From Morinoia aosen (Eukaryota > Arthropoda > Malacostraca > Amphipoda > Talitridae), in contig CM059557.1 in the NCBI GenBank assembly GCA_030386875.1, positions 54,390,514 to 54,454,513 of the forward strand: a DNA stretch of 64,000 nt, given 5' to 3'. Every line of letters begins with the position of its first letter. Position 1 is the stretch's first letter. Shown piece by piece: positions 1 to 64,000 of this stretch. Under the pieces are notes generated by a model that saw only the letters and a list, made by a program, of their open reading frames with translations, had not been told where the DNA came from and made no database searches. The position numbers and the translations under genes were made by a program.

Positions 1-3000
1 GTGTTGTGTTGTGTCTTGCGGGATCTGCTCTCGTGTTGTGCTGTGTATTGCGGGATCTGCTCTCGTGTTGTGTTGTGTCTTGCGGGATCTGCTCTCGTGT
101 TGTGTTGTCTTGCGGGATCTGCTCTCGTGTTGTGTTGTGTTGTGTCTTGCGGGATCTACTCTCGTGTTGTGCTGTGTCTTGCGGGATCTGCTCTCGTGTT
201 GTGTTGTGTCTTGCGGGATCTGCTCTCGTGTTGTGCTGTGTATTGCGGGATCTGCTCTCGTGTTGTGTTGTGTCTTGCGGGATCTGCTCTCGTGTTGTGC
301 TGTGTATTGCGGGATCTGCTCTCGTGTTGTGTTGTGTCTTGCGGGATCTGCTCTCGTGTTGTGTTGTCTTGCGGGATCTGCTCTCGTGTTGTGTTGTGTC
401 TTGCGGGATCTGCTCTCGTGCTGTGTTGTCTTGCGGGATCTGCTCTCGTGTTGTGTTGTGTCTTGCGGGATCTGCTCTCGTGTTGTGTTGTGTTGTTTCT
501 TGCGGGATCTACTCTCGTGTTGTGCTGTGTCTTGCGGGATCTGCTCTCGTGTTGTGTTGTGTCTTGCGGGATCTGCTCTCGTGTTGTGTTGTCTTGCGGG
601 ATCTGCTCTCGTGTTGTGCTGTGTCTTGCGGGATCTGCTCTCGTGTTGTGTTGTGTCTTGCGGGATCTGCTCTCGTGTTGTGTTGTGTTGTGTCTTGCGG
701 GATCTGCTCTCGTGTTGTGCTGTGTATTGCGGGATCTGCTCTCGTGTTGTGTTGTGTCTTGCGGGATCTGCTCTCGTGTTGTGTTGTCTTGCGGGATCTG
801 CTCTCGTGTTGTGTTGTCTTGCGGGATCTGCTCTCGTGTTGTGTTGTGTCTTGCGGGATCTGCTCTCGTGTTGTGTTGTGTCTTGCGGGATCTGCTCTCG
901 TGTTGTGTTGTCTTGCGGGATCTGCTCTCGTGTTGTGTTGTCTTGCGGGATCTGCTCTCGTGTTGTGCTGTGTATTGCGGGATCTGCTCTCGTGTTGTGT
1001 TGTGTCTTGCGGGATCTGCTCTCGTGTTGTGTTGTCTTGCGGGATCTGCTCTCGTGTTGTGTTGTCTTGCGGGATCTGCTCTCGTGTTGTGCTGTGTCTT
1101 GCGGGATCTGCTCTCGTGTTGTGCTGTGTCTTGCGGGATCTGCTCTCGTGTTGTGTTGTGTCTTGCGGGATCTGCTCTCGTGTTGTGTTGTCTTGCGGGA
1201 TCTGCTCTCGTGCTGTGTTGTCTTGCGGGATCTGCTCTCGTGTTGTGTTGTGTCTTGCGGGATCTGTTCTCGTGTTGTGTTGTGTTGTGTCTTGCGGGAT
1301 CTACTCTCGTGTTGTGTTGTGTCTTGCGGGATCTGCTCTCGTGTTGTGTTGTGTCTTGCGGGATCTGCTCTCGTGTTGTGCTGTGTATTGCGGGATCTGC
1401 TCTCGTGTTGTGTTGTGTCTTGCGGGATCTGCTCTCGTGTTGTGTTGTCTTGCGGGATCTGTTCTCGTGTTGTGCTGTGTCTTGCGGGATCTGCTCTCGT
1501 GCTGTGTTGTGTCTTGCGGGATCTGCTCTCGTGTTGTGCTGTGTACTGCGGGATCTGCCCTCGTGTTGTTTTGTGTCTTGCGGATCTGCTCTCGTGTTGT
1601 ATTGTGTCTTGCGGGATCTGCTCTCGTGTTGTGTTGTGTCTTGCGGGATCTGCTCTCGTGTTGTGCTGTGTCTTGCGGGATCTGCTCTCGTGTTGTGTTG
1701 TGTCTTGCGGGATCTGCTCTCGTGTTGTGCTGTGTCTTGCGGGATCTGCTCTCGTGTTGTGCTGTGTCTTGCGGGATCTGCTCTCGTGTTGTGTTGAGTC
1801 TTGCGGGATCTGCTCTCGTGTTGTGCTGTGTCTTGCGGGATCTGCTCTCGTGCTGTGCTGTGTCTTGCGGGATCTGCTCTCGTGTTGTGTTGTGTCTTGC
1901 GGGATCTGCTCTCGTGTTGTGTTGTGTCTTGCGGGATCTGCTCTCGTGCTGTGTTGTCTTGCGGGATCTGCTCTCGTGTTGTGTTGTGTCTTGCGGGATC
2001 TGCTCTCGTGTTGTGTTGTGTCTTGCGGGATCTGCTCTCGTGTTGTGTTGTGTCTTGCGGGATCTGCTCTCGTGTTGTGTTGTCTTGCGGGATCTGCTCT
2101 CGTGCTGTGTTGTCTTGCGGGATCTGCTCTCGTGTTGTGTTGTCTTGCGGGATCTGCTCTCGTGCTGTGCTGTGTCTTGCGGGATCTGCTCTCGTGTTGT
2201 GTTGTGTCTTGCGGGATCTGCTCTCGTGTTGTGTTGTCTTGCGGGATCTGCTCTCGTGCTGTGTTGTCTTGCGGGATCTGCTCTCGTGTTGTGTTGTGTC
2301 TTGCGGGATCTGCTCTCGTGTTGTGTTGTGTCTTGCGGGATCTGCTCTCGTGCTGTGCTGTGTCTTGCGGGATCTGCTCTCGTGTTGTGTTGTGTCTTGC
2401 GGGATCTGCTCTCGTGTTGTGTTGTCTTGCGGGATCTGCTCTCGTGCTGTGTTGTCTTGCGGGATCTGCTCTCGTGTTGTGTTGTGTCTTGCGGGATCTG
2501 CTCTCGTGTTGTGCTGTGTCTTGCGGGATCTGCTCTCGTGCTGTGTTGTCTTGCGGGACCTGCTCTCGTGTTGTGTTGTGTCTTGCGGGATCTGCTCTCG
2601 TGTTGTGCTGTGTCTTGCGGGATCTGCTCTCGTGCTGTGTTGTCTTGCGGGATCTGCTCTCGTGTTGTGTTGTGTCTTGCGGGATCTGCTCTCGTGTTGT
2701 GCTGTGTCTTGCGGGATCTGCTCTCGTGTTGTGTTGTGTCTTGCGGGATCTGCTCTCGGGCTGTGTTGTCTTGCGGGATCTGCTCTCGTGTTGTGCTGTG
2801 TCTTGCGGGATCTGCTCTCGTGTTGTGCTGTGTCTTGCGGGATCTGCTCTCGTGTTGTGCTGTGTCTTGCGGGATCTGCTCTCGTGTTGTGTTGTGTCTT
2901 GCGGGATCTGCTCTCGTGTTGTGCTGTGTCTTGCGGGATCTGCTCTCGTGCTGTGCTGTGTCTTGCGGGATCTGCTCTCGTGTTGTGTTGTGTCTTGCGG

Positions 3001-3735
3001 GATCTGCTCTCGTGTTGTGTTGTCTTGCGGGATCTGCTCTCGTGCTGTGTTGTCTTGCGGGATCTGCTCTCGTGTTGTGTTGTGTCTTGCGGGATCTGCT
3101 CTCGTGTTGTGTTGTGTCTTGCGGGATCTGCTCTCGTGCTGTGCTGTGTCTTGCGGGATCTGCTCTCGTGTTGTGTTGTGTCTTGCGGGATCTGCTCTCG
3201 TGTTGTGTTGTCTTGCGGGATCTGCTCTCGTGCTGTGTTGTCTTGCGGGATCTGCTCTCGTGTTGTGTTGTGTCTTGCGGGATCTGCTCTCGTGTTGTGC
3301 TGTGTCTTGCGGGATCTGCTCTCGTGCTGTGTTGTCTTGCGGGATCTGCTCTCGTGTTGTGTTGTGTCTTGCGGGATCTGCTCTCGTGTTGTGCTGTGTC
3401 TTGCGGGATCTGCTCTCGTGCTGTGTTGTCTTGCGGGATCTGCTCTCGTGTTGTGTTGTGTCTTGCGGGATCTGCTCTCGTGTTGTGCTGTGTCTTGCGG
3501 GATCTGCTCTCGTGTTGTGTTGTGTCTTGCGGGATCTGCTCTCGGGCTGTGTTGTCTTGCGGGATCTGCTCTCGTGTTGTGCTGTGTCTTGCGGGATCTG
3601 CTCTCGTGTTGTGCTGTGTCTTGCGGGATCTGCTCTCGTGTTGTGCTGTGTCTTGCGGGATCTGCTCTCGTGTTGTGTTGTGTCTTGCGGGATCTGCTCT
3701 CGTGTTGTGCTGTGTCTTGCGGGATCTGCTCTCGT
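1..3735. repeat. 30/32/37-bp satellite array (about 115-120 units)
   Basis: Tandem units share the core cttgcgggatctgctctc followed by a GTGTT-rich linker. Linker length gives units of 30, 32 or 37 bp, and the linker alternates between gtgttgtg and gtgctgtg. The plus strand is very poor in A outside the GGATCT core. The unit contains no TAA, TAG or TGA on either strand, so huge open frames run through it: Cys/Leu-rich on plus, and Arg/Asp/Gln/His-rich on minus. I read these as a by-product of the repeat and not as genes. Unit order is irregular on the left and strongly duplicated on the right. The array is cut by the window start, so its full length is unknown. Confidence 0.97.
2161..3732. 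repeat. 786-bp higher-order duplication inside the satellite
   Basis: Rare variants recur at exactly 786 bp. The gtgctgtgctg linker at 2161 and 2349 returns at 2947 and 3135, and the single-base variant ctctcggg near 2758 returns near 3544. The order of long, short and gtgctg units is the same in both blocks (2161-2946 and 2947-3732). This is a recent duplication of about 25 units, as expected from unequal exchange or amplification. Confidence 0.88.
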
Positions 3736-3895
3736 ATTATCTTTATGAAGAATCTGCTCGCATTTTGCACTGTGGCGCTTAAAATCTGTTCTCATATACT
3801 GTATGCCCTATGTTTCGTTGTATCTGCTATCTTAGTACCCAGCGTCGTCTCGTACGATCTACTTTCGTAACATCCTGTGTCTCGTAGGTTCCGCC
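3736..3895. repeat. decayed edge of the satellite
   Basis: Past the last clean unit, the ATCTGCTCTCGT core persists with growing damage: aatctgctcgc, atctgttctcat, atctgctatctt, gatctactttcgt, then cctgtgtctcgt. The spacing stays near 30 bp. Older, unhomogenised units at an array edge are typical. Confidence 0.7.
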
Positions 3896-5668
3896 CCCGT
3901 ATGTTTTTTTTTTTGTCTCCGAGCATATGTATAATATTAGCTTTCCTTTAGTACCCGATAAATATTAGTTATGAGTTTGCAAAGACTTTTAATCAATTGT
4001 GAGGAATATTTCACTAAGATAAATCTGATTTCAAATCAATTTTATAACGCTCATAGCACGGCGAGTCCGTTTTTTTTTGTTCCTGACCCATTTAAAAAAT
4101 AAACAGCTAACGCGTTACGCACCTCTTTGAGTTACGAGTATATCGTTTTCATAAACCGATCTATGACATAAATCTCGGATTACTTGATTGTTAGGTGCAA
4201 AACTTCAATATTTTATAAAACCAGCACTGATTATTTCAGGGCATTTGTCGTTTATGTGAATAGTAACATGCTGAAACGAAGTTCGAATGTTCCTCCTGAA
4301 GTACAGTTTCATTTGTCAGGTTCCTTGGGTATGGCAGGTTTAAGGTTCATGGGAAAATCATAAAATGATCCCCAAAAATTTATAAGGTCTGACGTTTTGG
4401 GGTTCAGTATTCCTAAGGAACTTTATTAACCCTACTTGACTTATGTACCGATTTTTCAGTAATTTTTGAATCTGGTGCCACACCGAAGTGCCTAGTTTTT
4501 GGAACTTTGCCTAGTACGGGAGAAAATGTATCACATACTAAAAATAACTTACCAATTGAGATCACAACACATGGGTGGCTATCAACAACGTATCCCCCTA
4601 TGTGTTTAAATTGACTTTATGTGGTTTACCGCAGAACTGTTAGGTTCAGGACCGCAGGTCAGGCAGGGCTAACTTCTAAGATGTGAATTGGAATGAAAAT
4701 GCAACCTACCAATAGTTCGAGGAGTAAAATTCATTTTTCGCTTTGAAAATTACACCTGAAATAACCAAAGAGTTTCCCAAATAATCGTTCCCTACAATCA
4801 ACACCACACCCCAGTAATCAATGTATTCAAATTGAACATCTGAATATATTTTAGCATTTTTTCACGGAAAAAAAACAAAATTTCCCATCCAAGATTGTTA
4901 TCTATAGGATGGTCTAGAAAACTCTAGATGGAATGCTGATGGGTTCGTTGTGTTCGGTATAGATATTTCTCCAACAGCTGCGGCATCATTTCATAATGTT
5001 CCATAGACGATCAGAAACATTATTTCCTTTTCTTGAGCTCTGATCAATGATAAAGTGTTTCTTTCACTGATGATCTAAACATTTTCTTATGTCTGCGGTA
5101 TTCAATCTCGTTAATCATGAGATCAATTGAAAACGTAGCTGTAACTATCACGTAAAATTGAAAATTTTTCTTGCAATTTTAGTAGGTACTGACGTGAATT
5201 GGCAATTCCGAATCGTAAGTATGGTCTTAATATCCGAGCATGTTCTTAATCATTAATGGTATCGAGCATTTATCTTCTTTCGTTCCAAAGCAAACACGAA
5301 TTGATACATTTTTGGTAAAGTCAAGGTTCTACTACAAAAAAGTCACTAGCGTGGTTCCTTGGCTTATTGTTTTCCATGTGGATATTTATCTTATCGTGTC
5401 GTTGCGGCATCACTCGTTCTGTACCAAGGTCGAGTTGAAGGTCTCATTTCTGTTTTCAAATTGATCATAAAGTACTAATGTTCAATGTAATTATATAATG
5501 TTCATTTCTTTTCGTTGCAATGTTAATGTATGCTAATCGTAGGGGGGCGGTTCTGTCGAGAATCTGTTAAGAATAACCAATTTTGTGAATTAAAAAATGA
5601 GGATTTAAGAAAAAAAATTTTAATTGTGTGTAATAAATTTTGTGCTTACTTATAAATATCTCAGTAAA
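3896..5668. other. AT-rich stretch, no gene seen
   Basis: Low-complexity, AT-rich sequence. The only frame of note is 5240-5464 on plus (74 codons), which I do not recognise and treat as chance. Confidence 0.5.
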
Positions 5669-6740
5669 TCCCAGCAGCACGGGAGGGTCGCTTCAACATG
5701 TATGTTTTTATGCCTGTATGTTTTGTTGGACTCAGCAATGTTAGATGGAGCGATAAGATGCAAGGGCTCGGACGATGGCTGTTTACATTGTGTGTTGTTT
5801 CTGGAGGGGTCAATTTTGTGGTGTTAGCAATTTTTTCATTCGGGCGAGCCCTTGGAAACTGTAGACGTTCGGAAAAATGCCTACCCATGCGCAGACAAAG
5901 GCGCCTTGTGGTCAAACATAAATCGAGACACTTAAGACGAGAGAGGCGGCAAACCAACGGTCGGTTTCGAAGGAGCTGAGCGTGAGAAAAATGAGGCTAA
6001 GAAAGAAATAAAGGCGAGTTGCGGTACTACCAATTAGAAAAGATGTAGGGGGGCGCTTCGAGGGCCGAAGATTCTTATAGGTCGAATGTGAGAGAGGGGA
6101 CAACCCTCGAGAAAATACGCGGGGCGTCTGAGGAACAAAAGGTAGTTCTGCAGTCAACGCCGGAGCGCGAAGTAGAAGAAATAAAACGCGGGTGTGTTCG
6201 CTGTAACAAACGTGCTCAAAGATATAATGAAAAGTGGTTATTGGATATATTGAAAATTTATACTAAAGGCGACGTTATAATGTAATCCAAAGTTCATACA
6301 TTTTCTCGTTTTTACTTTCAGAGAAGTAAAGTAAAATCCAACCAGCGTGGAAATAATTTAATGTAACAGTTAGCTGCAACGTCTCGGGGCGGGTAAGAGA
6401 AACACAGGTTCTTGAGAAAAAAAAATACATATTTTGTTAAAATAAATATTAGTGAAATTTATTGGCATTCAGTGCTGTGAAAATTGAGATATTTTGAGGG
6501 AACGTAATTAGGGCAATCAGGGATTAACGAGTTATAAATTGCTCTTGCAGGAGGGAGGCTTGTGCATAAGAAGTCCTGTGGATAAGGAGCACACCAGAAA
6601 GGGGAATGCCAGGGAGCTACGAATCTGGAAATTAGCAACAAATTTCCTTGAACTGTGTCCAGGACAGTGATTTGAACTGAAGTTGTGTCGGCTCATGAAC
6701 ATGAAGGTCGAATTAATGATCACATCCCGTGCTGCTGGGA
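5669..6740. repeat. 1.07-kb segment bounded by perfect 16-bp inverted repeats
   Basis: TCCCAGCAGCACGGGA at 5669-5684 reappears as its exact reverse complement at 6725-6740. The 16-mer is itself partly self-complementary at its ends (TCCC/GGGA). The inside is richer in GC and CpG than its left flank, with a purine-rich part at 5930-6200, and has only short unrecognised frames (for example 6088-6285 plus, 65 codons). No matching target-site duplication is visible beside the two repeats. It could be a short non-autonomous transposon with 16-bp terminal repeats, or a locus carrying two copies of a palindromic motif. I cannot assign it to a superfamily. Confidence 0.45.
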
Positions 6741-6813
6741 GCGCTGAGATATTGTAGGCATTACTTGTGTTATGTTTGGGAGTGTAAGTAATATGCGGGA
6801 AAAGGGCTGGCCA

Positions 6814-6823
6814 GCCGCGGGAA
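6814..6823. repeat. target-site duplication, left copy
   Basis: GCCGCGGGAA directly abuts the ATT-repeat tail of the LINE and matches 13800-13809 at the other end. Confidence 0.75.
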
Positions 6824-6980
6824 TAATAATAATAATGAGGGGTGTTGATACAATCAACATTAAAGCACGGACACGGGTCCTTTACTGCTCCCCTTTATGC
6901 ATGTCATCTGCGATCGCAAGGTCAATTTAGAAACTCATCATTAAAGGTAAGTCAATTGCAATGCAAAGTTACTGAAACAT
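6824..6980 (-). other. LINE 3' UTR and ATT-repeat tail
   Basis: About 140 bp follows the ORF2 stop (TAA at 6981-6983 on minus) and ends in four to five ATT repeats instead of poly(A). Short 3' simple-repeat tails are known for I-type elements, where they take part in priming reverse transcription. No AATAAA signal is evident close to the end. Confidence 0.7.
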
Positions 6981-9900
6981 TTAAATTAGGTCGTAGACAT
7001 CTATCACACGAAGATAGTTCATTAATTCCTTGACGTCTAAATGGCGTCCCAATACCGTCTCGACGGTAGGTTGTAGCGTTTGGCAAGCCTTTATACAATT
7101 TCTACTAATTGTTAGACTTTCACATTCTATGATTAGGTGTTTGACAGTTAGTGTTGAGTTGTTGCAAAACTCGCACACTGGTGCAATATCAGGTATCTCG
7201 TTGTTCATCAGGTAGCCATGCGTTAAGAATGTGTGTCCTATTCTGAGTCTGTTAACTATTATTTCCTCTTTACGTGATATTTTACCGAAGTCCAACTCTA
7301 TTCCTGGTGATGGTTGTATTTCCCTTAATTTGTCTCTGCAATTTTCCCACCTAGTTTTCCACTGGTTAATCACGGCTTGTCGAATTAATGGTTTCCAATC
7401 TGTGTAGCAAATTAGGATAAATTCTTCGTTTTTTTGGGTTGCGTTCTTGGCTGCAGTATCTGCAGCATCGTTATCGCCTATTCCGACATGGGAGGGGATC
7501 CAGCATATGTTGATGGCTTTGCCGCCTTTTTGTTTTTCGTGTATGTCGTGTTGTATTCGGCGTAGTACTGGATGGTATGTCTCGTACTTTAGGCTGTTAA
7601 CGACACTCAAGGAGTCGCAGTATATTACGAATTTTTTATCTCTTTTTTCATTAATGATGCCAAGGGCCAAGTGGATGGCGTGTATTTCGGCTGAGTATAT
7701 TGAGGCCTCTTTCGGTAGCGTTGCAGAGCGAACAATGGTGCCACATACTGCTGCCGCTCCTGTGCCATTTTCTCCTCTTGAGCCGTCTGTGTATATAGTT
7801 ACATATCCGTCATATTTTTCTTTTGTCATTCTTTTAAACTCTTGACGGATTATGTATTCAGGGGTTTCGTTTTTTGGTAGTTCGGTGAGGTCGGTATTTA
7901 TTGTTGGTTTTGTTAGTGCCCATGTGGGAGTATTAATGTTTAGTAGTCGGTATGAAAAGTCTGTTTTAACTCGATTTTTCCGGAGGCCAAATTTTTCTAT
8001 CAGTATTTGCATTTTAATAGCGAATGTTGGAGTTATTTTCCTATTTTGGAAGAGTAGTCGGTTACTCGGCGTCACAGTGTAATTGAAGGCGGGGTTTCCA
8101 TGTTGACTTCGGATTTTGTAGTAATAACAGAGGGATAGATAGTTTCGCCTAATATCGGGAGGCATTTCATTGCAAATAATGTGTAGACTATTTGTTGGGC
8201 TGGATTTGAATGCTCCTGTAGCGATTCGTAGTGCTTCGGATGTAATAGACTCGATGGGCTTTAGAGTTGTTTGGCTGGCAGAGTTATAGATTATTGATCC
8301 ATAATCGAGGATTGATCTTGTAATGCTTCGATAGATTTTGAGGATCGTGGTTTGGTCTGCTCCCCAGCTTTGAGCTGTTATTGATTTTAATAAGTTCAGG
8401 CTATCATTCCCTTTTTTCTTTAAAGCAGTGATGTGTTGTTGCCAGTTCAATTTTTCATCGAAGATCAGGCCGAGGAATTTATGTGAGTTTGTGTATTGAA
8501 TGTTTTCATCATTGAGTTTAAGTATTGGGCTGAGGAAGAGTCCGGGTATGGTATTGAAATGTATTGCTTTGCTTTTACTGGATGAGAATTTGAAGCCATG
8601 ATTTTGGGACCACTTAAATATTTTATTGATACAGGATTGCATTTTGTCTTGGATAACCTTGAGGTCTTGGTGGTGGTATCCAACTTGTAAGTCGTCAACG
8701 TATAGTGAGTGGTGGAATTTGTTGTCCGGTGGGATCTGCTTGGCTATGTCGTTTATTTTGAGGGCGAATAACGTGACCGAGAGGACACTGCCTTGAGGGA
8801 CTCCGTTTCGCTGTTCGTAAATATTTGAGCTATAGTTGTCTATTCGGACACTTAGTGTTCTACGTTCTAGGAATTTGGCGACAAAAGTTGGTAATCTGCC
8901 CCTGAGTCCGATATCGAATAAATCCCGTATGATCCCATATCTCCATGTTCTGTCGTAAGCTTTTTCAAGGTCGAAGAACACTGAGATGAAGTGTTCTCTG
9001 TTTGCGAATGCTAATCTTATGGTTGAGTCTAGTCTGACCAAATGATCTGTAGTGCTACGCCCCTTTCTGCATCCACACTGCTCTTTACTAATTATATTGT
9101 GCATATCTAAGTATTCGATCAGTCGATTATTGATCATTCGTTCCATTAATTTGCACAGACAGCTCGTGAGTGCGATGGGTCTGTAGTTATTTGGTTTACT
9201 AGGGTCTTTCCCGGGTTTTGGGATTGGTATTATTATCGAGTGCTGCCATTGTGGTGGGAAGTAGCCCGTTGTCCAGAATTTGTTAAAAGTGTTCAAGATG
9301 TATTGTTTAGCTGGTAGTTTTAGGTGTTTGATCATGTCGTATGTTATTTTGTCGTTTCCTGGTGATGTGTTTTTAGTTTTTCTTAGGGCGGATTCAAATT
9401 CATGCATATGGAAAGTTTGGTTATAGATTTCTACGTTTGGCGAACTGAAATGGATCGGTATAGTTTCATTTGCGGTTTTGATTTGTTGAAATTCAGGGGA
9501 ATAGCTTTGATCGCTTGACACTTCGCTGAAATTTTCAGCCAGTTTATTCACAATATCAGGGATTGTGCTGTAGTGTATATTGTTTTCGATCAATATGTGG
9601 ACTTTTCTTTGTACTCGACCTTTTATTTTCCTTATTGTTTCGTATACTCTGGCCATTGGTGTATATTTATTAAGTTGGTTTACGAAATTCTTCCACGTTT
9701 CCTGTTTGCTTGCTCGAATTTTGTATTTATGATTTGCCCTTGCTCGTTTCCAGTTAATTAAGTTAGTAAGATTTTTATTGCGGTGGTATTTCTTGTAAAG
9801 TTTTTCTCTTTCTTCTTTTGATTCTTGGAGTTCTTTTGTCCACCATGGTTTGGGGTAGTATTTTCCTGGTATATAAGTTGGGATGGCTTTTTCAGCTGCT

Positions 9901-10706
9901 GAGTAGAACCGCTGGTATAAGTCGGTGAGTAGTTGTTCGTTATTAGTTGTTGTGTTCAACATCGGCTTGTTCCATGCATTGTTATTGGAATATAGATCCC
10001 AGTTAGCTTTTGAGTAGTTCCAGATAGTTGATGGGGGTTGGTTGGGACGATTTTCGTTAAGGTAGGTGATCAAAATTGGGCATTGATCGCTATCACCCGG
10101 CGAGTCGAAAGCAACCCAGTCTAATAGCACGGCCAATGTAGGTGAGCAAATTGTCAGATCGATAGCTGATTCTGAATTGTATCCTATTCTAGTGGGTGAA
10201 CCAGTATTTAATAGGCAAAGGTTATTGTTTGTAATAACAGTTTCTATCAGCTTCCCCCTATTATCTGTATTTTTGCAGCCCCATATGGTGCTGTGTCCGT
10301 TGAAGTCGCCGGCTAGGATGAAAGGATTCGGTAGTTGGTGGATTAGGTTATTTTGTTTTTCGTTTGTGACTGTTTGTCTACCGGGTATGTAGATGCTGCA
10401 GATGGTTATCAGCTGTCCTATGTTTACTTGAATGGCCACGCTTTGTAGTTCAGTCTGTAGATTCAGTTCACAAAAAGGTATTGAGCTATGGACATATATT
10501 CCAACACCTCCATGGGGGGTTCTGTTGTAATGACCGTGTCGTAGCACATTACTGTAGCCGTTTATTCTAAACTGGCAGTTATCCCATAGCTTTGTTTCTT
10601 GAAGTGCTATTATACTGGGTTGGTGGTTGTTTATTGTTTCCATTAGTTCATCTTTCTTTCCCCTGATGCCTTGGCAGTTCCACTGCAGGATTCCTACGTT
10701 AGCCAT
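6981..10706 (-). CDS. LINE ORF2: APE endonuclease, reverse transcriptase, RNase H
   Basis: A 1,241-residue polyprotein for target-primed reverse transcription. An APE-type endonuclease occupies about residues 4-215: WNCQGIRGK, QET at 36-38, GDFN at 133-136, SAIDLT near 180, then SDQ at 206-208. Reverse transcriptase lies at about 440-760: SPGNDKI, PIPKPGKDP, NYRPIALTS, motif A FFDLEKAYD with D579, NGVPQGSVLS at 634-643 and YVDD at 669-672. RNase H lies at about 967-1090: YTDGS with D974, E1007, D1031 and WIPSHVG followed by D1083, so all four acidic residues are present. A C-terminal CCHC-like set follows (C1178, C1181, H1190, C1195). The start is the first Met, just before the conserved endonuclease strand and 43 bp after the ORF1 stop, so translation probably depends on reinitiation. 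The family normally has SDH in the endonuclease; the Gln here removes a catalytic His. Confidence 0.97.
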   Translation of the reverse strand: MANVGILQWNCQGIRGKKDELMETINNHQPSIIALQETKLWDNCQFRINGYSNVLRHGHYNRTPHGGVGIYVHSSIPFCELNLQTELQSVAIQVNIGQLITICSIYIPGRQTVTNEKQNNLIHQLPNPFILAGDFNGHSTIWGCKNTDNRGKLIETVITNNNLCLLNTGSPTRIGYNSESAIDLTICSPTLAVLLDWVAFDSPGDSDQCPILITYLNENRPNQPPSTIWNYSKANWDLYSNNNAWNKPMLNTTTNNEQLLTDLYQRFYSAAEKAIPTYIPGKYYPKPWWTKELQESKEEREKLYKKYHRNKNLTNLINWKRARANHKYKIRASKQETWKNFVNQLNKYTPMARVYETIRKIKGRVQRKVHILIENNIHYSTIPDIVNKLAENFSEVSSDQSYSPEFQQIKTANETIPIHFSSPNVEIYNQTFHMHEFESALRKTKNTSPGNDKITYDMIKHLKLPAKQYILNTFNKFWTTGYFPPQWQHSIIIPIPKPGKDPSKPNNYRPIALTSCLCKLMERMINNRLIEYLDMHNIISKEQCGCRKGRSTTDHLVRLDSTIRLAFANREHFISVFFDLEKAYDRTWRYGIIRDLFDIGLRGRLPTFVAKFLERRTLSVRIDNYSSNIYEQRNGVPQGSVLSVTLFALKINDIAKQIPPDNKFHHSLYVDDLQVGYHHQDLKVIQDKMQSCINKIFKWSQNHGFKFSSSKSKAIHFNTIPGLFLSPILKLNDENIQYTNSHKFLGLIFDEKLNWQQHITALKKKGNDSLNLLKSITAQSWGADQTTILKIYRSITRSILDYGSIIYNSASQTTLKPIESITSEALRIATGAFKSSPTNSLHIICNEMPPDIRRNYLSLCYYYKIRSQHGNPAFNYTVTPSNRLLFQNRKITPTFAIKMQILIEKFGLRKNRVKTDFSYRLLNINTPTWALTKPTINTDLTELPKNETPEYIIRQEFKRMTKEKYDGYVTIYTDGSRGENGTGAAAVCGTIVRSATLPKEASIYSAEIHAIHLALGIINEKRDKKFVIYCDSLSVVNSLKYETYHPVLRRIQHDIHEKQKGGKAINICWIPSHVGIGDNDAADTAAKNATQKNEEFILICYTDWKPLIRQAVINQWKTRWENCRDKLREIQPSPGIELDFGKISRKEEIIVNRLRIGHTFLTHGYLMNNEIPDIAPVCEFCNNSTLTVKHLIIECESLTISRNCIKACQTLQPTVETVLGRHLDVKELMNYLRVIDVYDLI

Positions 10707-10749
10707 GGGGTGTGTTTGATTTGATTTTGTTATTCAATCGTTCAATTAG

Positions 10750-13293
10750 TTACTTTCTTTTGGGTGATCTATCTCTAATCCTAGAGTCACGAGAGTAGTG
10801 TGATTGTTCCTCATCTGAGTAAATTTGTCGTTTATCATGTCTGTTGCGGCTGTAGGTGGGGGATCGTGATTTTGATCGTGATCTTGGTCGCTTCTTGTTT
10901 TGGGTTTTGGAAGGTTTGTGCTGCTTTGGGGGTTTGAATTCGTTGAATATTCGTATGGCTTCTTGTCTCATAATAGGGTTGCATTCGCTCGTGCCATCTT
11001 CCTCATTTTCAGATCCTTCGGCTGTAGTTTCAATATTAATTGTGGATTTGAGCAATTGTGTTGGGTTGGGTTTAATGCGGAGTATCTCTTTTTCGCATGT
11101 TTCGTGGTCGCGTTGTGAAGTTTGCGGTGGTTTGGTTTCTGGTGTATCGGTTGTGTTATCAGTTGTACCTGGTTCGTTACAAAGTGGGGGAGCCATATTT
11201 TGTTCGGTGATCGTTTGGTTTTTGGGAACCGCCATAAAGGGTTGGGGGGTTGGTACTTTGGGTATTTGATCCGTTCGATTTCTGGTTATTTGTGCGTAGC
11301 TTTGGTCGAGTTGTGGGGATCGTTTGTGGTATATTATAAGGGCTTGTTCTCTTGATACGTTTTGTTTAGTACGGATAGAAATTAGTTCTTGTTGCTTGCG
11401 TTGTTCCGGGCAAGTCCGGTCTCCAGTTTTGTGATTGTTTCCGCAGTGGTAGCATGTCAAGTTGTTTTCCGTGCAATTTGTTGCTTCATGGCCTTTTGTT
11501 GCGCATTTTCCACACACGAACTCTTCACTGGTACATCTTTTAGCAGTATGGTTGTATTCCAAGCACTTTTTACACATCATAGGGCGGTCGAAGTATTCAT
11601 ATATCCTACTCTTGCAGTCTTGGCCAAGGATGTCGATATACTCAGGGGGGGTTGAGCCTCTGAAAGTTAGAAGTATTGCTTTTGCATTTGTGTTACGGCT
11701 TTTTATCCAATTTGCTGGTTCGACATTTTTGATTATATGGTTTTCCATTAAACCTTGTTTGAATTTCTCGAAGTTGGTGAAGTCGTAATTATAGATGTAG
11801 GCGAGTCCTTTTGAGAGATTTACATAGTTATTTTCTGTTACTTGCACAGGGATGTTGTTTATGTCTTTGATTTTCTGTATTTCATCTTTTTGTCGTGTGT
11901 GATCTAATTCTACAATAAATGTGTTTTTGCCACCCGATCGAATAGATTTGGGTTTTCCTTGGATTTGGTTTGCAATACATTTTTCTAGGAGCCATGGAGT
12001 AATTTTCCGCTTTTCGTTTTCCTGCATTGTTATATTGAAATGAGTTGTGGGGGTGTTCGTATCTGATATTGGTATCTCGGAGTGTCCTGTGACTATCTGT
12101 ACAGCACGACGCCTATTAACTCGTTGTTCTTGTTGGACTTTGCATATTTCTGTTTCCATGATATGTTTCGGGCATTCTCTGTGGCCAGTTTCATGTTGAC
12201 GCTTGCAATGCATGCAGGAGAGGGCGCTGCCACAGTGTTCGCTGTCATGGCCTGTTTCTCCGCAGCGTTTACAGTTTGCTTCGTTATGGCAGTGTTTGGC
12301 TGTGTGGCCGTAGTTTTGACATTTGTGGCAGATCATTGGTCTATTAATAAATGGGTATACTATCGTATCTGATTTTTCGCCTGGGATATATATAGAGTCT
12401 GGTGTAGTGTAGCTATTAAAGGTTAGTAGAAGTGGGGTGGTTTGGGAGAATCGAGTTTTAATGAAGCTGGCACGGACAGCGTCACTGATATTGTACTGGC
12501 TCTTTAGGCCTTCCACAAAATCTTCCATATTATCTACATCGTATTCTTGAATATATATTAGTCCTTTGGATTGATTGTAGTATGGGTGTTCGCTGATCTG
12601 GCAATTAATGCCGTCGACGTTATTAAGTCTGGTGATGCGCTCAGATTGGGGTTTGTTTCGAGTTTCTATGATAAAGCTATCTTTACCTGAATAAGTTATT
12701 CTTTTCGCCTTCAAACCAGTTATTTTGACTATTTCTTCTTGGAGGCAAAATGGATTTATTTGGTTTCTCTCTTCGACTTTGAATTTGACCGAGAAGAACT
12801 TTGTATAATGGTCGTTCTTCGTCATTTCTTGGTTCAACGATATGGGTGTGTATTTGTTAGCTTTGCTTTGTTTTCTCACATTTTCTTTCTCGCAGCCCAT
12901 GATTTTACTGTTTTTCCCTATGTTCTGCGCTTTCGTCATTTCTAGGATTTTTTCGAGTGTATTTTCGATTTTCCTTATTCGATCGTCTACATTTTGTGCT
13001 TCTTTTTCAACTTCATGTTTATCGGGGTTGATGCATTTGGTTGCATCACCTGCCGCAAGTCTATTCAGCACTTCATTTAATTTAGCCTCCAATTGGTCCA
13101 CCTTACAGGTAGCACCGTTTGGTTCCGGTAGAGTTTTTTCGGTTGTTTGGTCAGATGTTTCATTGTTTTCGCTTATCTTCCTGGTGATGGTGTTAGTTTT
13201 GGGGTTTGTTGCACCTAAGTTGGTAGCAGTGCTTAGGTTGTTTTTGTTGGGGTTTATTCGTTGTTTGAATTTGTTTTTATTTTTGGCGTACAT
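10750..13293 (-). CDS. LINE ORF1: Gag-like protein with duplicated module and SR-like tail
   Basis: An 847-residue protein, long for an I-type ORF1. Residues 63-125 look like a coiled coil (VDQLEAKLNEVLNRL, then IRKIENTLEKILEM). Two homologous halves follow. Half 1 (about 165-405) and half 2 (about 417-660) each have an RRM-like region containing KGL(I/A)YI and LLLTF or ILLTF, then NRPMICHKC or DRPMMCKKC, then three zinc knuckles. The knuckle cysteines begin at C322, C341 and C360 in half 1, and at C574, C594 and C614 in half 2. The tail (about 799-847) is rich in RS/SR dipeptides. The expected role is binding element RNA in ribonucleoprotein particles; the tail may direct nuclear or splicing-factor contacts, which is inference. 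The ATG at 13291-13293 is the first in frame. No stop or frameshift is present. Confidence 0.92.
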   Translation of the reverse strand: MYAKNKNKFKQRINPNKNNLSTATNLGATNPKTNTITRKISENNETSDQTTEKTLPEPNGATCKVDQLEAKLNEVLNRLAAGDATKCINPDKHEVEKEAQNVDDRIRKIENTLEKILEMTKAQNIGKNSKIMGCEKENVRKQSKANKYTPISLNQEMTKNDHYTKFFSVKFKVEERNQINPFCLQEEIVKITGLKAKRITYSGKDSFIIETRNKPQSERITRLNNVDGINCQISEHPYYNQSKGLIYIQEYDVDNMEDFVEGLKSQYNISDAVRASFIKTRFSQTTPLLLTFNSYTTPDSIYIPGEKSDTIVYPFINRPMICHKCQNYGHTAKHCHNEANCKRCGETGHDSEHCGSALSCMHCKRQHETGHRECPKHIMETEICKVQQEQRVNRRRAVQIVTGHSEIPISDTNTPTTHFNITMQENEKRKITPWLLEKCIANQIQGKPKSIRSGGKNTFIVELDHTRQKDEIQKIKDINNIPVQVTENNYVNLSKGLAYIYNYDFTNFEKFKQGLMENHIIKNVEPANWIKSRNTNAKAILLTFRGSTPPEYIDILGQDCKSRIYEYFDRPMMCKKCLEYNHTAKRCTSEEFVCGKCATKGHEATNCTENNLTCYHCGNNHKTGDRTCPEQRKQQELISIRTKQNVSREQALIIYHKRSPQLDQSYAQITRNRTDQIPKVPTPQPFMAVPKNQTITEQNMAPPLCNEPGTTDNTTDTPETKPPQTSQRDHETCEKEILRIKPNPTQLLKSTINIETTAEGSENEEDGTSECNPIMRQEAIRIFNEFKPPKQHKPSKTQNKKRPRSRSKSRSPTYSRNRHDKRQIYSDEEQSHYSRDSRIRDRSPKRK

Positions 13294-13799
13294 ACTCCCG
13301 GCTTCAGAGGGGGTTTCCCCGCCTCGAAGTCGGGGTTTGAGGTATTCGCTGATTGTTGCCAGAAGTGCTTAAAGTTTTACTTTGGGATCCAAAGTAGTAA
13401 TCCAAAATGGACTATTGGTCTGCGTAACTTAAGTCTATTCTTATAGGCTATTTAAGGGCCCTGGAATATAGGGCAAATTAAAGAGAAAATAACTACGCAA
13501 AAGAGACCCAAGCTCCGAAGAGCTCGGGCCGCCGCCCGACTTTGTTCTACCCAACAACGGGGAATTGGAAAAAAAACTAAAATCTTAATCCCTCGAAAGA
13601 AAACTCAAAAGATAGAGGAAAGAGCAGTTGGGTATTTCAACGGTACCACCACGAGAAGGTGCCGGGTCAGCTGGATACCTGCTCGTGAGTAGGTATTCCT
13701 GTATCAATCCTTGTCTACGACTTCTTTCCCTTCACCAAGCTCAATAATTCAATAATTTGGTACCAGTAAACGTGGTAAAGGGAACACGTAAAATTTCCC
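13294..13799 (-). promoter_or_regulatory. LINE 5' UTR, presumed internal promoter
   Basis: About 506 bp between the right target-site copy and the ORF1 ATG. LINEs of this type carry an internal promoter in this region. I see a GC-rich inverted motif near 13530 (cgggccgccgcccg) but no TATA box I would rely on. The element boundary rests on the target-site duplication, since the 5' terminal sequence is not one I recognise. Confidence 0.55.
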
Positions 13800-13809
13800 G
13801 CCGCGGGAA
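13800..13809. repeat. target-site duplication, right copy
   Basis: GCCGCGGGAA, identical to 6814-6823. It sits in a GC-rich palindromic patch (tttcccgccgcgggaaa) within AT-rich DNA. Confidence 0.75.
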
Positions 13810-16300
13810 AATACAGTATGGTTATGTGATGTAAGTGATTAGGCGTATGCTGTTTGATTCCATTACTTAATTTGCATCATTCCTAATACCATTCATTGTG
13901 TGTACGCCCATTGATGTTTGTATGACGTATAGCTGGAAATCATAAATCTTAGCATATTTTCCCTGTGTATCATGTCCCACAATATTAGAAGCGATCGATC
14001 GTAACACCACGGAGGGCGCTCAGAAAATGCGCTGCGTAAGTGGGTCATCTACCATCGGTGAGTACCGCTCTAAATTTAGTATACAATAATTGTGTGTCTT
14101 TTCTTAATGCCTGTGCTCTTCATACATTCTCGCATTTTTGTGTGTATTGTGTAATATCATGGAGGTGTGCCATTCCTCAATTCCGAGAACCTGATCTTCC
14201 TGTTAATGAAATGTTAACAAGAGGAGACGGCCCCGTTTTCTCGTGACATATGCTAATCGTCATAATATGACTGAAAAGATCTGTACGCGTCACAAAGGAG
14301 TCTTTCATAAAAAACTATAAGTGCTTCATCATGATGTAAGATGTAGCTCATGGCTTGAATAATAACTTAGCGGTGAAAACTAGTAAAAGAATTAAGTGTT
14401 GTGGCATTTCACTCTCTATTGGGTGAATTGCCTGATATTTTCCCCACAACCAGCCATGACTATGGTCGCCTCTGTACCGCTCTGGGCTCATCCCTACGGC
14501 ATTCCATGAGCAGAAAGCTTGAAGTCGGACATATCTTTTGCAATGACGTGACAGTTCTGAATTGTAACTTAGTCTTGAAGTTTGTGCTTTTTGACGGTCG
14601 TTAACGATAGGAAGCATGAATTGAAACACTTGTCTTAATCACACTTAATCACACTTGTCACTTGGTTATTCTTGCGTAGATTAAATGATGCATAAATGAA
14701 TCAATAACTTTCAAATCATAGCTTAAAATTAAATGCTCTTCATCTTGATAATTTATAACAAGGTAAATGGAGGAAAGGATAATAGTAATCCTGCAAGTTG
14801 CATCGATTTGCATACTTGAAATCCAAAGACTTCGCAGAACATGATGCGTAGAATCAGACAAGGATGGAACATGTGTACGTGATGGTATTCTCAGAAGAAA
14901 TTTTCTGAAATTCCCGAAGTATGCACACAGATAAAGTTGTAGGAAGCTTATGACGACCAAGTCTTTGAGTAAAGACGATGTAAATCTTCTCGGCTTGTTG
15001 AAGTAATCACCCAGGCTTGTCGCAACCCATATTCTGTTCCGCAAAAATATTCCACAGACACAAACGTTGGAAAGAATCGCAACTCAGGAGCTATATAACG
15101 GCATAAACTTTAGAATGTCCAGAATTCTCGTAAGCGATTTCTTTTTGAAGAAGCTGTATTGCCTACATTTACTGCTCAGTAGAAATAAATTCCCGTGAGG
15201 AACTCAAGGATGGAAATGGATGGAACTTTGCTTGCATCCACCCTTGTTGAAACTGCAGTGGCTGCAAGTGCATTTTCTATGTAGTAAGTTATAGAAAATA
15301 GGAACTTCGCAATGAGAGGATTTCATAAAGTGTTGAACATATTCTCCCACTTTCAGTGAACTACCTGTAATGTTCATTCAAACATAGCTCATTCCTAACT
15401 TGTTTGTTTTTGCTTGACTTGTTTTGCTTCGAACTTAATTTGAATCATTCATATTGAATTTGACTGGCTTTAAATTGCAGTTCGCCTATTTTTAACCGAA
15501 CATGGTATATTAAATTATTAAGGTCAAAATGGAGTAATAATTAAAATTAGCACGATATAGCTAGGAACAATGAGGATAATGAAGTTTAATACATAACATT
15601 TCTCAACCCTTAAAATAAACAATTGAATAAGCAAACCAGAATTTTAAAACTTGAAGATACGAATGACTATTGAGGATATAAAAATCGGTTCAATTATTTA
15701 AGTTTTCATCCTATGATATCGGACATTACAAAGTGCTGGGCTATTTTTTAAGGTATTGGGTTTTAAGTAGCAGCTGATGTTCTTGATTTATGACAGATTT
15801 TTATCTGTAAAATAAATATAGAAAGCACACTTTTAGCTGCCGCTAAAACCATTTATATGTCTGCACTTGCCTGTACCTTCTAAAACTAGAAAAAAACTCG
15901 TTTTATTTTGTGTCTAATTTATGCCTTTGAGCTTATAGGTGAGCTTACTGGCTACACACAAAGCCAATATCGCTTTTTCTATCATAAACAGTATTTTAAA
16001 CTCAAACATTAATTTGAGATAATATCTAAGGCTATGCATCTTTTTTATGGAAGGAGCCTAGAGGAAAATAATAAGGAAAATTCTACAGCGTTCGTCGCGT
16101 ACGGGATTAGTGGATATATGAGCAATCACTTAAGGAGATCGTCCCACTTTTTCAATTTTTTTCGTCCGATTCGTTGGAAAATTTTCCAGTGTATGTATTT
16201 TGTAAAAGTAAACCTTTTTTACTCGTGTCATTTTTTCGGTTTAGGCCTTAGTTTTTTTTTAATTCAAGAAAAATTAGTTTTTTGGTATATTTTATGGATA
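13810..16300. other. no gene recognised
   Basis: AT-rich DNA. The longest frame is 14658-15044 on minus (128 codons), without recognisable domains. A 93-codon frame at 14348-14629 on minus is overlapped by an antisense frame of similar length. I regard these as chance frames. Confidence 0.5.
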
Positions 16301-17088
16301 TTTCAAAACAGGACTCGTCATCGAGTTTTGATGCTAGAACAAAACCAAAGACAGTTTTAAAATCCTTGAAACATTTCTAACAAACTCTTACGGGCTTTTT
16401 TTCATTTCCAAATTTTTTCCATTTTTTAAAATTTTTTAAAATTTCGAAAAACAACAGTAACTTTTTGGGTTTAAAGCTATATATTTTTTCTAAAAATTTG
16501 AATTTGGAAAAAAAACCGTGTGAGTTTGTTAAAAATGCTTCAAGGATTCTAAAACTGTCTTTGATTTTGTTCTAGCATCGAAACTCGAGGACTAGTCCCA
16601 TTTTGAATGTTGAAAGTTAGAAGTGTTGGGTATAAGCAAGAAACGAAATTTTTTGTTGAAGTGTAATATAATGAACAATTTATGTAATTGAATGCAGTTT
16701 TATTTTTATTTCGACAATTTCCATACATAACTTCATATTCACAGTGTGAATTGTGATTTTCAAACCCCCCAAAAAAATGTAAAAAAAAAATTTATTTATT
16801 TTTCAAAAATATGAATTTTTTTATTTTCAGTCTGATTCTTATGAAATTTGACTATGATATGTAACCTTTGAAGAGAAACACAATTTATTCCATTAATTTT
16901 TATGATTTAGGCTTCATTTTTTGAAAAAAATTTGACATATTGGTTTTTAGGTATTGATATTTCACTGGTATTGATATTTCAAAATGGAACTCGTCATCGA
17001 GTTTTGATACTAGAACCAAAACAAAGACAGTTTTAGAATCCTTGAAATGTTTCAAACAAACTCACATGGGCTTTTTTTTCTATTTCCC
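16301..17088. repeat. three copies of a ~105-bp repeat, one inverted
   Basis: Copy A (16301-16405, plus) and copy C (16976-17088, plus) share ACTCGTCATCGAGTTTTGAT, then a CTAGAAC/CAAAG/ACAGTTTTA block, a CCTTGAAA block and a (G)GGCTTTTTTT end. Copy B (16502-16607) is the same sequence on the minus strand. A and B therefore face each other across about 100 bp of A/T-rich DNA and could fold into a long hairpin. The pattern fits long terminal inverted repeats of a decayed DNA transposon, or nested insertions of one family. There is no transposase frame between them. Confidence 0.85.
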
Positions 17089-18095
17089 ATTTGTTCTCTT
17101 TTTATATGGGGTTGAAATGGGCTCAAAATTAAAGATTTTGGTTCCCTTAAAGATTTTGATCCCCCTGGGGGGGGTCGATTGTCCGTAGCGCCATAAAATA
17201 TTAGGACCGAATAGTCCACCACCTAAGGGTCCTTTTCCAACAAAAACATGAAAAATGACCACCTGAGCGGCAGGGGCCTGGGACGATCTCCCACGATATT
17301 TTCCCGGACATTGATTCGACTTGACTTGAGTGAGCAAAAAAACACTCCATAACTGTTTCAAAATTCTGTGAGAGTTCTCTTTTCAAAATAAAAAACATGC
17401 GCTCGCACCAGACTTCGAATGACATATACCGTCCCTGTGGTAATCAATTAAACTTCCGAAAGCAAGATTGAAGCTCGTTCAATTTATACACCGTATGAGT
17501 TGGTGGTTCACCGTGCACACACACTGAGGAAATATTAATGTTGATAAATACGTGCTCCGTGTCCGGTGCGTCGACGCATTACCAGTCTGGCGGGAGCTGC
17601 GGGGACGTTTCTATGAATGATAGAGCCGCGAGGGAGACTGGACAGCAGCGTCCTCAATAATTCCAAGTCTCAAGAGACAAGCCTCAGAAGACTGACTCTG
17701 CCACTTGCGCACATCTTAGAGAATGCCTGAATTGTGCTCTTACTGCAGCTCCTTTTTTGCGCTACTTTGAAGCATCAGAGTGCGCTTTTGCGAGCAAACT
17801 ACTGTACCTCGCGAGCGTCAGAGCGGATGAAGAAGACTTACATCTCGTATGCACATTCCTGTAAGTGCTGTTGACTTAGCTCATGGAAAATTTATATAAG
17901 AGAAAATGCAGTTCAAGAAATTAATTGTATCTGAACGGTGCTGAGAAACATTCATGATAATCCCCATCATGATGGAAAGTGTTTGAAATTCTAGAGTGAA
18001 CGCTGAGGATGCTTCTACGTTCCTGAAGAAACAATGGCAAATTCTACTGAAATATAATATGTAAAATGAAGCTGGAACATGCATCGAGGTGCAGA
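17089..18095. other. no gene recognised
   Basis: Mixed sequence; 17130-17330 is richer in GC. The only frames are 93 codons or shorter on minus (17080-17361 and 17201-17425) and have no domain I know. Confidence 0.5.
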
Positions 18096-18209
18096 CTGCT
18101 TTTTTGCTGCTGGAGTGGTAGCATCTACCTCGGAATAAACTATTTAGAAATCTGGAAGCTTCGAAAATGCGTTCGAAGCCATCAGATTTCTAACCAACGT
18201 AAAAAGCAG
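18096..18209. repeat. nested imperfect hairpin
   Basis: Arms pair from the inside out: gcttcgaa (18158-18165) with ttcgaagc (18172-18179) around a 6-nt loop, then agaaatctg (18146-18154) with cagatttct (18183-18191), then ctgcttttt near 18096 with aaaaagcag (18201-18209). The inner 50 bp is a strong stem with a 3/3 internal mismatch. It may be a small foldback element or a structured RNA. Confidence 0.6.
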
Positions 18210-18515
18210 TCTAGTTAAAATCATAAGTGTGAATTTTATTTTTGCTATCGTACATTCAACAAATACAAAGGACTTTCTTGAACTCATCTTTCCTCATTAG
18301 CAATTCATACATAACGTCCGGACGATAACATGGCAACACATTTCGGCACATCGACATCCATGTCAACGCCGGCCGTCAGACTGTCATCGTTACATGACGG
18401 CGCCGCATTTGTAGCCTTGAAAAGTTTGGCGCGTTGGGGGGCTAAATTGAACGAAGAGACGACAACAACAAATAAGCAGTGTTATTTTCCTTCTAGTGAA
18501 AGAAACACTTTGCAT

Positions 18516-18653
18516 GGAAAAGATGGTGACAATATTTGTGGAAAACTGCTGTATTTAAAGGTGGGTAACACAGTTACGATGACTGGAAAAAATAGTGACA
18601 ACGTATGTGGGAAGACTGCAGTATTTAGAGGCGGTTAACAACGTTTTGATGAC
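18516..18653 (+). repeat. 69-bp tandem duplication in a 102-codon open frame
   Basis: Units 18516-18584 and 18585-18653 align throughout (ggaaaagatggtgacaat versus ggaaaaaatagtgacaac at the start). The length is 23 codons, so the plus-strand frame 18330-18638 stays open through the first copy and most of the second (GKDGDNICGK / GKNSDNVCGK) until a stop. I do not recognise the protein. It could be a small exon or repeat-derived DNA. Confidence 0.6.
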
Positions 18654-18683
18654 GATCTCACTATGCTGACAACACGCACGTTT

Positions 18684-18699
18684 GACTGACTGACTGACT
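18684..18699. repeat. (GACT)n microsatellite
   Basis: Four GACT units in a row. Confidence 0.7.
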
Positions 18700-18946
18700 T
18701 CGTGCTGTGTTGAGCCTTTGGCGTCCGTTCTTTGAGCGTGGCGTGTGATACCTAACGAAAGTTTTATAATTTTGTTTCTGGATAACATTTCGGGCTGAGT
18801 AGATGATTAATAATTATAATCAAAGGTAACTTTAAGTTCCAACATTGGGAACTCAAACACCATCAAACTGTTCTTATGACCTTTCAGTCATCCTCTCGTG
18901 ATCAAGTGATATGTCTTAAAATTTCCGGTCTGTAAAGTTATTTGGT

Positions 18947-20225
18947 GTCAGGTCGTATCATAAATCCTGTCTGTTTTCATACTGTAACCAGTTTGAACTT
19001 GTATTACAGAGAAAGAGATAAAGTTTTGATCTATTCTGCAATGCAATCACTCTATTACGGTCTTTCATACACGTTGTTGTGAAATTCATTTAGATATTTA
19101 ACCATTTTTTCTTCAACCCTCAATTAACATAGAGCCGTCAACAGAACATATAAGGCACAAGATGCTGTTTCAGTTTCACAAAGGATGTAATGCGTCAACA
19201 GCTGCCAAAAATATTCAAGAAGTGTATGGTCCAGAAGCAGTTACTGAACGGACATGCAGAAGATGGTTCGAAAATTTTCGAAATGTGGATTACAGCCTTG
19301 AAGATAGCCCTCGAGAAGGTCGTCCAGTTGAGTTTGATGCAGCTTTATTGGGGGCAACCCTTGAAGTTAATCCTGCAGTATCTGTTAGGCAATTGAGCTG
19401 TAAACTTCATGAGGGTTAAATGACAATTCAACGTCACTTTAAAAAGCTGGGAAAGTATCCCAAACTTTGGAAGTGGGTTCTTTATGACCTCTCCACTGTT
19501 AATTTTTAGCAGTAAGTGAATGCCTGTGCATCTTTGCACGCCCGCCAACGGCAAGAATCTTTTCTGGATAAAGTTGTTACCGGAGATGAAAAGTGGATTA
19601 TGTACCGCAATGTTAAATGTCAAATCAATGGCTAGATCGACATGCAAAAGCGCAATCACAATCAAAATCAGGATTCAATCCGAATAAAATATTGTTGTGT
19701 GTTTGGTGGGATATGAGAGGAATTATTCCAGAATTTCTTGAATACAATCAAACAATCACTGCAGAACGGTACTGTCTACAGTTGCAAAGACTAAATACCG
19801 CTTAAAAACGCACCCAGCTTTGGAAAAGCGGCAGGGTGTCATCCTTCAGCACGACAATGCGCGTCCGCATACAGCACGAATGACTTGGGACACAATTGAA
19901 ACGCTGAAATGCGAAACATTGATGCATCAGCCCTATTCTCTATATATTGCACCTTCAGACTTCCAACTCTTTAGGGGTATAGAGAATCATTCAAGGAGAA
20001 AACTATGAAAAACAAAAACAACATTGAAAATGAACTCCAGGTCTTTTTTATTCAAAGACCAAATATTTATATGAATGCGGCATTATCAAATTGGTTGGTA
20101 GGTAGTCAGAAGTTGTTACTAACGATGGAGAATATGTTGTTGAATAAATGAATGTTACTTGATATGTTTTTACTTTCGTTGCCATACTAGTAAAAAATTG
20201 ACAGAACTTATGGCACGACCTGATG
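18947..20225 (+). mobile_element. decayed mariner (Tc1/mariner) element, ~1.28 kb
   Basis: The ends are imperfect inverted repeats: TCAGGTCGTATCATAAAT at the left, and at the right a sequence whose reverse complement begins TCAGGTCGTGCCATAAGT. Similarity continues about 10 bp inward (CCTGTCTG / TCTGTCAA). The length is normal for mariner (about 1.3 kb). A broken transposase lies inside. TA dinucleotides occur a few bases outside both ends, but the two offsets differ, so the exact termini and the target TA are uncertain. Confidence 0.88.
19162..20136 (+). pseudogene. mariner transposase, inactivated
   Basis: Pieces of a cut-and-paste transposase remain in three frames. The first (from 19162) has the N-terminal helix-turn-helix region, including WFENFRNVDYSLEDSPREGR, and stops at 19417. 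The same frame resumes with KKLGKYPKLWKWVLYDLS and then VVTGDEKW (first catalytic Asp near 19585). After a frameshift near 19620 comes LLCVWWDMRGIIPEFL; after another near 19810 comes VILQHDNARPHTA (second Asp) and IAPSDFQLF (third Asp). Exactly 34 residues separate the last two aspartates, giving the DD34D signature of mariner. The expected YSPDLAPSD reads YSLYIAPSD. At least two frameshifts and several stops make it non-functional. Confidence 0.93.
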
Positions 20226-22282
20226 AATACTTTCAGAATTTCAGCGGAAAATTTTACGAATTCTTTTCAGAAGGAAATCTGAAAACGAATTCGTTCAAAC
20301 CAATGCAGAAAAGCCCGTCGACACCTGCTCATCATTCCTGTAGTAAACTAACGGACCGATATCTACAGTATTTTGTTTGAGAAAAAGTAATTGCAATAAA
20401 CAATTTTTATTTTTCAACAAGAGTTCTAGTTTCAAATATCTTCCGTTGAATCAGTTTGTTGATAGCTGTGCTGTCTAGCAGGGAAAGTGAAGGACGTTTG
20501 CACAATACCCAGCTCAATCGTCTTGAAAGTTCACAAAAGCCATGGTTTTTCCTTCCAGCTGCTGCCTACTCGTCTGCTACAAAAGTTCCCAGTACACGTC
20601 TGCCTACTTTCCAGAGATAGAAGCGCTTGCTCCGAAACTGTCATTAATATCAAGCGCTTCGGGACATCTATCCCAAGTCTAGGTCACATAGACGGTTGTC
20701 AGTCTGAGGTGACGTCTGTCAGCAAACTCCAAGGACGAAAAACATTGTCCCCTGCGTATAAGTCGATCTAATTAACTTTCTCCAAAAGCTTCAAATCGTA
20801 CACTAAAACCTTAAATGACACTCATTGAAGGAATTTTGATTGTAAAACAGAGTTTAGAGCGGCTGATTTCGTCAACTTACGAATGAAAGTGATTTCAAAA
20901 ACAGCGTTTTCATCTGGACTCGCATACCTTTAATTCTCTTCCACATCTCAGTTGCAGTCGCACGGAGCCCAAATTGGAGATTGCATGCCACATTAGCGCT
21001 CCCAAAATCATCCATCGTACAGAAGTGGCCAGGTCCGATTATTCATGACTCGCTCATTCATTCGTCTAAGTGAGAAATGGTCAGTCCCTCCACCCTCGGT
21101 TTCGGCAGGGTGCCTCGTGATGCGTGTTCTTAGTCAAGCATTTTGAAACCATCCACTTCTACAATGACTGATTGTGAATGTCGATATTCCTGGTAGTTTT
21201 GAAATTTTGAACTCGCATACACGTGGTTGTTCATTTTTGAAGTTGGAAAATTGAAAGGATATGAAAAAAATTTAATTACTAAATCCAATCATGTATGACT
21301 CCTAAAGTTAGATCTCAGTGATACTGATAGTACTTGAGTCTGATGACGATATTCAGAAAGTGCTTATAGTTGAGGATTGTTAAAAGGAGCTAAGACTTTC
21401 CCCGTACTACATTGTGTTTAGCCAATGAACGAAGTTGCCTTAGTAATTCGATGTAAGGCACAAACTTATGTTTTTCACTAATCAACTACTTACACTTTTC
21501 ACGAGAGTACTAGCTCTCCCAAGTTCAATGCTCAAGACAAAATGAGAATTTAAAAAAATATTTTAATACTAAGTAATTATTGAGGTTGTTTTTGCACAAA
21601 CCATCTCATAAAAACTCTATAGTAGAAAGATACAAGTGGTAATTTTTTTATTTTTCTGTTTCATAACTTACGCAAACCTGCGCCTGAAGGTGAAAGTAAT
21701 TCCAGAGATATATTAGCTTCGTGTTAGTTCTATAGACAAACACATTCACTATCGCACCACAAGCTAATGGCCCGCCACATTGTGTGATGTCAACAAGAAA
21801 TGATAATATTCTAATTTATTTTCTAGACAATCTTAGCGAAAGTTTATCAAAAGCTATAACTCGTGCACATTTTTTCATAAATACAGTCTCTTGATATTTT
21901 TCTTGAAAGAGACAGATCTTGATCTAGAATAGAGTTGAATAACGCTGAGCACAGCACAACAATTTATTTTTACTCAATTATTTCAGCTTTTTCCATTGAC
22001 GCCACAGTTCATGCCGTACGAGCACCCTCACGTTCAAACGTTCCATCATTTTAAAAACTTTAGTTTCTCTGTAAATTTTTTCGTTTTTTCGCGAGGAGAG
22101 CAGAAGAGAACCGGAAGGAAGATTTTAATCACGGCCCTGGTTTTGTAGAGCAGACCTTTTCCAAATTGAGTGAAGGGAGCTGGACGGAAGACAGATGAGG
22201 GAAGCGGCGGCCTTAAACGAATCAGGCGGCGAGGGTCGCACGCACAGCCGTCTGTCGCACGGCCTCCTGCCTCTGCTACAGT
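20226..22282. other. no gene recognised
   Basis: AT-rich DNA. A 94-codon frame at 20487-20771 has no known domain. From about 22170 the sequence becomes GC-rich up to the first MITE copy. Confidence 0.5.
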
Positions 22283-22554
22283 CACGGTACAGGAAACAAG
22301 GTACTGTCATTTCTGTGAGGGAAAATACACCTCTTATTGTTCGACTAGCCAATAGAACGGCTTCATTTCAAACAAACTTTATGACATCACCATTGCGACA
22401 TGTCGTTTGGCCAATAGTGGTGCTAGATTTGGGGCGAACAGTGTTGCCCGATGCAATATGAGCGTTGCTATTGGTTCGCTGTCATGACTCACCATTGCGG
22501 CACAGTCGACGAAAAAAAGACTGGTTTGACCTTACCTTATTTCTTCTACCGTGG
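22283..22554 (+). mobile_element. MITE-like repeat, copy 1 (~270 bp)
   Basis: The ends are inverted: CACGGTACAGGAAACAAGGTA at the left; the reverse complement of the right end reads CCACGGTAGAAGAAATAAGG. The interior aligns over its whole length with 24469-24745 in the same orientation, including GAAAATACACCTCT, CTAGCCAATAG, GGCCAATAGTGG and an A-rich block before GACTGG. There is no coding capacity. The superfamily is not identified and no clear target-site duplication was seen. Confidence 0.8.
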
Positions 22555-22799
22555 CCGCTGTCTTGTCTTTGTGCGTCAAGGGCAGCAACGGGTGTGATGT
22601 GTTCTAGGTTTCGGGGACTCCAACAGGGTTTGGAATTTTAATTGGCGAGGCTTTCAGCCAAGACTCCATTTAAAATGAGACATTGAAGATAGCAACTCAA
22701 CCAAACTTATAAAATGTTGTATGTTTTGAGAATTGAGAGGTAGCTAAGTTTAAAAAATACTTGGTGGGTATAAAGGCTGTTGTACGATAAAAACTTTGT

Positions 22800-24400
22800 T
22801 TGATTATTCCTCTAAGGAATAAAAGTGGTCTTTTAATTTCTACTAGTGTACACGAATCGATATTTTCTTTTGACAAATCTTCCAGATGGGGATGACAAAC
22901 CCTCCATCCTAATATCATCAGGGATTAAAATATTTTTGTTTTTGTGCACTGGTGAAACGCGTATCACAGATCCAGTCATTAAGCATCCTTTAAGAGCGTT
23001 TTTAGAGAGACAGGCCAACCAACCAACCAAGACGAACCAACAAATTTAAAGTGTTCAATGAGATTCCCATCGTAATAATATATGAGAAATTACGCATAAA
23101 ATATATAACTTTGTTGAAAAATTTACGGAGACACCTCGCGTTTTATTATTTCGAATTGATTGATTCCACACTTCAACCACGGCTTATTCGAATATTTCAT
23201 TTCCCACAGTGTGAAATTGCCCAGAAAAGCCAGTTGCGGAAGAACTGAGGAGACCTACCTAACTGTGCAGTTTTTTCTTTCGGGTTGAATACAAGAATAA
23301 AATCACGTGTCCTAATTGCGTAGATATTTTTGGTATTGGCCTTAGAAGAATAAATGTAAGGAAAATTCGAAAGGCAAAACCCCTGTGTCATGAACACACG
23401 CATCGCACACTTCCAGTCGTTCAAGTAATCAGACCTTGATGCTATTCAACCAATCCAATCACACGATTTAAGTTGTTTATCTAATATTATTGAAATTTTC
23501 TCATTTTTTACGTGGCCCGTACACTGGCTCAAAATAATTAGGCTAAATAATTACATTTTATTATCTACATGAAAAACTGCTGAGCACTTAGAAGTTAGGC
23601 CTAGTGTTATTTAATACCTGATCATTGATGGCCATATCAGCTCGAAAAGATGGAACCTCCACAACTAGAGTGAAATATTTCTCATTCAATACAGTAGGAT
23701 CGTAACCATTCGAAATTCAACCTGAAGGAAAAATTTAGGCGGAAGTCGAACAGGCTTCAGGTCGGAAGCGAGCTGTGCCATTCCTGCAAAATACACAGTC
23801 TTGAACTTACGAAATGAAGAATAGAGACTGGCACTGATAAAGGTCAGGAATTTATTTTCGTCGTATCACAAATGCTCTCACTGGGGAGTTTGTCCTACAT
23901 CAGAGAGATATTGGTAAGACGTGAATAAAATAGGTCTCCTTTTTCACGTCATGTTTTTTGAAAGGATTTCTAAACAAAGATGATAATTTACTTGGATGGG
24001 GATTCTCCCATATATAATAAAGCTCCCCGTGTGTCTCCTTAAATTTGTAAGTAAATGAGTAATTCTTTTATTGTACACAATTTCTCTTACGTATGTTATA
24101 ACATTCAACGGTATTCTCATTGAACACATTAAATTTGTGGAGAATTTTATGCACTTAGTACAATAAATAATAATGATCAGTTACTGCTTGGTTGGTAGGT
24201 CCGTCTCTTTGTCACGTTCTTAAATCTGTGATACGAATTTCTTCAGAGAGCAAGTACAAGAATCTTTTAATCGAGATTTCTATTAGAATGGATATATTTG
24301 TTTGTCACCCACATGTTGAGACTTATTTCAACTTAGGGCGCGCCAGCAGTAAGGGCACACCAGTACAAGGAAATTATCGAACCCCATTTTTAGACTGGTC
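22800..24400. repeat. imperfect inverted repeat, arms ~22800-23190 and ~24020-24400
   Basis: The reverse complement of the left arm aligns with the right arm over several blocks in order: GTGTCTCC(G/T)TAAATTT, CGATGGGAATCTCATTGAACAC versus CGGTATTCTCATTGAACAC, TTAAATTTGT, CTTGGTTGGT, CTGTGATACG, then a block with ATTAGAATGGA or ATTAGGATGGA. The arms are diverged with small indels and enclose about 830 bp. Short frames in the arms (for example 22846-23049 and 24192-24452) are not recognised. Confidence 0.72.
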
Positions 24401-24468
24401 GTGTATACTATCTAGTAATATTATATTGACGCATTTGACCTCGAAACTGTAATGCAGGTGAGTGTACG

Positions 24469-24745
24469 CCACGGTTGAGGCAACAAGGTAGGGCAATTTC
24501 TGTGGGAGAAAATACACCTCTATGAAGTTCGGCTAGCCAATAGAAACGCTTTATTTTAAACAAAATTTATGACGTCACCAAAACGCCTTGTCGTTAGGCC
24601 AATAGTGGAGCCAGATTTGGGGTAGCAGTGCTACCAGATGCAACATGAGCGCTGCTATTGGTTCGTTGCCGTGACGTCAGCAAAACCACACCGTCAACGA
24701 AAAAAAGACTGGTTGAACCTACCTTGTTTGTTTATGGAACCACGG
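24469..24745 (+). mobile_element. MITE-like repeat, copy 2 (~275 bp)
   Basis: It starts CCACGGTTGAGGCAACAAGG; the reverse complement of its right end is CCGTGGTTCCATAAACAAAC followed by AAGGTAGG. The interior is homologous to copy 1, with substitutions and small gaps, in the same orientation. Together the two copies define a dispersed repeat family in this genome. Confidence 0.8.
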
Positions 24746-25680
24746 TAGAGCAGCCATACGCACCGAAGCCTTAAGTATCCTATAGGCCAGCAAACACGGC
24801 CCGTCAAAATAGCAGCATTTGATTCGTCGCTTGGATATATTAATTTGGTTGTGGTTGTGCAAAATGCATTACATTCTGTCTACTTTAGCGGCTAAAAGTA
24901 TGTGATGAGTGTATCTGTGATACTGGCTTCGCTGCTTTGCAAATTTTCTCTAAATTCATTCTAGGGTGAAACAAAAACTCGACCATCTAGAATTTATTGA
25001 GTTACTTCTCAAGAGGATTTGATTTTGTCACAAAAGTGTTCCTTGCAAAATTATTAACAAATCAAAATTATTTAGAGGTCACTCCCGGACATGGAAAATT
25101 ATGCAAACCATAATTATTTTCATTCCAGGCTAGACCATGCTGTATAGCGGAGTGATTGTTATAATTACTTTATTATCTAACCTAGAACTTCAGGCGATAT
25201 CATGACACTCTGAGAAAAATCAGCTGAGCTTTGTAACAGCCACAGATGTACGCCACGTCACATGATATTGAATTGCAGCTGAACTTAGGGTGTGTAGCAG
25301 TAACCAAAGAAAGCATGGTGTGTTGTGCTTTGTCTAAATATCTTTCAATTATACTGGCATCTTGTGTGATGAACATGACGACGCACAACATATACCTGGT
25401 TGACTGGCCAGCAAATATGTAGATACATTAAATTAAGGTAAGTGGCCTTCAAATAAAGAAGTAATTGCGTTTTTCAGGAATTACAGACGTAACAAGAAGG
25501 TTATAACTGTGAGAGACACATAAAGTGACACTGTTAACGATGTGCAAGACGTATGGAAAGCGCTTCGATGTCAACAACCCAGAAATTTGATATTTTCAAA
25601 AAAATTAAATAAACTGCATGGTGAATGGTAAATGTTGAAAAAAAGCAAACGAAAAAAATTGTGTTTTCATTAGAAAAAGA
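24746..25680. other. no gene recognised
   Basis: AT-rich DNA with no frame longer than 63 codons. Confidence 0.55.
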
Positions 25681-25682
25681 AA

Positions 25683-27600
25683 ATGTCTGAACTTTTTGAC
25701 ATTGCACATTTTAATGGAAAGAAAATTAAACTTTTGAAGAAGATAGAGTTTCTCCGTCTACAGAGGAAAGGTTGAAAGGAAAAACTGGCGGGAGTAGATA
25801 AAGAAAATTCAAAGCTTCTAAAAGAGGCAAGCACCAAGCTTCAAACAAGCATCAAACTTAAAAAAATGCGAACTCGTCAATCAAGTTCATTAGATAAAAC
25901 AGTAGTCCTAGGAAGTGGCAGTAGTAACAGCTGTACCAATTTGCTGAGTTATGCAACAACTGGCATGGAAAAGGTGCATCTGGTACAACCCCTAACATCA
26001 AAACAAGAATCACCAAGAAAGAAGAAGTTAGTCCTGAATGACAACCAAGTCTCTTTAATAGACGGGCGAAAATCAGCGATCGATTTAATGCTCTAATCCT
26101 TATAACAACGAGAACGAACGTAGGAAAAAGGTATAATAAGCTACTCATCGACTCCAAGAGAAAGACAGAAAAAAATAAAATCATAAGTGAAAGTACCTTT
26201 AAAAATTTTGAAACTTACAAATCATTGAACGTTTACTGGCATGGCAAATTTCTGGAAGATGTTACTGGAAACGAAGCAGTTGACCGTTTGCCAGCTTTAA
26301 TATCTGGAAATAAAGAAAACCAACTTCGTCCAGTGCCAAAAATAGACAATGGAACAGGCAAAGAAACTGCAGATGCCGTGTATTTGGCTGTATCTAAATT
26401 GAAATTTAACCGATCAGGTAAAATTTTAAGACTGCGATTGGGTACAAATGCATCAAAAATCAGTCGCAAAAATGGAGCCTGGATCCAAAATGAGCAGAAG
26501 ATGGAGAGAGATTTGTTAAAGTTTCCATGTAGACACCATATTTTTTAAATCCTCTTAGAGAAAGTGGTGTCTCCTATTTTACATCCATCTTTAGGTCCAG
26601 ACATAAAGTTGTTCAAAAGATTCAACCCAAACTGGAATAAGCTTGAGATAACTACATTCAATCAAATGTAAAATTTCTCAGTAGAGGATAGCAAGGAAAT
26701 AATTACTTTTGCATCAAGACCAATAAATTAACAGCAGCCTTGTGATAATTATGTAGAGTTATTTTAACTAACAATGCGTTTGCTTGCAGTTACTTCATTA
26801 ATTGGAATAAAAATAAAGAAGCGTGGCGCGTATCGTAGAGCTAGTTGGATGGCAAACTTTTGTATTCAAGAACTATCTTCACATTAAAAAAAAATTTAAA
26901 ATAACAGCAAAAGAAGAGTCTGACTAATATTTGCCGTTTCTGCTGTAGTATACATCAAATATTGGTTCTCAGCTCCCAGTGCTGCCAATGCTCCTCGTAA
27001 TGATCGTCATCTGTTCAAGAAACTTCATAATTACAAAGTTAAGAATGAACACCTATCAAAAGTAGTTTTACAGCAATTCAAGAATCACTTATGGTTTATC
27101 TCAGATGAATTGATTGCTCTGGCTTTCTTCGATGATAAAATCAGTCATGATGCTAATCATAAAATGAAAGAAGCTCTCACAATTTCATCAGATCAAGACC
27201 CCCCCAAGAGGACAAAAATACGTAAATATTGTAGCATAGACCAGATGCTGCTTGAAAATTATTTTACTGCTTTCTTCTAAATTCTGGGATTATCTTTGTC
27301 ATTTTTGAACACCCCAACGGAATATTGGCCTTTGTAAAAGAGTTTCGGGATTGCGAAGAATATATATGGTCTATAGCAGGAAACTACATCAATGTATTGC
27401 TGGAAGAGGCGTCAAATTGATAGAAAATTACAACAAAATGATTATTAATGATGAACAGCAGAACCATTTTTTTTTGCACGCCGTGTCAAATTATCGAAAG
27501 AAACATCCAGACAAAACGAAGAAAACTCTCATATCTCTGACTAAACAGTGGAATTCTATCTCAATGTGTATCAAATCGAGTCTGTATTTTGAGTTAACTT
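25683..27600 (+). pseudogene. decayed repeat-family ORF (uncharacterised arthropod protein family)
   Basis: An ATG at 25683 begins MSELFDIAHFNGKK, the usual N-terminus of a large, multi-copy, uncharacterised ORF family I recall from insects and other invertebrates. The reading frame then breaks. From about 26093 to 27280 a single frame carries collinear family blocks despite several in-frame stops: LNVYWHGKFLEDVTGNEAVD, VDRLPALIS, SRKNGAWIQNEQKMERDLLK, CRHHIF, LGPDIKLFKRF, KRGAYRRASWMA, YIKYWFSAP, APRND, NHLWFISDELIALAFFDD. The C-terminal piece (RGVKLIENYN, then NDEQQNHFFLHAVSNYRKKH) is in another frame at 27351-27600. Absence of introns, the stops and a frameshift mark a dead, probably element-borne copy. 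The biochemical function is unknown to me. Confidence 0.75.
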
Positions 27601-27729
27601 AAACCATTGGCATGATTGGCCTACTACAGAACAACTACTTAAAAAAAGTATCAAATCGAGTCTGTTTTATGAGTAATAACTAAAAACATTGGTATGATTG
27701 GCCTGGTGGGGAGCAACCACTTAAAAAAG
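27568..27729. repeat. 80-bp tandem duplication
   Basis: GTATCAAATCGAGTCTGT begins at 27568 and again at 27648. Both copies continue through CATTGG(C/T)ATGATTGGCCT to ACTTAAAAAA(A)GT. The first copy overlaps the end of the pseudogene, so the duplication followed or accompanied its decay. Confidence 0.85.
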
Positions 27730-28169
27730 TGACGAGACTATTACTGTGCCTCCCGAGTGTCTTGGAAATCAGAAAATTTTTAAATGGAGGACGTGACCTC
27801 TGAATATTAAAATTCGGACCTGAAAATTGCCTAGGTTCCTTTTTTTAGTTAATATGAGGATTCGAGATGGTATCTAAATAATTTCCCACAAAAAATTTTA
27901 ATTCACGATTTAACAATATCCTAAATTATTCAGCCTTCAGACGTAGACGCGCAACAGAATTATTTACCTCATGGTTAATTATTCCTGTGACCTAAAAATT
28001 ACATCAATACCTGTGTGGAAGTTCAACGAATACCCTCATAACGTATTTTCAGCTCGTACATTCAGCTATGCTGGTCGAAAATTTCGATGGTTATTGTCAA
28101 AGAATTTTGTATATTTTGCTACATAAGTCAAACAAAGAGGAATGAAGGAATCACAGTCGTAGCACAAAA

Positions 28170-28470
28170 CAAAACAATCACAAAAAGTTTCAGTAAATAA
28201 GTTAACAAAATACGACTAAAAACTCCTTGGATCGAGATTGACGGCTTAGCCCAAACAGATGACGAAAGTAAAGCCATAATCCAAAATACATACCCTTCCT
28301 CAGTGTTCACTTGAGAAGATATAATTACGGTTCAGCAAAATCGAGCATCAGCTGCATGTAACAAACGATATAATCTCGTGGAAGACGCAAAACTCCATCT
28401 TCTTGAACCCACAAAAATCTACCGGACCTGACGGCCTAGCTCCTCGAAGACGTAAAGATAAGCTCCACTG
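28170..28470 (+). pseudogene. fragment of a second LINE ORF2 (CR1/Jockey-like)
   Basis: Frames on plus give RLKTPWIEIDGLAQTDDESK, then NTYPSSVFT and a stop, then, after a frame change, NPQKSTGPDGLAP. The spacer with TDDESKA, the (S)SVFT segment and the (K)S(T)GPDG motif at the start of reverse transcriptase come in this order in CR1- and Jockey-type elements. Only about 100 codons can be recognised, with stops and a frameshift. This is a different family from the 7-kb element. Confidence 0.5.
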
Positions 28471-29994
28471 TTTGGTCCAGCTGTGAAACGAAGTGATCTG
28501 AGACGGGCAGTCTGCTAGTAGCAACCTCAGCATCGTTGTGGGCAAGAAAAAAATAAAGCATTATCAGCATGCTCCCCAGATTGCACCCCTATTTCGAAGA
28601 GAAGGAAGATCGTGCACAATCACCTAAAAAAGACAAGAAGAAAAAACGCTTTTCTCGAGCATTCCAGGGTTGGAATTCTTCAAAGAAAATGCTTTCCCTC
28701 AAGAATACTCTGAAACACCTGTTGCAGAAAGAAGAGCGCAGTATTTTCATCTTACATCCGTACACTCCACACTGGCTAAGTTCAAGCATAAATCCAATCT
28801 GCCAAACTGAATCAGGAGCGCAGATAATATCATTAAATGGTCAAATTATCACGGCTTTTCTTCCAAATACAGAACGAATATCAGCCTGAAGACATAGATC
28901 CTCAACAACATCTGAAGACACTGCCGTAAACCTCCCCGTGCTGCTCTCAAGCTGTGGTTCTGCTCAACGAAGAAGGTTAGACGTCGAGATTTTAAGCTCT
29001 CCATCAGCTTGCCAATGCAGGGGAGCAGTAAGAAGGGTCGGAATGCAGTAACGGAGCACTATTGTAGGAGCTCAACGCCTGCTAATTTACATAATTTGCA
29101 TTTTATTATTATTATATAATTACATACTTTCGTTCTGTGCGTGTGTAGGAGTGTGTTAAGTAATGAGTAACGTGTTTTTCAATAAATACTTATTGCTATC
29201 TTCCAACTATTGAAACATTTGGGAAGTTTATTATAATAGCCCCTAAGATTACATAACATAACAGTGGTACATTAAGAACTTTTTAATATTGTTGAAATAA
29301 GTTGAATTAATTTGGTCAACTCACTTGTACTGCATCAGTTAACGCAATTATGGTTCTTACAGGTAAAACATTTTCATGCGATTAAGGAGATTCTAATTTA
29401 GTAACCTATAACTCCTTTCCAAAAAAAGAACGTTTCAGTAGTTGCAGGAGACTGTACACCAGGACTTGAAATGGTAGTAATGTCAGCTGTAGTGAAAACT
29501 ATAGCCAAGGAAACTAATTCATTAGACTTCAAAATACACCAGTAACGATCCAGTAATGTCATATTTTGTAATGAAAAGTATTTAGAATAAATTATGGTGC
29601 AAATAAACACGTAATTATAGTGATCATTTTGTTTAACTAAAGTAAGTCAACAAGAAATTAAGTCACGACGCTTATGATCGTTCACGACGTTCTGAAAGAA
29701 GACGTAAGGAGATGCACCAAATTTAAATTTAATCATATAGAAAGAAGAAGCCTTGAATAATGTAAATGCAACGCTAATTATACAGCAAGGGGAGTGTTGG
29801 TTGGAGTGTATTATTCAGCAAAATATGTTCGTCTTTGAAATGAACAACGGTTCATTAATGCGAGAATTTATTGGACAAGATGCGAAGGAAATTACTTTAA
29901 AATAATCTGGCAGAGCTGGGACGGCACACCTCTCCATGAGTGCGGACTGGGGAACGTGAAAATGCGGAAAGGAACTGGTTGGTTTCATAGAACT
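28471..29994. other. no gene recognised
   Basis: 28569-28889 holds a 106-codon frame with a Lys-rich start. It may be further LINE debris, but no motif confirms this. The rest is AT-rich. Confidence 0.4.
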
Positions 29995-30101
29995 CCTCAG
30001 CAGCACAAGTACCATCATTGTCCTCAGCAGCACAAGTACCATCATTGTCCTCAGCAGCACAAGTACCAGGGCCTCGAGCCCTGGTACTTGTGCTGCTGAG
30101 G
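29995..30101. repeat. 27-bp tandem repeats feeding into a perfect 24-bp hairpin
   Basis: cctcagcagcacaagtacc starts at 29995, 30022 and 30049. The first two units end in atcattgt. The third instead continues into a perfect inverted repeat: arm 30049-30072, loop CTCGA (30073-30077), arm 30078-30101. A partial inverted copy (gtacttgtgccctggtacttgt) follows to about 30126. Confidence 0.92.
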
Positions 30102-30129
30102 AGGTACTTGTGCCCTGGTACTTGTACTC

Positions 30130-33100
30130 TAACGCACTCTGTGAAAGGCACAGTTAGAAATGACTGACGAGAGCATGTGTTTAGGAGTTTTATCTTTAAA
30201 ACTGATATACGTTTTTTCTAGACGTATTGACTAGAACCATTTTACTATTAATTTGCCCAAAATATTTAAACTGGAGGAAAATAAGTTCCTTTTTAAGATT
30301 CTTCCATTGTTTAGCACAAGACCAAACCGCGAAGAGGAATTGTTTGTCACGGACGGCAGGAAATGGTAAATAGGAACGAAACCAATTGTTTAATAAGTTC
30401 CTATACGAGAATCTTCTAGTCTTGACAGTTGTGAATCATGGCACCTAGAGATGGTGCTAATGCGGCATATGACAAAGACTTTTTCCAAATTACCAAGTAT
30501 TGAAAATTATTGCTGTTAACTCGCATCCTGCATGCAAGAGCCAAACTATCGTACTTCTCTAATTTGATTATTTAATTCTAGGTCATGACCTGCACTTGAG
30601 GTATTTTTCTACAACAAAAAACAAAGAATTTAGCATGACCAGTAACCATTCAAATTTTTTAAATTATTTTTCCTGTGATGGATAATGACGAAATGGAAAA
30701 CGTGACTTTCTAATACCATTTAAAGTATTCATGAAATGAACAGTTACGGGAACAATTCGTAAAGTATACGGTGGCTTTACATTTGGTCACGGAAATATTT
30801 GGTCGGTTTATATTTGATCTTGATCTCATCATATTCGGTTGTGATTTGAAATAAAATGAAAGGAATAACTAGGAAAGTTGATAAATGTTACCGAGAAAAT
30901 GTGATTTTCAAATTTACTGATATTTCTTGTCTAATTCAACACATTTAGAACTGTAATACAGACGCTAAGTTACGACAAAGCAATACACGGCAACTCAGTG
31001 CACCGGAAGGGAGCGCCGCGCCACGGAGTTGAAGTTTCCCGGCGATATGCGACGCAGAACTCGTGGCGACAGGTGATCATTCTCTACAATGAATAGATGA
31101 TGTACGACGAGAATTTGCAAGAATAATCAATCAGCAATGAGTTCTACAGAATTTTTTTTTTTTGCACAGAATGCAGCATAATTCTTCACTGTGCAATTAC
31201 TGCAACCTGATACTCAGAGACAGTGTAGTGAAGCTATTGAAAAAAGAGCAGGGAGAATGGCGGGATGCAACGCTGCGCGAGGGGAGAAGGGATGAGAGTT
31301 ACCGTTTGTCGTAATGAGGCCTACGTTGGGGTAACGAAATGGGTAAGCGTGGGGATGCTTCCTTAAACAAACTTGGTGGGCATAATTAGAATTTGAAATA
31401 TGAGTGATGTAAATTTAATTTTAAATTAAGGAGAACATAACACTACGAGATAAGGGTAACCTGTAGATATGCTCATAAAATCTATACGTTCACGCGATGG
31501 AATGTCGAGGGCTTATTAATGCGGGAATGGGAGTCGGTCTTTCGAGAAGGATCTAGAACGAGGGGCTGGTTTAGTAAATATGGTGGAGCTTAACTAAAGA
31601 GGGATTTTCTTGTTAGTGAAGGCTGTCGTTCACCGCTGTTTAACACTAATCGATGCCAAGTAGAACCAAAACTAAGCCAAACGGGAGCTACTTGGTTAAT
31701 AAAAACAATGAGCATTTCTGTTCATTGATGGAATTGAACGAAAGGGATGTTTTGTGACTTATTATTTAAATTTCAATTGTTTCATTGTATCCAACCGGTG
31801 AGGGTGGCGACCCCATCTTGAGTCATTTAAAACATCAGGGACTTCGTTCAAGCTTTCAGTTCAGTTTCTGTTTCTCATTAATCTGTATTAATGCGGGAAA
31901 GAGTCCTTAATTTTCAGTTTTAATTTAGTTCATTTTCTGAGAGGCGAATAAAGACACAAAAAAGAAAATTGAATGCAATCACTAATTATAATGGAATTTC
32001 AGTGTCAAAATGAATACGTATAGAAGTAAAAACATAAAGAAAAAATACTACACTTTTATGCATCTCCAGCGATATCAAACTATTATAAATTTATTGATTT
32101 GGAGCTGAATAAGTTATCAAGAAAAAGGCAAAAGTAGTAAAATTTTATTCTTACGTAGGTGAGCAAGAAGACACCGCGAGAAACCTCGCCCTTACGAACA
32201 AGAAGATAGGGTAAAAATTGGAAAGGGATATTCAGCTGAGCAACACAGAGTAACATTACAGAAGATGGTGATCACTGCCTTCCCTGCGTTCGTGACGAGG
32301 GTGAAGACTCGGCTACAATTTGAAATGCGCGATGTAGGACATCGTGCGAAAAGGGGACCGAGAAAACAGCAGTGTGAGCTAATCGAAAATCGCAAATTCT
32401 TTCGAAAGTGGTGATAATGTGAAATTAACGGTTTTATTTTACATGAGCGCACAGAAATATTTTAAGCGTAAAGTACCAATTCACTAACAGAGAAAGTGTC
32501 ATTCACGAGATCATTCTAGAAAAATGCGCGCGTTTTGTGCTCATTTGCTGTTTGTGGACAATTCAGAATTCATCGTGTATTTTTTGCACATGGCGGCTCT
32601 TCCCTCAAAGAGTGCTTAGTGTTTAAATGATAATGTGGTCAGCGTATTTTTTTATTTCCAATTTCAATACTATGTTGCGCCTATTTTTGTGTTGATAGAT
32701 AGTTTCGTATTGATTATTTAGTGAATCTATGTTGCGAGCTCATTCATAATAATGTCGTTTTAACTCAACTGTTTAATTTAAAAGAAAATATTTGAATTTT
32801 TCAGTGAGTCGTTATCCTCCCCTTGTTGATCAAACAAATGCAGTGTGGGAAGTTCTCTTTCTCTCTTTTTCTCTCTTTCTGTGTATATTTCCTCTCTAAT
32901 TTTCCTTCTTTCTTTTTACTACCACATCGAGGGCTTAATTTCATTCATCAATACCTGACTCTCCTCGAACCAGTAAGGAGGGACTAAAGGCGCCGTGACA
33001 ACTGTTCATCTGCGGTGGTATTTCTAATCAAGGAATTTCTACTTTGTTAATGATCGATTAAAGCTTCAATGCTTTGATCTCAAGGAATCAATAGTATTTT

Positions 33101-36100
33101 GCACTTTTTTTCTCATTTTTTATTTTTCAACTGTGAAAAGAAGTAGTTCGTATCGCTCATATTATATACGAGAAGCATCAACATTAACTCTCTCAGATTT
33201 TTTCTTTTTGCAATGAACCCTTGCCCATTTGAATATCCATCAGTGTCGTGCATGAGAGTTTCATATGATGTGCAAATATCACGGGCGTTAATTTTCTCGC
33301 TCCTTTGGTTACACGAACACCTCGATTCCAGTTTTGTTTACCCTGGAAAAATCTCCCTGCAGTTTTACCTCCAACGAACAGCGACTTATTTTTGCACACG
33401 TTTCAAAGAAATCCATGGTGAAAAAAGGATAGAATTGCGTTCCTGAATTTTCATGAAGCCCATCGTGAGAATCATCCCAACAGAGATTTGTAACAACGAA
33501 CTCTGTTTATTCATCATTTTTGAAACGATGCTGAACGATTCGCTTGTTGGAAAACGAATAAATGTTCTGTTGTACGAAGTACTTTGCGAACAAGTGCGTT
33601 CTGTGATCTTCGTGGTATTTGTGATCATCACTTTGATCAAGTCTGTAGCTTGCAATGAGCGCAAACTATGAACTGTTTTTGCTGCGAAACATGCACAGCG
33701 TATGTTTTCTCATCATTTAGTACAGAGTTTTGCAAATGTTAATGGATCGCTCTTGTTGAACGTTCTCATTCCACACGATTCCACTCTGGACAACTTATTT
33801 TTGAAACTTACATTAAATCGAAAAATATTTGTCTTCGTGGAAAGTGAACTAAATATCTGGTGCTCAGAAGCATTTGCATGTCCCAAAATAAAATACTCTG
33901 TGTGGATTTCCCATTCTCCAAAAAGATTTTTCTTGATAATTTGAAGTGATTCTGTGTAGAATGAAATAATATATTCCCATGAATGCAATAGGGGCAGAAA
34001 CGGTATGTTCATGTAAAGGCGTCGTTCAACTTTTTCAAGAAGAAAAGTAGCAAAGAAATATTCAGGGTATTCGCAAATAAGCTTATAAAACAATCTTAAA
34101 CTTTTGCCATTAGAGCAATGCTCACAAAAAAGTTATATTTCAGACTGTTTTTGACACGCAGCATTAGGCTTTTTCCTCGGTCTGATAAACTTTAGTACCA
34201 GGATTCAGATACAAATTCAGATGAAAATATCTGCTCCTAATCTTTTAAAATTTCTACTTTTTCCTCACAGATGAAATGACATTCAGTTTCGTTCGTTTTA
34301 CATACTTCCACTGCAGAAATAAAGGACAGCTCCTGTCTTTACATGGACGAGTCGAGAGCCAGCGCCTTAAGAATCAAAGGCCCTTCACTGAGCTCTTAAT
34401 TTGTCTGCCGAGCGAGCATGTCGAGGCAATTTTAATTCGCTAAGAATACTTTTAAAAGAGAACATCACTCAGACAACGCACACGAGCCTGGGGATGGTGA
34501 CTGCATTACCATACATTATGCGGCGCATTGCATTAACGGAAGGTGCGGCCAAAACTTCCTTCGTAGAATGCATACGAGCGCGAATGTTCTTACGACTTTT
34601 CTTTTCGACTCAAAATTCTTTGTCGCCTAGGAATGAGTTGCATGTAAATTAGAGCAGTTTAGTGCCGCTCTAATGCTCTTTTGGCTGCCTTTCTTGGATG
34701 CTGCACGCGACTTGCGCGAAGGTTACGATGGGCCAGGATGTAGCTGCAATTCTGGGAACCTAAACACTCCTGACAATGTTTCAAAAACACTTTCAATTTA
34801 GAATCAAGAGGGCTGTGTAAGTGTACGGGGCTCCCTTCTCATGGTCTGCCAGTTTTTGCCGCGAAATAGCCTAGGACTTGAAACGTTAACAACTCGTATT
34901 ATTACATAAATACGTTAGAGATAGTCTAAAACCAACATCGTGACCATACTTGCGCGTAAGAAGTTCAGCTGTGAAGCAGTTGAGATCAAAAAAGTTACCC
35001 TTTCTTTTTACCGAAGATCTTTTTATTAGAAGTAATTTATTCTACAATAACGCACTCCCCTTGAAGTATCAAGTACTACGGCCATTCCAAAAAGACGACG
35101 AAATCAATAAAGCGCAGCTGTTCACTTCGTTACCTCTGAGCTCAGCTCCTGATTTTGTGACCGATTTTTTTTTCGATTACTTGGTCTAGTTTCGTTCGGT
35201 CGAGCTCGGGACAAAGAAACACCCTACCAAGTCTGGATCAAACCATTAATATGAAAGACCCTGACGCTCGAGGAGCCCTTATTGCTGTGTAATTTTGTGC
35301 CTGCTCCCATTAAAGCTTTATTACAACATTAACCCTGACTCGAATGTCAATGAAGCGACTTATTGGGAGACCGGTGAGCCCAGAAACCATGTACGAATCT
35401 TCCAATTGTACAAAGTCCGAGATCAGCGCAGGGGGTTCGTTGGGCCTTATTGTTACGAGGACTTCTGTACGTCAATAGTTTAATTACGAGGAACCGTCAG
35501 CATCACTATCAAAAATTATGCGTAAGATATTCATGGTGTTTAGTATTAGCTCGAAATTATTGAGAGAATAATTTTTTGAGATTTATTTGCATGAGTTCTA
35601 CCCTTAAAACGCTTCTGAAAAATAATTTCTAAAGAGACTTTACAATTAAAAACGATACAACGTAACTATCGGAATAATAAAACATATTTTCCCATACGGC
35701 AATTGGTTAGAGAAATTGAAGGATAAGCTGGAGCAGATCACCAGTATGTTCTTATATAAAGAAGAATACTATAAGATGCGCAGGACACCAAACATAACTG
35801 TTAGGACACACGCGTGATCACATAATTAGGGCCGCGTTGCACAAGTCGTCCAACTTTCAAGGCGCTAGATTCCATGACCGAGGCTGGGTACAAATGTGTA
35901 GCTTGTGAGTCAAAAAGTGCGTTATAGTATTTGCTGGGCCTCCAGTACTGAATAGTGATCCGATTGAAGACCACATTTATAACAGACGAACCTACAGATT
36001 GTTCATCGTTATCAATATCTAGCACTAAAGCAGTTCGCGACGGAGAGATTTCTTTGTGCTCATTTCATTAATTATTAAAAGATTTAGTTTTATGTAGCTT

Positions 36101-36986
36101 TTAATTGGCCAATTGCGAAATATTTTATTTTCCGTAGCTGTGGGAAAAGAGTAGGATTTATTTTCCTAGAGTTTTTAAATGAGGAAAATAGATTTATGAG
36201 TCAAGAAAGTATTTATTTCATTATGAAGTGCAGGGAAAATCTTGATCTAAATTTGCGCTTTGAATTCACACAAAATAGAGCTAAATTGAAGCTCGAGTTG
36301 GACTAACTAGAAACGTTAGTTTTTGTGACTGTAAATCTTGAAGAATAGCTTACGAAAATAAATTGTTTTCATCTAAGAGATGAAGAAGAGCAGAATAGAG
36401 GAATACAGTCTGTGCAGTAATTCAGTAGCTGAAAATTGAGCAAAATATGCTATAAAATTACTCCCCTTTCACATAAAAAAGCTAATTTGGGAGCAATTAA
36501 AAATACCACTCCACATGTTCTACGAATAAATATGCATAGAAAAATATTCATGCGATATAAGCAACTGTAGTAAAAAAAAAAGTTACATAATTTGACGAAA
36601 GTTTCTACGCACACAAGTGACATAACTTCCCTAATGTGGTCCTACCTCATAAATTAACGCAAGCATAGCCAGAAAATCCCTAAATTCTCGTACTGTATTA
36701 CACGCATGCAAAGTGTATGTCAATGAAAATGGAGCTAAATGTAAAATTAGATTTATTCCGCAACTTTGTTGTCGTAGAAATAAGGAACGCAAAGAAATTG
36801 GTAGAAAATACTAGTGAAACTGGTCAAATTTCTGGCAATGGGCAATAACGACTTAATATATATTTTTCTGAGCACGGTTTAATGAAATTTTGATTGAGCA
36901 TTTCTAATTCAAACTGATACAACCAATCTGGGAACTCTCAAACATAGCTCCCTACGTACTTTTAAAGATTACCTTGTTTTTAGAGT
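30130..36986. other. long non-coding stretch; unassigned minus-strand frames at 33.4-34.1 kb
   Basis: Mostly AT-rich. A pyrimidine-rich run lies at 32850-32910. Two minus-strand frames in the same phase, 33713-34093 (126 codons) and 33386-33664 (92 codons), are separated by about 50 bp with in-frame stops; I do not recognise either. Plus-strand frames of 72-80 codons overlap them, so coding is not well supported. A GC-richer patch lies at 34320-34760. Confidence 0.4.
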
Positions 36987-37205
36987 AAAATTTTGAGTAG
37001 AATTGGAGCATCACTGAGCAATTTATGAAATATCCCTCAATAATACACTACTGGGCAGGAAAATTTTGAGTAGAATTGGAGCATAACTGAGAAATGTATA
37101 AAATATCCCTCAATAATACACTACTGGGCAGGAAAATTTTGAGTAGAATTGGAGCATCACTGAGAAATTTATAAAAAATCCCTCAATAATACACTACTGG
37201 GCAGG
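36987..37205. repeat. three tandem copies of a 73-bp unit
   Basis: AAAATTTTGAGTAGAATTGG begins at 36987, 37060 and 37133. Each copy ends with CCCTCAATAATACACTACTG then GGCAGG. The copies differ at only a few positions, so the triplication is recent. Confidence 0.95.
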
Positions 37206-40200
37206 AAACATATTGATATTGTCCGCACATCGCTGATAACGGCAGGACGATGTCATTATCCAGGGCTGCCACGGCGACATTCTTGGTTCGTCTCAATAAC
37301 GAGGGATTTTCCGGCTATTGAGGAGCGAGGCTTATCGTTTTTCGGGCTGTGATATGAAGTCGAACTGTCCTTCGCATCCCGATTTAATTGCCTTCCGATC
37401 GATGAGAAACTCGGACGCTGGCGTTGATTTTAAACTTAGTAAGTCCAATACATTGAGAGCGGCGACGTTAGAGTGAGCTCTAGGTATAAAATAATAATAT
37501 TCTCGCAGTTTAAATTAAATACTTGTGATGCACGTGAACAAAAAATAGTCATTACATTTGAAAACCAGGGAACGATAGCAGTAAATACTGAAATAATATC
37601 TCTAATACACAATAATTTTGAGTTAAGCGTAGTGTGGACAAGTGCGTATGTTGTAACGACACCAAATCCCACCCACATGTATTGCTGACGTGAGCCCTCA
37701 AAAAAACACATATATGAGCACTTTTTCTACAACAGCAATATGCGCTTGTCCGACGAGTTTTCAGTAATTTTGTTTCGGCAAACCAGTGCTGGGCGGTGAG
37801 GTAACGGCGGTCTTTTCGGTGCCGGCGAGCGACGAAATTTGTTAAATTTTCGAGCACGAACCAAACACTCTACCATTTGGATGAGAAACTTATGAGCATA
37901 GCGGCATGCATGCAACTTGAGGGTGATTAAAGTCAGCAATTGAAAGGAATGCACCGTGGTACTGACAGCCTTCTGCGTAGCGAGAGACTCGCAGATAGAA
38001 AACGCATTTTACGCCCAGAAAGCGCATTCTTTGCCTCTATACAAAGAGGGAATTCAGTGCAGCTCAACATTTCTCTATTGGATGATAAAAGGCTACCATC
38101 ATTTGATGAACAAAATCACTGCTTTGTGCCTCTGATCAAAGGATATCGGAGCCCAGTTCACGTTCGTTAGATCATTGCCAGTTCCATTGTAACCCTGGAT
38201 TCATAAGGCGAGAAGCTACGCAGTTGCACTAGGACCGTCGCTATTTTATTACATGAACTTGCCCTCACATCGGCTTACTCTTTCGTACGAGAAATGAGAT
38301 GTGGAGGAGGCCGTAAATACGTGGGAGTTTATCACGTAAAAAAGGGGGTAAACATAGCACGTGCTGTACGATTACGCGATCAGAGAGATGGTGACGCCGC
38401 GTAAATATATTTCTTCCAGAGTAAATATTTCTGACTCCCGTCTTTCAAAAGTCACACATGGTGTTCATGTCTGATGAGTGCTCCAGTATCCATCACTAAG
38501 CACCAGCATAATTTAAGGAAGTAATTGTTCAAACAGCAAAATGTCTGTGCACATTTTAACTTATGCACTCTAGCTATTAAAACAACTGTTCGCTAAGGTA
38601 GAGCTGTATTTTATTAGTAAAAACTGAAATGGAAGGGCTTATGAGAGTAGCTTTCCAATTTTGATTTGTTATTCTAGTGTATATAGAACAACTGAATGGG
38701 TTCGAGTCATTAGTAAAAAATAAACAAATGACCGGAAATTTGCAGTCATGCACCGTTCAGATATCCCGTTTACAGGTACAGTTAGGGGCAGACAGATTGT
38801 GCAAGCAAGCAACAAACTTTTTAAAATTATGCAGAGAGATTCCATGCATGTTCACGATAATGATAAGGGAATATTCATCAGTTGATCTTGATCTCTGCAA
38901 AAAGGTGATCTTAGTTTTACACGCTTTCCGAGATTGGATCATTTGGCCGTCTGGAAGCTGTAAGATCGAATTTACGAGGCATCTGATGAATTTCTTAAAA
39001 ATTGAAACTACACTAGATAATGAATCCAGAAACACAGAGAACCAATTGCTGTGATCAAGAGAAGTTCAAATAGAACACATTTCAAAGGTGGCTGTCAAAC
39101 GAGCCTCACTGCACAGTAGAGACGTGTGCTACTCCAGACTACCCTGCGCAAGACCCTACAAAACTGGCCTTGAACGCAATAACATCAATGCAACGCGTTG
39201 ATTGAAGACATAGAAGATACACTAACAGGGAAAAATCCCTAATTAAATGTCGCACAACGGCCACATATGTAGTGATTTCTCGGAAATCGATTCCAGGATT
39301 GAGCAGTTCAATTAACAGTTGAAAGCAAATGACGAGCGCAAGGACAAACAAAATACTGAGTTTGTCTTCCTCATGATCTCGAAGACTTGAATATCTGAAC
39401 CGTCTCCATGACCTTCAGTGGCCGAGGCAACCGTGCGATTCCTCTGAATTCATAGATTCCTCTGTTCTTTGGATCTGTGGGTGTGCTGAAGATGTTACTA
39501 ACGCGTAACATATCAGTGCATATTGCTTTGCTCTGCTTGAAGTTAATAGAAATGCTGTCGGAAGGCTTACAGTGGAGATATCAGAATTAAAGTAAACGCA
39601 TCTTTCATTCGTAAATGCAGGTATTTATGTAGAATAACGTACAAGCACGCTTAATGACTGAGTTTATGACTGAAATAAATTCAATTGAAATACATGACAC
39701 TGAGCTCGAAGCTACTACTGATTTAAAATATTTATTCTGTTGTTCACTGATAGTTGAGTTGTTCTTCGTCGTACGACAAGGATGTCTCTGTAAAAAATGC
39801 AAAAATGCCATAAATTAGAATGACTTTATACCATTTCTCAGTAAAACGCTTTTTCATCCACGAAGAAGCTTTCATTTTTCTGTTGAAAGAGTCAGTCACA
39901 TATTCCACTTCTTATTAGTCACCAAAGTTCTGCGCTTCGCATCGTCTACGAGATAAAGAGGTCATGGTCCGGAGGCGCAAAGCGGAGTGAACACGGCTCA
40001 TGAAGCATAACCTTCTAAATCTCCTCGCACCTCAGTACGATGTACAAAGCCAGTCGAGTCTTGCTATACTGGGATCGAAAAAAGCTATTGTGCAAATTCG
40101 AATGTGCCTTTTTCGTCCTGTTTCCATGGAAACGTTTAAAACGGATTGCGGAGGTTGTGTTCGTGTTTCATGAGCGCAACTTGCGTTGATAGACTTTTTT

Positions 40201-43200
40201 AGTGATCAATTCTTCTACCTGGCAGTTTAGAGAGCCTCGACTTCCAAGAGCTCACGTAAAGAGATATTTCATTGACCCCAAGTAAAACCTATCGTCGAGA
40301 TTTCCCTTTTCACAATCAAAATAAGTGAATGAGTACACAGAACTGCGTCCTTACTGAATCTTTGGAAGGTGAACCTATGAATGAAGCGAATATAACTATG
40401 CAACTTCCTTCAGCACGCTCTCCAGTGTTCTCCTATGCTCACCATACGATCCAAGGTTTATCTCATTTGGAAACGTTGCAAAAAATGACCACGCGTTTGC
40501 CATTTTTACACTAAGACAAGCGTATTTTTATTCTTAAATTCAGATGCCTGTCGTGATGAAGACTGAGAAAGGACATCAGAAGTACAGGAGGTATACGATG
40601 CTCAGATAAAATCGGGAAATGATTTTTGATTGATGGTTCCCTCGAGGCAGAATGCTGATTCGATATTTCTTACGTCTCGCACTTGCTCAGAAAGGCCACT
40701 ACTTTACATGAGACTCTCATATTTTCGTGCAACAGCAGGTCTTCTGTCACACGCATTGTCGCAGTGCGGTCGATTTGCCTATAAGCGATCCATGCCTTCA
40801 TTAGGGGTCTAAGCGCACACCTCTGTTCGGCACTTCGCAGACGAGAAATCTGCAATTACTCACTAATTTTTAAAAGCTTTTGACGCGTACTCTTCATCAG
40901 CCTAACATCATCTCTTTGAAAGGCTCCTTGTGAGATCACGCCTTACGAAATATGGATCTGGATCTCTTATGGCCGAGCTTCATAAGGATCTATTTAGAGG
41001 CCCTATGATCAGCTTAATGGGATCTGACAACACAAAGAGATTTGAACAACATCTTCCAGCTGTCATTACTTGGCAGCCAAAAATCACAGATCATATTAAC
41101 TTTCAACTATTACCACTACATCATTCTGAAAAATACAATTTAATAATAATTCGAAAGTGAAATAAGTAGTTGTCATTTTTCACACTGTAAACAACGTAAA
41201 TTGGGACCATAACCGACAGCGCTTGCAGTATGAACGCCGAGTCCCGCACAATTGGATGTGAAGCTTCTGTTGTGTGAAAGTACAATTTCTGTAGCCGCAT
41301 CTACCTGTTGGTCACCCTTGGCTTTCCTGACAGTAAAATGCTGACACCAGCTCATAGTTGTTCGAGCAGTGTGGTCAGTGTAGTGGGAGCAATAAGATCT
41401 TAATTAGCTCAACCGAAATAAATTGCTCACAGTTGAATACTTTCAATATCACTAAGAAAGAATACCAAAACACGCAATTCAAATTTGTACATCGTCGAAT
41501 GTAGAAAATATTTCAAGTATTCTGTCTCCCGAACTTGAAAGGTGAGTTCGAATGTGCAAATGCATTGATATAACAATTTAAAACTACAAATCAAAAAGCT
41601 TTTCATTTCATGTAGTTTAAACATGCCAACATTTTTGCTGTAAAGTACCTAATGCCAACTGAAAAATCCATCAAGAAATGACTGATTTTTCCTGGGTGTA
41701 AAGTTTCCCTAAGTAAGTTTTCAGAATAATTTATTTATGAGGTGCTGAGCGTGAAACTCAATTCATGCGGCGCTTAAAAGTTTTAATTACTCGCGTAAAG
41801 TCGTTTACTTCCGATGACATTTTGAAATGCGTGCATGAAAACCTTAGTTCAATGTCCCACCCTGAGACCTCGAAATAAGTTTTGTCCAACAAGAGGAATT
41901 TAGACTCGAGCGCATGCAGGGTCAGGCTTGCCTTGGTTCGGCTGATATTCTCCGTGTCATTTGAGGCATCGAGTGATAGACTCTCAAATTGAAATTTTGA
42001 ATAAAAGTGGAGAAAATAACATTGATAAAAATTACAGCTTTTCCAACAAATGAACTTGCATTTTTGTCTACTTTCATGCCAGCCCTAATTCTTGGAGCCG
42101 AATAATTGGCAGTATAGCAGATTTACTTACGGCTGCTATTTCTCCAGCATCACATGCTATTTAATAAATACTGACCTTTATTGAGGAAACGAATTAACGC
42201 AAAAAATTTTTTGTTTACCAGTATCCTGACGCTTGTGTGCTCATATTCTCCTCCTTCCAAGTACGTGACACTGAATTCTTACACATGCGATACATCGAGG
42301 CACAAAACCGAGCGTGTAGGGGATGTACGTTGCGTGACGGCTGCTGCTGGCAGCACAAGGACGACTGTGGAGAACATCAGAAATTTTCAACTACTCGAGA
42401 AAACTAATCCTAAATTTTGCACCCGATACTCTTCAATTAATGTTTCAATGAGCACGCAACTTTTCCATCAATTCCTTGAACTGGTCGAATCGATATCTTG
42501 TGACCTCGTTCTTTTTTCTTCTAAATTTTAGCTGACAGGTGTTTTCTTTACATTTTGATGCGTTAATTTTTTTTCATCTACAAGTTCTAATTTACTAAGT
42601 TAGGATTAAATTTCCTCCTGTGTAAGTAGATAATACAGTTAAAAGGAAAGTCCTTCATCGATAGAAAGCATCATTATAAGAACGAGAGTTCAAAAAATTT
42701 ATTTTAGAACGATTGTATCATGAGAAGCCATCACAATAATGCAATTCACTCACTGCTAAAAATTTTTAAAAATAAAATAGAAACAGGTTTTAAAGTGACG
42801 TTGCTCTCAATTATTTCCGATTAGATGGGCTACTTCATGTTCCTTAGGCGTTATGTACCTTTAATAATAGAATTACTTGTTGTGTAGCGACAGTTGAAAT
42901 GATAGATTCCAAAGTTACATAATTCAAATAATTCCAATTGCGAGCGATTTGAGAAGTAAAGTAAACTGAAATAGGATAAAATATGAGGCAGCCCGGGTGT
43001 TTTTTCTTAAAATCTAACAAATTTGACTAAGATTTAATAAATCTACTTTTCAAAGCATAGCACATTGTAGATGAGTTCCCTTAGATGACAAAGTTCTGTC
43101 ATAATCATCTACGAATAATTTTTGCTGGCAACCAGAATAACAATTAGCAGCGAAGGGTTAATTTAAGAAGTGTCTGTTCGATCTAGCAAAAGAGTTACTT

Positions 43201-43566
43201 AAGCGTATGGGTATCGAATGCATTTGTCAAACCTCACATAACCTTAGAGCAAGAATCGTCGAGCTTGAAAGAGTTAATCTTAAAGCATGAACTGCTCCTT
43301 ATCCGCCCGTGACATTTAGTGGTTCAGTTACGTACTTTATAGTACAGATTGATACCGTGGAAATTCTTACTATTTTAAAATAATTATTATGACATTTACA
43401 TTTTCGTGTGCATAGGTTTTGAGAGAAGCACGTGGGCTTTTGCAGTGAACATGGCGACGAAACTCTAAAATAATAAGAGGATGCAAATATAGGTATACTC
43501 TTGAAACGTCTACATCATTTTTTCCGACACGTCTGCTTGTAAAGTACTACACTGATACTGCCACTC
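37206..43566. other. long non-coding stretch, no gene recognised
   Basis: The longest frames are 38677-39054 (plus, 125 codons, with an antisense frame of 92 codons across it) and 42181-42531 (plus, 116 codons). Neither shows a domain, signal peptide or splice context I can defend. Confidence 0.45.
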
Positions 43567-43765
43567 GTCCAACACACAAACAACCACTCACATACACACA
43601 TCGCATACACACATACGCATCACACACACATACGCAATACTTTCATACAAACATGCACACAACCATAGGCACATGCAGGAAAACACAACAAACACTCACA
43701 CACATGCAGGTGTGTATACACTGTATTACACATAACACACTCACACACACACACACACACACTCC
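43567..43765. repeat. CA-rich microsatellite region
   Basis: Interrupted (CA)n and CACATA/CATACA runs, ending in a clean ACAC run at about 43740-43762. Confidence 0.92.
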
Positions 43766-44929
43766 CCCAACGCTAATGAAGGCATCTCAGCCAGTGGCCC
43801 GACACGGGTAACCCAATAACAATACACTGATCCCTCAAACCGAGCAACTCATGCATGAACTTCTATGAACTTGCCTCACTTCGCCCCCCATCACCAACTT
43901 GGAGTCCATCCAAGAAGTTTCCTGCGAGAATTTCTGTTGCCGCTCCCACAAAATCTTGGGTTGAACTCCGTGTGGTTATTAAGATAAGTTATTATGAACT
44001 GGTCCAGCATTATTTTGCAGCTGGTCATAGCTGGGTTTCATAACTGTATTAGTTGTGTTTTTCGACTATGGGCCAATGATTTTATTGTACACACACAGAG
44101 AATCGAGAATAAGTAAAGTTGAGCTAGCGCGTATTGCTATGAAACACACTCAGTCGTGAAAAAAATGAAGGGTACGTTTTGACCACGGAAGGTGTTTGAA
44201 GCAAACAGTAAACTTCCGTGCTTGTGTTCAGGGTAAAAAATATGCTTTGAATGAGAGCTTCAGCCCAAACCAAACGGAATTGTTTATGTTAAACTTTCAT
44301 GAGCGTGATTGGGGAAGAGTTAACTGATTGTTGGTCACAGTTGTATTTCGCACTGCCTTATTCTGAAGCTATTCGAGTAGTCAGACTTGTCGAAGGATTG
44401 CAGTCCGTTCGAAAAAAAATTATTTACCATACGTCTTAGTTAAAAGAGAGAGTTACACATACTTAAAGAGTATATTTCACACCAAACAAAAAATCAGGAG
44501 AATTGAGAATAATCTTTCTATTTTGGGCATCAAGGCGTAATTTTCTTCACATGCAGACATATAGTGTTATACGCTAGGATTTAAAAATGTTAAAAAAACA
44601 TAAAAATGTTTTTCCCTTTTATAAATATATTTTTATAAAAGGAAGCTATTTTTCAAGCTTTACGACGGCTGCTCTCAGACTGGATAAAATAACTCCTACA
44701 TTTCATTCATCCAGTTCATGGAAACAGAAACTTCGCTTTCATTAACCCTTCGATTATGTTTTCTCAATTTTAACGCCAAGCATATCTCAAACCCATAAGT
44801 TCCGTAAAATAAAGAAAATTGGTAGCCCTCAAGCAGCTTATGTTAAAACCGTGACAGCATTTACGTACGCAAGACGTTATTTGACCAAAAGTTCCAGCCT
44901 AGTTCCAGCTATTGGTCTCACTATGAGTG
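43766..44929. other. no gene recognised
   Basis: AT-rich sequence with one 62-codon frame of no known type. Confidence 0.5.
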
Positions 44930-45141
44930 GCTCAAGTAACTCAGAAAATACTACTCGTAGGGAAAACTGTTGGCATCAGAGAACGTTTATTGCAATAAGA
45001 AATTCTAAAGTAACAGTCCATTGAAATTTCAGTCCTGCCCAAGTACCTCAGGAAATACTACTCGAAGTGAAAACTGTTGACATCAGGGAACGTTTACTGC
45101 AATAAGAAATTCTAAAGTAATAGTCCTGTGAAATTAATCGA
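44930..45141. repeat. 107-bp tandem duplication
   Basis: GAAAATACTACTCGTAGGGA near 44944 and GGAAATACTACTCGAAGTGA near 45051 open two copies. Both continue through GCAATAAGAAATTCTAAAGT. Copies differ at roughly one base in ten. Confidence 0.9.
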
Positions 45142-48100
45142 GTCTATATAAAAACTATTAAATCAGACATGCGTGAGATAATAATTATTACTGAGTTCAA
45201 GTGATCACTGATTGTTTAAAAAAATAGTTACTCTTCAGTGTAGAAAAGCTATCACCATGATAAACGCTATGGGAGATGATGGGTCAGATACAATACATAG
45301 CGTCCTGAAAAAAATCAGGAAAAAAATAAAAAACAAAGAGAAAGAACCCCTTCAAACAAGTTGATACCAAAATTTAACGCATACAAGCCTCGAAGATAAC
45401 CACCACAGAGCAACTTTCACTCAGCCTTCATTTGCAAGTCCGTCATCTCGTGAAGAAGAAAGTTGCAACACCCGTTGCGAGTTGAGCCAACCATTTGCGA
45501 AATGATGGGAAAACTGAGAGAAATTTTGCGCTTTGTGACGGTCCCTGAGAGAGCCGCTCATAATGCGAGTGGCAAAGATTGGCCCGGAGTTCAATTATCT
45601 AAGTTGGAATTGCTTCGATTGCTAACAAGTTACCCTGATTAGCGAGGTTAATTTACTTAGAGTGCGAGCAATTCGCCTTGTCAAGTGAGGCTAATTAGGA
45701 AATATGGAAGCAATGCGTGACCTGCGCTCGTGTGAGCTGTTCTTCACAGAAAACTTGCGATTGAGTCGTCTGAGAAAATAAAGCCAAGGCCAAAACGCTG
45801 GAAACATTTAGTCGTCGTGTATTTTACGCTTAACATTACTTTGTGAACTAGGAAAGTAGTTGTATTACAGGAGATTGACTGCAGCAGCTCTGTAATCTGA
45901 AGGAAAATAGAAAAAAAAGATTCCCAGGCAACCATCTCCACACTCGAGGATGGGCGACTTTGGCGAAAAATATCAAGGTATGAGTTACGCAACTAAGTGT
46001 TGATTAAACATATGTCTGGTTCTTTTTACAAAATGATGTATACTGACTGTGTAGTACTTTACGTAAAATGAAAATTTTTACTCATTCCGCTCTTCGCATG
46101 TTCGCAAATGAAGCCCATGACCTTACTATGCAAGGAACCAATTATTCAAATGTCGTCGTCAGAAAATTAAATTTTTGAGCGTTGTTGTAGCGGCATAGGC
46201 GCCAGGACAAGTTCATCTAACGACTTGAAGACTTGGCTCGGCTAAGGACAGTTTTTTTGGAATAAATTCTTTAAACTTTAAATGTTTGCGTATAAAATTG
46301 GTTTTCGTCAATAAAACCGTCACGTCGCACATCGAAGTCGACAGAAAACGTTGCACTTCAGGGTGTACCACTAAGAAAATGTAAATTGTTTGAAAATGAA
46401 GCTTGATGTGGACTGTTTGAGTATCCGGCATAAGACAAATTGATTTAAATTCAGGATCGACGTAAAATGTTACAAAACCTATCACCTGGTCTGTCACAGT
46501 TAGAAGATGCTCGTGTTTACCAGAACTGAGAGTCGGAGCCGGGCCAGAGGCTCAAGGGCTTTTCTACTCGTATTTTCCTCGATCACTTAGGCAGCAGTTA
46601 TACCCAATGTGAAATTTAGACCAATTATTTAAATTTGGCCAGTTTTAGCGGTATGCCGAACACAGCAGCGTGTGGAGACCGAGTGTAACTCACACGTCGA
46701 ACGTTTCCAGTTTGAACTGCTGCTGTCTGCAATGGATCGGAAGTGTTCATAGATCTGCACGCAAAAATATAACAAAACCAACTGAAAAAGTATTCTTACA
46801 AAAAAGGTGATGAATGCAGTAGGTGGAACAGTAAGAACTCTGTAGTTTTTGTCGTTTTTCTGCGGTAATATCATTGATTAGTAATGACTTCACAGGACTC
46901 TGACATCCAATACAAACCTTCACCTAAAACAATAGTGGAAAGAAATTACTTCAAAGCTAGAATATTAGAAAAGAAGCAAGACTATTGTATAACTCTTCAT
47001 ATTAATGAAAGAAAAAGTAACGGTTTTCTCGAGATAAATTGTTATCTTCTTGTGAAACCCCAACGATAGAGCTGTACATCTTCCATTCGAATAGCAAAAA
47101 TAACCCCTCTAGACCCTTGAAATCGCTGGAAGTTTCCCAAAGTCTAAATCTGAAACGTTCTCCATTTTACGTGAGCGCTGCAGCTCATCAAAGCTCACGC
47201 TGAAATTTTCACGCATTTCCTCAGTCTCACGTCGAAATTACGCCTTATTATCTCGGCTAAAACTGCTCAGCCCGGCTCGATCTACCCTCAAAACAGATCC
47301 GGGGCCTCTGATAAACTTCAGTCTGCGCTGGGGCTCGCACGCAGGCCTGGATAGAGCAAAAGTGCCTTTCAAAAACCGATGTTTACCCCAGGTAATGGAC
47401 AATGGAGGCCTGCAGGCTGAAAGAACTTCTCTCATCCGGATGCCGGATAATTAACCGGCAAACGCACTCCGGATAACCGCTTCCTGAGTAGCGATAGTGT
47501 AGTCTTTTCTCGAGGGCGATCGTGAGCTAACGCGTTGAATATCATTATGAAATTATACTTAGGGGCGTCTGTGTACATATGAAAGCTGCTACACAGATGC
47601 GACAGTCTGGAGTAGGGAATTAGACAATCAGATAATTATTTTGCTCGCAAGACTGATAAATATTTTTGTTACAACTTTTACAGGTGCATGGTTCACCCAT
47701 GATGTAAACTGTTACGTAGCTCAAACTTTCACTGTACGTCATATTATGCTGACGATAAAGCTTCTCATGGAAGTTGAGGTATGCAATCATTAAGGCAACT
47801 CGGCTGGTAAAGGAGCCAGTTATATAGCTAGCAGTGGTCATACTGAAACGACAGGAGAAAATATTTCAAGTCTGTCCTAGACTCCGTAAATTTCCTATTC
47901 CTAACAAGTTTTTTGAACCCTTAGGTATTTTCCATCAATTGTACTAATGTACAAACAATTAAATCCATAGTTTACTGACACAACCCATTTTCGAATGTCT
48001 AAACTTCATTTGCATTCAGCATAAATAACTATTAAACTTCATGCATTTCAAAGTAATTTCTACTGAAAAGTATTACATTTGCCCCAGCAGCAAAAACGTT

Positions 48101-49589
48101 ACATAAAATATTGTTGATGTCGTTTGATAATTTCTCAAATTAAAAAGTCATAAACATACGTTGCGTCCATAAAAAGTCAGCAGCAATGAATGCTGTGTGA
48201 GGACGAGTGAGGGAGAGCATCGTAAGGAGGGGTGTAGTTCATTTCGAAATACTTCAGTGCTATTAACTACAGCTGCCGTCCCCTGTCATTTCGAATGCAA
48301 ATTAGATGACATCAGCAACAGTTGTATTTTATTACATCGTCCAGTAGTAGCTTGAGTCACTGCTCGTGATTTATTTATTTCACTCGCCACTTAATGAGAA
48401 TTTTAGCCTACCCTTCATCTCGACTACGCGCTTAGCAATGAGCTTGCGAGTCCAAAGCGAATTCAAAAGTCTTGTTCTAAGAGACGGTCTCAGGCTACTG
48501 CTGTTTTTAGGTATACCTCAAATTCGAATTTTTTTTTTAAATAGAGGTTCACAACTCCTCCGGTGCGGGATCACTAGGATGAAGACTCGTAATTCTGCTG
48601 ATGTTCATTATTTTTTGAAAAATGAAAAGCAAACCCTATGACAGGTGCCCGAGGTTTCTTGAACAACCAATAGCAAGCTGAGTAATTAGACACGACTGAA
48701 AGTAAACGTTGTGATATGGTCGAGAGTAAAAAGTCCTGAGTGTATCTTAAAGCCTGCAGAAGTGTTAAAAGCAAGTTGTTTCGATGCCTGAAATTGTGTA
48801 AGGTATTAGTATTACACAGCTCAGTGTGTGCGAAGTATAAAAGCAAAGTACCTATCAAATTTACTGAGCTCACCCAGAGGAACAAATTGTAAATTGGGAG
48901 ATGAAGTTTCTACACAGATACCAATAATGGTTTGATATGTAACGGACAATTTGAATACGTTTCGGCTTACTTTCAAAAAGTGCGATAGTTGAAAACGGGT
49001 TGCCCATTGTCTTGCATTTGTAACATGAACTCAGTTTGTTCGCTTTATTTGTATATATGCGCAACATTAGAAGGAAATGTCTGGTATGACATAAAGAGCG
49101 GCACATTTGGGGAAAGTTTTCACTTTAGCAGGAGAGTACGAAGTAATTTTGACAGAAATAAATTTTTTGAGGCACACGGAATAATAATAAAATTAACAAA
49201 CTACCGTGCTACAGCAAAACTGAGGTAATATTATAAGTGTTATCAGTATACAGGAAAATAGAGGTGCGGTGTAGTGCAGCAGGTGCCGGTACGGAGACAT
49301 ACCGAGCTCGCACAAAATATTTAAGCAAAAATTTGGCTCGCTTTGATGATATTCGCATAAATTCATTTAGATTCAATTCTACCATGTTTCGAAATCCAAC
49401 ATCAACTAGTCTTTATTACACATGGAGCACTGAGACGTGCCTGCAAAACCTCTTGCTTTGTGACAACCAGAAAATGTGAAAGTTTCCTAGAACTTTAACC
49501 GGAATTTTATCGTCCCGTGAGGCCAACTGAAACTTTCAAACCTTGATGTCAATATGTGAATGTGTATTAATATCCAAATATCAGCATAA
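45142..49589. other. no gene recognised
   Basis: AT-rich DNA with scattered frames of about 60-103 codons (for example 48574-48885 minus and 46213-46497 minus). None is recognisable and several are overlapped on the other strand. A GC-richer patch lies at 47230-47460. Confidence 0.45.
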
Positions 49590-50050
49590 AAAGCCCGCTA
49601 TTTCTAAAATATCAGCTCACTGACCTCAATTAGTTCTTTTTTTGTCTGAACGACAATGTAAGATTATCCTTATATCTGAGTACGTCAATACGTAAATAAA
49701 TGTTTCCACGTAAAATTTAATTTGTTCAAATGTCAGCTCCTAAAATGCAGTCGCAATACGTCAGCAGGTCAAATGAATTAGTCGTGCGCAGTCAGCGCTC
49801 AAAATTCAGTTATTCTTTTATGTCAGCATGTCAAATTGGCAGTCCATTATAGTCAGCGTGTTAAAATCAGTTAGTTCTCAACTATCAGCATGACCCAATG
49901 CCTCACCCTGAAAAGTCAGCACTTCACAGTGAATTAACATTTACAAGTCAGTTCGTGAAAATCAATCAAACCTGAATTATCAGCGCAACACAGCGAATTA
50001 GTCCTTAGAAACCAGCACGTTTGAGTCAAATAACCCAGAAATAAGAGCAT
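49590..50050. repeat. degenerate ~45-bp tandem repeat
   Basis: A (G)TCAGC(A/G) motif followed by TCAAA and then GAATTA or TTAGT recurs about every 40-55 bp, for example around 49735, 49770, 49835, 49853, 49888, 49917 and 49980. Units are heavily diverged, so this is an old array. Confidence 0.6.
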
Positions 50051-51062
50051 GTCAAAGGGAATTAATCCCTTAGCAACGGTATTGCAAAGTTAATTTGTGC
50101 TTTACCATCGTCTCGTAGAAACGATTTTATCATTTAAAGTTAGCGCATCAACTCAAATTATCCCGCGAACAGGAGCACTCAAATGACTGCAACGTCCCCT
50201 GAGGAGCGTGACGCACGCAGACCTGGCCAAGCTCTGCACCGCGACCTGGCCGCCTGATGCTGAGTGACAGGCTTCTCCTTCGACCCTCGCCCAGGGGGAC
50301 ACCGACCTTAGTGATATTGATTGTAGCAGCAAAAGAAAAGCACCTCAAAGATATATTTGAGTTTCTACTGGACTTGGAATGTTATGGTATTGAGAGAAAA
50401 TATCGGGATGGTATTTGAGCAAATAAGTTTAGAATGAATGCGTTGAAGGAATTTTATGAATTTGTTCAGTGAGTTCAGAAAAATTTTCTAATGTATTTTA
50501 TAGATATTTTTATATCAATCAAACGTGCTCAAAAACGGATGAAGAGTTATTTATCGCCCTAAAAATGTCTCGCACTTCAAAAATCAAAGAGCACACAAAA
50601 GTCTGTCTCTTTAAACCAAATTGAGTTCATTAGGCGAAATTATAAACCACGTGAAAATTTCAAATAAAATTAACTATGTATATGTTTATTTTTTTGCATC
50701 TTAACTTGCAAGTACTTTCATGGATTAAAAATTTTAAACAGAGTACTGTAACGATTTAAGAATTTTAGTAAGACCATAGAGTTTCCATGAATCTCTACGG
50801 CACAAATTTTTTCCAACCCCCAAAAAAATATTCTGGTGTCCAAGTAATCGAACTATTCAACACATCGCACCTTGACACGTAACTACCAGCTCAACTGTCG
50901 CTCTCCCACGGCTGGTAAGGCATTATTTCCAGCTTGCAAACCGCTTAATTTAAGTAAAACAATCCCATAAATTCGAAAATAAAACAAGTGGCAGACAAAT
51001 ATTCCAGTAATTTTCCATAGTTATAAAAACTGTATCGGTTTCCCTAGTTAAAGAAACTGTAT
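50051..51062. other. no gene recognised
   Basis: 50148-50348 is a short GC-rich patch with a 66-codon minus-strand frame. The rest is AT-rich. Confidence 0.45.
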
Positions 51063-51360
51063 CACCTGACACTTGACCAGACGCTCGTCGGAGCCGCTGG
51101 CGTACGTCTCAAGGGAGACGAGACTAGAGGCCTGGTGCGTCTCCCCTCGTGTTCCTGCCCTCGTGTGCGAGCCTGAGCCCTCACTCCTGCGCCAGCCCTC
51201 GCTCATACTTGTTCAGCCCTCGCAACTGCGAGCTCCCATGAGGCACAAGTGTCTTCTGAAGCCAGGACACATCGGCAGCAGATGGGAGCTGGCGGCAAAA
51301 ATACCCCTCGTGTGGCCATGGATGCGTGGCTTCCTTCAGATATTCTCGTTACCGTCGTGA
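51063..51360. other. GC/CpG-rich island with a 95-codon plus-strand frame
   Basis: The sequence is much richer in GC than its surroundings and repeats the word GCCCTCG/CCCTCGTG. The frame 51073-51360 (plus) spans the island. Possible explanations are a promoter CpG island, a first exon, or another old GC-rich repeat. No domain is recognised. Confidence 0.35.
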
Positions 51361-51769
51361 TGCGTTCAGTGTTGTTGCGCAGTTAAAGTAGTTTCATTAT
51401 GTCAGTTTTTTTAGAAAGTTAGTGTTTTTAATTCTTTTCTATTTTTCGTTTTTCACTTGTCGTAATTTTATTAATTTGCTTAATTTTCTCACATGTCCTA
51501 GCTTTAATTTATTTCCATTCCTCAAACGTCTTAATTATTATTGATCAATTATGATTTCAAAGCCATAGCACTCAACTGAATCATTTTTGGATGTATTTCA
51601 ATTCATTCTCGAAGGATATTTTAAAAATAAATTGACTACGTACATTAATGAGTATTTCACCGTTGGAGTATTCTTTCCCAGGTCCATCGGAAAATATTTG
51701 AACGAAATTGGAGTTTAAATTTCCATCTTTTCCTCCAAATGTTTCTAAATTTCTCCCCGGATGAATATT

Positions 51770-52130
51770 CAATGTTAATTGAGTGTTCATATTTGATAAG
51801 TGCAAATCAACATTCTTCGATTTGAATGCAATCTCTAGGTAATTCGACATTCCGCGTTCTGAATACAATCCTTAGCAATTATTCAACATTCCTCAATCTT
51901 TAATGAAATCCCTAACGGTAATTCGTCATTCTTCAATCTTCAATGCAATGCTTAACGGTAGTGAAAAATTCCTCAATCTTCAATCGAATCCCTAACGGTC
52001 ACTCGTCATTCCTCAATTGCTAATAATGCTCTCGCTGATTCAGAAATCTCTACGCCCCGATGCAATGTCTAACGAAAATTCGATATTTGTACCCCTTTAT
52101 GTAATGTCTAACGTTAATTCGGTATTCCAA
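51770..52130. repeat. degenerate 40-bp tandem repeat
   Basis: CATTC(C/T)TCAATCTT recurs at 51887, 51927, 51967 and 52007, exactly 40 bp apart. Each unit includes (C/T)CTAACGGTAATTCGT or a close variant. Poorer units extend left to about 51770 and right to about 52130. Confidence 0.88.
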
Positions 52131-52499
52131 CACATTGAAGCAAAGCCTGTCAATGGAAAAAGTTTCATTCAGGAAAGGCGACCTTTCCAAATATTTAAAT
52201 TGAAGTTTGGTCGGTAACGAGCGAGCAGATCGATGCAAATGTGTTGAAACTACACTTTGGTTGATACGATCAATTCTCAGAAAAATTTAAATTATATCTA
52301 TGTTATTTCCTGTACAGCTAAAATTGTTTACTTCATACTCGATACCTCCAACAAACGTCGTTCGAAAGGAACTAACTCGTCACAGTAATTTACTTGTATT
52401 CTCTCAGGAAGAATACCTTATGCCACTTCCCTTAAAAAATTGTAAGCAACAGTGACTCATGAGAGACAAACATGTTTAATCCTTCGCTATTTTACTAAT

Positions 52500-52870
52500 A
52501 TTGATTCTTCGCCTAAATTAACCTTCACAGAAATTCCTTACTATTTCCCTCACATTATTGCCCTGCTATTTTCCGCACATCAAGGCCTTGCTATTTCCCT
52601 CAAATTAGTTCCTTACGATTTCCCTCATATTGAAGTTTTGCAATTCTTCTTATATTAGTGCCATGCTATTTCCCTCATATTATATAGTGTCTAGTGCCTT
52701 ACTATTCTCCTCTTATTGGTGGCTTGTCATTTCTCACACATTAATGACATGCTATTTCCCCTCACACTCATACCTGACTTTTACCCTCACATTAATATTT
52801 TTCGATTGCCCTCGCATGAATGCTTTGTTATTTCCATTAAATGAACGGCCTACAATTTCCCTCACATGTC
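52500..52870. repeat. degenerate ~30-36-bp tandem repeat
   Basis: TGCTATTTCCCTCACATTA and variants recur about ten times, for example near 52536, 52568, 52604, 52636, 52664 and 52750. The pyrimidine-rich TATTTCCCTCA core is the best-conserved part. Confidence 0.82.
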
Positions 52871-53100
52871 ATTTACGGGTCGTAAAAGCTGATTTCAGCG
52901 TCGATATGACTGACTGAGCTGCGGGACAATCTTTTTAATTAAGGAGGATTTCGAGGAGATCAAATCAAATGAAAACTGTGAGCGTCGATGAGCGAAAAAC
53001 GTCGATGCAGAAAAATATTTTAACGAAAAGAGCACTTCTGCAATTCATTCTATGGCTGCTCCTGCAGTTCATTATCACATAACTTAAGTAGTTAATTACA

Positions 53101-55160
53101 GTGCTGCTCGATCACTGGTTTATACTGCTACTCGGGCACAGGATTATACTGCTACTCGAGCACTGGATTATACTGCTACTCGAGCACAGGATTATACTGC
53201 TCCTCGAGCACTGGATTATACTGCTACTCGGGCACAGGATTATACTGCTCCTCGAGCACTGGATTATACTGCTACTCGAGCACAGGATTATACTGCTACT
53301 CGGGCACAGGATTATACTGCTCCTCGAGCACTGGATTATACTGCTACGCGAGCACTGGATTATACTGCTACTCGAGCACAGGATTATACTGCTACTCGGG
53401 CACAGGATTATACTGCTACTCGGGCACAGGATTATACTGCAACTCGGGCACAGGATTATACTGCTACTCGGGCACATGATTATACTGCTACTCGGGCACA
53501 GGATTATACTGCAACTCGGGCACTGGATTATACTGCTACTCGAGCACTGGATTATACTGCTACGCGAGCACTGGATTATACTGCTACTCGAGCACAGGAT
53601 TATACTGCTACTCGGGCACAGGATTATACTGCTACTCGAGCACAGGATTATACTGCTACTCGGGCACAGGATTATACTGCTACTCGGGCACAGGATTATA
53701 CTGCTACTCGGGCACAGGATTATACTGCTCCTCGAGCACTGGATTATACTGCTACTCGAGCACAGGATTATACTGCTCCTCGAGCACTGGATTATACTGC
53801 TACTCGGGCACAGGATTATACTGCTCCTCGAGCACTGGATTATACTGCTACTCGAGCACAGGATTATACTGCTACTCGGGCACAGGATTATACTGCTCCT
53901 CGAGCACTGGATTATACTGCTTTGCGAGCACTGGATTATACTGCTACTCGAGCACAGGATTATACTGCTACTCGGGCACAGGATTATACTGCTACTCGGG
54001 CACAGGATTATACTGCAACTCGGGCACAGGATTATACTGCTACTCGGGCACAGGATTATACTGCTACTCGGGCACAGGATTATACTGCAACTCGGGCACT
54101 GGATTATACTGCTACTCGAGCACTGGATTATACTGCTACGCGAGCACTGGATTATACTGCTACTCGAGCACAGGATTATACTGCTACTCGGGCACAGGAT
54201 TATACTGCTACTCGAGCACAGGATTATACTGCTACTCGGGCACAGGATTATACTGCTACTCGGGCACAGGATTATACTGCTACTCGAGCACTGGATTATA
54301 CTGCTCCTCGAGCACTGGATTATACTGCTCCTCGAGCACTGGATTATACTGTTACTCTAGCACTGATTATACTGCTACGCGAGCACTGGATTATACTGCT
54401 ACTCGAGCACAGGATTATACTGCTACTCGGGCACAGGATTATACTGCTACTCGGGCACAGGATTATACTGCTACTCGGGCACAGGATTATACTGCTACTC
54501 GGGCACAGGATTATACTGCTTCTCGGGCACAGGATTATACTGCTACTCGGGCACAGGATTATACTGCTACTCGAGCACTGGATTATACTGCTACTCGAGC
54601 ACAGGATTATACTGCTACTCGGGCACAGGATTATACTGCTACTCGGGCACAGGATTATACTGCTACTCGAGCACTGGATTATACTGCTCCTCGAGCACTG
54701 GATTATACTGCTCCTCGAGCACTGGATTATACTGTTACTCTAGCACTGATTATACTGCTACGCGAGCACTGGATTATACTGCTACTCGAGCACTGGATTA
54801 TACTGCTACTCGAGCTCTGGATTATACTGCTACTCGAGCACTGGATTATACTGCTACTCTAGCACTGGATTATACTGTTACTCTAGCACTGATTATACTG
54901 CTACGCGAGCACTGGATTATACTGCTACTCGAGCACTGGATTATACTGCTACTCGAGCACTGGATTATACTGCTACTCTAACACTGGATTATACTGCTAC
55001 TCGGGTACTGGATTATACTGCTACTCGAGCACTGGATTATACTGCTACTCGAGCACTGGATTATACTACTACTCGAGCACTGGATTATACTGCTACTCGA
55101 GCACTGGATTATACTGCTACTCGAGCACTGGACTATACTGCTACTCGAGCAGTTGACTAT
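53101..55160. repeat. 24-bp satellite array (~86 units)
   Basis: The unit is TATACTGCTACTCGAGCACT plus GGAT, with recurrent variants CTCGGGCACA, CTCCTCGAG, CTACGCGAG and GCAACTCGGG. Period 24 and lack of plus-strand stops in two frames create long open frames (IILLLEHW or DYTATRAL octads). Two frames being equally open, with no start context or flanking coding sequence, argues against a gene. A 576-bp higher-order repeat (24 units) covers about 53149-54250; a 383-bp one follows at 54351/54734. Units with a 1-bp loss (gcactgatta) break the phase there. Confidence 0.97.
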
Positions 55161-55384
55161 ATTGGTTATCCAGATGTGTTGTGCGGTGCTAGTTTATATT
55201 TTCTGCAAGTACAATGCTGGTCCAGCTGTTACTCATTGATGGTGATGCCGTACCATTACCTGCAACGCTAGTCCAGCGTGCATGTTCGGCATTTGTTCAG
55301 ATGTGAATTAGGACGCTAGTCCAACTACTTCCATCAATAATGCTAGTTCAAACAAAGAAATTAACCGGGCACAGCGGAGCTGCA

Positions 55385-55683
55385 ACCTTTCGAAACGGTG
55401 CTGGACGGAAGAGGAGAATGAATTGGAGGAATAGTGAGAAGAGGAATTGGTATAGAGCAACAGAGAGAAAGCACGGAAAGAAGTAGGAGCGAGAGATAGA
55501 GTGAGTGAAGGACTAGGAGAAGAAGGAGGTGGAGGAACCGGAGAAGCATGTCGAAGAACAAAAGAAAGAGTGAGAGAAGGAGAAAGAGGATCAAGAGGAG
55601 AGGAGAATGAGGAGGAGGAAGAAAATAAGGAGAAGAAAAGTGAATAGAAGGAGGAGGGAAAGAAGGCAGAGGAAGACAGGCCC
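55385..55683. repeat. purine-rich (GA) tract
   Basis: About 300 bp of nearly pure G/A on plus with GGAG, GAGA and GAAG words and no fixed period. The 111-codon minus-strand frame over it (Leu/Pro/Ser-rich) is a compositional artefact. Confidence 0.88.
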
Positions 55684-58600
55684 TGTTCTCATACACAACT
55701 ACTTTGCTTTTTTGATGACTCGTATACCAAAATCGTAGCGTGATCGGTGCATCAAATCACAGCGAGGGCTCGAACACCCAAGTTCCGAACTCTAGCGTCC
55801 AAATAAGACGTCGTGCGGCGCTGTGCTGCGGTGTATCGGGCTCACATTAGCTGGCACTTGAGCGCAGGATAAGCTAACTAGCGTTATCTCGACGCCGAAG
55901 AAAGAAAGCCCTTCCGTCTGTTGCTGGTGGCCGCAACCCATAGCTCACACTGCTAACTAGACCAGGATAAGACTAAAAGCAGTTCCTTGTCAAACACTCC
56001 AGCCGCCCCTTGGACCTGAAAAACGAAGTCTTTGTCTCCTGTTCTGACAAGCCTTGAGGAGGACTGCCTTTACTCTTATGAGCTGCCGTTTTCTAGCTGC
56101 GTACCCCAGAGTGCACAGCAGAAAAGAAAAGTGGGCTTTAAGGGTAATTATTGGTGTGTAAAATTTACGGAGAGCCTCAGCCACCATCTTCGGGTTCATT
56201 TATTATGCCTTCGGAGCACGAATTACTCCTCTGGGTCCATGTACACGTCACTTCGTTGTTTGAGGCTTTGAGAAATCTTCCCAGAGCATAAAATCTAAAA
56301 TGAATTTCCAATAATTTGAAATTTGAAATGATGGATCAAAGGGTTATTGAAACATTGATGTACCTACTCCTGTTAATTCTTCGATTTCCGAACACAATTC
56401 TTTCTAACCCCAAATTTACACTGCCTTTCGGAGTAGTCTGCCACACATCGCACACCAACTTGTAATCCCTTCCTCACTGCACTGTGTAACCTACACGAAA
56501 TAAAACGTCAGAGATATGTGACGTCCAGCCCGCTAGAAGATCACCCTTCAACAAAGACTGCATTTTTTCGCCGGGTATCTATTATTTTAGTCGGTCAAGT
56601 ATTGGCTCTGCACTGAGCAGCTAAAATTATTTGTACTTCGGCGAAAAAGTCAGACTGAGAATTGCTTCAATTTGAGGAATGATGACAAACGAAAACTAAG
56701 AGACAATATTCTCTTAAAGGTTCGGATTTTTTTTAACCTCTTTTTGTGCAAACGGCGAATTTTTCCCGTTTCTTGAAACATCATTAATAGATAACGCTAT
56801 TCTCATCACAACATTCAGTTGTAATGAATAATCAAGTGAGTGCGTCGCTTCTGGTAGACAACAGAAGTTCACTCTGAACGGACCTGAAACCAGCGTTCTA
56901 GGCTCGAGCAACGCCTCAGCAGACGTTTCTGCACAAAATTTGGATGTCGTTTATTTTCAAAATTTCAGTGTTTAAAATAAAAATTTAGATTGATCAGATG
57001 GTTGGTCTATCATTTGGGAACCTTCACGGTAATTTATTTTAGGCCAACATGGTTTTGTACATTTCTTGGACAACTTTCTGGAAATGAAGGTTTTTTCTCT
57101 CTCTCTTTTACCATACTCGAGCAGCTGATGCCGTAGCTTGCGAGGCAGCAAACCTTGCTCGAAAAAGAGAAGTGTTAAAACATTTTGACGACAAATGGAA
57201 CTTTACTTATAAATGGTCTGACTTGAATCACAATTATCTCTCATGTACGTAGAAGGAGAACTAAATATAAGGGCAAAAAGTATAGATCTGCATACTACCT
57301 CAGAACTTCAACATACCTATCTACTCCTAATTTAAAGTTGAATTTATTCCTATTCTGACTCAATTAATAGTTTAAAACTAGAAAAAGGATTGATAGTTAT
57401 TCGTCAGTTTTCCATAGCTACTATAATCAAGTATAATCTGGATACATGAGCTTTATGCATCAAATTATGCTTCCAGTGTTCGGGGAACTACAAAAACTTC
57501 TAGACATTATCTCCTACCTAAAAACACACCCCATGAATCTTCAAAAAAGAGAAATAGTTTAGTGTAACATGAGTGTAAATGAAAACTCCTAAACTATCTG
57601 AACCTCGAGCATATAGTGGAAACCTAGGCTTGACCAGAAAAACCCTCAGTGATAGCAAGGCCGAACGCGCCAGCTAGAATTTCGGTCCCATTTATATTTT
57701 CCCTATCCCTAGGTACGGTCTCTCCAGGAGCATGATCCTCATTTCATTTGGTAAATTTCAGGATTATTCCTTTAAAGTGTATGGTGACAGCAATCTCTAG
57801 ATTGTGAAGTCTCTTAACGTTCGTGGTAGATGATACGTTTGTTTCAAATAATACCCCAGTAATTTTCTCTGCGACTGGTATTGATGCAGTACACCGCAAG
57901 TTATAAAATTAAATCTTTTACCTTCGTCCTTTCATCGATTCACGCGTTAACAATGTTTTTGTCTCATCTATTGATTGTGGGCTCTCTCGATGCGCTGAAT
58001 TTGAAAATCACTTAAAGTTCAATTTGGTCAACGTTCTCAACTGCAGCCACATGCTAATTTTACGTTTTCCGTACTTGTACTGCTATTGTAACACTATATG
58101 ATTGGGATGAAATTATATGACTTATTATTATGTTGAGGTCACACACGTCCCTTTATGACCAAAAACAGTTTTATTTTTCTTTTCAGGTTAATAATGTGTC
58201 TTCAAAGAGAAGATCTTGCAGGAATTTTCACGATATACTTAGCTACATCTTTTGCGAATACAGTGTTGTTCATTACAGGAATCTAGTCATAAGTTCGATA
58301 ATGTGGGCTTGCCATGCTTATTTTGGTATGAAACTACGTCACTAAGAAAAATTACAGCACCTCGCATGATGTGCTGTAATTTAGCCATGCGCTAAATACC
58401 TGAGTCAGTGTAGCAAGGGCCAAAAGGTTTTGATGTTTGAAATTGCCTTTGTATAAAGAAAGCCAACAAACCATGCCAACACTAACTGCTGTTTTTGTGC
58501 CATTGATTTGACTAGAATCTACGGAAAGGGCCAGAATTGCCTCTAGTTTCCTTGTCTTCAATCAGCACTTCGTCCTGTATACCTTACTGTGATCAAATTT

Positions 58601-58699
58601 CAGTACCTGTTTTTGAAAAACTTCCTACCATTAGTGACTAAAATTACTCCACTGGTAAAGAAAGGGAAGATGCTATCTTGATTCCGATACTAAGAGTCC
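55684..58699. other. no gene recognised
   Basis: Moderately GC-rich to about 56250, AT-rich after. Frames are below 80 codons and unrecognised. A TCTCTCTCTTTT run is present near 57100. Confidence 0.45.
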
Positions 58700-59640
58700 T
58701 TTTCCTCAAAAGCCGTTGAATGATCTAAACATAGTTCACAATCTCGGCCTCCCTAGGATGTCTGCCGGGCTGTTGGCTGCCAGACTGAAGGAAAATAAGC
58801 CCCCTCTAGCATCCTTGCCGTTCTTTCTTGCACTGCAGGCATGCAGAGTACCTTTGCTTCTTTCCTGAAAAGAAAGACTCGGTGTGCCGCAAAGAGGTTC
58901 CACAACTTCTGCACAAGCTTGGAGTGCTACAGCATCGACCTGAATACTGGAGACTGTTCATTGACACCAGCAGGAGATAGTTGAAATATATTCTGCTGGA
59001 CAACAGCAACAGATTTGCTTCTGTACCACTGACCAACTCGACTACACTAAAGTAGAGGCATGACGCGGTGAAGTACGTGCATGAGAAAAGGCATGTACAG
59101 GAGGAATTAGTGATTTGCTGATCAAGGAACGTCATCAACAACCCTCTCGCGTCTAGAGATAGGATAATTTTTTCCATCACCATGCAGCACTTCAAGCTTA
59201 GTTTGATGAAGTAGTTCACTAAATCTTTGCATAAGATATGGCTGCTTCACTTACCAGTTCAATGCTTTTCCAACACAGTCCAAAATGAAAAAGTTGAAAG
59301 CTGGCATCTTTGACCGTACCAATTCTGTTGGCTGGCCAGTGATTCAGAATTTGAAAACTCTATTAACGAAATACAGCTGGAAGCATGAAAGTCTTTTGCT
59401 TTGGTTGTGATGAACTTCCTAGGCCAGGCAATAACGCAGAAATTGTCTCCAAATTTCTAACTACAGAACTCTGGGGTGCATTATGAACATCAAAATGCTT
59501 TACTTACACAAACATATGGATCGGTTTCTTGAGAATCTCGGATCAATGAGCGACGAGCACGGAAAGAGATTCTATCGAGTCTTGAGACAGAGACCAGGTG
59601 CCAAATCTGCTGGAATGCAGTTATGATTTCTGATTACTGT
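58700..59640 (+). pseudogene. decayed copy of a second repeat-borne ORF family
   Basis: Blocks of a multi-copy, uncharacterised arthropod ORF family appear in order on plus but in different frames. First comes DLNIVHNLGLPRMSAGLLAA with RLKENKPP (about 58720-58803), then LHKLGVLQH and EYWRLFIDTSRR followed at once by a TAG (58978-58980) and YILLDNSNRFASVPL. At 59483-59578 come MNIKMLYLHKHMDRFLENLG and SMSDEHGKRFYR. The EWRLFIDSS-type and SDEHGERFH-type motifs are the hallmarks I recall for this family. Multiple frameshifts and stops mean a dead copy. An antisense frame of 137 codons (58806-59219) is a shadow. Function of the family is unknown to me; its dispersal suggests carriage by a mobile element. 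Confidence 0.7.
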
Positions 59641-61189
59641 TAGGCGATGAAAAGAGGCCTCCTTGCCCGTCAACATTGTTAAAGAAAGGAGAAACGCAGA
59701 TTAGAACTGTTAATTTTGATAAGTTAAGACATGCTGTCCAATTTACACGTCATTACCTTTTTGAATGTTCAAAATCAAACGTTCGTTAATAATTTTGTTT
59801 TACCACTTACTTAATAAATTGTGTTCTTTTGAGAAATCATTTATGACGCAAAATATTAAGCAATTAAATAAAAATGTAATTAAAATATATAATTTGTTAG
59901 AAAATAAGATTTCAATATCATCGAATAAGCACAAAATCCTGACCTGATAAAAAGAAACGGATTTTATTTTCGTTTTCATTTCATCAAAAGCATTCTAAAT
60001 CATTTAAACCTAATTCAGACTACTGCAATAATTTTTCTATAGCCTATGAATTTGATTGAATCAAAACATTTATTTTCATGCGATTTATGTAGTCTCTTAA
60101 ATTAGGCTAGAATTATTTAATTTTAGACGCTGCTGGCTACACAACATTATTGATTAATTTTAGCTTATATGATAAGCTTCATGATAAGCTTACCTCAGCC
60201 GATAACTTCGGCTAGGGTTCAGCACTATTTCGTACCTCAAAGTTACCATTTTCATCGCCTAGAGGCAGTTAAAATTATATAGATTAGTCAAATGCTGAGT
60301 TATTGAGTACACCTATACAGAAACATTCGGAATAGAAAGGTGATGTTTTCACCCTAACAGCATGGTGCCAACATTTGAACGTTGGCTGAGTGATGTTTTA
60401 AGATAATTCCATTACAAATTGGCCGGGTAACTAAAGTAGCGATGAAGTCTCACTACTTAAGGATATTGAATGAAAGCCTCAAGCTATCGGCGCGAATTTT
60501 TAGATGAAATGGTTTAAAAAGTGTGTCAAAACGATGACCCTAAGCGTACACCTAAATCTGCGAATTCATGTCTCGTTAGAAATAAAATGGCGCTTTTGTG
60601 ATAGCCTTCAATGAGCCCTGGCTTAAATCACTTGAAACATGGCCGTAATTGAATGTTAGAATAAATTAATGGGCTTCGAAAAACCTCCAAAAATTTAAAC
60701 TGTAGCCATGGAAGAATAAAATTATGTTGCAATGCAAGCGTATTCAAATTTGAAAACCGCTTGATGGAAGTTATCAAGGCGGCATCGCGTTGGATATGTT
60801 TTTAACAATAATTAATATTAGTAAGTTTCCTTGCTTTGATTGTACAGATATTTTTGTCACTGTATCTTTTGGAAGAAGTCAGTGCAGAATTTATTGAATA
60901 ATACCCACCATTCTAAAAAGTGAATTTCAAATTTTTTTTCAAATAACTGATCCAGTAAAAATGTGTAAAAACGGACGTAAAATTTAAAGATTTTTGTAAA
61001 ATATTGAATAGATGGAGATTGACGCATAACTTCTTAGCTATCTATGCGTTTGAGTTGTGCGCAATTAGTAGCGGGGGTGCAATCGTGTGCACTTCTTGGA
61101 AGAGGATTATTTAAGTTGATCTTAATGGCTCTTGCAGACTTAATCCTAGGAAAACTCCCTAGCACTCACGTGCATTTCAAATCAAGTGC
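59641..61189. other. no gene recognised
   Basis: AT-rich; one 60-codon frame at 59765-59947. Short repeated ATGATAAGCTT words lie at 60170-60190. Confidence 0.5.
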
Positions 61190-61440
61190 ATTTTAAATAT
61201 AAATGAGAAAACGAGGAATACCGTATAAAATATTTACTTGTGAGAGCCACGTTTCGAGGGTTCGCTCATCATCAGCTAAACAAAATATAAGACAAAGTCA
61301 TCTGTAAAACAATAGAATGAACTAGAATGAGAAACTCAAACACACAAAAATATATAAACAACAAAAACTACCTAGTGGCTATTGGCAAATCAAAACAACT
61401 AAGGTGCCTATTAAGAATCCGTTTATCCTAAGAATGAAAT
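61190..61440 (-). mobile_element. possible Penelope-like element remnant with hammerhead-like core
   Basis: On minus, CTGATGA (61269-61275) is followed by TGAG, a short loop, CTC and GAAAC (61251-61255). This is the conserved core of a hammerhead ribozyme (CUGAUGA, stem II, GAAA) with one extra U after CUGAUGA. Such motifs sit in the terminal repeats of Penelope-like retroelements, and the plus-strand wording ACGTTTCGAGGGTTCGCTCA is typical of their ends. No reverse transcriptase or GIY-YIG frame is present. I did not find clear stems I and III, so the call is tentative. Confidence 0.35.
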
Positions 61441-63566
61441 GAATTCAAAATCCTTAAATCGTTGAAAAAAGTGTGCCATATCGAAAGATTTTAAAATCAC
61501 TGATGTCAGTTAAGGTATTGCACAAATCTGCGTGATCCCGACTGGCTGAATGTGAAGGAGTTGCTGTAACATTACCAGTTCGTGATCCTACTACCCAAAG
61601 TACGGGAAGTTCATGACCACACACTCAGATGCACGTAGCGCACAACTGTATTAATAAATTAAAGATGCCTGCATCATAGTGGGAAGATTATCTCCAAAAA
61701 CAAGAATGAATCAATTTGAATCGATTCACCAAAACGATTCTAAAATTTCGCATGCTAAAATATTTCCCAAGCAATGCCAAAATTTCTCTTTTTCATTTTC
61801 TGCAGCCTAGGACCTGAGTACGGAAATGAGATGCGAGTGCTGGTAGCCGCCTCATCCGAAAGATCTGAACTGTTCAATTTTCTGTGTAAAAATATGTTAA
61901 TTTGTAACTCTGTGAATTATGAAAAGAAATCCTTTTTGCAAAAGTAAGACTTCAGAGGAACCAATTTATCATTTAATAGTTTATTTAGGGTGCATACCCA
62001 ATAAGCCAAAAATAAAAAGCTCTGACATATTTCACTTTGAAAATATGAGCCGATAAACTATAGAAACTTGTGGCCAAGCTCGTGAAACATTTCCCATGAG
62101 AAAAGGAGCGCTCAAATTTGTCGCCTATTTTTATACTGAACAATCCAACAATGAGAGCCTGCCTTCAACATCCATAGTGAATCTAATGCTTCTGTACCTT
62201 GCGTTAAAGTACTGCAAGAAAAGTGGATTATGAAACCGATCGCAGAAATAAAAATTTGTCATCAACATATCTTACATACAAATTGGCTTAAATAGTACGA
62301 GGCATTCATTAGCCCATGTCTTTTCACAAAAACACAAAGACGTTAGCAAATGTTGGGAAATGGGAGGCCGATTTCCAAATTTTTCCGCTTCCAACTGTTG
62401 ATCAAACTTCCCATTCAAAATGAGAAAAGCGTTCAGTCCGTGATAATTCGAGCAATGTTTTGAATAATTTCCAGGAGAGCTCTAGTGCGAGCGAATGGGA
62501 AGGGTCGAATAAAAAGTTGAGATGAACATATTTCGATGGTCTGACGTAGCAGGATGTTAGTCAAAGACTTTTTGCATGGAAAGAACGCTCGAAACGTCCT
62601 TTTCATGAGTAAATATTTAATAGGATATTCCTCGTTCCCTAATTTCATTTTACAATAAAATATGTACTTATTAAGAGCAGGAAAAACACGATCTATCTTG
62701 CCTAATTTTGTCCATTTTGCACCCAAACCTCATCCCAACTGTGATACCTCTTCTTGGCTTATACTTCCATCTCATTTCTTCTAAATTTCAAAAAATGTTA
62801 ACTTGTTTCCCATGAAAAACACGAGTTTGAGATCATAACGGAGATAACGGAGACCCCTCATAACATTTCTGCTGTACTTGGATTAACAGAATACAATCTT
62901 AATTTATGCATTCGGTTATCATTAGGAGGAGTGGAAAATATTAGCACTTGCTAAGAACTGACTAAATAAAAGATTTTCATGAAAACTCTGAAGTTAGAGC
63001 AATGGAAAAGGCGGGAATTTCACGCTGCTGTAAAAAAAGAGACAACTTATTAGCGTTGTCAAGAAGCTTGGTGAGAAAAATTGCGAGAAAACTGCACACG
63101 GCCGAAATAATATTAAAAGATCACGTGCCAACAATCGTAAATTAAGATCGACAGTAAAAATAAAAGTTACTTTAACCCAGTGGCAACGCCGGCACATTTG
63201 GAGGGTGGTCTGCGCTGCTCTGAGTCTCTTTCTCGAGCCAATACCCGACCTGACAAACCTGATTAGTCAACGAAAGTCCCGTAAAATCTCCAGCGAGAAG
63301 CAAAAAGAAGGCTCAGCTGGTGACCAGTGTAGGAGTCAACGTAAGCTGGTAGCACTGCATTGACGTCGAAACTGTAAAATACTTTTCCGAAAGGTGAGAA
63401 TTGAATTTCACTTTAAACCTAATGCTTAAAAAGAATGGGTTGGAAAAACTTCCATAAGGTGTACAGCACAAGTTGAAAAATAATTCTGAGGTAAATCTCT
63501 ACGCTTTGATGCGACAAAAAACTTACAAAATATACTTATAAAACTCTGAGCCTTCTGTGGCTGTCT
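61441..63566. other. no gene recognised
   Basis: AT-rich; frames of 97 codons or fewer (62433-62726 minus) without known domains. Confidence 0.45.
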
Positions 63567-63786
63567 CGATGGAAGTATGGATGGTAGCAAAGATGGAAGC
63601 ATGGATGGTAGCATGGATGTAAGGATAGATAATAGCATGGATGGTAGCATAGCATAATGCATAGATGCATGACAGCACTGATGGAAGTATAGATGGTAGC
63701 GTGGATGAAAGCATGCATGAGAGCATGGATGATAGTATGGATGGTAACATGGATTGTAGCATGGACGGTAGTATGTACGGTATCAT
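63567..63786. repeat. 12-bp minisatellite
   Basis: Imperfect units of GCATGGATGGTA (variants GAAGTATGGATG, ACAGCACTGATG) repeat about 18 times. The period is a multiple of three, so open frames run through it on both strands (Met/Pro/Ser/Leu-rich on minus). They are not credible genes. Confidence 0.9.
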
Positions 63787-64000
63787 GTCTACTGCATAGT
63801 ACTGGTTGTAGTCGCGTGGCGCCTCAGCAGTTCACAGATGAGCTGAAGGCTAATTTTCTGTTGACGGAACTCGATGGACTTTCGTGCATTGATGATACTG
63901 AGACCTTCCCTTCAGATCTCGTCTCTGCCATCTGTAAATTTTCTCATCTAGGCTGGCCGTGTGTACTTCTTCGCTGTATATTTCTAGACGTTCTTTAAGT

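Follow-up and report, generated by a model that had tools for sequence, protein, structure and literature searches.

The ORF1 protein of a LINE in the genome of Morinoia aosen contains its complete nucleic-acid-binding module twice in tandem. The most probable origin of this architecture (probability roughly 0.8) is a single in-frame event on the stem of a clade of doubled elements, in which the entire module was duplicated after the split from single-module relatives, with both modules being kept ever since; a tree of the modules and a tree of the reverse transcriptases (RTs) both fit one duplication at this position. The element lies within the window, that is, the whole stretch of 64,000 nucleotides of contig CM059557.1 that was analysed, and its features are collected in Table 1.

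Homology of the two halves and anatomy of ORF1

A module of about 240 amino acids is present twice in the open frame of ORF1, at a constant offset of 252 residues, and each copy is composed of two RRM-like folds, three CCHC knuckles and a short helical tail, in this order. The two halves are 35% identical over 239 amino acids, with 2 gaps (BLASTP, E 3e-53), and only 15 residues (400 to 416) separate the aligned parts. The preliminary description of this DNA had proposed a tandem duplication of the whole nucleic-acid-binding module on the basis of matching blocks, and the homology from end to end at a constant offset of 252 bears this out; the three pairs of words that had been named (KGLIYI 243/KGLAYI 495, LLLTF 288/ILLTF 540 and RPMICHKC 318/RPMMCKKC 570) all recur exactly 252 residues further on.

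In principle, the zinc-knuckle regions could be alike through chance or composition only, which can be regarded as practically negligible: apart from the knuckle motif itself nothing favors such a likeness, and it is contradicted by the gapless match of the parts preceding the knuckles (33% identity over 155 amino acids, BLASTP, E 1e-29) as well as by the constancy of the offset. Furthermore, local alignment of half A with half B gave a score of 424, far above the maxima obtained in 500 shuffles of half B (76) and in 500 shuffles in which Cys and His were kept in place (126). The duplication had been made to hinge on the homology of the halves, and a comparison of the profile of first modules (n=5) with that of second modules (n=7) yielded a probability of 100 and an E-value of 5.6e-63.

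At third codon positions, the two halves are 32% identical, and about 30% would be expected by chance from the base counts; thus, the duplication is old and does not represent an assembly repeat, and synonymous sites have reached saturation between A and B, in agreement with the earlier view that the halves are diverged and the duplication ancient. An assembly artefact or a recent repeat was also rejected, given the low protein identity (35%) and the fact that the halves share no exact DNA match of more than 10 bases. Comparison of the first with the second RRM-like fold revealed no detectable further internal repeat.

The 12 zinc ligands per module are all present in both modules of the window ORF1, and the six knuckles that had been noted, versus three in relatives, occur as six regularly spaced motifs. 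AlphaFold2 models of the halves, each computed with an alignment of the two halves alone (two sequences), had mean pLDDT values of 71.7 and 67.6, with most of the knuckle region below 50; they predict the order beta-alpha-beta-beta-alpha-beta for the first fold of both modules and the same order minus the second helix for the second fold. With two RRM-like folds modelled per module, the ORF1 protein probably contains four. A Pfam search for an RRM in ORF1 gave no match; zf-CCHC was matched below threshold and in half B only, and a profile of the halves weakly matched the knuckles of retroviral nucleocapsids, including that of HIV-1 (E 0.003).

The N-terminal 160 residues and the last 57 residues both lie outside the repeated stretch. 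Within the former, the best 28-residue heptad window spans residues 91-118 (1 of 300 shuffles was equally good), and a weak, sub-threshold match to a CCDC90-like Pfam family (E 0.48) covers residues 64-122. The basic, RS-rich end of ORF1 recalls proteins of the splicing type.

Table 1. Coordinates of the LINE in the window and of the parts of its ORF1 protein
Feature	Position in window	Strand	Basis
ORF1, 847 aa, duplicated module	10750..13293	-	open frame
ORF2, 1241 aa: endonuclease, reverse transcriptase, RNase H	6981..10706	-	Pfam
Element 5' untranslated region	13294..13799	-	between probable TSD and ORF1 start; boundary inferred
Probable target-site duplication (TSD), 5'-end copy, GCCGCGGGAA	13800..13809	+	longest direct repeat between flanks
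Probable TSD, 3'-end copy	6814..6823	+	longest direct repeat between flanks
Element 3' end, (ATT)n tail	6822..6839	-	overlaps edge of probable TSD
Module A, residues 161-405	12079..12813	-	half comparison, module tree
Module B, residues 413-657	11323..12057	-	half comparison, module tree
Module A, first RRM-like fold, residues 166-235	12589..12798	-	AlphaFold2: beta-alpha-beta-beta-alpha-beta
Module A, second RRM-like fold, residues 242-315	12349..12570	-	AlphaFold2; second helix absent from model
Module B, first RRM-like fold, residues 417-487	11833..12045	-	AlphaFold2
Module B, second RRM-like fold, residues 493-567	11593..11817	-	AlphaFold2; second helix absent from model
Zinc knuckle 1, residues 322-335	12289..12330	-	C-x2-C-x4-H-x4-C
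Zinc knuckle 2, residues 341-354	12232..12273	-	C-x2-C-x4-H-x4-C
Zinc knuckle 3, residues 360-374	12172..12216	-	C-x2-C-x3-H-x6-C
Zinc knuckle 4, residues 574-587	11533..11574	-	C-x2-C-x4-H-x4-C
Zinc knuckle 5, residues 594-607	11473..11514	-	C-x2-C-x4-H-x4-C
Zinc knuckle 6, residues 614-628	11410..11454	-	C-x2-C-x3-H-x6-C
Coiled-coil-like N-terminal region, residues ~64-122	12928..13104	-	heptad window, weak Pfam match
Basic RS-rich C-terminal tail, residues 791-847	10753..10923	-	pI 11.4, nine RS/SR dipeptides

The element, which we take to be a LINE of the I-group type, is probably present in the window as a full-length insertion of about 7 kb, because a 10-bp direct repeat was found of which one copy directly adjoins the 3' (ATT)n tail; a match of this size has an estimated chance of about 6% by length alone. 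ORF2 combines endonuclease, RT and RNase H, the set of domains that serves as the criterion for the I group, with Pfam matches above cut-off to RVT_1 (6.2e-35), Exo_endo_phos_2 (6.1e-19) and RNase_H (3.9e-13). No further copies of the element were found within the 64-kb window. The host genome (1.99 Gb in 29 contigs) contains at least 53 matches to ORF1, all full length at 99-100% identity and 51 of the 53 best-scored without a stop, and at least 150 matches to module B, all 99-100% identical; it should be noted that these counts comprise the best-scored candidates only and are uninformative on older copies. The intact open reading frames, the probable 10-bp target-site duplication and the many near-identical copies are what would be expected of an autonomous, recently active LINE. 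An open frame of 4209 amino acids in one of the module B matches was dismissed as an artefact of a run of N.

Related families and the origin of the duplication

The preliminary description had called for a search for other LINE ORF1 proteins with two modules, and such proteins were found in the same genome. An RT query gave at least 150 matches, eight representatives were picked by hand for variety of open-frame length and identity, and the 1.8 kb upstream of each were read: all eight elements carry two modules. The knuckle pattern occurs six times in seven of them and five times in L071, an older doubled copy in which one cysteine of knuckle 4 has been lost; in L065, L067 and L070 the frames are broken within the upstream stretch, with both modules still being recognisable. 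Together with the window family, the doubled elements represent at least five lineages, and the window RT is 61-65% identical to those of the other doubled families. Outside this genome, no doubled ORF1 was found in viral, bacterial/archaeal, phage and plasmid sequence collections; the viral contigs contained no relative and the phage collection no match to ORF2. The plasmid collection gave one distant LINE-type RT, on L002 (NZ_CP104070.1), a 39.8-kb 'plasmid' filed under Alicyclobacillus, which also has a cat gene and an IncFIA replicon and has the appearance of a cloning-vector contaminant, namely a BAC clone.

Of two scans of the bacterial and archaeal genome contigs, one revealed no relative, and the other, run with a piece of the RT, yielded four LINE pieces (L003-L006). 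Three are on contigs labelled as gill symbionts of Solemya and one is in a Sulfurovum MAG, and the RT of the window element is 55-58% identical to theirs. These pieces are taken to be host DNA, in the case of L006 because G+C changes from 0.53-0.56 in the first 3 kb, with genes of bacterial type, to mostly 0.36-0.44 from 7 kb onward, where the LINE is located. L006 (NZ_JRAA01000003.1, 512645-532857) is a LINE with both ORFs open near the end of a 537-kb Solemya velum symbiont scaffold, and the drop in G+C at about the position of the LINE suggests a chimeric scaffold rather than gene transfer. Only two of the four contigs, L006 and L004, both filed under Solemya symbionts, reach ORF1. The two resemble the window element in their RTs (57% and 55% identical, respectively) and in the layout of the ORF1 module, but have one module instead of two; in L004, the spacing of the first knuckle is shifted and the frame is broken after the module.

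The L006 module gave 141 matches in the Morinoia genome, of which 46 copies of other families were examined, 30 as loci and 16 by region, in open frames of at least 150 amino acids; some of the copies are truncated. All 46 show one module, with three knuckles in 43 and two in 3 according to a simple pattern, and in the single-module proteins the module is followed by a long tail. When the seven near-identical loci of the window family (L008-L014) were set aside, 50 modules were reduced to 13 at 75% identity, and the single-module copies formed nine groups at this level. At least nine groups of single-module ORF1 thus reside in one genome and, as judged by eye, their N- and C-terminal parts differ around a conserved module.

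The module tree had 23 rows, comprising 11 single, 5 first and 7 second modules; trees were drawn with midpoint rooting. Excluded from it were the first module of L065 and that of L067, each split by frame breaks, as well as the two modules of L070, which are partial, and the two of L072, a near copy of L069. Modules A and B are set apart from the single modules with a support of 100/100; the second modules cluster together (97/98; 98% of 200 bootstraps), as do the first modules, with moderate support (86/87; 88% of 200 bootstraps). A tree of the halves had been recommended for dating the duplication, and this grouping, with the single modules outside, speaks for an old event. The RT tree had 19 rows, namely seven doubled, eight single-module and four contaminant elements; L070, L072 and L052, one of the nine single-module families, for which there was no RT match, are absent from it. 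All seven doubled elements fall into a single clade (99/97; 100% of 200 bootstraps), and the eight families of this genome that have one module are split from the doubled and contaminant elements (88/88; 90% of bootstraps), with the four contaminant elements, for two of which ORF1 is known, not being a supported group (25/6). Among the families sampled, the duplication has a single origin.

Alternatively, A and B could stem from two related elements whose ORF1s were fused via recombination or template switching, which seems distinctly unlikely. According to PMC4120745, the ORF1s of LINEs are built of modules and may have passed from one lineage to another, and A and B are 28-36% identical, like single modules among themselves (mean 32%, range 22-71). 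However, none of the 11 single modules sampled is as close to A or to B as these two are to each other (100/100), and the mere 15 residues between the halves contrast with the long tails that follow the module in single-module proteins, so that a fusion would have required a near-exact cut.

Selection on the two modules and their possible function

Both modules are under selection between close families. For the pairs L065/L066 and L067/L071, dN/dS amounted to 0.108 and 0.114 in module B and, in module A, where the RRM part was used, to 0.068 and 0.133 (Nei-Gojobori method, own script); single copies were compared, so that some changes after insertion are included. The near-copy pair L069/L072, with few changes, gave 0.38 (A) and 0.40 (B), and between more distant families dS was saturated in all comparisons but one. 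Thus, the earlier proposal that the duplication has been kept under selection is supported by values of 0.07-0.13 in both modules between close families.

Differences between A and B that are fixed across 5 A and 7 B rows are restricted to five positions: F166/H418, C231/V483, F277/W529, N293/R545 and E380/Q634, of which Asn293 (Arg545 in B) adjoins the third strand of the second fold. Because there are just five such positions, it is at most hinted that the two modules may be beginning to divide labour. The branch of module B is longer than that of A in the module trees; relative-rate tests of A versus B were mostly non-significant (p 0.15 and 0.10; in a second set, 1 of 11 below 0.05), and therefore no faster evolution of B is claimed.

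According to PMC4120745, the role ascribed to the RRM and CCHC domains in ORF1 proteins of LINEs is to bind the transcript, to stabilise it and to act as its chaperone, and packaging of the mRNA of SART1 involves all three knuckles. On the basis of these roles, the most probable mechanism would be that ORF1p chains self-associate via the N-terminal coiled-coil-like region and coat the RNA of their own element, each chain holding the RNA by two linked modules, which would result in bivalent binding. We infer RNA binding, self-association and a benefit of doubling for what would be a nucleocapsid-like, nucleic-acid-binding protein.

Coiled-coil-like heptads were present in all five doubled proteins tested (0-2 of 300 shuffles were as good) by a rough measure of our own, the nine doubled elements being represented without L067, L070, L071 and L072. 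None of 9 single-module proteins reached the level of the doubled proteins, the nearest being L051 (14/300) and L017 (18/300), and five of the 9 single-module N-termini had no proline-free window at all. L006 likewise differs from the window ORF1 in its short N-terminus, which by this rough measure has no coiled-coil-like stretch. As no single-module protein reached the level of the doubled ones, doubling and self-association may have been gained on the same stem.

As to the benefit of the doubling, the preliminary description had suggested a higher affinity for RNA or the bridging of two RNA segments by one protein. Given the same origin, the two modules might simply be redundant, with total affinity being all that matters, at somewhat below even odds. 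The similar dN/dS values of A and B, the identical zinc ligands and the small number of fixed differences (five) would all be in accord with redundancy. Against it speaks that A and B have stayed distinct from each other in all five family lineages of the module tree, as exemplified by Asn293 versus Arg545. A more specific and rather doubtful idea is that A and B have different nucleic-acid partners, for example, element RNA for A and cDNA or target DNA for B during target-primed reverse transcription. If true, such an ORF1 would represent a LINE nucleocapsid whose coiled-coil stalk bears two specialised heads that evolve separately.

Comparison with known ORF1 proteins and further features of the window

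In type I or Jockey-like ORF1 proteins, CCHC knuckles follow upon one or two RRMs (PMC4120745, PMC3905857), and a table of PMC4120745 gives one or two RRMs and three knuckles for the Jockey superfamily. Each module of the window ORF1 resembles these proteins, insofar as they are described in the pertinent parts of these sources, in having RRM-like folds directly before three CCHC knuckles; unlike in them, the whole set occurs twice per chain, bringing the knuckles to six and the RRM-like folds probably to four. The described Jockey-type examples have one RRM-CCHC set with three knuckles; the window ORF1 and all eight related elements sampled have two sets. Similarly, the I factor of Drosophila has three Cys-His motifs in ORF1 and endonuclease, RT and RNase H in ORF2 (excerpt of PMC2881922); the window element shares the Cys-His motifs in ORF1 and the three ORF2 activities, but has six motifs instead of three, a comparison made by description only.

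The preliminary description had raised the possibility that all members of the clade have this architecture and that it has already been described. Several related families do have it; no title or abstract describing a duplicated or six-knuckle ORF1 was found in full-text literature searches, the scope of which did not extend to Repbase and most subscription journals. The doubled ORF1 is most likely a variant of the type I (RRM plus CCHC) LINE ORF1 with a novel architecture; Repbase may contain doubled members that have gone unremarked.

According to PMC4120745, less is understood about ORF1 proteins than about ORF2. The duplication constitutes a natural experiment, placed by ORF1 and ORF2 trees and kept in several families, that enables a direct test of the needs of RNA packaging, with one doubled family offering many near-identical copies and the single-module families of the same genome serving as matched controls.

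Apart from the LINE, the window contains several tandem repeats. Positions 1-3735 are occupied by about 118 copies of a 32-bp minisatellite, which is open in several frames, so that the long open reading frames in this region are spurious. About 86 copies of a 24-bp minisatellite are located at 53095-55151, and three near-identical tandem units of 73 bp each are present at 36987-37216.
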